The notes under the pieces: model-generated | Told to the model about the DNA's origin: nothing | Databases searched by the model: none | The model's input: the letters and a program-made list of their open reading frames with translations, nothing else | Position numbers and translations under genes: made by a program | Virus record (IMG/VR): IMGVR_UViG_3300044960_000508 | Location: 1-46,760 of that record | DNA length: 46,760 nt | Direction: 5' to 3' (one strand) | Source: a virus | Shown: positions 1-46,760 of the stretch, one piece after another | Layout: each line of letters begins with the position of its first letter | Numbering within the stretch: position 1 is the first letter of the stretch

Positions 1-12
1 CCGTTGGGCACG
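1..12. repeat. 12-base overlap with the right end of the window (46749-46760)
   Basis: The first 12 bases (CCGTTGGGCACG) are identical to the last 12. Collapsing the two copies joins the tail tube gene in one uninterrupted frame. This is best read as the overlap left by a circular or circularly permuted assembly. It does not look like a packaging end, because it falls inside a structural gene far from the terminase genes. Confidence 0.85.
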
Positions 13-720
13 GGTCCGTATGTTTACACCTACAACGGTGCCCTCACGGCGGTCACGTCAAACCCGCGCATTCAGACATTGTATTTCGGCGACAGCACGG
101 ACGGCGTTTATAAACTCACCGGTGCGACCGCGACGAAACTGCACTACAGCATCAAGAACGCGGACCGTCTCATGTTCGATGTGGACGGCATCGGCAAACA
201 GATTGCGAGCGGTGCGTCGTTTGCGCCATTGTCCGACCGGACGGTCACGCCGATTATGGCGGGTGACATGACGGTCTATATAGATGCGTGGGGCGGCACG
301 ATTGGCACGACGGCAGTCCCGGCGACGGTGTATTCGCTGGACTTGACCATCACGGCGAAGCGCGACCTGCGCTACTATCTTGGTGCCTACACACCGGGAC
401 GCGTGCGCGAATTTGACGTGTTCGATTTCGATTTGAAACTCACGTTAGAGTTTCTGTCTGGCGTGACGGATGCGTATCTCAATTCGATTCTGGCATTGTC
501 GAGCGGGAGTGTGTTCCAGAAACAGGTGCGGCTCAAGGCGACGAGCGGCACGAACATTTTCCAGATTGACCTCGCGGGCACGAACGAAAAAGCGCCGGAT
601 ATGTGGACGTATGACAACAACGTGCAGACGGTGGAACTGACGTTGAAAGGTACATACAACGCGACGCTGGCGAACTGGCTCAAGGCGAGCGTGACGAACA
701 GCATCTCGACGCTCGCGTGA
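1..720 (+). CDS. Major tail tube protein, C-terminal part (gene continues from 46482-46760)
   Basis: This frame is open from base 1 and is the continuation of the gene that starts at 46482. The last codons before the right end (PLGT) are repeated as the first codons here, so the joined protein is about 328 residues. The content is beta-rich with many Thr and Gly residues, and it lies before the tail chaperone and tape measure genes, where siphophages encode the tail tube. It would polymerise into the tube around the tape measure protein. The assignment rests on position and composition, not on a diagnostic motif. The stop codon overlaps the GTG start of the next gene, which suggests translational coupling. 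Confidence 0.7.
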   Translation, partial: PLGTGPYVYTYNGALTAVTSNPRIQTLYFGDSTDGVYKLTGATATKLHYSIKNADRLMFDVDGIGKQIASGASFAPLSDRTVTPIMAGDMTVYIDAWGGTIGTTAVPATVYSLDLTITAKRDLRYYLGAYTPGRVREFDVFDFDLKLTLEFLSGVTDAYLNSILALSSGSVFQKQVRLKATSGTNIFQIDLAGTNEKAPDMWTYDNNVQTVELTLKGTYNATLANWLKASVTNSISTLA

Positions 721-1232
721 GGCGCATTATGGCGACGGTGACGACAGGATTTGTCGCGTTGGACGAACTGATTGCGCGGTTAGAGAACACGCAATCTGTC
801 ATGAATGACCTTGAAGCAGGAATGCAGCAAGCGGCAACATTGGTGCGCGACGCGGAGGCGGAATATCCCGAACCGGGCGATTACCACTTGATGGGCAACA
901 ATCCGCCGCCGTTCTATTCTGAGAGACAGCGCCGCTACTTTTTCTACGCGCTGCGCGCGGGAATGATTCAGGTGCCGTATCCGCGCACAGGCGCCTACGG
1001 CGAAATGTGGGTTACGTCGGTCGAGCGCATGGCGAATGGCATCAAGGGCATTATCTCCAACACCTCGCCGATTGCGATGCTCCTGCAAGGCGGCCCGGGC
1101 AGGCAGGCGCGAATGTTCGAGGGAACGTGGCGCGCGGCGGCGGATATTTTTCATTCGATGAGCGGTGAAGTGAAAAACGTTTTACGCGAGAGCGCGGTCA
1201 ACGCGATACGAAAATGGATTCTGGGAGCATAG
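717..1232 (+). CDS. Putative neck/tail completion protein
   Basis: The 171-residue product has a predicted helical N-terminus followed by an aromatic, Arg/Pro-rich centre (FYSERQRRYFFYALRAG). Its size and position between the tail tube and the tail chaperones fit small tail or neck proteins of siphophages. I do not recognise a named family with certainty. The GTG at 717 overlaps the tail tube stop as GTGA. An ATG at 729 gives a product four residues shorter and is an equally good start. Confidence 0.6.
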   Translation: MRRIMATVTTGFVALDELIARLENTQSVMNDLEAGMQQAATLVRDAEAEYPEPGDYHLMGNNPPPFYSERQRRYFFYALRAGMIQVPYPRTGAYGEMWVTSVERMANGIKGIISNTSPIAMLLQGGPGRQARMFEGTWRAAADIFHSMSGEVKNVLRESAVNAIRKWILGA

Positions 1233-1243
1233 AAGGGAGGAAT

Positions 1244-1648
1244 ATGTCCGCAAACAATTTTGATTTAATTTCCGATTTACTCGCGCCCGAAACGCGGACG
1301 CTGGATTTGGGCGGATACACCAAGTCGAAGGCGGGGCAACTGCTCACGGTGAACGTGAGCGCGTCTGGTGTGGAAGAAGCGCTCACGCGTAAGGTTATTG
1401 GACAGACGTTCGATGAAAAGGGCAACATTGCCAGCGTGACGTACGCGGAAGAATCCATATCCGAACGATGGGAACGGATTCGGAAGGTCGTTGCGATTTT
1501 GTTTGATTTGCCGCTCGACAAAGTACGGCAGTTCAACGACGACCTTTTACAGTGGCTGTTTGCGGAAGGCATGGCGGTCTATCGCGCGTATTACGCGGAG
1601 CGGCATGATTTTTTAGCCAACGACTCGACGCCTACTACCACGACCTAG
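1244..1648 (+). CDS. Tail assembly chaperone, short (G-like) form
   Basis: The ATG at 1244 is preceded by a strong AGAAGGGAGG ribosome-binding site, so it is preferred over an in-frame ATG at 1214. The product is 134 residues, about the usual length for the lambda gpG / HK97 gp13 class. It sits directly upstream of the tape measure region. Near its 3' end is a U_UUU_UUA slippery heptamer (1609-1615) in the correct frame. Ribosomes that do not slip end at 1648 with a short Thr-rich tail. The protein should act in the cytoplasm, holding the tape measure protein during tail assembly. Confidence 0.8.
   Translation: MSANNFDLISDLLAPETRTLDLGGYTKSKAGQLLTVNVSASGVEEALTRKVIGQTFDEKGNIASVTYAEESISERWERIRKVVAILFDLPLDKVRQFNDDLLQWLFAEGMAVYRAYYAERHDFLANDSTPTTTT
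1609..1615 (+). promoter_or_regulatory. -1 programmed ribosomal frameshift site (T TTT TTA)
   Basis: The zero-frame codons are GAT TTT TTA, preceded by a T, giving the canonical X XXY YYZ heptamer with TTT in the P site and TTA in the A site. A -1 slip re-pairs both tRNAs as TTT TTT and continues at 1615 (AGC CAA CGA). The new frame is open to 1884. Gene position matches the tail chaperone frameshift that is conserved across siphophages. Confidence 0.85.
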
Positions 1649-1884
1649 AACGCGAGGCGGTGCGCGAGGGACGGGCGCGTCCGCCAAAACCTCCCGACGA
1701 TGCGATTGTGCAGTGGGCACTCAAGACACGCATCCTCAACGATTTTCTAAATACGCACTACACCGTCGAGCAGGTCAAGCAAATGCCGCGCAATGAACGC
1801 GAGACTTATTTGATGATGGCGAATGCGCGGAACAAGGCGCTGGTCGAACGCATGGAAAACGAAAAACGAAAAGCGTCAGGATAA
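1615..1884 (+). CDS. Tail assembly chaperone, frameshift extension (T-like part of the GT fusion)
   Basis: This is the -1 frame continuation of the gene starting at 1244. The fused protein is 124 residues from the zero frame plus 89 from this frame, about 213 in total. The extension is charged and mostly helical, as in the T domain of lambda gpGT, which contacts the tape measure protein. No good ribosome-binding site precedes the in-frame GTG at 1660, so independent initiation is unlikely. Its 3' end overlaps the end of the convergent gene at 1876 by nine bases. Confidence 0.8.
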   Translation, partial: SQRLDAYYHDLEREAVREGRARPPKPPDDAIVQWALKTRILNDFLNTHYTVEQVKQMPRNERETYLMMANARNKALVERMENEKRKASG

Positions 1885-2148
1885 TCGTGGACGACGGAAC
1901 ACACAGAGATAGGTGTGGGTGAAACGTCCGGCGGCTGCCATCGCGGCAATGTCGGCATTGCCTCCCGTAAAAACGGGTTGTAAGGAGACGAGTTCCCACC
2001 CATCCGCTGCGACGGCATTGAGTTTCGGAGAGAGCGCGGTAGGAGAATAACGTTCAAACGTTTGATTGGGAAAATTGGATTGCAGATATTCGGTCGCTTG
2101 TTTAATGTCTGCCTCGAGCAGCAGCACGAGATATTCTGATATTTGCAT
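1876..2148 (-). CDS. DUF4177-like small protein
   Basis: The 90-residue product carries the signature LNAVAADGWELVSLQPV in its middle, which matches the small DUF4177 fold found in many phages and bacteria, whose function is unknown. The ATG at 2148 has GGAGG five bases upstream, so it is preferred over the GTG at 2160. With the next gene it forms a reverse-strand cassette inside the forward tail operon. Its last bases overlap the tail chaperone stop region. Confidence 0.7.
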   Translation of the reverse strand: MQISEYLVLLLEADIKQATEYLQSNFPNQTFERYSPTALSPKLNAVAADGWELVSLQPVFTGGNADIAAMAAAGRFTHTYLCVFRRPRLS

Positions 2149-2223
2149 GATGACCTCCACAAAGAATTGTACGCGGGATGAGATTGAAACGCAATGGAGG
2201 CGGATTGAAACCGAGTCAAAGAC

Positions 2224-3045
2224 CTAAAGGCAGAGCTCGGCGTCAGGACGATAGTCAATTGTCTTATCTCTTTTCTTAGAGTTGCAAGATTTGCACAAAG
2301 GTTGAATGTTTTCAATTCCGTTTGAGCCGTCCTTTGACAATGGAACAACGTGGTCAACTGTCAGTTCTGATAGCGTTAGTTGCTTCCAACAAGCGGGATT
2401 GATGCAATGAAAATCAAAGTGTTCGCAGAGTGCTATCCACTCCTCGACGGTGTAACTGTCATCAGTGCTAGTCCGAATCCGTCGAAGATGATTATAAATT
2501 TTTCTCAGAAGTTTGGCTTTGGGTTTTGCATTATACGCTTTTCGATATTTGGACTGCCGTTCTCGCAATAATCCTTGTTCCTTAAGATGTTTCAAGTAAG
2601 CATCCTGTTGCGCCTTGATTTCTTCTTTCTTTTCTGGAGTGTAGTTCTGACGAAATTTTCTGTGTTGCTCGCGAACGTGCGACCTATTGTCGGATACCCA
2701 TTCTTGATGACTGGAATACAAACACGTTTTGCACCAACTAGTTAAACCATCATAGGTATCTGAATCTTTGTTGAAATCTTGAATGGGTTTCCAATTATCG
2801 CAGCGAGTGCATTGTTTTGTGCCTGTTTCGGCAAGCATGTTTAGACGGGACTGTTTTTCGTCTTTTGAAATCTTAGACCTAGTGAAATCATTTCCACGTT
2901 GATTTTTATATCTATCGCGATAGTAGTCCCTTCTGCAAGACTGACAGATTGTACTGCGTCCCAGAGGACGAAACGCTTTTTTATCAAACTCATCTAGCGT
3001 TTTTTCTTGATTACATTTTGTGCAAATTCGGTATTGTGTATCCAT
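2224..3045 (-). CDS. HNH endonuclease with zinc ribbons (homing-type)
   Basis: The 273-residue product starts with two zinc-ribbon-like cysteine clusters (CTKC, CQSC, then CTRC and CKTC), has a basic helical linker, and ends in an HNH domain with LTVDHVVPLSKDG and PLCKSCNSKKRD at about residues 228-265. Such enzymes cut DNA and are often homing elements in phages. The gene is visibly more AT-rich than the flanking tail genes and is on the opposite strand, both signs of late acquisition. It has its own promoter and an unusual structured leader (3046-3196). Confidence 0.85.
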   Translation of the reverse strand: MDTQYRICTKCNQEKTLDEFDKKAFRPLGRSTICQSCRRDYYRDRYKNQRGNDFTRSKISKDEKQSRLNMLAETGTKQCTRCDNWKPIQDFNKDSDTYDGLTSWCKTCLYSSHQEWVSDNRSHVREQHRKFRQNYTPEKKEEIKAQQDAYLKHLKEQGLLRERQSKYRKAYNAKPKAKLLRKIYNHLRRIRTSTDDSYTVEEWIALCEHFDFHCINPACWKQLTLSELTVDHVVPLSKDGSNGIENIQPLCKSCNSKKRDKTIDYRPDAELCL

Positions 3046-3196
3046 ACAAAATCGCCCTTCGTGATTAGCCGTCGTTGCTGAGACGTTCGGCGAGGACGCG
3101 ATAAGCGACCTTCACAAAAGGGCGATACAAAGCCAAAGAAAAATGGCGCGACGGCGAAATAAAAAATCGCCCTCGTGTCCGAACGTCTCAGCAACG
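3046..3196 (-). promoter_or_regulatory. Structured leader of the HNH gene with sequestered ribosome-binding site
   Basis: Read on the reverse strand, the leader opens with an arm (3196-3179) that pairs perfectly over 18 bp with 3090-3073. The ribosome-binding stretch CACGAAGGGCGATTTT (3063-3048) is nearly copied upstream (3178-3164, one base shorter). Between the copies lies ATCGCCCTTTTGTGA (3126-3112), which can pair with either copy. The pairings that hide the ribosome-binding site and the 18-bp stem cross each other, so they would form a pseudoknot or exclude one another. Confidence 0.6.
3073..3196. repeat. Perfect 18-bp inverted repeat (3073-3090 / 3179-3196)
   Basis: CGTTGCTGAGACGTTCGG at 3073-3090 is the exact reverse complement of 3179-3196. 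The arms are 88 bases apart. The outer arm begins at about the transcription start predicted from the promoter at 3199-3226. Confidence 0.9.
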
Positions 3197-3198
3197 AT

Positions 3199-3226
3199 AT
3201 TTTATCACGACATTTTTCGGAGTCAA
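3199..3226 (-). promoter_or_regulatory. Sigma70-like promoter of the HNH gene
   Basis: On the reverse strand the sequence reads TTGACT, 16 bases, TAAAAT. The predicted start is near 3192, giving a leader of about 145 bases before the ATG at 3045. Confidence 0.55.
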
Positions 3227-3245
3227 TACCATCGATAACGAGACT

Positions 3246-5636
3246 TTGCTTTTTCAGTTAATGCTGGAGACGAACATCTCCGAGCAAGGCGCACAAGCGG
3301 CAGCATCGCTGCGTGAAATCAAAGGCGCGGCGTCCGATGCGGGCGCGTCTGTGCAGCAAATGGGCACACAGGTGGAGCAGACGGCGACCAAAGTCGCGGA
3401 CGCGGCGCAAAAAGAAGTTTCGTCCATCCAACAAGTCAATCGGGCGCTCGAGACACAGGCGGAGCAAGAAGCGCGCCTTGACAAACTGATTGCGGACATG
3501 CAAACGCGGCGGGCGACGCGTACACCGCTCGAACCGACCCAACTGCCGAGCGTGTCGGGCGGCGCACCGACAGCAATGGCGACGGATTGGAGTCAGCCGC
3601 TGACTTCCGTCGCGCAAGAAACGGAACAGATCACACAGGCAAATACGCGGTTGAGTGGTTCCTACCGCGCCATGCGGGTAGATTTGCTCGCGTTCTCGGC
3701 GGCGGCGGAATTGTCATTGAGCATGGTGCAGGACTCGCTCGGCAAAAACGCGGAAGCCGCGCAGGCAGCCCGCCTTGCTATTGACGGGATGCGCGTAGGA
3801 ATGGCGATGCTCATGGTGGCGAGCACTGGCGCCGGAACGGCGATGATTGCCTTGACGGGAGGGTTGGCATTACTCGGCGCGGCGATTCCGATTGTAATTG
3901 CGGCTCTCGACCAAATGCGCGAGGCGGAAGCGCGCAACATTACGGCGAACAACGATTATTTGCGGAACCTCTACGCGTTGGAGCAAGAATTCCCGGTCAT
4001 TGCCAAGAAAGCGCAAGATTACGCGCACGCGCTCGCCGACGTGGAGATTGCAGAAAAACAAGCCGCAGACAGCGGAGGCATCGTAAACAAGTCACTGCTG
4101 TTTCTTGACCCAAATCAATATATCGCGGCACAGATTACAGCCCTTATTTTTCAGCAGCGCGTAAAAGATGCCCAAGCCGCCGCGACAGCAGAGAAGAATG
4201 CGCTGGATGCGTTGGTGTTTGGCGTCAAGTCGGGATACGACGAGATAGAACATCTGCGTTCGTCTGAAGAAGGAGCGAAAAGTTCATCTGATAATTTGAT
4301 TCCTGCCGTCGCAGGAGTCGGCAGTGCCGCGTTCACGGCGAGCGGGCAGGTTGGCGTGTTCGAACAGGCAATCGGAAAAATAGCCCTCCAAGAGGATGCC
4401 GCTGCATTGGCATCGCGCAATCTCGACGGTGAATTGAATATGGCAGGGCTGCACTATACTGAAGCGTCACGCGCAAATGAGGCGGGAGCCATTGCGGCGG
4501 CGCAGTGGAATCTCCAGATGGACAAGTTGAAGGAAAAATTGAACCAAGGCGGAGAGGAAGCGTCCACGTGGGCATCCAAAGCGCAGGCGGCGGCGGAGAA
4601 AGTGCGCTCCGCGTTTCAGGGCTTGGTTGAAAAGGCACTCACGCCGACCGAAGCCAAACCAGGACCCGACACATGGGACGAATTTCGCAAACGCGCGGAG
4701 GCGGTTGCTACCGGAACTGACCCGAATCAATACGGCGAAAAATTTGCGCAGCAGATTGCGAATCTGCAAAAACTGGGCATGACGGCAGAACAAGCCGCCA
4801 CCGCGTTCAAGGATATGTCGTTGTTCGCCGACCCAAAGAACCTGGATTTGGTAGATTGGGGCCCCGTCGTCGCGGACATCAATCACCAAGTGGACATGAT
4901 CATTGGACGCGCCAACCTGATGAAAGAGGGTTTTGACAAGGCATGGGCGGCGATGGACCCAGCGAAACGGGCGCAGTTCGCGAGGGCGTTGGACGTTGAC
5001 CCGAACAGTGCCAACGCGGCGCAGAAAGTGTTCGACGCGATGAGCGGCGACAGTGCGCAGAAGGCGGCGAACACGACGGGCGAAATGGCGCAGAACATCG
5101 CGGTCATCGAGGGCACACATACGAGCATTCTCGATTTTCAATGGGACAAGGCAAAGAAGGGCATTGACGAGGCGGAACAGTACGTCAAAGACCACATTCT
5201 GAAATATGCGGACTTGTTCATCGAAATCACCGCGCACACGACGGTTCTGCCGGATTCGACGACGAGCGGCGCCAGCGGCGGCTCGACCGGCGTGCACGGA
5301 TTCGCGTCCGGTTTCGCGGGCATGGTCGGACCGTCATACGGCGGACCGAATTACTTCGTCGCGGGCGAAGGCGGCGAGAACGAACTGCTCATGGTCATTC
5401 CCGAAAGTGCGATGAGTTTTCGCGGTGGGCTGTCGATGCCGCGATACGGCGAGACAAGCGGCGGTGGGAACGCGTATCATGCGCACGTCAACTATTTGGA
5501 TGCAGATGCACTCGCGGCGGCGTTGGCGCGTGAACTCGGCGGGCGTATGAGCGAGAGAGATTTGCGAACATTGGCGCGGCGGCTGTGGGAAATGCTCTCG
5601 GCGGATGTGCGTGCATATGACGCGCACGCGAGATAA
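3246..5636 (+). CDS. Tail tape measure protein
   Basis: The 796-residue product is the longest protein of the core tail module and lies downstream of the chaperone genes. The first 150 residues are Ala/Gln-rich predicted coiled coil. A strongly hydrophobic stretch at about residues 175-222 may serve DNA ejection through the membrane. The C-terminus has the Gly-rich VAGEGGENELLMVIPE type motif seen in many tape measure proteins. The start is uncertain: TTG at 3246 and ATG at 3261 are both possible and neither has a clear ribosome-binding site. The frame is open upstream to 3105, so the insertion of the reverse-strand cassette may have altered the original start. Confidence 0.85.
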   Translation: MLFQLMLETNISEQGAQAAASLREIKGAASDAGASVQQMGTQVEQTATKVADAAQKEVSSIQQVNRALETQAEQEARLDKLIADMQTRRATRTPLEPTQLPSVSGGAPTAMATDWSQPLTSVAQETEQITQANTRLSGSYRAMRVDLLAFSAAAELSLSMVQDSLGKNAEAAQAARLAIDGMRVGMAMLMVASTGAGTAMIALTGGLALLGAAIPIVIAALDQMREAEARNITANNDYLRNLYALEQEFPVIAKKAQDYAHALADVEIAEKQAADSGGIVNKSLLFLDPNQYIAAQITALIFQQRVKDAQAAATAEKNALDALVFGVKSGYDEIEHLRSSEEGAKSSSDNLIPAVAGVGSAAFTASGQVGVFEQAIGKIALQEDAAALASRNLDGELNMAGLHYTEASRANEAGAIAAAQWNLQMDKLKEKLNQGGEEASTWASKAQAAAEKVRSAFQGLVEKALTPTEAKPGPDTWDEFRKRAEAVATGTDPNQYGEKFAQQIANLQKLGMTAEQAATAFKDMSLFADPKNLDLVDWGPVVADINHQVDMIIGRANLMKEGFDKAWAAMDPAKRAQFARALDVDPNSANAAQKVFDAMSGDSAQKAANTTGEMAQNIAVIEGTHTSILDFQWDKAKKGIDEAEQYVKDHILKYADLFIEITAHTTVLPDSTTSGASGGSTGVHGFASGFAGMVGPSYGGPNYFVAGEGGENELLMVIPESAMSFRGGLSMPRYGETSGGGNAYHAHVNYLDADALAAALARELGGRMSERDLRTLARRLWEMLSADVRAYDAHAR

Positions 5637-5765
5637 AACGATGATGGCAGACCACGCATTTCGTTTTGACTCTACACACAGGCTTAATGCAGCGCATCGT
5701 ATCCGTGATTTCAAACTGGGACAAACGTTTGTTGACGTTAACGATGTAAGGTTTGGATTCGAGAA
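5637..5765. other. Short intergenic stretch between tape measure and distal tail genes
   Basis: These 129 bases hold no convincing gene. An ATG at 5641 gives only a short reading frame without support. I see no clear promoter or terminator. Confidence 0.5.
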
Positions 5766-7184
5766 ATGGCATTCACACTCAAGTTAGTGCAAGGCGGCTC
5801 GACGCTCGTCAATTTCGTGGACGGGACGAATTTTTCCACGCTGCACTGGAAACCCGGGTTCAAAACGGTGCAGGGACAATACGTCACGGACGAATTGACG
5901 CTCGACATTCTCGGCGCATCCAATGACGGAACGGCGGCGAATGTGCAGACGCTGCACCGTGCGCTGCTCTACGCCAAAGAAAATTTGGCGCGGCTGCAGG
6001 CAGGACAGCCCTACACGCCGATTTTTCTAAATCTGCAACTGCCGAACGGTTCCTATCTATTGCAGTCCGAAGTGTTCGGCGCGGACGACGAGACGCTCGA
6101 CAAACTACTGGAAGTGCCGGTGCTGGGCAATATCGTCGAGGATGTGACGTTAAAAATTCGGCGGCGTTGGTATTTCGAGGAAACGAATCTTGTCCAACTC
6201 GTGACAGCGCAAAATATTTCCAACGATTTGCAGCCGGTGAGTTTGAGTGCCCCGCGCGGCGATGTGGCGAGTCCGCTCTTGATTCGGGTCACACCGGGCA
6301 CGGCGAGCATCGAAGACCAAGTGCTCGCGGCACTCTTGACCGAAGGCACGTTGGCGAATCACGTGTATCTGTTGGAGGCGGACAACAGCGGCGCGGTCGG
6401 CTATACGGTGACGTTCGGCTCCGGCACTGCCGCCTACACGGACGCGAATTTTTCGAACGGCAAGGGCGCAGAGATTACGCCGGCAAACACGAATGAGGCG
6501 CAGCGCATCTTGTGGACGCTGGACGGTTCGTCGAGCAAACCGGTAGCAGACCAAATTCATCGCGTGCGTTTGTTTTTGCGCGGCTATGAACTCAGCGGCA
6601 CGGGCAGCGGCTACAAACTGCGCTGCCGCATGGGCATCAAGTTCGGTTCGACGACGGTGTGGGGCGCGTGGGGCGATACGCAAAAGACCTACACGGCGGG
6701 CAGTTATACGACCAGCGTTCCGCTGATGGACTGCGGCATTTTGGCGCTGCCCGACATTGCCAGCACGCTGACGACGAACTTCAACATCGTGATTGAAGTG
6801 CGCGGGCAGGCGGCGAGCGCATCGGGTCCGAACGTGCGGATTGACTGCGCGTATCTTTTGCCGTGTTACGAGGGCGGAATCGTTGGCGATGTACAAACCG
6901 GATTTGTCGCGGCGACGATGGCGAACACATTAGATGCAACCTATCTCGGCGCAATTGACGGCAATGACCGAACTCCCGACGCGTATCTGACCGATTCGTC
7001 CAACAACGTCGCTGCGCCGTGCGCCGCCATCGCGGGAATGCCGATTTTTTTAAGACCGAACAAGATGAGTGCGTTGTATGTGCTCACGCGATTGTCGAGC
7101 GGCGCACAAACGCACAAACAGGCGCAAACACACGTTCTGGATGTCTGGTACAGACCACGCTATCGGGTCGTGAGAGGCGTATAG
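5766..7184 (+). CDS. Putative distal tail (Dit-like) protein
   Basis: The 472-residue product follows the tape measure gene, the normal place for the distal tail protein that starts the baseplate. The N-terminal 150 residues are beta-rich and resemble phage tail proteins that build a ring at the tube end. The remainder (from about residue 170) is a longer beta-rich region that could be an inserted carbohydrate-binding module. The ATG follows CGAGAA, a weak ribosome-binding site. Function is inferred mainly from gene order. Confidence 0.6.
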   Translation: MAFTLKLVQGGSTLVNFVDGTNFSTLHWKPGFKTVQGQYVTDELTLDILGASNDGTAANVQTLHRALLYAKENLARLQAGQPYTPIFLNLQLPNGSYLLQSEVFGADDETLDKLLEVPVLGNIVEDVTLKIRRRWYFEETNLVQLVTAQNISNDLQPVSLSAPRGDVASPLLIRVTPGTASIEDQVLAALLTEGTLANHVYLLEADNSGAVGYTVTFGSGTAAYTDANFSNGKGAEITPANTNEAQRILWTLDGSSSKPVADQIHRVRLFLRGYELSGTGSGYKLRCRMGIKFGSTTVWGAWGDTQKTYTAGSYTTSVPLMDCGILALPDIASTLTTNFNIVIEVRGQAASASGPNVRIDCAYLLPCYEGGIVGDVQTGFVAATMANTLDATYLGAIDGNDRTPDAYLTDSSNNVAAPCAAIAGMPIFLRPNKMSALYVLTRLSSGAQTHKQAQTHVLDVWYRPRYRVVRGV

Positions 7185-7200
7185 ACGCGGCGGAGTCGAA

Positions 7201-8427
7201 ATGCTCGATTGGTCGGTGTATAACAATCCGGTGTTGAGCGACGGAAAGGTGTATCTACCGTCGCTCCATGCACGCGGCGCGGTCACGGAGGCGAATTTCT
7301 CCACGCTCGCGCTCGGCGGATTTGGCGACGGTGCGCTCACCTTGCAGAACGTTCCCGACGCGCTCATTTTCGATGCGGTCGGTATCGGCGGCGCGGGGTC
7401 GTGGTTGATGAAAGAAATTCGCGTCCACGACGGGCAGGGCGCACGCGCGTATGAGGGCATCATCGCGGAGATTCACGCCAAACGTGGCAAACACCGCTAC
7501 AACCGAATGCTGACGCCGATGTTCAATCGCATTCGCTGCGAATATTGGCAGCCCGACCCGCTGCATCCGGGACAGCGGCGGCAGGGCATTTTGCAGCGCA
7601 ACGATACGGCGAGTCAGGCGTTGTATGGCATCAAGGAATATCGGCTCGACCTCACCAATGACGGCACGATGAAACAAGCGCAGGCGCAGAACCGCGCGGA
7701 CGATTTTTTGCAAATGTCGAGACTGCCGCACGAGTTCGATTTCGAGATTGGCGACAAACGCGACGACGTGATGGAGAGCGCGGAAGAGGGCAACGAACTG
7801 CAACTGAAGTTGTGGGGCTACTGGTCTACGTTGAAATGGCGCTACACCAATTTTCGCGTGCGCACGCCGACCGATTTGCAGACGATTTTTTACAAGAGCG
7901 GCAATAATCTGTCGCTCTACACGCTCTACTTGAACGGCTATTACTTGCAGTTCGTGGACGTGACGAATACGGCGAATTTGAAAAACACCGGCATCAGCCT
8001 CGTCTACAACAGCGCGGGCTCGTTGATGACGGTGCAGGATTTTGTGAACGCGATTTTAGGATACGGCGATGCGAACTTGCGGCGCGCGTATTTTCAGATT
8101 TGGGAAAACCGCACTGGATATTTGGCGGTGCGTTCGACCGCGCCGACGTTGTATACGCGTTCGCGTGACGGACGCGCGTGGAGCGTGAACCGCACGCCCC
8201 TTCCTGCGTACATGGTGCGGGCGGGCGGGTATCTGGTGCCGGAGGATTTTCCCTCTTCGCTGGATGATTATTCGGGAGATATTGCGAATGACCCGCGTGC
8301 CTCGTTCGTGGACGCGACAAATTACGACGACATGACCGGACTGGTGAGAACGCAAGAGCCGCAGGCGGACAATGCCGCGCTGCTCTTGGGACGTGTTGTC
8401 GGCAAACGGAGAATCGTGCATGGCTGA
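7201..8427 (+). CDS. Putative baseplate hub/tail-associated protein
   Basis: The 408-residue product lies between the distal tail gene and the large tail fibre gene. I see no peptidase or lysozyme motif. Its position matches the hub (Tal-like) protein of siphophages, but it is short for that family. The start of the next gene overlaps its last eight bases, so the two are probably translated together. Confidence 0.5.
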   Translation: MLDWSVYNNPVLSDGKVYLPSLHARGAVTEANFSTLALGGFGDGALTLQNVPDALIFDAVGIGGAGSWLMKEIRVHDGQGARAYEGIIAEIHAKRGKHRYNRMLTPMFNRIRCEYWQPDPLHPGQRRQGILQRNDTASQALYGIKEYRLDLTNDGTMKQAQAQNRADDFLQMSRLPHEFDFEIGDKRDDVMESAEEGNELQLKLWGYWSTLKWRYTNFRVRTPTDLQTIFYKSGNNLSLYTLYLNGYYLQFVDVTNTANLKNTGISLVYNSAGSLMTVQDFVNAILGYGDANLRRAYFQIWENRTGYLAVRSTAPTLYTRSRDGRAWSVNRTPLPAYMVRAGGYLVPEDFPSSLDDYSGDIANDPRASFVDATNYDDMTGLVRTQEPQADNAALLLGRVVGKRRIVHG

Positions 8428-11359
8428 CCCGCGTTTCGTCGGCACGCTGTCGAGTTTTGCGGCGGCGTCCTATGACAAGCGCATCAAGCGCAATTCCGTG
8501 ACGCTGCAAGGCAACAGCGGCAGCGGATGGGTGACCCTGCCTGCGAATCAGTATCGCGTCGGGAATACCAGCGGCGAAATCGTGCAGTTGGATAACGATG
8601 GCACGGACCTTGTGGACTGGGGTGATTATTACGCGTATCAGGACGCGGGCAATGTCGCGTTTCGCGTGACGTACACGATTCGCAATCGGACGACGGGCGC
8701 GGATACAGTGGTCACGAATGAGAACCTGACCATCACGGAAGAATCGGACTATGCCGAATACATTTCGCCGGATGGAACGGTAGACATCGAAAGCGCCTCC
8801 AACGCGTGGCTCGGTTCGGATGCGCTCGAAGAGGCGGGTGGTTGGTCGGTGGCGGACGGACGCCTCTACGCGGACAACGGCGCGATGAGTCTGGAGTCCA
8901 CGATTCCCGCGCTGCTGCTCGGCAGCGCGACCGCGTTCATGTCGGGCGTCGGCGTTTTCGAGGGCAAGGACGGCGGCGTCTACAAGTGGCGCGTGGGCGA
9001 CCCGGCAGGCAACTATGCGGCGTGGGACAATTCGACATTTACGGTCGTTGGAATCATCAACGCACTCGGCGGAACACTCGGCGGATTCAACATTGGGGCG
9101 GACTATCTGCGCGATACCGCCGATTCGTTCGGGCTCGCCTCCACCGTCACGAGCGGCGACGACGTGCGTTTCTGGGCGGGTGCCCCATTTGCAAATCGGA
9201 CAATTGCACCGCTGCAAATCTATGAGAGCGGCATGATTTTTGCCAAAGACATCATCTTGGCAAAAGGGTCACTCACCAACGCGAGCGGCGAGACAGGATA
9301 CGGGTATGCAGTGGGCGAACCAAATTTCCTGTGTCACTTTGACGGTCCGAGGCCATACGCAACGGACTATCGCGGCAGCGCGATAGGGCACAAGGGACAG
9401 GTGGACACCCGCAGCGGCGGCGTCATTTTCCGCAAGGGTATGTTCGGCAAGGCGGTGCAGATTGCGGAAGCCACGACAAACAAAGTCCTCAATCCGTCCG
9501 CCGAGACGACGGGCAATTTCGCGGCACGCGGCACGGCGACGGTCACGCGGGATACGGGAACGTATTATGTCGGCGTGACGAGTTACAAGGTCGTTTTAGC
9601 CGCGGCGAACGATGGCATAGATTTGACGCTGAGCGCATTGGCGAACGCGAATCATTACGCGTCGTTTTGGGTGACCGGTTCAGCGATTGCGACATTACAA
9701 GTCTCGGCGGACGGCACGAATTGGAACGCTATCACGCAAGAGTATTCGGAGACCATAGATGGCATTACATGGACGCACTGCATCGCGGCAATTCCGGCAG
9801 CACAGGCGAACGGTTCGACCACGCTGCGGATTCGGAATACTGCGTCATCTGGAACGTTCTACATAGACGCGGTGCAGGTCGAACAAAAATCGTATCCGAC
9901 ACCATACTGCGACGGCTCACTCGGCAACGGGCACAATTGGAGCGGCACAGCGCACGCATCGCAGTCCTCGCGCACGGCGGCGACACTGACGTATCCGTTC
10001 ACGGGCAACATGAATTTCGTGCAAGGGTCGCTGACATTCTGGGCGCGTGAGAACGCGGTGATGACCGGATTCGGGTCTGTCTTTACAGCACGCGGCGATG
10101 CAAACAATTTTATCGTCGTCAATCTGTCGGGCGGCGGCGGGTCGGGTAATCTAATTCCGTATGCGCAAGCCGTTTCTGGCGGCAGCAGCACATCAACAGT
10201 TTCGGGCACGGCAGCAATTTCGGCGGGATGGCATCATTTTGTCGTCACGTGGAAAAGTGGCGAACTGAAATTGTATGTGGACGGTGCACAGACCGGCACG
10301 ACGGCGAATTATGCTGCGCCGCTCGTCGCGCCGACCAACATCGAAATTGGGACGTTCAATGGAGTAAATCCCGCGAACACCTTGATTGACGACCTCGCCA
10401 TTCTGCCGTATGTGCTCTCGCCGAACGAAGTCAAGAGCATCTATTACAGCACTGCGCCGCTGATGGTCGGCATCTCGAATCAGGAATGGAGATTGAGCGG
10501 TGCGGGCATTGGCGACGTGTGGGGCAATGCGTATGGAATTTTTGCGCGGGATGCGAACGGCAATCCGTCGTTCGGTTTGTTCAATGCGGCAGTCAACACG
10601 AACACGTTTGGCGGGGCGAATGAGACGTTGGCGAGCGGTTCATTGATGCTTGGCAACAACAATACGGGCAAGGCGAATTTGACGTATGACGCGGCAGCAG
10701 GACAATTGAAATTTCGCGGCGGCACGACGACGCAGGCATACATTGACACGAACGGCGCGATTATGGCGGGCGGCGGCGCGATTAAGATAGATGCGAGCGC
10801 GATTGCGTCGAACAATGCGCCTATCAAGGTCGTTAATGCAACTGGCGGGGCTCCAACAACAGGATTTGTAATGACTAGCGTTGATGTTCATGCCGCTGAT
10901 TCTATTCTTGCCTACTACTATGATGGGTTGTTCGGACAAGTTGTTCTCAAATCTGCGGATGACGCAAGCAACTATTCGTATCAGTTCGGTGCAAATGGAG
11001 CATTTGGAGCAAAACACATTGTATTTGTCGGGGATTGGATTGGGCAAAAAAAGGATTTGTCACTCGGCCCGTCTGGAACGCGTTTTGACGATGTTGACGC
11101 GACAAATACGAGTCTTCTCCGCATTACGGGACCGACGGGCAATTATGCTATCAGCGGATTTACAGGTGGAAATGACGGAAAGATTCTGGAAGTTTGGAAT
11201 CTTGCGGCTGTCAATATGACCATTAACAACCAAGACACCAACTCGACCACCACGAACCGCATCATCACGTGGACAGGCGGAAACGTGCTGTGTCCGAATT
11301 ATGCGCGGTTGCGATACGATTCGACCACGTCGCGTTGGCGTCTGATGGGGAGCGGATAA
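8420..11359 (+). CDS. Large tail fibre/adhesin with nested carbohydrate-binding and LamG-like domains
   Basis: At 979 residues this is the largest protein in the window. The ATG at 8420 overlaps the stop of the previous gene and is preferred over an upstream in-frame start at 8372. A LamG-like segment begins near residue 300 (LCHFDG, then GKAVQIAE), is interrupted by a galactose-binding-like beta domain (about 355-495), and resumes at about 525-675 (GSLTFWARE, WHHFVVTWKSGELKLYVDG). The C-terminal 100 residues are Thr/Asn-rich. Such architecture suggests binding to host surface glycans. Confidence 0.7.
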   Translation: MADPRFVGTLSSFAAASYDKRIKRNSVTLQGNSGSGWVTLPANQYRVGNTSGEIVQLDNDGTDLVDWGDYYAYQDAGNVAFRVTYTIRNRTTGADTVVTNENLTITEESDYAEYISPDGTVDIESASNAWLGSDALEEAGGWSVADGRLYADNGAMSLESTIPALLLGSATAFMSGVGVFEGKDGGVYKWRVGDPAGNYAAWDNSTFTVVGIINALGGTLGGFNIGADYLRDTADSFGLASTVTSGDDVRFWAGAPFANRTIAPLQIYESGMIFAKDIILAKGSLTNASGETGYGYAVGEPNFLCHFDGPRPYATDYRGSAIGHKGQVDTRSGGVIFRKGMFGKAVQIAEATTNKVLNPSAETTGNFAARGTATVTRDTGTYYVGVTSYKVVLAAANDGIDLTLSALANANHYASFWVTGSAIATLQVSADGTNWNAITQEYSETIDGITWTHCIAAIPAAQANGSTTLRIRNTASSGTFYIDAVQVEQKSYPTPYCDGSLGNGHNWSGTAHASQSSRTAATLTYPFTGNMNFVQGSLTFWARENAVMTGFGSVFTARGDANNFIVVNLSGGGGSGNLIPYAQAVSGGSSTSTVSGTAAISAGWHHFVVTWKSGELKLYVDGAQTGTTANYAAPLVAPTNIEIGTFNGVNPANTLIDDLAILPYVLSPNEVKSIYYSTAPLMVGISNQEWRLSGAGIGDVWGNAYGIFARDANGNPSFGLFNAAVNTNTFGGANETLASGSLMLGNNNTGKANLTYDAAAGQLKFRGGTTTQAYIDTNGAIMAGGGAIKIDASAIASNNAPIKVVNATGGAPTTGFVMTSVDVHAADSILAYYYDGLFGQVVLKSADDASNYSYQFGANGAFGAKHIVFVGDWIGQKKDLSLGPSGTRFDDVDATNTSLLRITGPTGNYAISGFTGGNDGKILEVWNLAAVNMTINNQDTNSTTTNRIITWTGGNVLCPNYARLRYDSTTSRWRLMGSG

Positions 11360-11360
11360 G

Positions 11361-11819
11361 ATGCTTACACTTTTGCTGTTATTGGGCTTGCTGCTCAACG
11401 GCGATTTTTCACAAGGGCTCGCGTATTGGAACGCGGACGTGGGCTGGAGCGCACAGAATGGAATGGCGGTGCTGAAACTAGACAATCGCAACAGCACAGA
11501 AACGCAAGGGGCAGTGATGTGTTCGGACGCCTACTTATTGAATGGGCAAAAAACACTTTCGGGCGCGGCGGATGTGTTCACGCAGAATCGCAAGGGTTAT
11601 TTGTTCGTGGGAGTGCGCTGGTATGACGGCAGGGGCAATCGCTTGTGGGACGAAAATTGGGCGAGCAATGAGGGCAAGACGCTGCAAGTGTGGGAGCGAT
11701 TGAGTTTTCGCACGCATGTTCCAAGAGCGGCAAAACGCGTCTCGTTCTGTTTTTTCGCTGGCGGATATGAAGGCGGAATCTATCGTGCGCGTGTGGACAA
11801 TGCGAAGTTGGAGCGATGA
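11361..11819 (+). CDS. Small carbohydrate-binding-like tail protein
   Basis: The 152-residue product begins with a hydrophobic run (LTLLLLLGLLL) followed by NGDFSQGLAYW, a typical opening of CBM4/9-like galactose-binding folds. It ends with an aromatic beta segment. The hydrophobic start could be a signal peptide or the first strand of the fold. It is placed directly after the large fibre gene, one base past its stop, and is probably another surface-binding module. Confidence 0.55.
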   Translation: MLTLLLLLGLLLNGDFSQGLAYWNADVGWSAQNGMAVLKLDNRNSTETQGAVMCSDAYLLNGQKTLSGAADVFTQNRKGYLFVGVRWYDGRGNRLWDENWASNEGKTLQVWERLSFRTHVPRAAKRVSFCFFAGGYEGGIYRARVDNAKLER

Positions 11820-11825
11820 GCAAAT

Positions 11826-12674
11826 ATGAATTATCTCGTAGAAACAGAATGGGGAGTTGGAGAACCGGGCAACGGAGACCGCGCAACGTGGCAATGTCCG
11901 CCAACCTGTCGACAAAACGGAGTAGATTATTCTGGACAAGACCCGCGCGTCCAATTCCCGCGCGGACTCTTGACGCATGTCAAGGCGGGACGACCGGACG
12001 AAACGACGTTTCATCAAGGCGCCATCTTTGAGCCCGAGCGGGTCGCGGTAGTCTCACGCGAAACGCACGCCGGCATTACTAAGAACGTGTTACGCTTGGC
12101 GGGCGGAGACCTGCACGCGAAATCGCAGGCGATGGTTGTTAAAAAGTTTATCGCACCGGTTGCGTGGAAACAGGGTCAACGCATTTTTCTCAAAACATGG
12201 TTCATGCCAACATCAGAAAATTTTCCGAATGTGGATATCGCGCGGGAACACCTATTCGCTAACATCGAACTGCGCGGCGAACGCAGCGTGCAGGCGAAAT
12301 TTGGCGCAAATCAGGCGTTTGGAGTGTATTTTCGCGGCGACAACATTTTCATTATGTATTGGTCTGAGACTACCGAGCCCGCGACAACTCGAACGATGAT
12401 ACGCACAGATTTTGGAAAAGGCGTCACGTTGAATAAATGGCATAAATTATCTATGCAATTGATTGGAACCGAAATCCCTGATGAATGGTCGGCGCAATTT
12501 ACAGTGCGGTTGGATGGACAGGACATTGTGCGATGGGTGTCAGAATGGAACATCAAAAAAATGTCGCAAATCACCATCGTCGCGCTCGGCGATGAGCGTC
12601 CTAACAATTTTGATGGTGGGACATTCTATTGGGAACCACTGCGAATTTGGACAAATGATATAGACGAACAATGA
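11826..12674 (+). CDS. Jelly-roll-like tail protein, possible glycan-binding or lyase-like
   Basis: The 282-residue product is beta-rich with many aromatic residues (FKTWF-like and YFRGDNIFIMYW segments), resembling concanavalin-type beta sandwiches used by polysaccharide lyases and glycan-binding proteins. I cannot identify catalytic residues. It sits in the adhesin cluster, and its stop overlaps the next start by four bases. Confidence 0.45.
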   Translation: MNYLVETEWGVGEPGNGDRATWQCPPTCRQNGVDYSGQDPRVQFPRGLLTHVKAGRPDETTFHQGAIFEPERVAVVSRETHAGITKNVLRLAGGDLHAKSQAMVVKKFIAPVAWKQGQRIFLKTWFMPTSENFPNVDIAREHLFANIELRGERSVQAKFGANQAFGVYFRGDNIFIMYWSETTEPATTRTMIRTDFGKGVTLNKWHKLSMQLIGTEIPDEWSAQFTVRLDGQDIVRWVSEWNIKKMSQITIVALGDERPNNFDGGTFYWEPLRIWTNDIDEQ

Positions 12675-12970
12675 GCAAAAAAAGAATGCAACATACAGCC
12701 CCCACGCGCACGGCGGTGACGCCGGACGAACCACCGCGCCGCGCGTTTTCGCTTGTAATTACATTTGACCCATCCCGCCCGCAAACGGCAACTATGAACG
12801 TGATGCCAGTAGGCGGAGATGGCAACGGCACACACATTGACGATGTGGTGACGGCATTGCGGATGGGCTACGAACAAGCGCTGTTGCAGAAAGGCGCATG
12901 GCTGCCGCAACAGCAGATAGCCGCGCCGCGCACACCGAATAATGACAAAGAGAAAAGCGTGATAGCGTAA
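12671..12970 (+). CDS. Hypothetical protein, 99 residues
   Basis: The start overlaps the previous stop (ATGA). The protein has a basic N-terminus, a short beta segment (FSLVITFDP) and a polar tail. I do not recognise the family. Its location among tail genes suggests a structural or assembly role, by inference only. Confidence 0.5.
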   Translation: MSKKRMQHTAPTRTAVTPDEPPRRAFSLVITFDPSRPQTATMNVMPVGGDGNGTHIDDVVTALRMGYEQALLQKGAWLPQQQIAAPRTPNNDKEKSVIA

Positions 12971-13002
12971 GGTCAATGAATAATCGTCAGGTCAATGAAT
13001 AA
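12970..13002. repeat. 14-bp tandem direct repeat (AGGTCAATGAATAA)
   Basis: Identical copies lie at 12970-12983 and 12989-13002, separated by five bases. The second copy runs into the AAGGAG ribosome-binding site of the next gene. Confidence 0.9.
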
Positions 13003-13011
13003 GGAGAATAT

Positions 13012-13839
13012 ATGACAGCATTTGTTCCGACACAACTTGGGGTTTTACTGCCAAGCGACATTAACGACTTGGCAGCGGCGGGATTCGCGAATGGAGATTT
13101 TGCGAAACGTGTGGGTGGCGTGTGGGCAGGCGCGCAGGTAGTAGAAAATTCATATTACGCGCCGATGCCGGCGTTTTCATTAGCGTCATTTCCGTTTACT
13201 GTCTGTGGTTCGGGTGACAATATAATCACACCAACGATTCCAGTCGGGTATAAAGCATTGATACCCGCTGGAATGGCTGGAGTTAGCAACCCAACGTCAT
13301 CCAATATTACAATGTCCTATTTTCTACGTCGTTCAAGCACAAACTATTTCATTGGGACAATTTCGTTGTCGAATAGTACGTTTCGCGCTCCGCCTGTAGT
13401 TCTCGAACCTGGGGACGGTCTGGTTGTCAATGGTTCTGCGCCCGGGTTGGTGGTTTCTGGAATATATTTTTTGGTTCCCGATACCAGCAACCTGAAGATT
13501 AGTTTGACCTTTTTGAACAGCGGCGACAATACACTCTATACGTGCCCAACTGGGAAACAGGCAATTCTGTGGGGTGCACTCCCAATTGGCGTAGGTTCGT
13601 TTTTTTCACAGGTTTACAATAGCAGTGGCGGAACGCTTACGGTAAAGTGGCATCACGTTCCATCTGGTGGTGCAGCGGATGGAACGAACATTTTTGCATA
13701 TCAAACCATCAACGCTAACGTAGTTGGACAGCCTACTGTACCTGGACAACTATTTACGGCTGGCGAGTCATTTGTTATCAACATGAACAATGTGGGGCCA
13801 TGTTGGACGCCCACCGTAATTTATGAATTTGATGCCTAA
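13012..13839 (+). CDS. Putative structural tail protein, 275 residues
   Basis: The ATG has an AAGGAG site seven bases upstream. The product is beta-rich, low in charge and rich in Ser, Asn and Gly, as in phage baseplate or decoration proteins. I do not recognise a family. Its TAATG end overlaps the start of the next gene. Base composition is slightly more AT-rich than the flanking tail genes. Confidence 0.55.
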   Translation: MTAFVPTQLGVLLPSDINDLAAAGFANGDFAKRVGGVWAGAQVVENSYYAPMPAFSLASFPFTVCGSGDNIITPTIPVGYKALIPAGMAGVSNPTSSNITMSYFLRRSSTNYFIGTISLSNSTFRAPPVVLEPGDGLVVNGSAPGLVVSGIYFLVPDTSNLKISLTFLNSGDNTLYTCPTGKQAILWGALPIGVGSFFSQVYNSSGGTLTVKWHHVPSGGAADGTNIFAYQTINANVVGQPTVPGQLFTAGESFVINMNNVGPCWTPTVIYEFDA

Positions 13840-14597
13840 TGTCTCAGTCTATTTCAATCGTCATTGCGCTTGGCGCAAATCACGCGGGGTTGTCAGATTT
13901 ACGCGCGCAACTCATTGATACGAGTGGCGCAAACGTCGGCAGCGCGGTGTCAACGGGTTTTGTCGTGCTGGGTGACGCCGCGAATGGGAATTATGGTTGG
14001 ACGGGCAACGTGGCGGATAATTTTCAGGGATTTGTGAATGTCTATTCGCTTGCCGACCCGACAATTGCCGCGTGTGTTGTGGTCAACCAAATTACGACTA
14101 TCAGCGATGCGGATATGACAACCATCGCTGAACGCGCGTGGGATAACGCGTACGCGCCGGTTCGCACGCTCACACAATCCGCTGCGGCGGTCGCGGCGAC
14201 GGTCGCGGGCAGTGACATCACGATTTTGCGCGGCGATACGACCACTATCGCGCTGACGGGGTTGGGATCACTCACGAATCGCACAGAAATTTGGTTCACA
14301 ACCAAAAACGATTTGTCTCTCGACGACACAACCGCTGTCGTGCAGGTGAGCGAGACGGGTGGGTTGTTGTATCTGAACGGAGCAAGTGCGACCACATCTA
14401 CAGATGCTTCGTTAACGGTCTCGGATGCGAACGCGGGAAATCTCACCATCGTTCTCAAAGCCAGCGCGACGAAACGGCTGCTCGCTCCGAACACGATGAA
14501 GTATGACGTGCAAATCAGGAAAACAGATGGTACCATCACGACCCTGACACAGGGTGGCGTTGTTGTCACGCAAGACGTGACAACGCGCATCGCGTAA
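13839..14597 (+). CDS. Putative baseplate upper protein-like (BppU-like) protein
   Basis: The 252-residue product has a C-terminal half with DITILRGDTTTIALTGLG and WFTTKNDLSLDD, resembling the Ig-like N-terminal domain of lactococcal-type BppU and related phage proteins. It is Thr/Ala-rich throughout. It starts within the stop of the preceding gene (TAATG). It may share its fold with the product at 18168. Its role in the baseplate is inferred. Confidence 0.5.
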   Translation: MSQSISIVIALGANHAGLSDLRAQLIDTSGANVGSAVSTGFVVLGDAANGNYGWTGNVADNFQGFVNVYSLADPTIAACVVVNQITTISDADMTTIAERAWDNAYAPVRTLTQSAAAVAATVAGSDITILRGDTTTIALTGLGSLTNRTEIWFTTKNDLSLDDTTAVVQVSETGGLLYLNGASATTSTDASLTVSDANAGNLTIVLKASATKRLLAPNTMKYDVQIRKTDGTITTLTQGGVVVTQDVTTRIA

Positions 14598-14724
14598 GTA
14601 AAGGTTGAGCACGGTGGACAAAGAGGGCGACATTCACATGGACGCCAGGGATTCATGGGCTTGACGATTGATGTAATCCGTCAATTGGCATGGAAGTAAG
14701 CCAAAAACATACAAGGAGAAAAAC
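14598..14724. other. Intergenic stretch before the 14725 gene
   Basis: I see no gene here. A small dyad (TTGACG/CGTCAA) occurs near 14660-14685 and a good AAGGAG site sits before the next ATG. No convincing promoter is visible. Confidence 0.4.
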
Positions 14725-15126
14725 ATGAACGTGAAACTCGGCGATTTGGTCAACGGCGAAAACGCGCTGGCAGAAATGGCGCAAAACGATGTGAGCGCTC
14801 GATTGTCGTTCACACTCTCACTGGTATTGAAAGAGGTCGGCAAACATCTGGAAGCCAAACGCGCGGCGCACCAAAAGTTGCTGGAGAAATACGGCACGCC
14901 GCGTGAAGACCGACCGGGATTCTATGACATCACACCGGAGCATCGGGCAAAGTTCGAGAAAGAGTTCAAAGAATTGCTCGATACAGAAGTGACGTTGAGC
15001 GGCATCGGAAAGATTCCGGTGTCGGCGCTGGAGGCGGAGGGTCTGAAATTCACGGCGCACGAACTGTTGACGCTGGCATGGCTGCTGAAAGAAGATGTGC
15101 AGCCAATTTTTGAGGAAGAATCATGA
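14725..15126 (+). CDS. Hypothetical phage protein, helical (DUF1617-like)
   Basis: The 133-residue product is acidic and helical, starting MNVKLGDLVNGENALAEM, which resembles small phage proteins of the DUF1617 type. AAGGAG precedes the ATG. Its end overlaps the next start (ATGATG at 15123), so it is coupled with the glycoside hydrolase-like gene. Function is unknown. Confidence 0.55.
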   Translation: MNVKLGDLVNGENALAEMAQNDVSARLSFTLSLVLKEVGKHLEAKRAAHQKLLEKYGTPREDRPGFYDITPEHRAKFEKEFKELLDTEVTLSGIGKIPVSALEAEGLKFTAHELLTLAWLLKEDVQPIFEEES

Positions 15127-15917
15127 TGCGACTTGGCGCATGTGTAGGCACGGTCACGCCGGAATTGGCGAACTTGAATCTCGACTGGGCATTCGGCGTG
15201 TATGCGAATGCGATGGCGGATGAGTTCAAGAATCAGCCGTTTGAGTTTGTGCCGCTCACGTTCGAGAATGAGCCGAACGTCGAATGGACGAAATTCGTCA
15301 CATGGTCGAACTACGGCGGCTATTGGCTCATCGGCAACGAGCCGCATACGGCATGGGACAACAACAGACCTGTCGCGGATGTGGCACAGGTGTTCATGCG
15401 CCAAATGGAATACATTCGTGGATTCGACCCGTCCGCCAAGTTCATCGTAACGTGCAGCACACAAGGGCAAGTTCCTTACAACCGCCACAGCGACCAGAAT
15501 TTCATCGGCGGCGTGTGGAACACATTTACTCCAAAGTTCCGACGTTGGACGCGTGGATTTCACATGCATATTTATCCGCGTTGGATTAGCGATGACGACA
15601 ACATTCGCTGGGACTATCGGTATTTCACGCGTTACGTGCGCGGACTGCGGCGGTGGATGGACGAACAGCAGATTTTGGCGCGAGAAATTTGGATTTCGGA
15701 ATTTGGATTCGAGCGTGAGTTCGCGGGAGATGCGCGCGGCGTGAATTACGTGCGTGATGTATTAAACAGTCGGTATCTGGGTTGGTATGTTGACCGCCTC
15801 GCGTTCTATGTGGCGACGGAGCGCGATGGCAGCGGCGGCAGCAACGGCTATTTACCATTGCTCGACGCGAACGGAAATCTAACGGACTTGGGACGAGTAT
15901 GGAAACGGACAAAGTGA
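15123..15917 (+). CDS. Clan A-type glycoside hydrolase-like protein
   Basis: The 264-residue product looks like a TIM-barrel glycosidase. YWLIGNEPH puts an acid/base glutamate at E73 and IWISEFGFE puts a nucleophile glutamate at E193, with the spacing expected for strands 4 and 7 of clan GH-A. FHMHIYPRW supplies the typical aromatic His strand between them. No signal peptide is visible. It could be a tail-associated glycan depolymerase or the lysis enzyme. No other endolysin is recognisable in the genome. It overlaps both neighbouring genes. Confidence 0.65.
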   Translation: MMRLGACVGTVTPELANLNLDWAFGVYANAMADEFKNQPFEFVPLTFENEPNVEWTKFVTWSNYGGYWLIGNEPHTAWDNNRPVADVAQVFMRQMEYIRGFDPSAKFIVTCSTQGQVPYNRHSDQNFIGGVWNTFTPKFRRWTRGFHMHIYPRWISDDDNIRWDYRYFTRYVRGLRRWMDEQQILAREIWISEFGFEREFAGDARGVNYVRDVLNSRYLGWYVDRLAFYVATERDGSGGSNGYLPLLDANGNLTDLGRVWKRTK

Positions 15918-16102
15918 ATTATTCCATCGAGGATGAGAATCACGCGCACTGTGAGCATGACGGCGGCTATTGGAAGGCGTGTGGAATGCGGATTTGCGTG
16001 GAGTGCGGCGCAGTGCTTGGATATGAATCACTGGAAACGGGCACAGACAGTAGCGTGATTTATTTTGATTTCACAGAGGCGCAGAGAGAACATGAAATTT
16101 GA
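15899..16102 (+). CDS. Small zinc-ribbon-like protein, 67 residues
   Basis: The start lies 19 bases inside the glycosidase gene. The product has HCEHDGGYWKACG followed by CVECGAVLG, giving Cys/His pairs that could bind one zinc ion. Such small proteins are common in phage lysis and tail regions. Specific function is unknown. Confidence 0.55.
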   Translation: METDKVNYSIEDENHAHCEHDGGYWKACGMRICVECGAVLGYESLETGTDSSVIYFDFTEAQREHEI

Positions 16103-16196
16103 AAAATTGGTTATTCTGCTGCTGGCGCTGATGACTGTTATCCTGAGCATCATTATCGTTTTGCTCTACATTCTATTTTTCCGGGGTGCGGCATGA
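16092..16196 (+). CDS. 34-residue single-span membrane protein
   Basis: The ATG at 16092 follows GCAGAGAGAA and overlaps the end of the preceding gene. After MKFEK the protein is one long hydrophobic helix (about residues 6-30) ending in FFRGAA. Its stop overlaps the next ATG (ATGA). It could be a holin partner, antiholin or exclusion peptide. Context suggests a lysis role together with the next gene, but this is inference. Confidence 0.55.
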   Translation: MKFEKLVILLLALMTVILSIIIVLLYILFFRGAA

Positions 16197-16519
16197 ACTT
16201 GTTGGACGAGCACAGCATGGCAGTCGTCGAGAGAGTCGTCAACAATGCAGTCAAAAGAGCAATTCAAGAGCAAATGCAAGTCTACAGCAATGCCTACGCG
16301 GAACTCCGAAACCAGACGATGGGGTTTGGGCCGCGGTTGGCGCGTCTTGACCGCGCGGTGTTCGGAGAAGGAACGAATGACGACGACGGCGGTATGATGA
16401 CAGACATTCGTTTGATGAAACAAAAACTGAACGGGCTGGTTCTGTTGTTGTATGTCGTCCTGCTGATTCAGGTGGTGGAATTGTTAGCCATCGTCGTGCT
16501 CGCCATCATCGTGATTTAG
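16193..16519 (+). CDS. C-tail-anchored membrane protein, 108 residues (possible holin-like)
   Basis: The first 75 residues are soluble and partly coiled coil. Residues 80-108 form one hydrophobic helix running to the C-terminus. This topology resembles haemolysin XhlA-type phage proteins that work with holins. It is coupled to the upstream tiny membrane protein by ATGA and follows the glycosidase gene. Confidence 0.5.
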   Translation: MNLLDEHSMAVVERVVNNAVKRAIQEQMQVYSNAYAELRNQTMGFGPRLARLDRAVFGEGTNDDDGGMMTDIRLMKQKLNGLVLLLYVVLLIQVVELLAIVVLAIIVI

Positions 16520-16532
16520 AAAGAGTAGAACT

Positions 16533-16682
16533 ATGCCGTTAACTCCCAGCAGTGTGAAACGCGCGACAGACCAAACTGGCGACGACATCAAAACGTTTGA
16601 CGACGGCGCGGGCGAAAAAATCCAAGCCGCCGCGCTGGTGGACGAGAACGCGCAGCAGTGCCGCAGACCTATAGTTGTGTAA
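16533..16682 (+). pseudogene. N-terminal remnant of a tail protein (49 residues)
   Basis: From the ATG at 16533 the frame encodes PLTPSSVKRATDQTGDDIK and a short acidic helix, the type of start seen in phage structural proteins. It ends at 16682 after a few residues (CRRPIVV) that do not fit. The true continuation appears to be lost, because a different frame carries a recognisable protein end from about 16660. Confidence 0.45.
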
Positions 16683-16813
16683 ACAGCAACGTGACGGGTG
16701 CGCCGTCCGGCACGGGCAACATTACCGCTGACCCGAAACTCATTGCCCCTGTAAACAACGATTTTCATTTGGCGCAAGATTCGCCGTGTCGTGGTAAGGG
16801 CATTTGGATATGA
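16658..16813 (+). pseudogene. C-terminal remnant of a right-handed beta-helix protein
   Basis: This frame reads CVNSNVTGAPSGTGNITADP, then NNDFHLAQDSPCRGKG, the classical last coils of pectate-lyase-type beta-helix proteins. It has no start codon of its own and ends at a TGA (16811) that overlaps the ATG of the next gene. It looks like the end of a gene whose middle was deleted and whose start is the remnant at 16533. Confidence 0.55.
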
Positions 16814-17604
16814 GTAGTCCTGTTTTCGACCCATTGCTCGGCGCATTGGTCAAACATGACCATTCGGGCATCCCGCTCGCGCCGATTGAGAACACGCGCC
16901 AAAACATTCTGGCGATGACGCCCGCCTCGCCCGTGTTCGCGCGCAGCACCGATTATAACGACCTGTTTTATTGGAACGGCAGCGCGTGGTTGCAAGTGCC
17001 GTTCCCGTTCGTCACGGCGAACACGAATCCCGATATGGGGGTGTTGCAAGATTCCAGTCCGACGGGGGTTCACAAAGATTACATTGACGGCAAACTTCTC
17101 ACGCGTATCACGATTGGCACGACCTACAACAATACGCGCGACGGTGAACTGCGCTATGACCCGAACGCAGCGGGCGGAGCGGGATTCTTGGGACGCATTG
17201 GCGGCGCATTTGCAAAATTCGTGGTCGGGTTTGTGTTCCGCGAACTCGCAGGACGTTTGCAGTTTCAACCGTCGGGTTCTTCGGAATGGTATGACGTAGG
17301 ACGCGGCAATTCTACATCCGTAGGACTGAATGGACTGCCGCTGGTGCAGGACGGGCAGGTGAGTATGGGCGTGTATCCTTCTCCGCTGATTCTCGATGTG
17401 GGCAATGCAAACATGGACAATCCAGCGGATACGACACTGCTGCTGCACGGCACAATATTTCGATTTCGCTGTCGGCGGATGACGGATGCAGAACGAACTG
17501 CGCTGGTTGCGGGGCAGCACATGGAAGGTGAACTCATTTACGCGACAGATACGAAAAAATTGTATGTGTCAGACGGCGCGGGCGGGATGACCGCGCTGAA
17601 TTAG
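16810..17604 (+). CDS. Putative tail/baseplate protein, 264 residues
   Basis: The ATG at 16810 overlaps the stop of the beta-helix remnant as ATGA, so it is preferred to the TTG at 16804. The product contains SPVFARSTDYNDLFYWNGSAW, a phage fibre-like head segment, and ends with LIYATDTKKLYVSDG, a motif common at the end of tail fibre and neck appendage proteins. It probably belongs to the fibre apparatus. Confidence 0.55.
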   Translation: MSSPVFDPLLGALVKHDHSGIPLAPIENTRQNILAMTPASPVFARSTDYNDLFYWNGSAWLQVPFPFVTANTNPDMGVLQDSSPTGVHKDYIDGKLLTRITIGTTYNNTRDGELRYDPNAAGGAGFLGRIGGAFAKFVVGFVFRELAGRLQFQPSGSSEWYDVGRGNSTSVGLNGLPLVQDGQVSMGVYPSPLILDVGNANMDNPADTTLLLHGTIFRFRCRRMTDAERTALVAGQHMEGELIYATDTKKLYVSDGAGGMTALN

Positions 17605-17614
17605 GAGTAGAGGC

Positions 17615-17929
17615 ATGATTGACGAAAAACAAATCGTGGATGCCATCAACGCGGCGTTTACGGACGCGAACGAGTTTGCGGCGATGCTGAAAATGCTGGC
17701 GGGCGTTGGCAAGCGGGTTGAGTTGGAGATTCAGCGCGATGCGATTTATCGCGCGATTGACGACGCGCAGGCGCAACTCGCGCAGCGGCAGCGAGACCGC
17801 CAAAACCAGAATATTGCAGATGAACAACAGACGCAAAACACTATCAACGATTGGCAATCGCAAGCAGCCGCATTGCAAGAGCAAATCAATGCCATCAATG
17901 CGGGACTGCCGGATTTGCTGAAACAATAA
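17615..17929 (+). CDS. Coiled-coil protein, 104 residues
   Basis: The product is almost entirely helical with a long polar Gln/Ala/Arg coiled coil from about residue 40 to 95. The stop overlaps the next ATG as TAATG. Its place near the end of the tail module suggests an assembly or accessory structural role. No family recognised. Confidence 0.5.
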   Translation: MIDEKQIVDAINAAFTDANEFAAMLKMLAGVGKRVELEIQRDAIYRAIDDAQAQLAQRQRDRQNQNIADEQQTQNTINDWQSQAAALQEQINAINAGLPDLLKQ

Positions 17930-18045
17930 TGGGGCTGCTGACCTTACTTGATTCGCGCACGCATCGAAACGCGCGTTTGTGGAAACCGTTCCTCCGCTTC
18001 ACCTTCGCGGTGCGTCGCGTGTGGACGTTGGTCTTGGAACGATGA
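17929..18045 (+). CDS. Tiny basic protein, 38 residues
   Basis: TAATG overlap with the preceding gene and ATGA overlap with the next support translation. The product is very basic with hydrophobic and Trp residues (MGLLTLLDSRTHRNARLWKP). It resembles an amphipathic, membrane-active or nucleic-acid-binding peptide. No family recognised. Confidence 0.45.
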   Translation: MGLLTLLDSRTHRNARLWKPFLRFTFAVRRVWTLVLER

Positions 18046-18167
18046 ACGAGATTATTCCAATTTCATTTCGCCTCGCGCGAGGCGTGTCTCTTTCATTTGC
18101 GCGGCGCAGACTGCAAACATGGAGCGCACGAATACGGCGCATGGTCCGCGTCGTGTTGGAGGTTTAA
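18042..18167 (+). CDS. Tiny basic protein, 41 residues
   Basis: It starts within the previous stop (ATGA) and ends just before the next ATG. The product is rich in Arg with an amphipathic pattern (ARRRLQTWSARIRRMVRVV). Like its upstream neighbour it is too short and too generic to assign. Confidence 0.45.
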   Translation: MNEIIPISFRLARGVSLSFARRRLQTWSARIRRMVRVVLEV

Positions 18168-18482
18168 ATGGCAGAAACGACAAGTCCGCACGTGGGCGAT
18201 GTGGGCACTATCTTTGAGGGCACATTCTACGACGGCGGCGTGATTGTGGACATCTCCGCCGCGACGACCAAAGAAATTTTGTTTCGCAAACCGGATGGGA
18301 CGGTGGTCACGAAAACGGGAACGTTCTCGACAGACGGGACGGACGGCAAACTGCGCTACACCACTATCGCGGGCGATTTGGACCAAGCCGGCGATTGGCG
18401 CGTGCAGGGCTATATCGTGACGCCGACAGGCAGTTGGAAATCCAGCGTCGAAACGTTCACGGTGCTGGCGAATTTGGCGTGA
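18168..18482 (+). CDS. Ig-like baseplate protein (BppU N-terminal-like), 104 residues
   Basis: A GGAGG site precedes the ATG by six bases. The product has the pattern GTIFEGTFYDGG, then LFRKPDGTVV and AGDWRVQGYIVTP, a single beta-sandwich domain found in many phage tail proteins. It is the last gene of the forward late operon. The next sequence is a reverse-strand terminator. Confidence 0.6.
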   Translation: MAETTSPHVGDVGTIFEGTFYDGGVIVDISAATTKEILFRKPDGTVVTKTGTFSTDGTDGKLRYTTIAGDLDQAGDWRVQGYIVTPTGSWKSSVETFTVLANLA

Positions 18483-18522
18483 AAAAAGAAATCGCCGCGT
18501 CTTGGGAAGACACGACGATTTC
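18482..18522 (-). terminator. Intrinsic terminator of the lysogeny operon
   Basis: The stem is 18522-18507 with 18503-18488, loop CCC, followed by TTTTTT at 18487-18482 in reverse orientation. It lies about 115 bases past the integrase stop and touches the stop codon of the convergent tail gene. Confidence 0.85.
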
Positions 18523-18548
18523 AGCCCACGAGGACGATTGTCCTACGC
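18482..18548 (-). ncRNA. Candidate small RNA ending in an intrinsic terminator
   Basis: On the reverse strand a promoter (18554-18581) is followed by two hairpins. The first (18551-18525) pairs CCCGCG/CGTGGG and AGGAC/GTCCT. The second (18522-18488) has 16 continuous pairs around a CCC loop and is followed by six U. Both stems contain G-U pairs only when read in reverse and become mismatched in the forward RNA, so the structure belongs to reverse-strand RNA. At minimum this is the terminator of the repressor-integrase transcript. With the promoter it could be a separate RNA of about 66 bases. Confidence 0.5.
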
Positions 18549-18553
18549 GGGTT

Positions 18554-18581
18554 ATTATACCATAGAACTTTTACAATTCAA
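18554..18581 (-). promoter_or_regulatory. Reverse-strand promoter upstream of the candidate small RNA
   Basis: The sequence reads TTGAAT, 16 bases, TATAAT on the reverse strand. The predicted start is near 18547-18548, just upstream of two hairpins. It lies between the integrase end and the terminator. Confidence 0.5.
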
Positions 18582-18594
18582 TTCATGGGAGGCA

Positions 18595-18648
18595 CGCAGT
18601 AAATAGAATTACCTATCTATTCGTAGGTAGGCATTTCTACTTACTGCG
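18595..18648. other. Candidate phage attachment site (attP) for the serine integrase
   Basis: A 54-bp imperfect palindrome has its centre between 18621 and 18622, with 21 of 27 base pairs matching. The outer arms are CGCAGTAAATAGAA and TTCTACTTACTGCG and the inner arms are TACCTA/TAGGTA. Size, symmetry and position at the 3' end of the integrase gene (it includes the stop codon) match attP sites of large serine integrases, which have inverted half-sites around a 2-bp crossover. It lacks a U-tract, so it is not an obvious terminator. Confidence 0.6.
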
Positions 18649-20148
18649 CGACTCCGCGAGCAGCACGAACGGCTCATTCCATTGCGGCGTTCCGATGACA
18701 TCGTCCGTGATTGGGACAGACCGAAAGAGCAAACGCATCAACTGATTCAACTGGTTCGGCGCAATCTCCGCACTCGCACGCAGGGCAGTTTGCAAATGCT
18801 CCACGAGGTCGCGGGCGGTCTCGAACGTGAACGTCGGACGCGGCGGCGGTGTCGGCGTCGGCAGCGCACGCAGTTCGGACTCGATTTGATTTTTGTAAAC
18901 GCGGAATTGTTCACGCGAAATGTCGCCGTCGGCGCACATCTGCTCATAGCCGCGCAATCGCTGTTCGAGACGCTCGCGGTGCTGGCGAACATCCAGCGCG
19001 GGCAGCGAGTCACGCGGCGTGACGATGCGGCGAGCAATGTCGTCCTTGTCCGCGTCGGACAACTCGTCGAGAAAATCCAAGTGACGCCAGATTTGAGAAT
19101 CAACTTTCCATGCGCTGATGTAGGCGCGGCGCACCTCGCATAATGTGCCGGGCGGATGAAAATACAAACGCTCCAGCCCGTCGGACATCTTGTAACCGCG
19201 TGCCGCGCGCAGCGTCGTCGTACGATATTTCAGACCGCAGTAACCGCAGACGAGAACGCCGCGCAATAGCAGCGGCGGATATTTCAATGCGCGGTGATTG
19301 GATTTGCGCCATGCGCGTTTGGCGCGGGTCTCGACGACGCGGGCATAGAGAGACGGGTCGAGGAACGGTTTGTATTTTTCGATTTTGCGGATGACGTTGT
19401 GAATCGTGCGCGGCGAAATGTTCGGATTGCGCGTGCCCTTGCGCGTCAGCCACGTGATGCCGCGCCGACGCAGTTCTGCCGCAATGCGTTCGCAGCCCAT
19501 CTCATGGTCCGTGTAGAGTTCACAGACGAGCACGATGGTCGGGAAATCATCCGTCGTCGTCCAAACGACGTTCGGCACTTTGCCGCTCCGGCGCAGTCCC
19601 ATCGGCTCGATGTGCGAAAAATACACGTCGAGGTCGCGGAGTTCGGCATAGTGCGCGCGTAAACGTTCGCTCGTGATGCGCGATTCATATTCGGCAGCGT
19701 TCGCGTCGTCAATGGCGCGGCGGCGTCCGTCGGCACTGTGCAGGTCTACCTCGCCGCCGCGCGTGCGAATGAGTTTGACGCCGACCGCGTGCAACTGCTC
19801 CGCCTCTTCGAGCATCGCGCGGACGTTGCGAAAGGCGCGGGACGTGTCATACACGACGACGGCAGCCACACGCGGGTCGGTGCGGGCGCGTTCGATGAGC
19901 GCGAGCCAGTCCGGGATGTTGTCGCGTTTGTATGCGGAGTGCAGTCCCTTGTCCGCGTCCTGATAGACATCGCCGCCTTCGGTGTGCGGGCGCGGGTCGC
20001 AGGTCAAACCGAGTTGTTGGATTGTGCGCAGATTGGCTTTGAGTTGGATTTGCGGAGAAATCTCATCGCCTTCGACGCCGGAGAGACGTTGATACGACAA
20101 TGCCAGCGCCGCATCGGGACGGGACAGAATCGTTCTGCGTTTGGTCAT
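18637..20148 (-). CDS. int: Large serine recombinase (integrase)
   Basis: The 503-residue product has the serine recombinase architecture. The N-terminal catalytic domain has YQRLS with the likely nucleophile S23 and YDTSRAFRN as the D-x-x-R-x-x-R-type helix. The recombinase domain follows (about 180-290). A zinc ribbon begins at LRGVLVCGYCG and is followed by a coiled-coil region (about 375-430). It would insert the phage into the host chromosome. Its start overlaps the repressor stop by four bases, so both are expressed together. The candidate attP overlaps its 3' end. Confidence 0.93.
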   Translation of the reverse strand: MTKRRTILSRPDAALALSYQRLSGVEGDEISPQIQLKANLRTIQQLGLTCDPRPHTEGGDVYQDADKGLHSAYKRDNIPDWLALIERARTDPRVAAVVVYDTSRAFRNVRAMLEEAEQLHAVGVKLIRTRGGEVDLHSADGRRRAIDDANAAEYESRITSERLRAHYAELRDLDVYFSHIEPMGLRRSGKVPNVVWTTTDDFPTIVLVCELYTDHEMGCERIAAELRRRGITWLTRKGTRNPNISPRTIHNVIRKIEKYKPFLDPSLYARVVETRAKRAWRKSNHRALKYPPLLLRGVLVCGYCGLKYRTTTLRAARGYKMSDGLERLYFHPPGTLCEVRRAYISAWKVDSQIWRHLDFLDELSDADKDDIARRIVTPRDSLPALDVRQHRERLEQRLRGYEQMCADGDISREQFRVYKNQIESELRALPTPTPPPRPTFTFETARDLVEHLQTALRASAEIAPNQLNQLMRLLFRSVPITDDVIGTPQWNEPFVLLAESRSK

Positions 20149-20567
20149 GGTTCACGGTGGATGATTTCCTCCGGAGTTTTTTCTGTTTGCCGGGAACGGG
20201 TCTTTTTCGTTTTCGTTGCGGGAAAGGTCACGTATCTCTGATTTCGCTCACGCACACGCCGCACTTTCATTCTCGCCAAGTCCAAAAGTTCTTCTTGCTC
20301 TTCGTGCGGAAGTTGCTTGACCTGCTCATGAATCGCCGCCGCCAAATCCGACTCTCGAACCCCCACGGCAATCAATGCCTCCGGAGTAGTCTCCAACGCG
20401 CGGGCTATATCTGCCAGAACCTCGATGCCGACGCTCTTTTCTCCAGTCTCATACGCAGCCCAAGCTTGCTGTGTCCACCCGATTCGCTCTGCCGCCTGAG
20501 ATTGTGTAAGACCTTGTTGTTTTCGCTGATAGCGAATGTTTGCAGCGACAAGCTGTTTCAGATTCAT
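20145..20567 (-). CDS. Cro/C1-type HTH repressor
   Basis: The 140-residue product has an HTH_3 domain at about residues 7-62 (GLTQSQAAERIGWTQQAWAAYETGEKS), followed by a short helical region and a basic tail. It lacks the S24 peptidase domain of LexA-like repressors. It faces the early operon across a divergent promoter pair and is joined to the integrase, so it is the likely lysogeny repressor. Its promoter predicts a transcription start only about four bases before the ATG, so the message would be leaderless, as for lambda cI from PRM. Confidence 0.85.
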   Translation of the reverse strand: MNLKQLVAANIRYQRKQQGLTQSQAAERIGWTQQAWAAYETGEKSVGIEVLADIARALETTPEALIAVGVRESDLAAAIHEQVKQLPHEEQEELLDLARMKVRRVRERNQRYVTFPATKTKKTRSRQTEKTPEEIIHREP

Positions 20568-20577
20568 TTGTGCCTAC

Positions 20578-20606
20578 ATAATACGAGAAAAATTCCCACT
20601 TGACAA
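20578..20606 (-). promoter_or_regulatory. Repressor promoter (PRM-like)
   Basis: TTGTCA, 17 bases, TATTAT on the reverse strand. The start would be near 20571, four bases before the repressor ATG. Its -35 box overlaps the -35 box of the forward promoter. Confidence 0.65.
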
Positions 20607-20628
20607 ACAAATAATCATGCGTTAAAAT
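20600..20628 (+). promoter_or_regulatory. Early rightward promoter (PR-like)
   Basis: TTGACA, 17 bases, TAAAAT, close to consensus. The predicted start is near 20635, fourteen bases before the first early gene. The two -35 boxes share bases 20601-20605, so the two promoters cannot easily be occupied together. Confidence 0.8.
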
Positions 20629-20648
20629 ACAGTGGATTCACGAGAGGG

Positions 20649-20903
20649 ATGAAAATGGAAAAAGTGAACTTGCGGACCCGCACGCGCGGGAAAACGGGCA
20701 AACACAAAGAAACGGCGACCGTGCACTTGAACGTGCGCACACATGCGCTCGGAAAAATTTACGCTGGATATGTTCTGAGCACGCAGAACCGGCAGTTGAA
20801 TACTGCCGAGGCGATTGACGAACTCGCCATCACCGGCGCAATGGAGAAACTTCCGCGCGAGATGCTCGAATCGAGTAAATTCGTTGCGCCGCAAACCGCG
20901 TAA
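20649..20903 (+). CDS. First early gene, small basic protein (Cro position), 84 residues
   Basis: A GAGAGGGATG stretch provides the ribosome-binding site. ATG codons at 20649 and 20655 are both possible. The product is basic at the N-terminus and helical at the C-terminus. It lies where a Cro-type regulator is expected, but I see no clear HTH. Function unknown. Confidence 0.6.
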   Translation: MKMEKVNLRTRTRGKTGKHKETATVHLNVRTHALGKIYAGYVLSTQNRQLNTAEAIDELAITGAMEKLPREMLESSKFVAPQTA

Positions 20904-20925
20904 ATTTCTTCACGAAAGGAGCCTC

Positions 20926-21168
20926 ATGAATTACTTTTACCAGCGCGGGTTCGCTGTCAACTCGCTCGACGCCCCGCGCAAGGGCAACCGCGAAGATAAA
21001 ATTGTCGCGGACATTCTGAAGGGCGAAAGTTTGTTTGATAACCTGACGGGATACGAAAAGACCGCGTTAGAAACCGCGCTGCGTTTCGCGTATCGCGCGG
21101 GCGGAGCGGACGCCGCCATTGAACGTTTGAACCGACACAGCCGCAGCGCTCTCACGGGCACTCGGTAA
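20926..21168 (+). CDS. Hypothetical early protein, 80 residues
   Basis: AAAGGAG lies seven bases before the ATG at 20926. The product is mixed charge with helices in the C-terminal half (YEKTALETALRFAYRAGG). No family recognised. It belongs to the same early transcript as its neighbours. Confidence 0.6.
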   Translation: MNYFYQRGFAVNSLDAPRKGNREDKIVADILKGESLFDNLTGYEKTALETALRFAYRAGGADAAIERLNRHSRSALTGTR

Positions 21169-21189
21169 ATTCTTCCACGAGGGCGAGCA

Positions 21190-21600
21190 ATGGAATATCC
21201 AAAAATTCCAACAGATTTAAAGTCTTCGTCATACTATGAATTGGCGCGCACGGCGGCGGCGCTGCGCGATTACAAGAATGTGACGATTTTGGGAATCCGC
21301 TATTGGCGGACAAGACCCGACCTGCTCGAGCGAATGAAGGAAGTCAGTGCCGACCAGCGCCGCATCCACCGCGAACTGCGCACGCGTCCCGAAGCGTGCG
21401 TGCAAAAAGAATCTCCCAAACCCACACAGCAAGAAAAAATGAATACCGGTGACCGCGTACACTCGCGGTATCACGATGCAGACGGAGAACTTATCCGCAT
21501 CGAGTGGTCGCCGCGTGTCGGCATGATTTACCACGTGCGTTTGGTGGACGGGCGCGTGGTGTATTGTGCGCGCACGGATTTGACCAAAAAGGAGGAATGA
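21190..21600 (+). CDS. Hypothetical early protein, 136 residues
   Basis: The N-terminal 60 residues are helical and basic, a polar linker follows, and the last 50 residues look like a small beta-barrel (GDRVHSRYHDADGELIRIEW, then IYHVRLVDGRVVYC). No family recognised. A beta-barrel tail of this kind could bind nucleic acid, by inference only. Confidence 0.6.
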   Translation: MEYPKIPTDLKSSSYYELARTAAALRDYKNVTILGIRYWRTRPDLLERMKEVSADQRRIHRELRTRPEACVQKESPKPTQQEKMNTGDRVHSRYHDADGELIRIEWSPRVGMIYHVRLVDGRVVYCARTDLTKKEE

Positions 21601-21601
21601 G

Positions 21602-21958
21602 ATGAAGGTCTACGAAGAATGGAAACACATTCGTGTCGGCGAAATCGGCGTCACGGCATACATTGCGGTTGCCATGCACCCTTCCGAAAAGAGCGGTTCG
21701 TTGGTCGTGACCGAATGCTGGACACAGTATCCAGAACAATTTGAGCAACACCTAGACGTGGAACTCCTCAAGTCGCTGGATGTTTACAAACCCAGCGACA
21801 ACAACGCCGTCATCGTGCGCCGCGCGATTGCGGACGCGGATGAATTTTTCAAACGCGTTGAGCGCATTGTCAAACGCGCCAATGAATCGTTGGCATCAGA
21901 ACGCGCTGCACAAAAGGAACTGACAAACTCTTTGCAAGACGAAGATTTGCCGTTCTGA
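21602..21958 (+). CDS. Early protein with SSB-like acidic tip, 118 residues
   Basis: A GGAGG site precedes the ATG. The first 70 residues are beta-rich, the next 40 are helical, and the protein ends exactly in DEDLPF. Bacterial SSB proteins end in an acidic tip with a terminal Pro-Phe (DDDIPF), which recruits replication and repair enzymes. This tip suggests either a divergent SSB or a protein that mimics the tip. The body is not a recognisable SSB OB fold. Confidence 0.55.
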   Translation: MKVYEEWKHIRVGEIGVTAYIAVAMHPSEKSGSLVVTECWTQYPEQFEQHLDVELLKSLDVYKPSDNNAVIVRRAIADADEFFKRVERIVKRANESLASERAAQKELTNSLQDEDLPF

Positions 21959-21980
21959 ATAGCAAGAAGGGAGGCACGAG

Positions 21981-22400
21981 ATGACATTACAAGAACAGGC
22001 ACTCGCCGCATACGAAGAACAGACGCGACAGGAAGCCGCGAGTGAAGCGTGGCGCCATGCGGAGCAAACCCAATCCACACGGCAGGCGTTCATTAAGTTC
22101 TTCGGGTGCGAGCCCGACTCGGCGGACGGCATGTATGCCGAGAAGGATGGATTGCAGTTTTGGATTCATCCCGGAACCAGCGCATCGCGGTTCTATTTCC
22201 AAATCAAGGGACTCTGCCCTATTTGCGGAAAGTCGGCATGGTCGCAAGATTGTTTCTCGCTCGTGGACTTGGGTCGTATGTTGAACAACTTTTCGGCGGA
22301 CCCGGAGCGACACCATCACTCCGAGTTTGGCGACTCATCGCTCGCGGAACAACTGCAAAATCTCATTCTTGAGATTGTGCAGCAGAATTATCCCGCGTAA
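21981..22400 (+). CDS. Hypothetical early protein with Cys pair, 139 residues
   Basis: The product has a helical, Glu/Ala-rich first third, then a compact region with WIHPGTSASRFYFQIKG and CPICGKSAWSQDC. The Cys cluster could bind zinc. AGGGAGG precedes the start. No family recognised. Confidence 0.6.
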   Translation: MTLQEQALAAYEEQTRQEAASEAWRHAEQTQSTRQAFIKFFGCEPDSADGMYAEKDGLQFWIHPGTSASRFYFQIKGLCPICGKSAWSQDCFSLVDLGRMLNNFSADPERHHHSEFGDSSLAEQLQNLILEIVQQNYPA

Positions 22401-22525
22401 TGGCAAGAGCGGCGCGGCACTGGACGATTGCACTCGGCGGGACATACCGCCGCCCTCGAATAGGTGCGCTGCCGCTCTTGACCCATACGGTTTTGGTCTT
22501 TCTCCGCTCGCGTGGTCGGCGGTGA
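22400..22525 (+). CDS. Possible small basic protein, 41 residues
   Basis: Its ATG overlaps the preceding stop as TAATG. The product is basic with a hydrophobic middle (IGALPLLTHTVLVFL). The same bases contain an imperfect 77-base stem-loop (outer arms 22404-22413 and 22471-22480, inner hairpin 22436-22451). The stretch may therefore be RNA structure rather than a gene. From 22526 to 22607 I see nothing. Confidence 0.35.
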   Translation: MARAARHWTIALGGTYRRPRIGALPLLTHTVLVFLRSRGRR

Positions 22526-22607
22526 CGGCGCGGCGGCGAGAGCCACCACAGAATTTTTGTCACGGCATTAGGATACCAGAATTGCATTTTCCTTTCAGAG
22601 ATTGGCG

Positions 22608-22829
22608 ATGGCACAGCGTAAACATCTCCCGTATTGGGCAATTGACATTGTGGAAGTTCTCGCGTCGCAGGTGCTGCGTCTGGAGAACGAGGCGAAACGG
22701 CTGGCACTCGACCCGGCGGACCGTGCGGCAGCGCTCGAGGTCTACGGCACAGTCCGCGCGATGAAATCCACATTGTCGCAGTTGGTAGAAAAACATGAAG
22801 ATTCCAACCACCGGACTGCGGACGGATGA
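22608..22829 (+). CDS. Hypothetical early protein, 73 residues
   Basis: The product is helical and charged (IDIVEVLASQVLRLENEAKR). The ATG at 22608 is preferred over the in-frame TTG at 22602. Its end overlaps the next gene by 35 bases. Confidence 0.55.
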   Translation: MAQRKHLPYWAIDIVEVLASQVLRLENEAKRLALDPADRAAALEVYGTVRAMKSTLSQLVEKHEDSNHRTADG

Positions 22830-22998
22830 TGATTTGGACGAAATCATCATCGAGGTCTTGAAACAACACGGCATCAAACCCACCCGCGAGTTGGTGGAGG
22901 ATATTTTCACGTTGTGCGTCAAGGTGGCGGCGAACGAACAATATCTCGAATTGCGAGAAATCGTCCGAGAACAAATCAAGAATTTGAGGTTGGAATGA
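22795..22998 (+). CDS. Hypothetical early protein, 67 residues
   Basis: The product is acidic and helical (DDDLDEIIIEVLKQHGIKPT). It overlaps both neighbours and is probably translated by coupling. No family recognised. Confidence 0.5.
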   Translation: MKIPTTGLRTDDDLDEIIIEVLKQHGIKPTRELVEDIFTLCVKVAANEQYLELREIVREQIKNLRLE

Positions 22999-23168
22999 AC
23001 GAAGTCGAGCGATTGGAACAATTCAAGACGTTGGTCGCGGACATTCTCCGCGCTCAACTGGAGGCAGCCACAGCGGCGCACAACATTCACCACACCAAAC
23101 CGGATACCAAGACTGCGCCGCGCCGTGTGCCGCCGGCGACAAAGGAGGTCGCGCATGAAGTGGGTTGA
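22995..23168 (+). CDS. Hypothetical early protein, 57 residues
   Basis: It starts within the previous stop (ATGA). The product is helical at the N-terminus with a basic Pro/Thr-rich C-terminus. The AAGGAGG in its 3' end serves the next gene. Confidence 0.5.
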   Translation: MNEVERLEQFKTLVADILRAQLEAATAAHNIHHTKPDTKTAPRRVPPATKEVAHEVG

Positions 23169-23292
23169 CGACGAACCGGCGGAATACGAAATCTACGCGG
23201 ACGCGTTCCGTGCGTTGGTGTTGTGTATGGTGGGCATTGTGGGATTCGCCGCGGCGATTACGGCGGTGATTGTGTGGGAGGTGCTGAAATGA
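23155..23292 (+). CDS. 45-residue single-span membrane protein
   Basis: A perfect AAAGGAGG site lies before the ATG at 23155. An acidic N-terminus is followed by one hydrophobic helix (about residues 18-42, MVGIVGFAAAITAVIVW). Small membrane proteins in early phage operons often affect host physiology or exclude other phages, but nothing here shows which. Its stop overlaps the next ATG. Confidence 0.6.
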   Translation: MKWVDDEPAEYEIYADAFRALVLCMVGIVGFAAAITAVIVWEVLK

Positions 23293-23492
23293 AAGAAACG
23301 CCCGACTTGAATCGCAAAATTGCCGACTTGAAAGTGCGCTACGCACAACTCGAAGAAAAACTGCCGCAATCTCAAACAGTTGACGAATACGATGCCATCG
23401 TCAAAGAGTTGTGGCATCTCGACTATGAGATTGATATTCTCTTGGCAAAACGAGATATCGCGAGGTGGACGAATGAACCGGCGCAAGAGTGA
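23289..23492 (+). CDS. Hypothetical coiled-coil early protein, 67 residues
   Basis: It starts in the previous stop (ATGA). The product is helical and charged, with a likely coiled coil from residue 7 to 55. It overlaps the next gene by 20 bases. No family recognised. Confidence 0.5.
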   Translation: MKETPDLNRKIADLKVRYAQLEEKLPQSQTVDEYDAIVKELWHLDYEIDILLAKRDIARWTNEPAQE

Positions 23493-23664
23493 GTTACGCG
23501 CCGAGATGGATGCGCTCATTGTCAAATGCCAAGTACTGCGGCTGCGGCATGAAGACGACGAGGCGCAGAAGGTCTTGGCGAAAATCGAAGAACTCTTGGA
23601 AAAAATCGAACGTGCGGAAATGCCGCAGGTCTTGGCGCAAGGACAAGACCGACGGCTCCGCTAA
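23473..23664 (+). CDS. Hypothetical coiled-coil early protein, 63 residues
   Basis: The product is a single charged helical region (EAQKVLAKIEELLEKIERAE). It may share ancestry with the preceding small coiled-coil gene. No family recognised. Confidence 0.5.
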   Translation: MNRRKSELRAEMDALIVKCQVLRLRHEDDEAQKVLAKIEELLEKIERAEMPQVLAQGQDRRLR

Positions 23665-23678
23665 GGAAAGGAAAAATC

Positions 23679-24404
23679 ATGCAAACGCAAACACAAACAC
23701 AACCGGAATGGGATGAGGAAATCATCTACGGCGATACGACAGACACCGCGCTGACCGTCTCGGCACTGCCGACATTCCTGCCGCCCGACCAAGTGCCCGA
23801 CCTCGACGCGATGCGCGAGGGCACGACCATCGCGCCAAAGTATTGGGAAGTTGAAAATGTGGGCGAGTCCAAACGCGGCATATTCATCGGATGGTCGCAG
23901 CTGCAATCGCAACAAGGCGGCAAAATTCCGATGGCAGTCCTCCAGAATCGCCGCGAAATTTTCACGAGCGCAGCGGTGAATCTCACGCAGCAGCTGCAAA
24001 TGGTTCCGGTCGGAACGGCGGTGAGCATCACCTACACCGGCAAGGAAAAAACCAACAGCGGTTTCTATGTCAAAAAGTTCGACGTGCGCCTGCTGAAACA
24101 AGACGGCAGCGCGGAACCGACCATTCCGACGCCGCCGGCTCCCGTCGTGGACGTTGGCAATCTCGGACGCGGAATTGAAATTCCGAGCAAACGGAACGGT
24201 GCGAACGGCGTGAAACCCGCCGTCATCAAGACGCCGCGATTCGCGGAACTGGTCGCGTATTTGGTGAACGCGGGTCACGCGGACGAAAAGAGCGCACCGT
24301 TCAAAGTGACGCATATCGCGGCAAACGCGGGATTCGCCGAAATCACGAACGACAATCTCGACACGGTGCTGCACGCGCTCGAGGAACATTACGCAGCAAA
24401 GTGA
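23679..24404 (+). CDS. Early protein, possible ssDNA-binding-like OB-fold protein, 241 residues
   Basis: An AAAGGAAAGG stretch precedes the ATG. After a Gln/Thr-rich start, residues 45-140 form a beta-rich segment ending in GTAVSITYTGKEKTNSGFYV and KKFDVRLL, the pattern of OB-fold phage proteins that bind single-stranded DNA or accompany recombination. A Pro-rich linker and a helical C-terminal domain (about 185-241) follow. The C-terminus lacks an acidic SSB tip. Assignment is tentative and rests on fold impression and replication context. Confidence 0.45.
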   Translation: MQTQTQTQPEWDEEIIYGDTTDTALTVSALPTFLPPDQVPDLDAMREGTTIAPKYWEVENVGESKRGIFIGWSQLQSQQGGKIPMAVLQNRREIFTSAAVNLTQQLQMVPVGTAVSITYTGKEKTNSGFYVKKFDVRLLKQDGSAEPTIPTPPAPVVDVGNLGRGIEIPSKRNGANGVKPAVIKTPRFAELVAYLVNAGHADEKSAPFKVTHIAANAGFAEITNDNLDTVLHALEEHYAAK

Positions 24405-24581
24405 TAGAACGGTGTCAGAGCGTAACGCGGCTTCGCAACCGCGCACCGTCTGGGAGCGGCGGCAAATTCCAAAAACTATAAGGAGGTAGGACAACCTCTA
24501 GGACTTGGATGATGCGATGCAAACCGTCGGCAAAAAACAAGCCGCTGCTCCTGCTGACGGGGAAAAGGAGAGAAATTCGCC
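24405..24581 (+). other. Structured intergenic region before the ASCH-like gene
   Basis: Two clear dyads are present: an outer ACGGTG/CACCGT stem enclosing CGCGG/CCGCG (about 24411-24446), and GGAGCGGCGGC pairing with GCCGCTGCTCC (one mismatch) about 90 bases apart. AGGAGG at 24481 is not followed by a start at a normal distance. A 49-residue frame (24517-24666) is possible but overlaps the next gene. I cannot match it to a known RNA family. Confidence 0.4.
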
Positions 24582-25217
24582 GTGGGAGAAAAACCTATTT
24601 TGTTCTGCGATGAGATGGTGCGTGCGATTCTCGATGGGCACAAGACACAGACGCGGCGGGTGGTGAAACTGCAACCGACGCGGCGGCAGGTTGATTTAAC
24701 AGGTTGCCCGTATGGGGTCGCGGGGGACCGTCTTTGGGTGCGCGAGACGTTTGGCGTAATGCAGCGGTCTTATCATTACGAATTGGGCTGGGAAACGGAC
24801 GGATTGGTGAATGATGTTCCCGTGAAGGATGTCCCAATTTTCACACCATACAGCAAGCAAAAATATTTTTTCGTTTATCGTGCGGATGGTTATGAGCGAG
24901 TGAAAGAAGAAGGACGCTGGATACCGCCGATTTACATGCCGCGCCGCGCATCGCGCATTACGCTGGAAATCGTGAGCGAGCGAGTAGAACGCGTGCAGGA
25001 TATTTCCGAAGCCGATGCCAAAGCGGAAGGGATGATCGGTTACGACGAATATCCCGCGCCAGAAGAAATGCAGTGGTACCGCAAAACAATACGTTGTGCG
25101 CGGCTGCCACGAGTGCAATTTAGAAAAATGTGGGACTCCATCAACGCACAACGCGGCTGCGGTTGGGACGCCAACCCGTGGGTGTGGGTCATCGAATTTC
25201 GGAGGATCGAACCATGA
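24582..25217 (+). CDS. ASCH-like domain protein, 211 residues
   Basis: The product begins KPILFCDEMVRAILDGHKTQ, then RVVK, GDRLWVRETF, and ends FRKMWDSINAQRG and WVWVIEF. This is the pattern of phage ASCH-like (PUA-fold) proteins thought to bind modified RNA or nucleic acid. The start is GTG with AAGGAG about 13 bases upstream. It overlaps the next reading frame. Confidence 0.7.
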   Translation: MGEKPILFCDEMVRAILDGHKTQTRRVVKLQPTRRQVDLTGCPYGVAGDRLWVRETFGVMQRSYHYELGWETDGLVNDVPVKDVPIFTPYSKQKYFFVYRADGYERVKEEGRWIPPIYMPRRASRITLEIVSERVERVQDISEADAKAEGMIGYDEYPAPEEMQWYRKTIRCARLPRVQFRKMWDSINAQRGCGWDANPWVWVIEFRRIEP

Positions 25218-25353
25218 ATGTCTATTCACATTCCTTGACACGCACTATGCAGACTTTGAATGGAAAGAGTTTACAAAGCCAAAGGTAGAATTTGTCCGAG
25301 AAATTTCCGAAGCCGAAATGATGGAGCGTCTCGGCGCCTCGAAATTGTTCTGA
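25214..25353 (+). pseudogene. Small early gene with probable frameshift near its start
   Basis: The ATG at 25214 starts MNVYSH and then closes quickly. One frame over, the sequence reads FLDTHYADFEWKEFTKPKV and ends ERLGASKLF at 25353, which looks like real protein. That frame has no ATG, GTG or TTG between 25097 and its end. A single-base deletion or a frameshift near 25235 would restore a 45-46 residue product. Confidence 0.4.
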
Positions 25354-25375
25354 TGTCTAAAACGAGGATGACGGC

Positions 25376-25636
25376 ATGAACAGGCAGAGAACGCTAACAG
25401 CCGCAGAACGCGCGGAACGGCTAATCAAAAAATGGAAAATCACGTTTACCGTATTGACCGCTGCGTTTCAGGTGGACATTGAAAATGAAATACGAGATGC
25501 CGAACAAAATGCCTATGGCGCGGCGATTCAGATTGTGAAACGCCATAACGATGGAGATGAATTTGAAATCATTACCAATATGATTGTCAAAGAAATCGAG
25601 GCACTCCAAAATCCACACAAAAGGCGAAAAGAATAG
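25376..25636 (+). CDS. Hypothetical early protein, 86 residues
   Basis: The product is helical with basic ends (AERAERLIKKWKITF, then HKRRKE). No family recognised. A GAGG site precedes the ATG. The stop is followed after 20 bases by the methyltransferase gene. Confidence 0.55.
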   Translation: MNRQRTLTAAERAERLIKKWKITFTVLTAAFQVDIENEIRDAEQNAYGAAIQIVKRHNDGDEFEIITNMIVKEIEALQNPHKRRKE

Positions 25637-25655
25637 GGAGAAATAGGAACTTTAC

Positions 25656-26870
25656 ATGAATCAAAACAATCTCGGCGAACAGACAGACCCAATTCAAAAA
25701 CAAATTGTTTTACTCGACCGCGCCCGCGCAATGCTGGCGGAAGTGCATACCCTCGAACAGGCGCAAGAAATACGCGCGCGGGCGAAGGCGCTGCGCGCGT
25801 ATTTCAACTCGGTCAAATCGAAATACGATTCCGCCAGAGAATCGCAATACTACGCCGCCGAAGTGATGGTGCGCGCCGACTACAAAATGGGCATTCTCCT
25901 CAAAGAAATGAAAGAACACGGGGAGAGACATAATGGGAAAAGAACGAAAAATCTAAATCATGCTCTGGACTCGCACGATGCGAGTCCAGACATTCCTACC
26001 CTCTCTGACTTGGGCATAGGCAAGGATCAGGCGTCACGCGCGATGCAGTTGGCGGAACTGCCTGAATCGGAATTCGAGGCGCACATCGAGGCAGCGCGGG
26101 AAAATGCGTATGAGTTGACGCTGGGAGGGATGCTGCAGCACGCGCGCAACTACCGCAAACAACTAGAACGGGAGGAGACGCGCGAACGGTTAGCCGCCTT
26201 CGGAGAAACGTTAACTGACCAACTGCCCGAAACGGTCACATTGCGCGTCGGAGATTTCCGCGATTGCATGGACGAATTAGAGGACAACTCGGTTGACCTC
26301 ATTTTCACGGACCCTCCCTATGATTGGGACACCGTGCCGCTCTATACGGAATTGGCAAAACACGCCGCGCGTGTTCTCAAACCCGGCGGGCATCTATTGA
26401 CCTACGCGGGGCATTATGCCCTTGCCGAGATCCTTCCCGCGATGAACGCACATTTGCGATATTGGTGGCTCATTGCTCTGAAACATCAAGGCGCGGCGGC
26501 GCGGTTGGCGGGAAAGTATGTGTTCGTGGAATGGAAACCGATTCTTTGGTTTGTCAAGGGCACGCGCGGGGATACGCAATTCGTTGCCGATTTGTTCGAG
26601 TCGCGCGTGCCGGACAAGACCCGACACGGATGGGCGCAAGATGAATCGGAAGCCGCGTATTACATTGATAGGCTCTGCCCGCCGCAAGGGCTAGTCGCCG
26701 ACCCATTTTGCGGCAGTGGAACAACCTTAGCCGCGGCGGCAACGCAAATGCGCCGCGTCTGGGGCTGCGATTTGGACGCGGACAATCTCAATATCGCAAG
26801 GACGGTTATTCAAAATGCTCTTATCGAATCTGCCGGGGCAGCCGCTGGCGCCGCTGCATCCGCAACATGA
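25656..26870 (+). CDS. DNA methyltransferase (N6-adenine or N4-cytosine, beta class) with fused N-terminal domain
   Basis: The 404-residue product has two parts. Residues 1-180 form a helical domain with TLSDLGIGKDQASR, resembling HTH-containing modules of mobile elements. Residues 195-395 are a methyltransferase with the catalytic DPPY at 219-222 and the AdoMet-binding DPFCGSG at 349-355. DPPY before FxGxG is the beta-class order. It would methylate DNA, giving protection from host restriction or from a partner nuclease. Its last 56 bases overlap the next gene, a nuclease candidate. Confidence 0.85.
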   Translation: MNQNNLGEQTDPIQKQIVLLDRARAMLAEVHTLEQAQEIRARAKALRAYFNSVKSKYDSARESQYYAAEVMVRADYKMGILLKEMKEHGERHNGKRTKNLNHALDSHDASPDIPTLSDLGIGKDQASRAMQLAELPESEFEAHIEAARENAYELTLGGMLQHARNYRKQLEREETRERLAAFGETLTDQLPETVTLRVGDFRDCMDELEDNSVDLIFTDPPYDWDTVPLYTELAKHAARVLKPGGHLLTYAGHYALAEILPAMNAHLRYWWLIALKHQGAAARLAGKYVFVEWKPILWFVKGTRGDTQFVADLFESRVPDKTRHGWAQDESEAAYYIDRLCPPQGLVADPFCGSGTTLAAAATQMRRVWGCDLDADNLNIARTVIQNALIESAGAAAGAAASAT

Positions 26871-27429
26871 CGCGTTCGAGACAGAGGTAACGCAGTGGCT
26901 GACGGCGATGGGATTCTTATGCCACAGCGCGACCTACCATACGATGATGCCGCCCGCGATGGCAAACCTATTGCGCCGGCGCAGTTCGATGACGGCGCTC
27001 CACTTGCGCGGACGCGCCGACCGCATTGCCATTCACCAAACACTACCCGTCGAATTTGAGTATGAGTGCAAGACCCACGACAGCCAGCAGTATCAGGATT
27101 TGACCATCGAGCTTACAGCGCTCTGTTTTCATTTGATGAAGGCGCGTTTGGGCGTCAAATGTTTGTATATCTATCGGCACAACGGACGGGAAAAGGGATT
27201 TTGGGCAGACGAGATGCCCACCCCGCGCGTCGTCCACATTCCGGCTCGCTATGACGCCGCGACGACATTGCAATTCAAGGGGATGGCAGAAAACTATTTT
27301 CCGAACGTTCCGATTCGGCTGGGCGGAAAAACGAACGGCAGTGGAGACCCGTTCGTCATCATTGACTATTCCGTTGTCGCACAGATGGCGAATTGGCGCG
27401 AATTGGTCGGCGTCTTGATGGAGCGTTAG
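26815..27429 (+). CDS. Putative PD-(D/E)XK nuclease, 204 residues
   Basis: The product has GRADRIAI followed after 15 residues by VEFEYECKT. This places D69 and E84-x-K86 on successive strands, the PD-(D/E)XK nuclease core. LTIELTALCFHLMKA would be the following helix. The gene starts inside the methyltransferase gene, so both products are probably made together. It could be a restriction-like partner, a Holliday junction resolvase, or a RecB/Cas4-like nuclease. Confidence 0.55.
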   Translation: MLLSNLPGQPLAPLHPQHDAFETEVTQWLTAMGFLCHSATYHTMMPPAMANLLRRRSSMTALHLRGRADRIAIHQTLPVEFEYECKTHDSQQYQDLTIELTALCFHLMKARLGVKCLYIYRHNGREKGFWADEMPTPRVVHIPARYDAATTLQFKGMAENYFPNVPIRLGGKTNGSGDPFVIIDYSVVAQMANWRELVGVLMER

Positions 27430-27672
27430 ATGGAAACACGCACAGAATACCGCATTTCGATTCCACTGCCCGAACTCGCAGTCGAAGCGCCGACAGTGCG
27501 GCTGACGCACGCGGTCTATTTCGGCGCGCGCAGTTACTGGACGGTGGCGGCATTGGTCGCACTGCTCGTGGATGGCATCGGGCGCATGACGGACGGCGAT
27601 TTGGAACGGGTCGAGCGATTGGGCGCGTTGGCGCACGAAGAACGCTGCGCGCGTGAACGACGAGAGAGGTGA
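27430..27672 (+). CDS. Hypothetical protein, 80 residues
   Basis: It begins immediately after the preceding stop. The product has a beta-rich first half and a helical, acidic to basic second half (DLERVERLGALAHEERCARE). No family recognised. Confidence 0.5.
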   Translation: METRTEYRISIPLPELAVEAPTVRLTHAVYFGARSYWTVAALVALLVDGIGRMTDGDLERVERLGALAHEERCARERRER

Positions 27673-27676
27673 CGCC

Positions 27677-28459
27677 ATGACCCTACGCGATTACGCGCAA
27701 TATTACGCGGCAGCCTACAACTGGTTTCTATTCCCGCTCGAAGCGCGCGGCAAACATCCCATCACCGCGCACGGATTCAAAGACGCGACGAACGACCTTG
27801 CCCAAATCGCGCGTTGGTGGACCGCGCATCCCGACGCCAACATCGGGTTGGACTGCGGGCGCAGCCATGTCGCGGTCATTGACCTCGACGGCGCCGAAGG
27901 CATCGTCGAATGGAATTCCATCGCGGACACCATGAGCCCGCGCGGAGTCATGGTGCAGTACACGGGCGGCGGCGGCGCCCATCTGATTTACCGCCAGCCT
28001 GCCGTACAAGAGATTCGGAATACAACGCACAGGTTGGCGCCGCACATTGATACACGCGGCACGGGCGGCTACATTTTGCTGGCGCCGTCGGTGCATCCCT
28101 CCGGCAATCTCTATGCGTGGGCAGAGGGCTATGACGAATGGGAAAAGGCAGAAGTCTTTCCGTCCGAACTGCTGCCGCGTTTGTATGACCCGCCGGCAGC
28201 CAAACCTGCACTCTCCGCGAATCCTCCGCCGAACCTTGCCCGAACCTTACAGAGAGCATACGAACGCATTGCGAACGCCTCACAGGGACAACGCAACGAG
28301 GTCATCAACAAAGCCGCGTGGTATTTGTTCGGACTCGTTCGTGAAGGACAACTGCGCGAGTCCGACGTCACCGATACCATCCTACAGGCGGCGCGGCGAT
28401 GTCAGTATCCCGACCGCGAAACGATAGCCATTTTGAAAAGTGTAGCGGCGCACCGCTAA
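27677..28459 (+). CDS. Primase-polymerase domain (AEP superfamily) protein
   Basis: The 260-residue product matches the bifunctional DNA primase/polymerase N-terminal domain. It has FPLEARGKHP near residues 19-28, the metal-binding VIDLDG (D69, D71), GGGGAHLIYR with H102, and DTRGTGGYILLAPS. It would prime or extend DNA at the phage fork. It lacks a fused helicase, which is instead encoded at 29732. The ATG at 27677 follows AGAGGTG and is preferred over the GTG at 27653. Confidence 0.85.
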   Translation: MTLRDYAQYYAAAYNWFLFPLEARGKHPITAHGFKDATNDLAQIARWWTAHPDANIGLDCGRSHVAVIDLDGAEGIVEWNSIADTMSPRGVMVQYTGGGGAHLIYRQPAVQEIRNTTHRLAPHIDTRGTGGYILLAPSVHPSGNLYAWAEGYDEWEKAEVFPSELLPRLYDPPAAKPALSANPPPNLARTLQRAYERIANASQGQRNEVINKAAWYLFGLVREGQLRESDVTDTILQAARRCQYPDRETIAILKSVAAHR

Positions 28460-28470
28460 AGGAGGCAATT

Positions 28471-28899
28471 ATGGGGAAAACATTTATCTATGCACTGATT
28501 GACCCGGATACGGGCAAGGTGCGGTATGTTGGAAAATCAGACAATCCCAAGAAAAGATTAGATAGACACATCGCTGGATATGAACCGCGCCCAACGCATA
28601 AAAGCATTTGGATAAGGTCTCTCTTATCATTGCAGAAGAAACCGAGAATAATTATTTTGGAAGAAGTTGAATCAGACGAATGGCAAACCGCAGAACGCAA
28701 GTGGATTAAATTCTACAAAGAACAAGGCGTAGGGTTGACCAACACAGCAGATGGCGTGGAAGGCGGACACGTTCGCGACAAAGAAGGGGACAAGAAACAT
28801 GGTGATTGGCTGAGGAAAAAATATCAACGCGAGCGCGACGAGCATGAACGGCAGAAACGGGAAATATTGGAAAACGATACAGATAAATGGTGGGAATGA
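28471..28899 (+). CDS. GIY-YIG endonuclease
   Basis: AAAGGAGG precedes the ATG at 28471. The 142-residue product starts FIYALIDPDTGKVRYVGKSD, the GIY-YIG motif, with R and E residues following (LDRH, TAERKWI). The C-terminus is a charged helix. It is more AT-rich than its neighbours and lies between replication genes, as expected for a homing endonuclease. It overlaps the upstream end of the next reading frame. Confidence 0.85.
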   Translation: MGKTFIYALIDPDTGKVRYVGKSDNPKKRLDRHIAGYEPRPTHKSIWIRSLLSLQKKPRIIILEEVESDEWQTAERKWIKFYKEQGVGLTNTADGVEGGHVRDKEGDKKHGDWLRKKYQRERDEHERQKREILENDTDKWWE

Positions 28900-28919
28900 C
28901 CCACAAAGGACAAATCAAG

Positions 28920-29747
28920 ATGAGCAAATTACTCTTTGACGAAAGCCCATTGGTGGTACAGCCAACATTGGCAAAAGCGATCGGGCTCAATGAGGCGATT
29001 GTCTTGCAACAAATCAATTACTGGATGAATCAACGCGCCGGGAAAATCATCAATGGGGAACGCTGGATTTACAACACGGTCAAGGAATGGAAAGACCAAT
29101 TTCCATTTTGGAGCGAGGCGACGATTGCCCGCACACTAGATAATTTAGTTTGGTCTGGATTGGTTAAGACAGGTAACTATAACAAATCTGCGATGGACCG
29201 AACCAAATGGTATACGATTGATTTTTCGGTTGTTGAATTGCTGGACGCGCTGATTGAACAAGAGCAATCAATGAAAAATGCATCTAGTCAAAATGACCAA
29301 ATGGAAGACGGCAATTTGACTAAATGCAATCAGTCAGAATGCGCAAATATACCAGAGAGTACAACAGAGAATACAGCAGTAGAAACGGCGGCGGCGATTG
29401 AAAAAAACAATCCGCAGCCTAATGCAGAGGAATCACCCGTCTCTCCTTTGGCAATTGAGTTCGGAGAGGAATCTCCGGCGGAGAAACAGATTGCGCAGGT
29501 CATTTTTGGGTTGGGATGGAGAGAACGCGAGGAAATTCGGGAATATGCGGAGAAGGATGTTGGTTTGGTCAGTTTGGCGGAGACCCTCCCGCAGTTTTGT
29601 GAAAAAGTGAGTCGTGGTGAATACAAGGCGAGTTGGCGCGTTCTCAAAAAGTTTTGGGCAAACACACTCTCGACAAATAGGCTGAAAGTGCCGCCCGTGA
29701 CCGAAATTCCACACTATCAAAGGAACGTCAAATGGGAAGAGCTGTAA
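28920..29747 (+). CDS. Replication initiator-like protein (winged helix / DnaD-like)
   Basis: The 275-residue product has an N-terminal winged-helix region typical of phage replication proteins: GLNEAIVLQQINYWM, then SEATIARTLDNLVWSGLVK. A polar linker (about 120-185) precedes a C-terminal helical part. It lies directly before the helicase gene, with which it overlaps by 16 bases, and could load the helicase at the origin. The ATG at 28920 with AAAGGA upstream is preferred over 28887. Confidence 0.7.
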   Translation: MSKLLFDESPLVVQPTLAKAIGLNEAIVLQQINYWMNQRAGKIINGERWIYNTVKEWKDQFPFWSEATIARTLDNLVWSGLVKTGNYNKSAMDRTKWYTIDFSVVELLDALIEQEQSMKNASSQNDQMEDGNLTKCNQSECANIPESTTENTAVETAAAIEKNNPQPNAEESPVSPLAIEFGEESPAEKQIAQVIFGLGWREREEIREYAEKDVGLVSLAETLPQFCEKVSRGEYKASWRVLKKFWANTLSTNRLKVPPVTEIPHYQRNVKWEEL

Positions 29748-30655
29748 CGCATTTCATCTCCTCGCCCGCCGAATCGTATGAGGATTTGCGCGCGTGGGAG
29801 GAATTGTACGCGACGCTGCCGAAGGTGTATTGGTTCAATCCGACGCTCGCGCGGTATGTCACCGAATTTTTGCCGGGCGAAACGTGCGGCGTCATCGGAC
29901 GCACGGGCAACGGCAAGACAGCCCTCTTGTTAGCGCAGGCGTATCACGAGGCGAAACATCTCATCGCGCAAGGGAAGGCGACCACTCATTTCGTATGCTA
30001 TTACACGCGCGACCAGCCCAAAGAAGCGTTGGAAAAACGGCTGCGCCGCGCGATGCAGGCAGACAAAGGCAAATACGGACTGACGCCGCGCATGGAACTG
30101 CCGCTGTGGTTTGTCGGCAAAGGGATTATGGATGCGCGTGAATCGGGGTATCAACGCATTCCGCTGACAGTCGAGGTGATGGAGCAGACGCTGAATGAGA
30201 TTGTGCAGTTCGACAAACAAACAGAGAAAAAACCGTCGCTCTTGATTGTGGACTATTTGCAGCGGGTGCAAGGAAAAAACGAAGATGACATCTCGAATCA
30301 GGTGCGCCGGATTGCGAATGCGCTGTCCGATTTTGCGAGCACCTATAACGTTCCGGTGCTTATCGGAGCGCAGGCGGGACGCGACACGGACCGCCAGTTG
30401 GACAAAACGCCGCTGATGGGTTCCTCGCGGCACTCTGCGGAATTCGAGGACATGGTAGATAAACTTCTCGCGATCTGGCGTCCCGTCACGAGCGAAAAAC
30501 GCGGCAGTGCGATTGACGTCGCGGGGCGTCCCTACGTCGTGGATGACGATTTAATGAAGGTCGTCAAGTGGAAAGACCGTGAAGGAGCCGCCAATGTCCC
30601 GTTTGCGTTTCCTTTTAACATGGAGACGTTGAAATCGGGAGAATATGAACAATGA
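29732..30655 (+). CDS. DnaB-type replicative helicase (RecA-like ATPase)
   Basis: The 307-residue product has Walker A GRTGNGKT (residues 56-63), Walker B LLIVDYLQ (D174), a sensor-like GAQAGRD and the SSRHSAEFEDMVDKLL segment typical of DnaB-family helicases. It lacks the N-terminal DnaG-interaction domain, so it is shorter than bacterial DnaB. It would unwind DNA at the phage fork with the Prim-Pol protein and initiator encoded upstream. Confidence 0.85.
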   Translation: MGRAVTHFISSPAESYEDLRAWEELYATLPKVYWFNPTLARYVTEFLPGETCGVIGRTGNGKTALLLAQAYHEAKHLIAQGKATTHFVCYYTRDQPKEALEKRLRRAMQADKGKYGLTPRMELPLWFVGKGIMDARESGYQRIPLTVEVMEQTLNEIVQFDKQTEKKPSLLIVDYLQRVQGKNEDDISNQVRRIANALSDFASTYNVPVLIGAQAGRDTDRQLDKTPLMGSSRHSAEFEDMVDKLLAIWRPVTSEKRGSAIDVAGRPYVVDDDLMKVVKWKDREGAANVPFAFPFNMETLKSGEYEQ

Positions 30656-30972
30656 AGGAAAAAGCGTGGCAGCGCGAAAAGGTCATGTGGCGCGAGGCGG
30701 ATGTATGGCACAGCATCACGCGGGCACTGCACCGGTTGTGGGAACGGCGGCAGCGTCGTCGTGCGTATGTGCGATACATGCGCTCGGCGCAGTGGCAGAT
30801 GGTACGTGCGGAGGTGATGCGTCGCGCGTGTGGGCAGTGTGAATTGTGCGGTGCGCCGGCGGTCTCGGTGCATCACAAAATCTATCGCGCGGATTTGTTC
30901 GACACACGCGCGTATGACTGCGAGGCGTTGTGTGCGGCATGTCATCGCCGCGCGCATCGGAGGAAAAAATGA
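30652..30972 (+). CDS. Small HNH endonuclease
   Basis: The 106-residue product has CELCGAPAVSVHHKIYRADL and CEALCAACHRRAHRRK, a complete HNH core with zinc-binding Cys pairs, after a basic Arg/Trp-rich helix. Unlike the larger HNH protein at 2224 it lacks extra zinc ribbons. It overlaps the helicase end by four bases. It may act in DNA processing rather than as a mobile element. Confidence 0.8.
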   Translation: MKEKAWQREKVMWREADVWHSITRALHRLWERRQRRRAYVRYMRSAQWQMVRAEVMRRACGQCELCGAPAVSVHHKIYRADLFDTRAYDCEALCAACHRRAHRRKK

Positions 30973-31220
30973 GTTATCCCGATACGGACGATTACACTGC
31001 GCGGGTGATGCGTGCGGCGCAGGTATTGAAAGAAAAAGACGCGGTCTATTTTGCGCCAGTGATTCGCGCGCTCTTGAGCGGCGAGCAAAAGGCGCGGCGC
31101 AAACCGACCGCACGCAAAAAGAGGGTGGATGTGGCGCGGCACGGCGTGCGGGTGCGCGGCGGACGCGCGTATCTCGAATTGTCGCCGGACGTGGAAATCG
31201 TCGGCGAGATGCCATTTTGA
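30969..31220 (+). CDS. Hypothetical early protein, 83 residues
   Basis: It starts in the previous stop (ATGA). The product has a helical N-terminus, a very basic middle (RRKPTARKKRVDVARHG) and a short acidic end (EIVGEMPF). The basic patch could bind nucleic acid. No family recognised. Confidence 0.55.
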   Translation: MSYPDTDDYTARVMRAAQVLKEKDAVYFAPVIRALLSGEQKARRKPTARKKRVDVARHGVRVRGGRAYLELSPDVEIVGEMPF

Positions 31221-31235
31221 AAAAGAGCATTTACT

Positions 31236-31529
31236 ATGTCTCATGCACCGCTCGATGTAGAATCGAAAGACCGCGCTGCCGTATATCTCAAACCTCCGAC
31301 CGGCGGCTACACGATTGAAGAAATGTGGGAGGTGCTCGATGCGCTGGACGGGACGGTGCGGGCAGTGCAGCCGTATGCGCGGCGTCCGCGCTGCTGTTTG
31401 TGCGGCGAACCGGTGCTGAAACATCAGTCGTGGCACAACAACGGCAGCATGAAACATTGGGTGTGCGAGATTCGGGAGCGGCACGAGTTGCAGCGTCGGC
31501 GCAGAGAGGGGACATGCGCCAATCGTTGA
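31236..31529 (+). CDS. Zinc-ribbon-like early protein, 97 residues
   Basis: The C-terminal half has CCLCGEPV followed by HQSWH and KHWVCEIRERHE, which could bind one zinc ion. The first half is helical. It is the last gene before the promoter at 31526-31554, which overlaps its stop. Confidence 0.55.
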   Translation: MSHAPLDVESKDRAAVYLKPPTGGYTIEEMWEVLDALDGTVRAVQPYARRPRCCLCGEPVLKHQSWHNNGSMKHWVCEIRERHELQRRRREGTCANR

Positions 31530-31554
31530 AACCGCGCGGCGTTCGGGGTATAAT
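31526..31554 (+). promoter_or_regulatory. Sigma70-like promoter for the 31572-32404 membrane protein genes
   Basis: TTGAAA, 17 bases, TATAAT. The start would be near 31561, eleven bases before the ATG at 31572. This gives the next two genes an independent transcript that ends at the terminator at 32385-32415. Confidence 0.75.
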
Positions 31555-31571
31555 GAGGCAATCGAGAAAAA

Positions 31572-31712
31572 ATGGACAGTAATTTCCCGTTGATTCTAGC
31601 CGTCATGTTTGTCGTTGGAATGTGTGCGGCGGTGGTGGTGTATTACATTACCCGCGCTGCCATTTCCGACGAATTAGACGAGCGCGGCATTCCGCCGCGA
31701 ATCCGAAAATGA
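31572..31712 (+). CDS. 46-residue single-span membrane protein
   Basis: The product has one hydrophobic helix (about residues 5-26) and a short acidic/basic tail (SDELDERGIPPRIRK). It lies directly behind a strong promoter, and its end overlaps the next ATG (ATGA). With its downstream neighbour it may be a lysogenic accessory (moron) unit. Confidence 0.6.
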   Translation: MDSNFPLILAVMFVVGMCAAVVVYYITRAAISDELDERGIPPRIRK

Positions 31713-32404
31713 ACCAAGTCCCGGTGATTCCGACGAAAGAAATTGAAGATTTGCGCTGGTCTGAAACCAAACATGCGTTTCAGTTCGCGCTCGCGTTCTT
31801 TGCGTTCGCGGTGGGTGGCGTGTTGGCGTCGCTGTGCGTGTCTTGGTGGGTGGAACTGCCGGCGGAATTGGTCAAGTGGATTATTACTGTCGTCGTGGCG
31901 GGGGCGGGGTTCGTGATTGGCTGGATTTTGTGGACGGGACTTCGGCGTGGGCGTGGGATTGCGCCCTTCATCACGGCGAAGTGGAGCGAACTGATGGATG
32001 CCGAAATAGACCGTCTTTTGAAACCTCCTGAACCTCCCTCCCTTCCTCCTTCCCTCCCGCAGGCGGAGACATTTCGTCTGACTACATCTGGTAGGGTAGG
32101 GGAGGAATTGGTCAAGCAGTTTGTCAACGGGTTCGACCCCCGCGACTTGGATTATTTGGCGTCGTATCTCGCGCGCGGGAACAAATACAGCGAGGCGGCA
32201 TTAGAACGTTTCCCGCTGCCCTACGAGGAAGGGCATCCGCAGATGGGTGGGCTCAGCGAGGGCACACGGCTCACGCGGTTCTTGGACTTGTGTGAGGCGA
32301 AGGGGATTCTTTCCGCGCGGTCGGCTGGGAAAATGGGCAAACTGCTGATTACGGATGAGAAAGAAATCGCCCGCCGGTTAAAAGAAAAACCCGTGTCGGA
32401 ATGA
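31709..32404 (+). CDS. Two-span membrane protein with C-terminal soluble domain, 231 residues
   Basis: Residues 25-50 and 57-80 are membrane helices. A Pro-rich linker (LKPPEPPSLPPSLPQ) leads to a helical domain with YLARGNKYSEAALERF and LFLD-like segments that could be a winged helix. It has its own promoter and terminator together with the 46-residue protein. It may function from the prophage, for example as superinfection exclusion, by inference. Confidence 0.6.
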   Translation: MNQVPVIPTKEIEDLRWSETKHAFQFALAFFAFAVGGVLASLCVSWWVELPAELVKWIITVVVAGAGFVIGWILWTGLRRGRGIAPFITAKWSELMDAEIDRLLKPPEPPSLPPSLPQAETFRLTTSGRVGEELVKQFVNGFDPRDLDYLASYLARGNKYSEAALERFPLPYEEGHPQMGGLSEGTRLTRFLDLCEAKGILSARSAGKMGKLLITDEKEIARRLKEKPVSE

Positions 32405-32415
32405 CACGGGTTTTT
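32385..32415. terminator. Bidirectional intrinsic terminator
   Basis: AAAAACCCGTGTC pairs perfectly with GACACGGGTTTTT around a five-base loop. The A- and T-runs on either side make it work in both directions, between the forward gene ending at 32404 and the reverse gene ending at 32431. Confidence 0.92.
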
Positions 32416-32430
32416 TGTCGTTAAAACGGT

Positions 32431-32799
32431 TCACGCATCGAACGAGTCATCGCGTGAACGTGCGGCGATGGCACGCGGTTTCGGCGTCACATCGCGCCAT
32501 GTTTCCGATTCTCTCTGTGCTGCTGTGTAGCCCGTCCAGAACCCACGCGCGAACGTTTCGCCGCGGCTGGGTTGGGTCAGTGCCCGCGTCGGCGGTTCAT
32601 CCTCGTCCGCGTCGCGGTGCGGACGTTCGCGCGTGAGCGCCATGAGCAGCCCGATCGCGACGGGAATTGCAGCGCCGATGCCGCAGAGCACGCCGAAAAA
32701 AACTTGTGCCGTTTCCTCAGAGATGTGCGCGGCGATTTCGATGCTGACCGCGACGGCGGCGGCGAGAAATGCGAGAATGGCAATTGTTTTCAAAATCAT
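32431..32799 (-). CDS. Two-span membrane protein, 122 residues
   Basis: The ATG at 32799 has GAGGGA upstream. The product has two hydrophobic helices (about 3-25 and 32-58) and a polar Arg/Asp-rich tail. It is the last gene of the reverse-strand accessory run. No family recognised. Confidence 0.6.
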   Translation of the reverse strand: MILKTIAILAFLAAAVAVSIEIAAHISEETAQVFFGVLCGIGAAIPVAIGLLMALTRERPHRDADEDEPPTRALTQPSRGETFARGFWTGYTAAQRESETWRDVTPKPRAIAARSRDDSFDA

Positions 32800-32812
32800 T
32801 GTTCCCTCGATT

Positions 32813-33313
32813 CTACTCGCGCATCCACTTGTCAAAACGACGCGCGAGTTCTGTAATCGCCGCGCGGTCAGAAATGTCAATGCCCGCCCGTGCGAGTTCC
32901 CGCATGAGTGCGTTATGCGCCTTTGTGCGGCGCAGTCCAAGTTCCCGCGCGGTAAAACCGAGCCGCTCCATTGCCTCGCGCGGGTTTTCTTCCTGCTCCA
33001 CGCGTTCGATGTATTCGCGGAGCAATTGAACGAGTTCTGGAGAAAAGTCCATAAAATCATTCTCCGTGACCGCGCTCGGCGCTTTGACAGCAGCGGTGCG
33101 GTCTTTTTGTTTTTGATTCGTGCGTTTCGGGCGTCCCGGCGGCGGTGCGTTCGCGATCCACGCCGCCACGTCGTTCGGGTCAATCAAATAGAGTCGCGAG
33201 TTGACCCGCCACGACGGGATACGCCCGGTCTGGCACAATCGCCGCAGCCATGCGGCGGAGCGATGAAAACGCGCCGCCGCGGCGGCGATGGTGATTTTTT
33301 CGATTTCGTTCAT
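32813..33313 (-). CDS. Excisionase/MerR-like DNA-binding protein, 166 residues
   Basis: The N-terminus has a helix-turn-helix of the MerR/excisionase type (FHRSAAWLRRLCQTGRIPS followed by RLYLIDPNDVAAWI). A basic linker (RPKRTNQKQKDR) leads to a helical C-terminal domain. It could regulate the accessory operon or act as recombination directionality factor for the serine integrase. It overlaps neither neighbour and is read just after the 33314 gene. Confidence 0.7.
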   Translation of the reverse strand: MNEIEKITIAAAAARFHRSAAWLRRLCQTGRIPSWRVNSRLYLIDPNDVAAWIANAPPPGRPKRTNQKQKDRTAAVKAPSAVTENDFMDFSPELVQLLREYIERVEQEENPREAMERLGFTARELGLRRTKAHNALMRELARAGIDISDRAAITELARRFDKWMRE

Positions 33314-33631
33314 CTATCGAATCCTCGTGCAGCGGATAGCGCGAAGTTCTTTCACGCTCTCCACTGCTACATTGGGCGTCCAGCCATCCGCGCGCGGATT
33401 CGACGCGAGCGGGACGGCGAGGTAAGTTTCGCCTACCGCTGGTCCCGCCCACTTGCCCGGTGCGCCGTCGCGTCCGGTATTATCGGTGACTGCTCCCAAC
33501 GCTTCCAACAACTGGCGCGTCGCGGGATGACCCACGAACGAGCGGCAGTCTGTCAAGTCAGTAGGAAAAGGGACTTCCGCAAAATGGATTGTTGTACCCG
33601 CGAATCCGAGCGGGCTTGAAATGATTACCAT
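33314..33631 (-). CDS. Possible DUF1874-like (AcrIII-1 ring nuclease type) protein, 105 residues
   Basis: The product has a short N-terminal strand, then SFVGHPATRQLLEALG and GETYLAVPLA. DUF1874/AcrIII-1 proteins, which degrade cyclic oligoadenylate made by type III CRISPR systems, have a conserved strand-helix with GH(D/E)ST and a catalytic His (H47 in SIRV1 gp29), here matched by H35. Length is also right. The second motif (R-x-x-E-G) is only loosely present as RADG, so the match is partial. It overlaps the MazG-like gene by seven bases. Confidence 0.4.
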   Translation of the reverse strand: MVIISSPLGFAGTTIHFAEVPFPTDLTDCRSFVGHPATRQLLEALGAVTDNTGRDGAPGKWAGPAVGETYLAVPLASNPRADGWTPNVAVESVKELRAIRCTRIR

Positions 33632-33993
33632 TTTTCTCCTTTCGCGCGCGCGGTGAATTTATCCGTCGCGTCTTTGATGATTGTGTGTGGCGTTGCTGCG
33701 GCATAGAGCCACCACAGCAGCGTCCACGTTTGGGCGACGTAGTAGCCTACATCGCCCCATTCGGCGGCGCGTTCGGCTGGAGAACGCGCCAACAGGACTT
33801 CAAACAATTCCCCGCGTTTCCAGCCGATACGCGGTGCACCCGTTATGTTCCATGCGCAGCGTTCCTGAATGAATAGTTTTCGGAACGCCTGCGCGGCAGT
33901 CGCGGGCGATTCGTTTCGATTTGCCGCGATTTGCCGCGCGGCGCGGCGGAAAGTGTGGCGTGATTTTGTGTTCATGTGTTTCCACTTGCTCAT
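33625..33993 (-). CDS. MazG-like nucleotide pyrophosphohydrolase candidate, about 122 residues
   Basis: The sequence has GELFEVL, twelve residues, then EWGDVGYY. This is the ExxE-x12-ExxD metal-binding signature of all-alpha NTP pyrophosphatases, followed by the helix AQTWTLLWWLYAA and a C-terminal DKFTARAKGE similar to the KFxRR end of MazG. Such enzymes hydrolyse nucleoside triphosphates or alarmones. ATG codons at 33993 and 33975 and a GTG at 34002 are possible starts. It overlaps the DUF1874-like gene. Confidence 0.55.
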   Translation of the reverse strand: MSKWKHMNTKSRHTFRRAARQIAANRNESPATAAQAFRKLFIQERCAWNITGAPRIGWKRGELFEVLLARSPAERAAEWGDVGYYVAQTWTLLWWLYAAATPHTIIKDATDKFTARAKGEKW

Positions 33994-34011
33994 AGAAAAC
34001 ACGTGAGAGCA

Positions 34012-34302
34012 TTATACATAGCCGATGACATCGGTATATAGATACCCGATGCCATCTCCGTAGTCGGCGTAAAATTCGCGCCGACCATCAAAATCTACCC
34101 ATTCTTGAATTCCACCGCCTGCACCGCCGCGCGTTCCGTCTTCATCCCAAATAATGGTGAAGCGGCGTGTCAATTTGTATTCATGTTCGCCGTTTCGCCG
34201 CCACCCAAAGGGCTGTTCCTCGACGGCGTACAGCCCACCCGCCGCGCGTGCGGCAGCGTCTGGGGAATCCCAAATGGCTCGTCCATCGCGGGTTTCCCCC
34301 AC
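34012..34302 (-). CDS. Hypothetical protein, 96 residues, start uncertain
   Basis: The product is acidic and aromatic, with YKLTRRFTIIWDEDG and FYADYGDGIGYLYTD. It starts at GTG 34302, or at an ATG at 34316 with a good AAAGGAG site that lies in another frame. A one-base insertion between the two would give a product starting MKRTYVGE. Its leader is a near copy of the leader of the gene at 34823. No family recognised. Confidence 0.55.
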   Translation of the reverse strand: MGETRDGRAIWDSPDAAARAAGGLYAVEEQPFGWRRNGEHEYKLTRRFTIIWDEDGTRGGAGGGIQEWVDFDGRREFYADYGDGIGYLYTDVIGYV

Positions 34303-34323
34303 GTAGTGCGCTTCATTTCCTCG

Positions 34324-34378
34324 TCTCCTTTGCCGCGCTCTTGGCGGCTGAATCTTTATTTGATACTATTGTATCGTC
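34324..34378 (-). repeat. Duplicated leader, copy 1 (copy 2 at 34830-34881)
   Basis: The core GCTGAATCTTTATTTGA and its flanks match copy 2 at 29 of 32 bases (34347-34378 versus 34850-34881). On the reverse strand each copy gives a -10-like box, the core, a short GC hairpin (GCCGC/GCGGC here, GCTGC/GCGGC in copy 2) and AAGGAG. The hairpin change is a compensating wobble. Confidence 0.85.
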
Positions 34379-34406
34379 GCGCCACGTCGGCGTCCTGATG
34401 CGCTGA

Positions 34407-34823
34407 TTAGTCCGCGTCGTAAATGTCGTTTGCGTTTTCAAATTTTTCGCGGCGTTCGATGTTTGCCGCTCGTTCTGCGCGGTCAGTTTCCGAGATTTTA
34501 TATCCGTGTTCGACAAGCCATTTTTCATTGTCCCACCCGTGTAGGTATCGTCCAATTTTTTCTTGTTCAATCGCGGCGGGATGATTAAAGTTCATCCTGT
34601 CAGAGCCAGACAGCACATAGGTTTCAACCCATCCGCCACGCATCTTCTCTCGCTCGAGCGCATCCATTACATCGTCGAATTCCGTTATTTCTCCGCTCGA
34701 AAGCGCAATCAAGTCATCGCTAACAGGGCGTGTTTTCGTGACGGTGGTTGCGTTTTGATTACGTTCTAGCCACTGCTTAGCTAGATTTGATTTTTCGATT
34801 TCTGTCTTGGTAAAAAGAATCAT
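34407..34823 (-). CDS. Hypothetical protein, 138 residues
   Basis: AAGGAG lies eight bases before the ATG. The product is acidic and helical, with ERLIALSSGEITEF-like and RREKFENANDIYDAD segments. It is read from its own promoter (34871-34899) and is the first gene of the reverse accessory run. It is more AT-rich than the core genes. No family recognised. Confidence 0.6.
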   Translation of the reverse strand: MILFTKTEIEKSNLAKQWLERNQNATTVTKTRPVSDDLIALSSGEITEFDDVMDALEREKMRGGWVETYVLSGSDRMNFNHPAAIEQEKIGRYLHGWDNEKWLVEHGYKISETDRAERAANIERREKFENANDIYDAD

Positions 34824-34829
34824 TTTTTA

Positions 34830-34881
34830 TCTCCTTGCCGCTCTTAGCAGCTGAATCTTTATTTGACACTATTATAGCGTC
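34830..34881 (-). repeat. Duplicated leader, copy 2
   Basis: This is the second copy of the leader described at 34324-34378. Its -10 box is a perfect TATAAT, whereas copy 1 has TACAAT and lacks a clear -35. Confidence 0.85.
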
Positions 34882-34899
34882 ATCGCTACAATTTGTTAA
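34871..34899 (-). promoter_or_regulatory. Promoter of the reverse accessory run
   Basis: TTAACA, 17 bases, TATAAT on the reverse strand. The spacer contains GCGTCATCGCTA, which recurs at 35243-35254 on the other side of the divergent gene. Confidence 0.65.
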
Positions 34900-34964
34900 G
34901 TAGCAATTTTGTTCTAATTTTGGAGGTGCGGGACTTGGCGATTTTCTGCTCATTTCCGTTCCTC

Positions 34965-34993
34965 TTGAATTGGCGTGTGCGCTGTGCTATAAT
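34965..34993 (+). promoter_or_regulatory. Promoter of the 35003 gene, leaderless
   Basis: TTGAAT, 17 bases, TATAAT. The start would fall near 35000, about three bases before the ATG at 35003, and there is no room for a ribosome-binding site. Confidence 0.7.
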
Positions 34994-35002
34994 TTGCATC
35001 GT

Positions 35003-35224
35003 ATGAATGAGGAGCCCGAGTCGTCCGCGCGCGTCAAAGTCGCAAACGCCGCGCTCAAAATCTATGAACCGGAATGGCTGCTCGTGAATCTCATTCGCCA
35101 AAAACGCAATGCGTTAGCGCGCGATGAGGTCGCGCGGTTGGAGATTTTTATCGAACCAGCGAATAAAGACATTATCATTCTGGATGCGCAAGTGTCCAAG
35201 CGCATTGTCCTCGCAGCGGCATAG
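35003..35224 (+). CDS. Hypothetical protein from a leaderless promoter, 73 residues
   Basis: The product has a helical first half (YEPEWLLVNLIRQKRNALAR) and a beta-rich second half (RLEIFIEPANKDIIILDAQ). It is divergent from the reverse accessory run. It is transcribed from a strong promoter with almost no 5' leader, a pattern seen for lysogenic regulators. No HTH or known family is visible. A long hairpin and a terminator follow. Confidence 0.6.
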   Translation: MNEEPESSARVKVANAALKIYEPEWLLVNLIRQKRNALARDEVARLEIFIEPANKDIIILDAQVSKRIVLAAA

Positions 35225-35259
35225 GTCACGCGAAACAGCAATGCGTCATCGCTAGAGAT

Positions 35260-35308
35260 GGACTGTGATTTTTGGCGATAAATTCATCGCACAAAAATCA
35301 CACAGTCC
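35260..35308 (+). other. Extended hairpin with inner stem
   Basis: GGACTGTGATTTTT (35260-35273) pairs with 35293-35308 apart from a two-base bulge, and an inner GCGAT/ATCGC stem closes the loop. It is followed by the terminator at 35323. It could be a protein-binding site, an RNA-stability element or a replication signal. Confidence 0.6.
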
Positions 35309-35322
35309 GCCAGCAGACTCTA

Positions 35323-35367
35323 AGCGTCAGTTCTACCGACCCAATCGGTAGAGTTGACGCTTTTTTT
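35323..35367 (+). terminator. Intrinsic terminator after the 35003 gene
   Basis: A 17-bp stem (35323-35339 with 35345-35361, two G-U pairs in the forward RNA) with a CCCAA loop is followed by seven T. It ends the transcript started at about 35000, just before the holin-like gene. Confidence 0.92.
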
Positions 35368-35388
35368 ATTCTCACCGGAGGTTGTCAC

Positions 35389-35829
35389 ATGAATTTCCCT
35401 TTGTTCTCATCGCGTCAAATTTCGCTCATCGCCGCGACGCTCATTCTCGCACTCGGTCTCGGCGTGCTCACACCATCGCTGACGTATGCCGCGCCGCCGG
35501 CGCAAACCGCACCGGTCGAAAATTCAATTTTCCCTGCACTCTTGCAAGTGGCGCTTATCGTGCTCGTGACCGAAGGCATCAAGTCCCTCTCGCGTGCGCT
35601 CGGCGGCACGAACGCGGACGGAACGCCGAAGATTGACCTGTCGGGCAAGGCAGCCGCACTCGCCTACATCGCCGTCGGCGTGTTGGTGTATATCGTTCAA
35701 ATTTGGATTCTGCCGAATCTACCGGCGGACATCGCCGCGCAACTGACCGATTTCCTCAGTGCGCTCGCGGTCATTGTCGGTGGGTCGGGACTGTTCTCGA
35801 TGACGAGTGCGCTGCGCGTGACGAAGTGA
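35389..35829 (+). CDS. Putative holin with signal peptide, 146 residues
   Basis: GGAGG lies eight bases before the ATG. The product starts with a signal-like sequence (cleavage predicted near SLTYAAPP, residues 30-37). It then has three hydrophobic segments (about 47-67, 86-108, 120-143). Size, number of spans and a small Ala-rich core fit phage holins. Export by a signal sequence is known for some holins and pinholins. No endolysin gene is next to it, which weakens the call. Confidence 0.55.
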   Translation: MNFPLFSSRQISLIAATLILALGLGVLTPSLTYAAPPAQTAPVENSIFPALLQVALIVLVTEGIKSLSRALGGTNADGTPKIDLSGKAAALAYIAVGVLVYIVQIWILPNLPADIAAQLTDFLSALAVIVGGSGLFSMTSALRVTK

Positions 35830-35832
35830 CAA

Positions 35833-36435
35833 ATGGGCAAGGGCAGCAGTAGCAGAAAGACCAAATCCACTCGGCACAAGAGCGCGGCGCGCGCCTATGA
35901 GACGCGCGTGGTGCCGATTGATTCTGTCCGTCCTCACCCGCGCAATGAGAAATATCATTCGCATCCTGATTCGCAAATTGCGACGTTGGCGGAATCCGTC
36001 GAAACGTTTGACCAATATCGTCCTGTCGTCGTGTGGCGCAATCTGATTGTCGCGGGGCAGGGCGTTTGGCACGGCATGAAACGGGCGGGCGAGACGGAAA
36101 TTGAAATCAAGGACGTATCCCGTTTGCCCGAACGGACCGCGTTGTCGCTCATGTTGACGGACAATTCTCTTGCACAATATTCCGTCACGAACGAGGAGGA
36201 ATTTGCCGCGCTGGTCAAAGAATTGGCAAAAGACGATGAAGTGTTAGCGCGGCTCGCGGTGGGCGAACAAGCGGCGTTGGAACGGCTGCTGAAAACGCGC
36301 GAGAAAATGCCACATCTGCTAGCGCACGGCTTCCGCCTTTGGTCAAAATGCAAACACCCAATCCGTGCGCTTGCAAAATTTCGATGGTGGGTCGTGTCAA
36401 GCTGGTGTCAAATGGATTGTAAGCGTCTGTCGTAA
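35833..36435 (+). pseudogene. ParB-like nuclease-domain protein, apparently truncated at its 3' end
   Basis: Residues 20-130 match the ParB/sulfiredoxin-like domain of phage proteins: VPIDSVRPHPRNEKYH, PVVVWRNLIVAGQGVWHGM and LMLTDNSLAQ. Such domains cleave or bind DNA and are often fused to methyltransferases. From about residue 160 (near 36310) the frame runs antisense through a radical SAM gene and encodes unlikely sequence up to 36435. The gene appears to have lost its original end. Confidence 0.6.
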
Positions 36436-36712
36436 ATGAGAGCATGACCTGTTCGGTAATGCCTGCGGCTTGATATTTTATAGCGTCCTTTTTGAGGTTC
36501 GTTAAAAAATCTTTGCGCGGGATTGCGCCGGCGTCGAATTCTGCGCGTGGCATCTTTAACACAATTGGCACGTAGCAATACGCGCATTTGTGCCCGCAGC
36601 CGCGATAGGGATTCGTCGCGAGCGGTGCATATTCGCCCGCCTGTCCTTGCGGAGCATAGATGATGGAGCAGCCTTTTACGCTTACGCCGTCAGGATTTAG
36701 TTCGACGTTCAT
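36215..36712 (-). pseudogene. Radical SAM protein (SPL-type), truncated
   Basis: The N-terminus has NPYRGCGHKCAYCYVP, the CxxxCxxC cluster that binds a 4Fe-4S centre and S-adenosylmethionine. It continues with LSFTTDAYNPFD and VCILTKGGSRAL, as in spore photoproduct lyase-like and phage-encoded radical SAM proteins. Family members are usually 250-300 residues. Here the match ends near residue 137 and the last 27 residues are antisense to the ParB-like gene. The ATG has AGGAGG upstream and a structured leader. Confidence 0.6.
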
Positions 36713-36731
36713 ATCTGCCTCCTAAAAGAAT

Positions 36732-36769
36732 TTGGCTCGGCGGACACTTGAGGCGTCACGCCGAGCCAA
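36732..36769 (-). promoter_or_regulatory. Attenuator-like hairpin in the radical SAM leader
   Basis: TTGGCTCGGCG and CGCCGAGCCAA form a perfect 11-bp stem. On the reverse strand it is followed by AATTCTTTT and then the ribosome-binding site. A second small hairpin (GAGAC/GTCTC, 36787-36801) lies upstream. It could act as a weak terminator that controls the gene. Confidence 0.5.
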
Positions 36770-36809
36770 TGAGATGACTGATATTTGAGACTTTTTGTCT
36801 CATACGTGA

Positions 36810-36839
36810 ATTTTACAGTAGGAAAGATATTTTTGTCAA
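36810..36839 (-). promoter_or_regulatory. Promoter of the radical SAM gene
   Basis: TTGACA, 18 bases, TAAAAT on the reverse strand. The start is predicted near 36803, giving a leader of about 90 bases that contains both hairpins. Confidence 0.6.
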
Positions 36840-36906
36840 CATGAAAGTTTGTTCTAATGCCAAGCGACAAACGGCGTAACGTGGTTTGTGTCAAGGCTTT
36901 GTAGGA

Positions 36907-37431
36907 ATGAGACGCACGAAAAGCACGAAACCTACCGCGAACAAACACCAAACGCCGCAGCAGCGCGAAGCGCACTTGGCGAACGTCGCGCGTCTCTATC
37001 TGACCGGTCATTTACAAGTCGAAATTGCTACACAGACGGGCGTCTCGCAGCAGCAGATTTCATACGACCTGAAGGTCTTGCAAAAGCGGTGGCGCGAATC
37101 GTCGGGCGTTGATTTCAACGAAGCCAAGCAGCGTGAACTCGCACGCATAGACAATCTCGAATTGGAGTATTGGCAGGCGTGGCGCGCGTCAAAAGGCGAA
37201 AAGAAAAAACAGTCGGCGGAGAGAAGCGGCGAGCACACCAAAACGCGATTCGAGTCCGAAGTCCGCGAAGGCGACCCGCGCTACTTGCAAGGTGTCCAGT
37301 GGTGCATCGAGCAGCGATGCAAGATTTTAGAAATCGGCATCAAGACGAAGACCGAAATCAGCGGCGAATTGGGAATCAAGGCGTATGTTGGCATCAGCCC
37401 AGACGACTGGGACAAATCCGAAACATCCTAA
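36907..37431 (+). CDS. terS: Terminase small subunit
   Basis: The 174-residue product has an HTH at about residues 30-60 (TGHLQVEIATQTGVSQQQIS) followed by long charged helices, the usual architecture of small terminases. It directly precedes and overlaps the large terminase gene by 47 bases. It would recognise the packaging site on concatemeric or circular DNA. The ATG at 36907 (GTAGGA upstream) is preferred to 36886. Confidence 0.75.
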   Translation: MRRTKSTKPTANKHQTPQQREAHLANVARLYLTGHLQVEIATQTGVSQQQISYDLKVLQKRWRESSGVDFNEAKQRELARIDNLELEYWQAWRASKGEKKKQSAERSGEHTKTRFESEVREGDPRYLQGVQWCIEQRCKILEIGIKTKTEISGELGIKAYVGISPDDWDKSETS

Positions 37432-38701
37432 ATTGCTCTTGCCCTATCAGCCGCTTGATTGGCAGCGTACGCCGTTTCTTGACAAGTCGCCGGTGCTGCT
37501 CTTGACGGGCAGTGCGGGCGGCGGCAAATCGAAACTCGCGGCGGAGAAACTGCACGCGTATTGTTTGAAGTATCCGAACGCGACCGCGATGATGCTGCGA
37601 AAAACACGCGAGAGCATGACCAACAGCACGGTCTTGTTCGTGGAGCGCAGTATCATCGGAAACGACAAACGCGTGACGCATCGTGCGCAGCAGCATCGTT
37701 TTGAGTATGCGAACGGTTCAATTCTGGCGTATGGCGGGATGAAAGATGACGACCAGCGCGAGCAGGTGCGCGGCGTCGGGCAGTCCGGCGGGCTCGACAT
37801 TTGTTGGCTCGAGGAGGCGACGCAGTTCACAGAGGACGATTACAACGAAATCACGGCGCGTATGCGCGGCAATGCGGCATCGTGGCGCCAACTGATTTTG
37901 ACGACGAATCCGGCGAATCCGTCGCATTGGATTTACAAACGCCTCATTCAAGGCGGCGAGGCAAAAATCTTTTACAGCCATGCTGCTGACAATCCGCACA
38001 ATCCGAGCGATTATTTGGCGTCGCTCGACCGCTTGACTGGCGTGCTGCGAGACCGTTTGCGCGATGGGAAATGGGTGCAAGCGGAAGGCGCGGTGTATCC
38101 GCTCTATGACCCGCAGATTCATTTGCTTGACCCGTTCGAGATACCAGCGCGTTGGCGGCGCATTCGTTCAATTGATTTCGGTTATACCAACCCGTTCGTT
38201 TGCCAGTGGTGGGCGTTGGACGACGACGACCGCATGTATCTCTACCGCGAGATTTACATGACGCAGCGCACGGTGGCGGAACATGCGCCGCTGATTCTGA
38301 AACTCAGCGCGAACGAGCGCATCGAACAAACGATTTGCGACCATGATGCGGAAGACCGCGCGACGCTGGTGCAGTGCGGCATTCCGAACGTCGCGGCGAT
38401 GAAAGATGTGACGCGTGGGATTCAGACCGTGACGGAACGATTGAAAATCGCCGGCGATGGCAAACCGCGCATTTTCTTTCTGCGCGGCGCATTGGTGGAA
38501 ACGGACACGCAACTTGTCGCGGCGCACAAGCCGACCTCGACCATCGAAGAACTGGACGGCTATGTGTGGCAGCCGGTGCGCGAAAACAAAGAGGCGAAAG
38601 AAGAACCACTGAAATTGAACGACCACGGATGTGACGCCATGCGCTATGCGGTGATGGGCATGGACGGAATGAACAAGGTGCGTGTCTTGTTTGAGGCGTG
38701 A
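37385..38701 (+). CDS. terL: Terminase large subunit
   Basis: The 438-residue product has Walker A TGSAGGGKS (residues 41-49), Walker B LDICWLEEA with catalytic Glu, coupling motif LTTNP (172-176) and an RNase H-like nuclease domain. The nuclease domain shows SIDFGYTNP, EQTICDHDAED and DHGCDAMRYA for the metal-binding Asp residues. It cuts DNA and powers packaging. Length and order are typical of HK97-like siphophages. Its stop overlaps the portal start. Confidence 0.95.
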   Translation: MLASAQTTGTNPKHPKLLLPYQPLDWQRTPFLDKSPVLLLTGSAGGGKSKLAAEKLHAYCLKYPNATAMMLRKTRESMTNSTVLFVERSIIGNDKRVTHRAQQHRFEYANGSILAYGGMKDDDQREQVRGVGQSGGLDICWLEEATQFTEDDYNEITARMRGNAASWRQLILTTNPANPSHWIYKRLIQGGEAKIFYSHAADNPHNPSDYLASLDRLTGVLRDRLRDGKWVQAEGAVYPLYDPQIHLLDPFEIPARWRRIRSIDFGYTNPFVCQWWALDDDDRMYLYREIYMTQRTVAEHAPLILKLSANERIEQTICDHDAEDRATLVQCGIPNVAAMKDVTRGIQTVTERLKIAGDGKPRIFFLRGALVETDTQLVAAHKPTSTIEELDGYVWQPVRENKEAKEEPLKLNDHGCDAMRYAVMGMDGMNKVRVLFEA

Positions 38702-40818
38702 TGCAGTATTCGATTAAGAACGTAACGCTGTCGCCGCCGTGGCTGTTGGACGCGACCAATGACGGAACGTTTGGTTCGTATCCGCAGCGCTCGCGCATTC
38801 TCAGCGTGCAGGACGCGTATGTGCGTGTGCCGCTTTTTTATCGCGGTCTGCGGTATCGCTGCAACGCGTTGTTGAACTTGCCGCGGCACATTTATAAACT
38901 CAAAAACAAAGACACGGACAATCGCGAAGAAGTCGCGTGGATGTTTCCGGTTGACCTCGACTGGCTCTTGTGGCGTGTGCAAGCCTCCATCTTGCTCGCG
39001 GGTGGCGCACCGATTCTAAAGTTGCGAAACGATGCGCGGCGGGCGACGGGCGGTGCGCCACAAGATTTGCAGTGGCTGAATCCGTTCACGGTCTCGGTGC
39101 GGTGGGACCCAGCATCGAAGAAACGCATCTATACGCAGTCTGGGCAGACGTTGGTTGGCGGGGAGACGCGTATCTGGACGGACGACGACATGATTTTTGT
39201 GCGCGAATATGCGCCGCTCGACGATGTCGGTTACGGCGTTGCCGCGGCGACGACGGCGTTCCAGTCCGCGCGGGTGGCGTTTTCCATTCCGCAGATGGCA
39301 GCGCAGTTTTTCGAGAACGGCGCGATGCCGGTCTCGATTTTGTCCGTCGCCTCGCCATTAGACAAAGACGAACAAGAGCGGCTGCAAGGTTTTTTTCAGC
39401 GCGTGATGGGTGGCGTGCGAAATGCGTTTCGGGTGTTGGCGATTTCGGGCGATGTGAAATTTACGACGACGCAGAATCGCATGAAAGACCTCGCGGCGGC
39501 GGAACTGAAGGACGACGCGCGTAAAGACATTGCGCGGGCGCTGGAGATTCCGGTGACTTTGCTCGATTCGGACGAAACGATGGCGACGGCGGAAATTCAC
39601 ATGCGTTCGTTTTATCTCGACACGGTGATTCCGGCGGCAAAGATGATTGCATCGGCGCTGAATCGGGACTGTCTGAACGCGATGGGCTATACGCTCGAAT
39701 TTGCGCCGCAGGAAATGCCGATTTTTCAAGAGGACGAACAGATGCGCGCGAACGCCTACAAACAATATGTGGACGCGGGCATGGACTCGTTCGTCGCGGC
39801 GGCGGTGCTCGGAATTGATATTCCACAAAACATGCAAGAACTCTGGCGCGACTCTATCAATTTTTCGCGGTGGGGAAACGTCATCGAGGCGGCGCGGCAG
39901 AATCTGGTCTTTCGTGACGAGGCGCGGCGCCTGATGGGACTGGAACCGATTGATACGAATCCGGTCTTTGTCGGCGTGAACGTGCGCGTGAATACGAATA
40001 CTCCCGACAATCCGGTCACTGGCGCGCAAATCGGAAGTGAGTCTCTTGCGCGCACGGCAGAAGAAGCCGTCGCGCGGCAGCCCGAAAGACCGCCAGAGCC
40101 GTCAGATTCTTCCGCTGTGGTGATCGGCGATGCGGATGAGCAGCAGTTGCGGGAGGCGGCACGGCAGCAAAAGAACATTGAATACGCGCAGTTTCGGAAA
40201 TGGCAAAAACATCGGCGCAAGTGGGAGAAACGGCACGGTGCTAATGGTGGGTCGGTTGAATTTGATTTCAAACACTTGGACGAATATGAGCAGCGTGCGG
40301 CGCATTATGAATTAGGACTTGCCATCAAAGATGTGCCCGATGACCAGAAACGCCGTGACCTCGCGTTGGTCTTGATTGCGCTCTTGCGCGCGTATGCCGT
40401 CACGCGGGACACGGACGCGCTGCACGCCGGGATTCGCAATGCTCTTTATGACGCGTACGCGCAGACGGGCGCGACGGACGCGGAGATTTCCGCGATGATG
40501 GATGAGCAAGAGACGTATCTGAACGCATTTCTGCTCGCGGTGGCAGCAGGCGAATTGTCGGCGCGGCAAATCGAGCAGCGGGCGCAAATGTATGCGGCGA
40601 GCGTCACCGCGTTGGCGTCGCGGAGTGCGGTGAATCGTGCGGCAGAGACCGACGACCCCGCGTTAACGTGGCGGATGAACCCGAACGCGGAGCACTGCGC
40701 AGACTGTCTTGCTCTGAACGGTCAAACGCGCAAGGCAAGTGAGTGGAAGGCGGCAAACCTGTATCCGGGTTCGTTACAAACGCAGTGCGGACAGAATTGT
40801 CGGTGTTCGTTGGAGTGA
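38701..40818 (+). CDS. Portal protein fused to MuF-like minor head protein
   Basis: The 705-residue product combines two head proteins that are usually separate. Residues 1-430 match the HK97-type portal. A charged linker follows. The last 300 residues match MuF-like minor head proteins, ending in CADCLALNGQTRK and CGQNCRCSLE, the Cys/Pro pattern of that family. The portal forms the packaging channel, and MuF domains can enter the host with the DNA. The ATG at 38701 overlaps the terminase stop (TGATG). Confidence 0.85.
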   Translation: MQYSIKNVTLSPPWLLDATNDGTFGSYPQRSRILSVQDAYVRVPLFYRGLRYRCNALLNLPRHIYKLKNKDTDNREEVAWMFPVDLDWLLWRVQASILLAGGAPILKLRNDARRATGGAPQDLQWLNPFTVSVRWDPASKKRIYTQSGQTLVGGETRIWTDDDMIFVREYAPLDDVGYGVAAATTAFQSARVAFSIPQMAAQFFENGAMPVSILSVASPLDKDEQERLQGFFQRVMGGVRNAFRVLAISGDVKFTTTQNRMKDLAAAELKDDARKDIARALEIPVTLLDSDETMATAEIHMRSFYLDTVIPAAKMIASALNRDCLNAMGYTLEFAPQEMPIFQEDEQMRANAYKQYVDAGMDSFVAAAVLGIDIPQNMQELWRDSINFSRWGNVIEAARQNLVFRDEARRLMGLEPIDTNPVFVGVNVRVNTNTPDNPVTGAQIGSESLARTAEEAVARQPERPPEPSDSSAVVIGDADEQQLREAARQQKNIEYAQFRKWQKHRRKWEKRHGANGGSVEFDFKHLDEYEQRAAHYELGLAIKDVPDDQKRRDLALVLIALLRAYAVTRDTDALHAGIRNALYDAYAQTGATDAEISAMMDEQETYLNAFLLAVAAGELSARQIEQRAQMYAASVTALASRSAVNRAAETDDPALTWRMNPNAEHCADCLALNGQTRKASEWKAANLYPGSLQTQCGQNCRCSLE

Positions 40819-40819
40819 C

Positions 40820-40984
40820 ATGAGCGCCGAAGACCGAATTTTTTGGATGACGATACGGCAGGCGTTGCTCTTGATACTGGATGCGGTAGAGCGGCGTCTG
40901 GAGATTTCGCCGCGCACATCGGAACTGCGAAAAGCGCGTCACGCATTGAGCGTGGCAGCGGAACACGATACCGTCGCGGCATAG
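40820..40984 (+). CDS. Hypothetical protein, 54 residues
   Basis: It starts next to the portal stop (GACATGAG). The product is helical with a hydrophobic patch (IRQALLLILDAVERRLE). It may be a small assembly or scaffold-related protein. No family recognised. Confidence 0.5.
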   Translation: MSAEDRIFWMTIRQALLLILDAVERRLEISPRTSELRKARHALSVAAEHDTVAA

Positions 40985-41374
40985 ATTAAAACACTGAAAT
41001 CTTTATCTAGAAAATGAATTAGAACAAGAAAAACGTTAACTAAATAGAACTGCAAAATGATTGCAAAAGAAATGCCTCACTTGATGGTTCAATTGAATTT
41101 TGTGACCGAAATGTCCAGCGTGTGGGTGCGGTTTGCCCGACAAGGACGGTCAAATGTCGTACTGTCAACTTACTGTTGACGTAATTCAATCTATTTGCCG
41201 GAATTGGGCGCAAACTTTGTTGCATTCTTTTTGCAGTCTTATTTAGTCTCGGAATTCTTTTTACAATCGCATAAGGGCAGTCTCGAACGAGAACGCCGCA
41301 ATTTTTTCGGCAGTCACACCGTGAACGCCGCGAGAATTGCGGCGTTTTTTATTTCCGTCATGAGCGGAGGACGT
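40985..41374 (+). other. 390-base AT-rich gap before the capsid gene
   Basis: The gap is much more AT-rich than the head genes around it. A frame is open from 41195 in phase with the capsid gene, but it lacks a good start and reads unlikely protein. A small dyad GTCAAC/GTTGAC is at 41164-41180. The right part holds a terminator-like hairpin. I see no clear promoter. Confidence 0.5.
41292..41350 (+). terminator. Terminator-like hairpin with two competing left arms
   Basis: AACGCCGC (41324-41331) and GCGGCGTT (41339-41346) form an 8-bp stem followed by a run of T. An upstream AACGCCGCAATT (41292-41303) can instead pair with the right arm over 12 bp. The structure ends 25 bases before the capsid start. 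Confidence 0.7.
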
Positions 41375-43711
41375 ATGGACGAAATCAAAGTGGGGGCGCG
41401 GCACAACGCGCAAGATATGCAGTTGATTCAACAAATCCACGACAACGCGGAGGCACTCGGCGCGGTCAATCGAGAAGAGGCAGAGGAAGAACAAGCCGAG
41501 ACCATGGCGCCGATGTGGAATCAAGAAGAAGAGAATCCACAGCCCCGCGCGGTCACGATGAATATGACGATGGCGCGGGCGCAGTCCTACACCGTGCCGA
41601 CAGACACGCTCGCCGGCAAGGCGATTTCTCGTCGTGAGGATGTGAATCCAAAGGAAGGTGAGCGCGAATACGGCGACGAACGATTTGCCGATTCCACAAA
41701 CAACAAATATCCGCTCACAGAGAACGGCGCACTCAGCGAAGAACGAATTCGCGCGGCATGGAATTACATTCACCAAGAGCGCAACCGGAGCAAATATTCC
41801 GCGAGCGAAGTAGCGGAGATTGAAAAACGCATCATCGCCGCGTGGAAGGAAAAGATTGACAAGAGTGGCCCGCCTGCTGCCGAATCGAAAACGGAAACTG
41901 CTGATGGGACGCTCATCAACTTTGGCGGTGCGGTTAAAGCACTCTCGGACAATGAAATCGAAGGGTATCTGGTTCGTTTTGGCAGCGAGACCGAACCGGA
42001 CATTTCCGCGTTCCGCGATTGGTTTCATCCGCAGACCTATTTTGGCAAACGAATGGGGGCAGGCACGGATGTGACATTCAATCACGGTATTCCGCTGCGC
42101 CCCGACTTGGACTGGGCGAGTGACCGACCGATTGGCGAAATCAAATCGGTCACGGCGGACCAATACGGACTTTTGGCGCGCGCCATCATCGAAGCGGACG
42201 AAGAATACCGCAAGGTGATTATGCAGATGGTGCGCGAAGGTAGATTGAAATGGTCGAGCGGTGCGGCGTCGCATCTCGTGAAACGAACCGCGCTGCCGAA
42301 CGGCACGCACCGCATTGACCAATGGATTATTGCAGAAGGCGCGCTCACGCCGACGCCGGCGGAGCCGCGTTTGCCCGCGATTGTCGGGCTCAAAACATTT
42401 TTGGATTGGACAACTCGCCCGATGCAGGAAGGTTCGGTGGGTGCCGAAACCTCCGCCGCGAACACGGAAACGCACACGGCAAGTTCCGAAATCAAAACAG
42501 GAATCACAGCGGAGGAAACAGACATGACTCAAGAACAATATGAGGCTCTGCTCGCGGCAGTGAACAAGCAGAGCGAAGAACTCGCGGCGGTCAAAGCCGC
42601 GTGGAACGCACCGCCGGGCAATGCCGGGGCGCCGGCGGTCTCGGCAGTCGCGCAAAATGCCGCGCCCGCGTTCAACAAAATCCCGCGCGGCGATGACGCG
42701 TTCAAGGCGTTTGATTGGTATCTCAAGTCCGGCGATGCCAGCGGCATTCGCACTGGCGAGGCGTATGAGGAAATGCAGCGAATGCGTCACGCCGACGCAC
42801 TCAAGACCACCTACTCACTCTTGGAAGGCACGCAGTATCAAGGGCAAGAGGCAGTGCCAACCGAAGTGTTGAACCGCATCGTCGAACGCCGTGACCCGCT
42901 CTCGGTGCTGCGCGCAGCAGGTGCGCAAGTGCAGCCCGCCGGCAGCAACTCTCTGGTCGTTCCAATTGAAAAGGCGTCGCCGGAAGTGTTCGTCATCACG
43001 GCGGAAGGCAATGCAATGGACCAGACGACCGTGCAGCCGTTAGACAAACTCACCGCGACGGTCTATATGTTCACGCGCACCGTTCCGATTTCGATTCAAC
43101 TGCTCGAAGACTCGCTTGCGCCCATTGAACCGTGGTGGTCGCGTCGGCTCGCGCGTGCGTGGGCGCTCACCGAGAACAAGTATTTTTGCACCGGCACCGG
43201 TTCTGGGCAGCCGCAGGGTCTCATCACGGGCGGCACGAGCGCCTTTACCAGCGCCTCTGGTCTTGCCTTGTCGGCGGCGGAAGTCGTGAAATTGTATTAC
43301 AGTCTCGCGGCGGAATACCGCGACAACATCGCGTGGGGCATGAGCGGCGCGACGGAAGCGACGATTCGTCAACTCAACGGCACGGCGTTCTTCCCGTTTC
43401 AAGGGAACGGCGGCTACAACGGCGGCGTCGGCGTTGGCGGTCTCGCGCAAGGCACTGGTTGGTTGGTGGACGCGCGTTCGCGCGTGTTCAATGTGGCGGA
43501 CTTTGCATCTATCGGCGTCAACAACAAACCAGTCACCGTGTTCAACGCGGAGGCGGGTTACATGATTGTCGAGCGCAAAGGGCTGACCGTGTTCCGCGAC
43601 CCGTATACGCTCGCGGCGAACGGCGAAGTGAACATTATCGCGTATTTCCGCGAAACTGGCGGCGTGGTCAATCCGTTAGCGGTTCAGTACGTGACGATGG
43701 CATCGGCGTAA
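41375..43711 (+). CDS. Prohead protease fused to HK97-type major capsid protein
   Basis: GGAGG lies four bases before the ATG at 41375. The 778-residue product has three parts. Residues 1-185 are a polar region with LSEERIRAAWNYIHQERN. Residues 190-330 are an S78-type protease (GYLVRFGSETEPDIS, VTFNHGIPL with the likely His, SSGAASHLV with the likely Ser). After a scaffold-like helical linker (about 375-435), residues 440-778 are an HK97-fold capsid protein (RRDPLSVLRAAGAQV, TVPISIQLLEDS, GTGSGQPQGLI). The protease would release the mature capsid during head maturation. Confidence 0.88.
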   Translation: MDEIKVGARHNAQDMQLIQQIHDNAEALGAVNREEAEEEQAETMAPMWNQEEENPQPRAVTMNMTMARAQSYTVPTDTLAGKAISRREDVNPKEGEREYGDERFADSTNNKYPLTENGALSEERIRAAWNYIHQERNRSKYSASEVAEIEKRIIAAWKEKIDKSGPPAAESKTETADGTLINFGGAVKALSDNEIEGYLVRFGSETEPDISAFRDWFHPQTYFGKRMGAGTDVTFNHGIPLRPDLDWASDRPIGEIKSVTADQYGLLARAIIEADEEYRKVIMQMVREGRLKWSSGAASHLVKRTALPNGTHRIDQWIIAEGALTPTPAEPRLPAIVGLKTFLDWTTRPMQEGSVGAETSAANTETHTASSEIKTGITAEETDMTQEQYEALLAAVNKQSEELAAVKAAWNAPPGNAGAPAVSAVAQNAAPAFNKIPRGDDAFKAFDWYLKSGDASGIRTGEAYEEMQRMRHADALKTTYSLLEGTQYQGQEAVPTEVLNRIVERRDPLSVLRAAGAQVQPAGSNSLVVPIEKASPEVFVITAEGNAMDQTTVQPLDKLTATVYMFTRTVPISIQLLEDSLAPIEPWWSRRLARAWALTENKYFCTGTGSGQPQGLITGGTSAFTSASGLALSAAEVVKLYYSLAAEYRDNIAWGMSGATEATIRQLNGTAFFPFQGNGGYNGGVGVGGLAQGTGWLVDARSRVFNVADFASIGVNNKPVTVFNAEAGYMIVERKGLTVFRDPYTLAANGEVNIIAYFRETGGVVNPLAVQYVTMASA

Positions 43712-43814
43712 GTTTGCACGAGAGGGATTTCGGTTTCCTCCTTTCCCGAAATTCCTCTCCCGCGCGGCGGGACGGTGTCCTCCCTCTTGCTGTTCCGCCG
43801 CGCGGCACTCGACG

Positions 43815-44351
43815 ATGAATCCGTTTTTTTCAATTGTCACACGCACGATTCCCGAACGTGCGGCATTGTTAGAACGCTGCCGCGCATCGGTCTCGGAACA
43901 AACGTGCAAAGAGGTGGAACATCTCATCATCGTGGACAGGACACGGCGCGGCGTCGCGTACGCGCAAACGTTCATGCACCATGTCGAGCCGCGCGGGCAA
44001 TATGTATTCGTTTTGGACGATGATGATTATTTGTCCGCGTATGACGCGCTGGAACGTTTGCGTGAGCAACTGCGCAAAACGCTGCCGCAGGTCGCGGTGG
44101 TGAAGGTTGCCCATGCGCTATTTGGCGAAATGCCGCGCAGCGCGTGGGGCGAAATGCCGCGCGAGGGGGAAATTACGGTCTCAAACGTGGTCGTCACACG
44201 CAAGGTGTTCTATGCCACGCGCGGCGCGTTCGCAGAAAAATATGCGGGCGATTATTCATGGATTCAAACCTTGTTCGAGGCATACAAACCACAGTGGTTC
44301 GACCTCGAACTCGTGACGGTGGACGCCATGCGAAATGGCGCTGCCGCGTAA
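43815..44351 (+). CDS. Glycosyltransferase family 2-like protein, 178 residues
   Basis: The product starts FFSIVTRTIPERAALLERC, a GT-A nucleotide-binding start, followed by HLIIVDRTRRG and YVFVLDDDDYLSA with the DxD metal-binding motif. It lies in the head operon immediately after the capsid gene. It could glycosylate the capsid or another virion protein. No membrane helix is visible. It is shorter than cellular GT2 enzymes, probably a minimal catalytic domain. Confidence 0.75.
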   Translation: MNPFFSIVTRTIPERAALLERCRASVSEQTCKEVEHLIIVDRTRRGVAYAQTFMHHVEPRGQYVFVLDDDDYLSAYDALERLREQLRKTLPQVAVVKVAHALFGEMPRSAWGEMPREGEITVSNVVVTRKVFYATRGAFAEKYAGDYSWIQTLFEAYKPQWFDLELVTVDAMRNGAAA

Positions 44352-44374
44352 ATTCAATCCGACGAGGAACAAAA

Positions 44375-44599
44375 ATGCCAAAAACAGTCAAAGTGATGGG
44401 AACGGAAGCGTGCGGCGGGACGTGGGGCAATCTGCATCAAGGGCAGGTTGCCGAATTGGACGCCTCTGTCGCCGAATCTCTGGTCAATGCGGGGTGGGCG
44501 GTTCACGTGGACGACAAAAACAAACCCGTGCTCGACCGGCGGGCGCGTCAGGCGATGGCAGGGAAGGTCGTCTTGATTGAGCCGCCAGCGGAGGGCTAG
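44375..44599 (+). CDS. Small head-associated protein, 74 residues
   Basis: GAGGAAC precedes the ATG at 44375. The product looks like a small beta-barrel (GGTWGNLHQGQVAELD, VNAGWAVHV), as in phage head-decoration or completion proteins. It sits between the two glycosyltransferases. Its end overlaps the GTG of the next gene. Confidence 0.5.
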   Translation: MPKTVKVMGTEACGGTWGNLHQGQVAELDASVAESLVNAGWAVHVDDKNKPVLDRRARQAMAGKVVLIEPPAEG

Positions 44600-45228
44600 T
44601 GCGCCGCGCCTTGTGGTTCACGCCGATTCGTGACCACGGTCCGCGCTCGGAGACCATGACGGCGATTCTGGCGCAGGACTATGACGCGTCCGAATTCGCG
44701 GTGGACATGGTGCTCACACGCAACAATCCACACGCGTACGCGGAGATATACCGCAACGTGCAAGACGCGTACAACCACATGGCGGACATAGCGCGGCATG
44801 GCAAATACGACGTGATTTGGATTGTCGAAGAGGACATTGTGCCACCGCCCGAAACGTTTGCGAGTTTGGTGGACATGCTCGACGCTGGCGCAGATTTGGC
44901 ATCTGCCATTTACGAACTGCGTCACGGCGCACGCAAACCGAACCTGTTTCGCTATGACAATCCACAGGAACTCGGTCAGGGATTGGAGTGGAAGGACTTG
45001 GATGGATTGAGCGGAAATGTGCTGCGTGTATCCGGCGCGTGCATGGGTTGTATCGCCATGAAACCGGTGGCGCTCGAATTTGATTTTGTGCTCGCCGAAC
45101 CGCGTGCGCCCGATATGGCATGGATGAAACGAAACTTGCGGCGCGGGTTGATTACGCTCGCGCGATTGGATTTGCGCTGTGCGCACATTGACATAGACGG
45201 CACCGTTCTCACGGGAGGCAGTGCATGA
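44599..45228 (+). CDS. Glycosyltransferase-like protein, 209 residues
   Basis: The product has a GT-A-like start (FTPIRDHGPRSETMTAILAQ) and YDVIWIVEEDIVPPPETF, an acidic metal-binding motif as in Anp1/GT62-type enzymes. It continues with GACMGCIAMKP and an aromatic core. It is distinct in sequence from the enzyme at 43815. Its gene overlaps the head connector gene by four bases. It may act on virion proteins. Confidence 0.65.
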   Translation: MRRALWFTPIRDHGPRSETMTAILAQDYDASEFAVDMVLTRNNPHAYAEIYRNVQDAYNHMADIARHGKYDVIWIVEEDIVPPPETFASLVDMLDAGADLASAIYELRHGARKPNLFRYDNPQELGQGLEWKDLDGLSGNVLRVSGACMGCIAMKPVALEFDFVLAEPRAPDMAWMKRNLRRGLITLARLDLRCAHIDIDGTVLTGGSA

Positions 45229-45812
45229 GTTACGTTACGGTCACAGAACTGCGCGATTTCATGGACCCGCAGGGGGCGCCTGACTCGTCACGCGATGCGT
45301 TGCTCGCGGTGTTACTGGAAACCGCTTCGCAGCAGATTGACCGCATTTGCCGGCGCACGTTTACAACCGGCACGGCGGGCGAAGTGCGCTACTACACTGC
45401 GACGGACCGGGGACGCGTCGAGATTGACGATGCCATCGCGATTACGGAAATCGCGACGGATGACAACATGGACCGCACTTACTCTACCGTATGGTCGAAT
45501 ACAGATTACGAACTCGCGCCGCGCAATGCCCTCGCGCGTAATCGTCCCTACACATGGATTCAGATTACGCCGAACGGGAATTCCATGTTTCCGTTCTGGC
45601 GCGATTCGGTGCGAGTCAAAGGCACGTTTGGCTGGAGTACCGTTCCGGCAGAAGTGACGACAGCGTGCAAAATCTTGGCGTATCGTTTGTTTCGGCGGCA
45701 GGACACACCGAACGGGATTTTGGACAATCCCGCGACCTTGCAAATGCGGGCACTCCCGGAGAATGACCCGGATGTGGTCAATCTCTTGAGCGCCTACATC
45801 AAATACAACTAA
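45225..45812 (+). CDS. Head-tail connector protein (gp6-like)
   Basis: The 195-residue product starts YVTVTELRDFMDPQGAPDSS and has TASQQIDRICRRTF, the pattern of HK97 gp6-like connectors that form a ring on the portal. The aromatic tail (GWSTVPAEVTTACKILAYRL) also fits. It begins in the stop of the glycosyltransferase gene. Confidence 0.75.
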   Translation: MSYVTVTELRDFMDPQGAPDSSRDALLAVLLETASQQIDRICRRTFTTGTAGEVRYYTATDRGRVEIDDAIAITEIATDDNMDRTYSTVWSNTDYELAPRNALARNRPYTWIQITPNGNSMFPFWRDSVRVKGTFGWSTVPAEVTTACKILAYRLFRRQDTPNGILDNPATLQMRALPENDPDVVNLLSAYIKYN

Positions 45813-46270
45813 TGTCTGCCAACAGCACTAACCGCGCCGACGTGCGCGCGGAAATCCTGACGAATCTCACGACCTATTTGAGTCGCGCGAATCTCTCCGC
45901 GTCGGATATTGGTTACGACGCGGGCGCGTTTCAGAATCGGAACGTCGTCGTGCTGCTGCGGGATGCGGGCAGTGAGAGGACGAATCGGTTTCTCGGCGCA
46001 GTGCCGGCGGATGTATGGTTTTATTACGCGGTAGAGGTCTATGTCGCGTTGGCGGAGCCGGCACCGCTTGTATGGACGAATGAACGCGTAGAGAACCAAT
46101 TAGCCGAAATCGAAAAATACATTTCCGATTTTTTGACCGACGCGATGCGCGGCACACATTACGACAAAATCGAACACGCCGCGCGCACGACGATTCGGAG
46201 CGCGGTCATTCAATCGCGGCGGTTTCGGGTGGAATCTATTCCGATTCGGGCGCGGAGGATACAAGGATGA
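45812..46270 (+). CDS. Putative tail terminator/completion protein, 152 residues
   Basis: The product is alpha/beta with VRAEILTNLTTYLSRAN at the start and a central VPADVWFYYAVEVYVAL strand. Size and position between the connector and the tail tube match tail terminator or tail-to-head joining proteins. It is coupled to both neighbours by start/stop overlaps. Confidence 0.55.
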   Translation: MSANSTNRADVRAEILTNLTTYLSRANLSASDIGYDAGAFQNRNVVVLLRDAGSERTNRFLGAVPADVWFYYAVEVYVALAEPAPLVWTNERVENQLAEIEKYISDFLTDAMRGTHYDKIEHAARTTIRSAVIQSRRFRVESIPIRARRIQG

Positions 46271-46485
46271 AGGACTTTACAATTGCCGCGCGTTATCTCG
46301 CGCACGGTGCATTTGTGCACGGCGTGCCGGCGCGGCATCTAACGTGGGAAGAATGGGATGCGCTCACCGCCGCACAGCGAGAGGAAGTTATTGCCTCGCA
46401 GTTGTATGAATTGAGCGCACAAGCACGCGTGGAGGAAAATCTGTCGGAACAAACGCCGGTCACGAATGCGGAGGAAGAATCATGA
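46267..46485 (+). CDS. Hypothetical neck-region protein, 72 residues
   Basis: It starts in the previous stop (ATGA). The product has LTWEEWDALTAAQREEVIAS and an acidic end. It is probably structural or an assembly factor by position. Its last bases overlap the tail tube start. Confidence 0.5.
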   Translation: MKDFTIAARYLAHGAFVHGVPARHLTWEEWDALTAAQREEVIASQLYELSAQARVEENLSEQTPVTNAEEES

Positions 46486-46760
46486 GCGACAAAAATCTAC
46501 TCAAAATACAGGCGGGCAAACAAACTGCCTTTGACACTGCCGTCACAGACACGGTCAAACGCGCCATCATCGAAGACGCCAAATTCACGCCAACAATGGA
46601 CGTGACGCGCATCAAAGAAATGCGCGGCTCGATGGCGCCCGCGTATATCGCGTATCTGAACAAAATCGGCGCTACTTACATGCTGAAGGGCACGGCATCG
46701 TATGAAGATGCGCCGTATGAGTTGGACGCCATGTTCGGCATTGCCACGCCGTTGGGCACG
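46482..46760 (+). CDS. Major tail tube protein, N-terminal part (continues at 1-720)
   Basis: GGAGGAAG lies five bases before the ATG, and the start overlaps the previous stop (ATGA). The first 93 residues are on this side of the junction (SDKNLLKIQAGKQTAFD, then IAYLNKIGATYMLKGTASYE). The frame runs off the right end in phase with base 1 after the 12-base overlap is collapsed. The complete protein is about 328 residues. Confidence 0.72.
   Translation, partial: MSDKNLLKIQAGKQTAFDTAVTDTVKRAIIEDAKFTPTMDVTRIKEMRGSMAPAYIAYLNKIGATYMLKGTASYEDAPYELDAMFGIATPLGT

Follow-up and report, generated by a model that had tools for sequence, protein, structure and literature searches.

The closest described counterparts of the locus analyzed here are the virus-encoded ring nucleases AcrIII-1 and Crn2 (DUF1874, PF08960, STIV_B116-like) and the MazG family of all-alpha NTP pyrophosphohydrolases (PF03819). 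In the former, H47 of AcrIII-1 likely acts as the general acid (PMC12830947), and replacing H495 of Csx1-Crn2 with alanine abolishes degradation of cyclic tetra-adenylate (cA4) (PMC7293037). Published surveys based on HMMs detected AcrIII-1 in no more than 36 of 28,114 phage genomes (PMC12409355). For the latter, the MazG of cyanophage S-PM2 prefers dGTP and dCTP, and neither binds nor hydrolyses (p)ppGpp (PMC6850273). We compared with these systems two overlapping genes, P0001 and P0002, in an IMG/VR virus record whose whole stretch of 46,760 bases is referred to below as the window. P0001 appears to belong to a divergent viral group of DUF1874-like proteins, P0002 is likely MazG-like, and the two look like adjoining accessory genes rather than a new two-part system.

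The window represents a temperate tailed phage, with genes for a serine integrase, terminase, portal and major head protein (Table 1). Flanked by forward-strand genes, a cluster of five reverse-strand open reading frames runs from 34823 to 32813 in the order P0005, P0004, P0002, P0001, P0003. The first-pass annotation had placed two reverse-strand frames at 33314-33993 with a seven-base overlap and an excisionase-like protein in the same operon; these coordinates and the overlap (ATGGTAA) are exact, and P0003, which carries an HTH_17 domain, starts on the base directly after the P0001 stop (TAG/ATG). These reverse-strand frames have codon-usage scores of 0.14, 0.27 and 0.44 bits/codon, compared with 0.06 for the overlapping forward frame. 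Based on the compact gene order, the overlap, the AAAGGAG upstream of P0001 and the codon scores, the arrangement is therefore an ordinary compact phage operon, probably with translational coupling. A 328-aa forward frame antisense to P0003 and P0001 (32633-33619) is probably spurious, given its low codon score and lack of homology. Elsewhere in the window, a radical-SAM gene on the reverse strand (36215-36712; PF04055, E 9.7e-6) overlaps an opposing forward frame (35833-36435), and its 3' end looks truncated or frameshifted.

Table 1. Coordinates of features in the window; (-) denotes the reverse strand.
Feature	Position	Strand	Description
Serine integrase	18637-20148		
DNA methyltransferase	25656-26870		
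P0003	32813..33313	(-)	166 aa; HTH_17 DNA-binding protein, PF12728 E 1.2e-7
P0001	33314..33631	(-)	105 aa; member of the GHPAT group, remotely homologous to the DUF1874/AcrIII-1 ring nucleases
P0002 end / P0001 start overlap	33625..33631	(-)	7 nt, ATGGTAA
P0002	33625..33993	(-)	122 aa; likely divergent MazG-like (all-alpha NTP-PPase type)
AAAGGAG, Shine-Dalgarno-like, for P0001	33636..33642	(-)	within P0002 gene; 4 nt before P0001 start
P0004	34012..34302	(-)	96 aa; upstream of P0002; no family match
Leader repeat copy 2	34336..34378	(-)	before P0004; 88% identical over 43 nt
P0005	34407..34823	(-)	138 aa; first gene in the cluster; no family match
Leader repeat copy 1	34839..34881	(-)	-10-like element and leader; before P0005
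Promoter-like TTAACA-17-TATAAT	34871..34899	(-)	upstream of P0005; a consensus match only (11/12)
Terminase	37385-38701		
Portal	38698-40818		
Major head protein	41195-43711		

Queried alone, neither P0001 nor P0002 returned anything meaningful from Pfam, PHROGs, NCBIfam, PADLOC or PDB sequences. Even at E<=10, PF08960 did not match P0001 in a genome search, nor did PF03819 and PF12643 match P0002. The earlier labels of a ring nuclease-like and a MazG-like protein thus fail in simple family scans, but both gain support from profile comparisons with shuffle controls, so that the guesses about fold hold at the level of remote homology.

For P0001, tblastn gave a weak match in Moorella phage MTATph1 (E 0.6) with GHPATR..EsLGAV in common, and the Moorella protein led in turn to a relative in a Parageobacillus phage (60% identity). 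Profile scans added further relatives on viral contigs (L007-L010) and on a MAG contig (L011). Together they form a small, coherent group of seven members from Moorella and Parageobacillus phages and environmental viruses, termed GHPAT after its motif, to which P0001 aligns with P 2.6e-7. No match to P0001 was found on the plasmids searched, and a survey of 392 genomes from the phylum of the L011 MAG revealed no DUF1874.

PF08960 matches three of the seven GHPAT members (best E 1.3e-4); in a whole-record search one member reached E 1.7e-5 and 21.8 bits, under the curated cut-off of 26 bits. In comparisons between profiles, DUF1874 was represented by 12 annotated or matched proteins from archaeal viruses and from phages of Fusobacterium, Microcystis, Thermoanaerobacterium, Hydrogenobaculum and Vibrio. 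Aligned with hhalign, the GHPAT and DUF1874 profiles gave a probability of 93.9 (P 1.5e-7, score 45.1), while none of 200 column-shuffled controls did as well (best 21.1). P0001 by itself also scored better against DUF1874 than all 200 of its shuffles, and the sole match of the GHPAT profile among PDB sequences was AFV3-109 (E 0.015). Matches of P0001 to designed SAKe proteins in the PDB were discarded as chance, low-complexity hits. When the predicted structure of P0001 (pLDDT 70) was compared with 454 aligned chains, five of the six entries at Z>=2 were DUF1874 ring nucleases, namely AFV3-109 (2j6b), AcrIII-1 (6scf, 2x4i) and Csx1-Crn2 (8y7f, 8y7g); each Z is weak (3.2 at most), and the weight of this modeled comparison lies in its consistency. 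Remote homology of the GHPAT group, P0001 included, to the DUF1874/AcrIII-1/Crn2 ring nucleases is thus well supported at the sequence level.

Like AcrIII-1 and Crn2, P0001 is a small, virus-encoded alpha/beta protein of about 105 aa with the same predicted strand pattern and a GHxAT motif. The histidine of this motif (H35) aligns with the catalytic histidine of the known enzymes (H47 in AcrIII-1, H495 in Csx1-Crn2) and is invariant across the seven GHPAT members. However, the group has GHPAT where classical members have GH[E/Q/D]AT, its relatives sit in tailed phages of thermophilic bacteria, and the Asn-Arg motif of classical DUF1874 is absent throughout. The R..EG loop is also altered: other GHPAT members have R..DG, whereas P0001 has PRADG, in which R80 and D82 lie near the motif but the arginine is displaced by one residue from its place in classical members. 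These losses, together with the RefSeq annotation of classical DUF1874 members as 'DNA binding protein', speak for P0001 as a binder rather than an enzyme, one that would sequester cyclic nucleotides or bind nucleic acid. Since the catalytic histidine is kept in every member, we consider such a role rather unlikely. For P0001 as an active ring nuclease that cleaves cA4, the residues kept and lost leave the chances about equal on either side.

P0002 contains the motif E62xxE65-x12-E78xxD81, which fits the MazG metal-binding pattern ExxE-x12-28-ExxD with all four predicted acidic ligands in place, and which has a 0.5% chance of arising in composition-matched shuffles. When aligned to a profile built from four MazG-type proteins of terminase-related viruses (three of the proteins exceed the Pfam cut-off, one does not), P0002 scored 29.7, compared with 17.0 for the best of 200 shuffles and 16.3 for the next of the 187 open reading frames in the window. 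Its best single match is the MazG of one such virus (G047), over ELFEVL..SPAERAAEWGDVGYY, and the likeness extends to the helix following the motif. Therefore, based on the outlier score and the motif, P0002 is likely MazG-like. It nevertheless falls below every family threshold, and its alignment to MazG covers the second half only, the N-terminal half being unalignable. P0002 is also an ORFan: apart from one near-identical viral contig, no relative was found in the phage collection, in two scans of viral contigs or in 48 terminase-related viral records. Such features, along with the missing Pfam match, might instead indicate a helical phage protein whose motif is degenerate or due to chance; given how clearly P0002 stands out from the window's other frames and from its shuffles, and the complete set of acidic ligands, we regard this alternative as rather unlikely. 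The model of P0002 is all-helical, but at pLDDT 55 it is uninformative and gave no meaningful structural match; a Foldseek search with it was set aside as meaningless.

The first-pass annotation had further proposed that the two proteins act as one coordinated unit to clear away nucleotide alarm signals. In such a unit, P0001 would cut cyclic nucleotides and P0002 would jointly remove the linear products or alarmones. In principle both families act on nucleotides, the two genes overlap in one operon, and the Moorella phage relative lies near a macro-domain gene. However, the P0001-P0002 pair is found only in this phage and in a contig 99.98% identical to it, and is not conserved elsewhere. At the six other GHPAT loci the neighbors include neither a P0002 relative nor a recognizable MazG, and at the 12 classical DUF1874 loci no neighbor is annotated as MazG, most being hypothetical; a recognizable MazG neighbor is thus missing from all 18 other loci. 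Consistent with this, PF03819 found no match in the 11 whole viral or phage records bearing a DUF1874-type gene at these loci, while it matched in 14 of 14 control genomes; the negative is weakened because PF03819 misses P0002 as well, and an equally divergent MazG in those records could escape it. The proposed role of MazG as a destroyer of alarmones also sits poorly with the cyanophage enzyme described above. Because the pair is confined to one phage, the two genes look like neighboring accessory genes, and a coordinated unit seems very improbable; co-location is the sole support for a joint anti-alarm action.

A still more elaborate version can be envisaged, in which GHPAT is an unrecognized viral ring-nuclease branch with changed specificity (e.g., for another cyclic oligonucleotide), and in which the MazG-like enzyme of this phage is coupled to it and disposes of the linear products or of related nucleotides. 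We consider this highly speculative and very unlikely, and the MazG pairing adds little unless the enzymes cooperate.

The surroundings of two GHPAT relatives deserve description in their own right. In Moorella phage MTATph1 (L004:2015-2467), the second gene ahead of the GHPAT gene encodes a macro-domain-like protein (PF01661 at E 6e-4, which is below the cut-off). Genes for a Doc-like toxin and a DprA-like protein are close by, and this neighborhood is possibly a counter-defense island directed at nucleotide signals. In Parageobacillus phage JGon-2020a (L005:3476-5478), the GHPAT gene, like P0001, is followed by a gene for an HTH protein (HTH_59, E 3.3e-15), and then by one for a 480-aa protein that carries a DUF2325 domain at its C terminus.

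The promoter-like site upstream of the cluster partly coincides with another such site, which lies on the forward strand at 34863-34892. The two copies of the leader repeat span from the -10-like element to the Shine-Dalgarno sequence; shuffles yield no such pair, and the repeat is confined to this phage and its near-identical contig. Conserved leaders have been used to spot early anti-defense genes (PMC11065993). Right after copy 2, an ATG at 34316 opens a 48-aa frame out of frame with P0004 (GTG at 34302), possibly a small leader ORF or a frameshift. As in acr-aca operons, an HTH gene here comes directly after a probable anti-defense gene and shares its strand. By this analogy P0003 is probably the regulator of the operon, although it is not a recognized Aca. 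The promoter-like site, the leader repeat and the HTH gene fit an accessory anti-defense operon without proving it.

Taken together, we hypothesize a five-gene accessory operon of a temperate tailed phage that would be transcribed on the reverse strand from a promoter near 34880 toward 32813. P0001 would most likely form a homodimer that binds cA4 and cuts it with H35 as the general acid, which may blunt a putative type III CRISPR alarm of the host. P0002, as a divergent MazG-like pyrophosphohydrolase, would most likely act on (d)NTPs or altered nucleotides, independently of P0001. P0003 would most likely be the regulator of the operon, a part that Aca proteins play for acr genes. The operon would thus most likely combine a probable gene of the anti-CRISPR type with a gene of nucleotide metabolism and a regulatory gene; the explanation as a whole is, in our judgment, about as likely as not.

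Judged by its profiles, GHPAT is a divergent branch of the known ring-nuclease superfamily. This branch keeps the catalytic histidine yet falls under the Pfam model, which suggests that phage ring nucleases are undercounted, and its members offer a compact protein set for probing specificity for cA4 or for other molecules.
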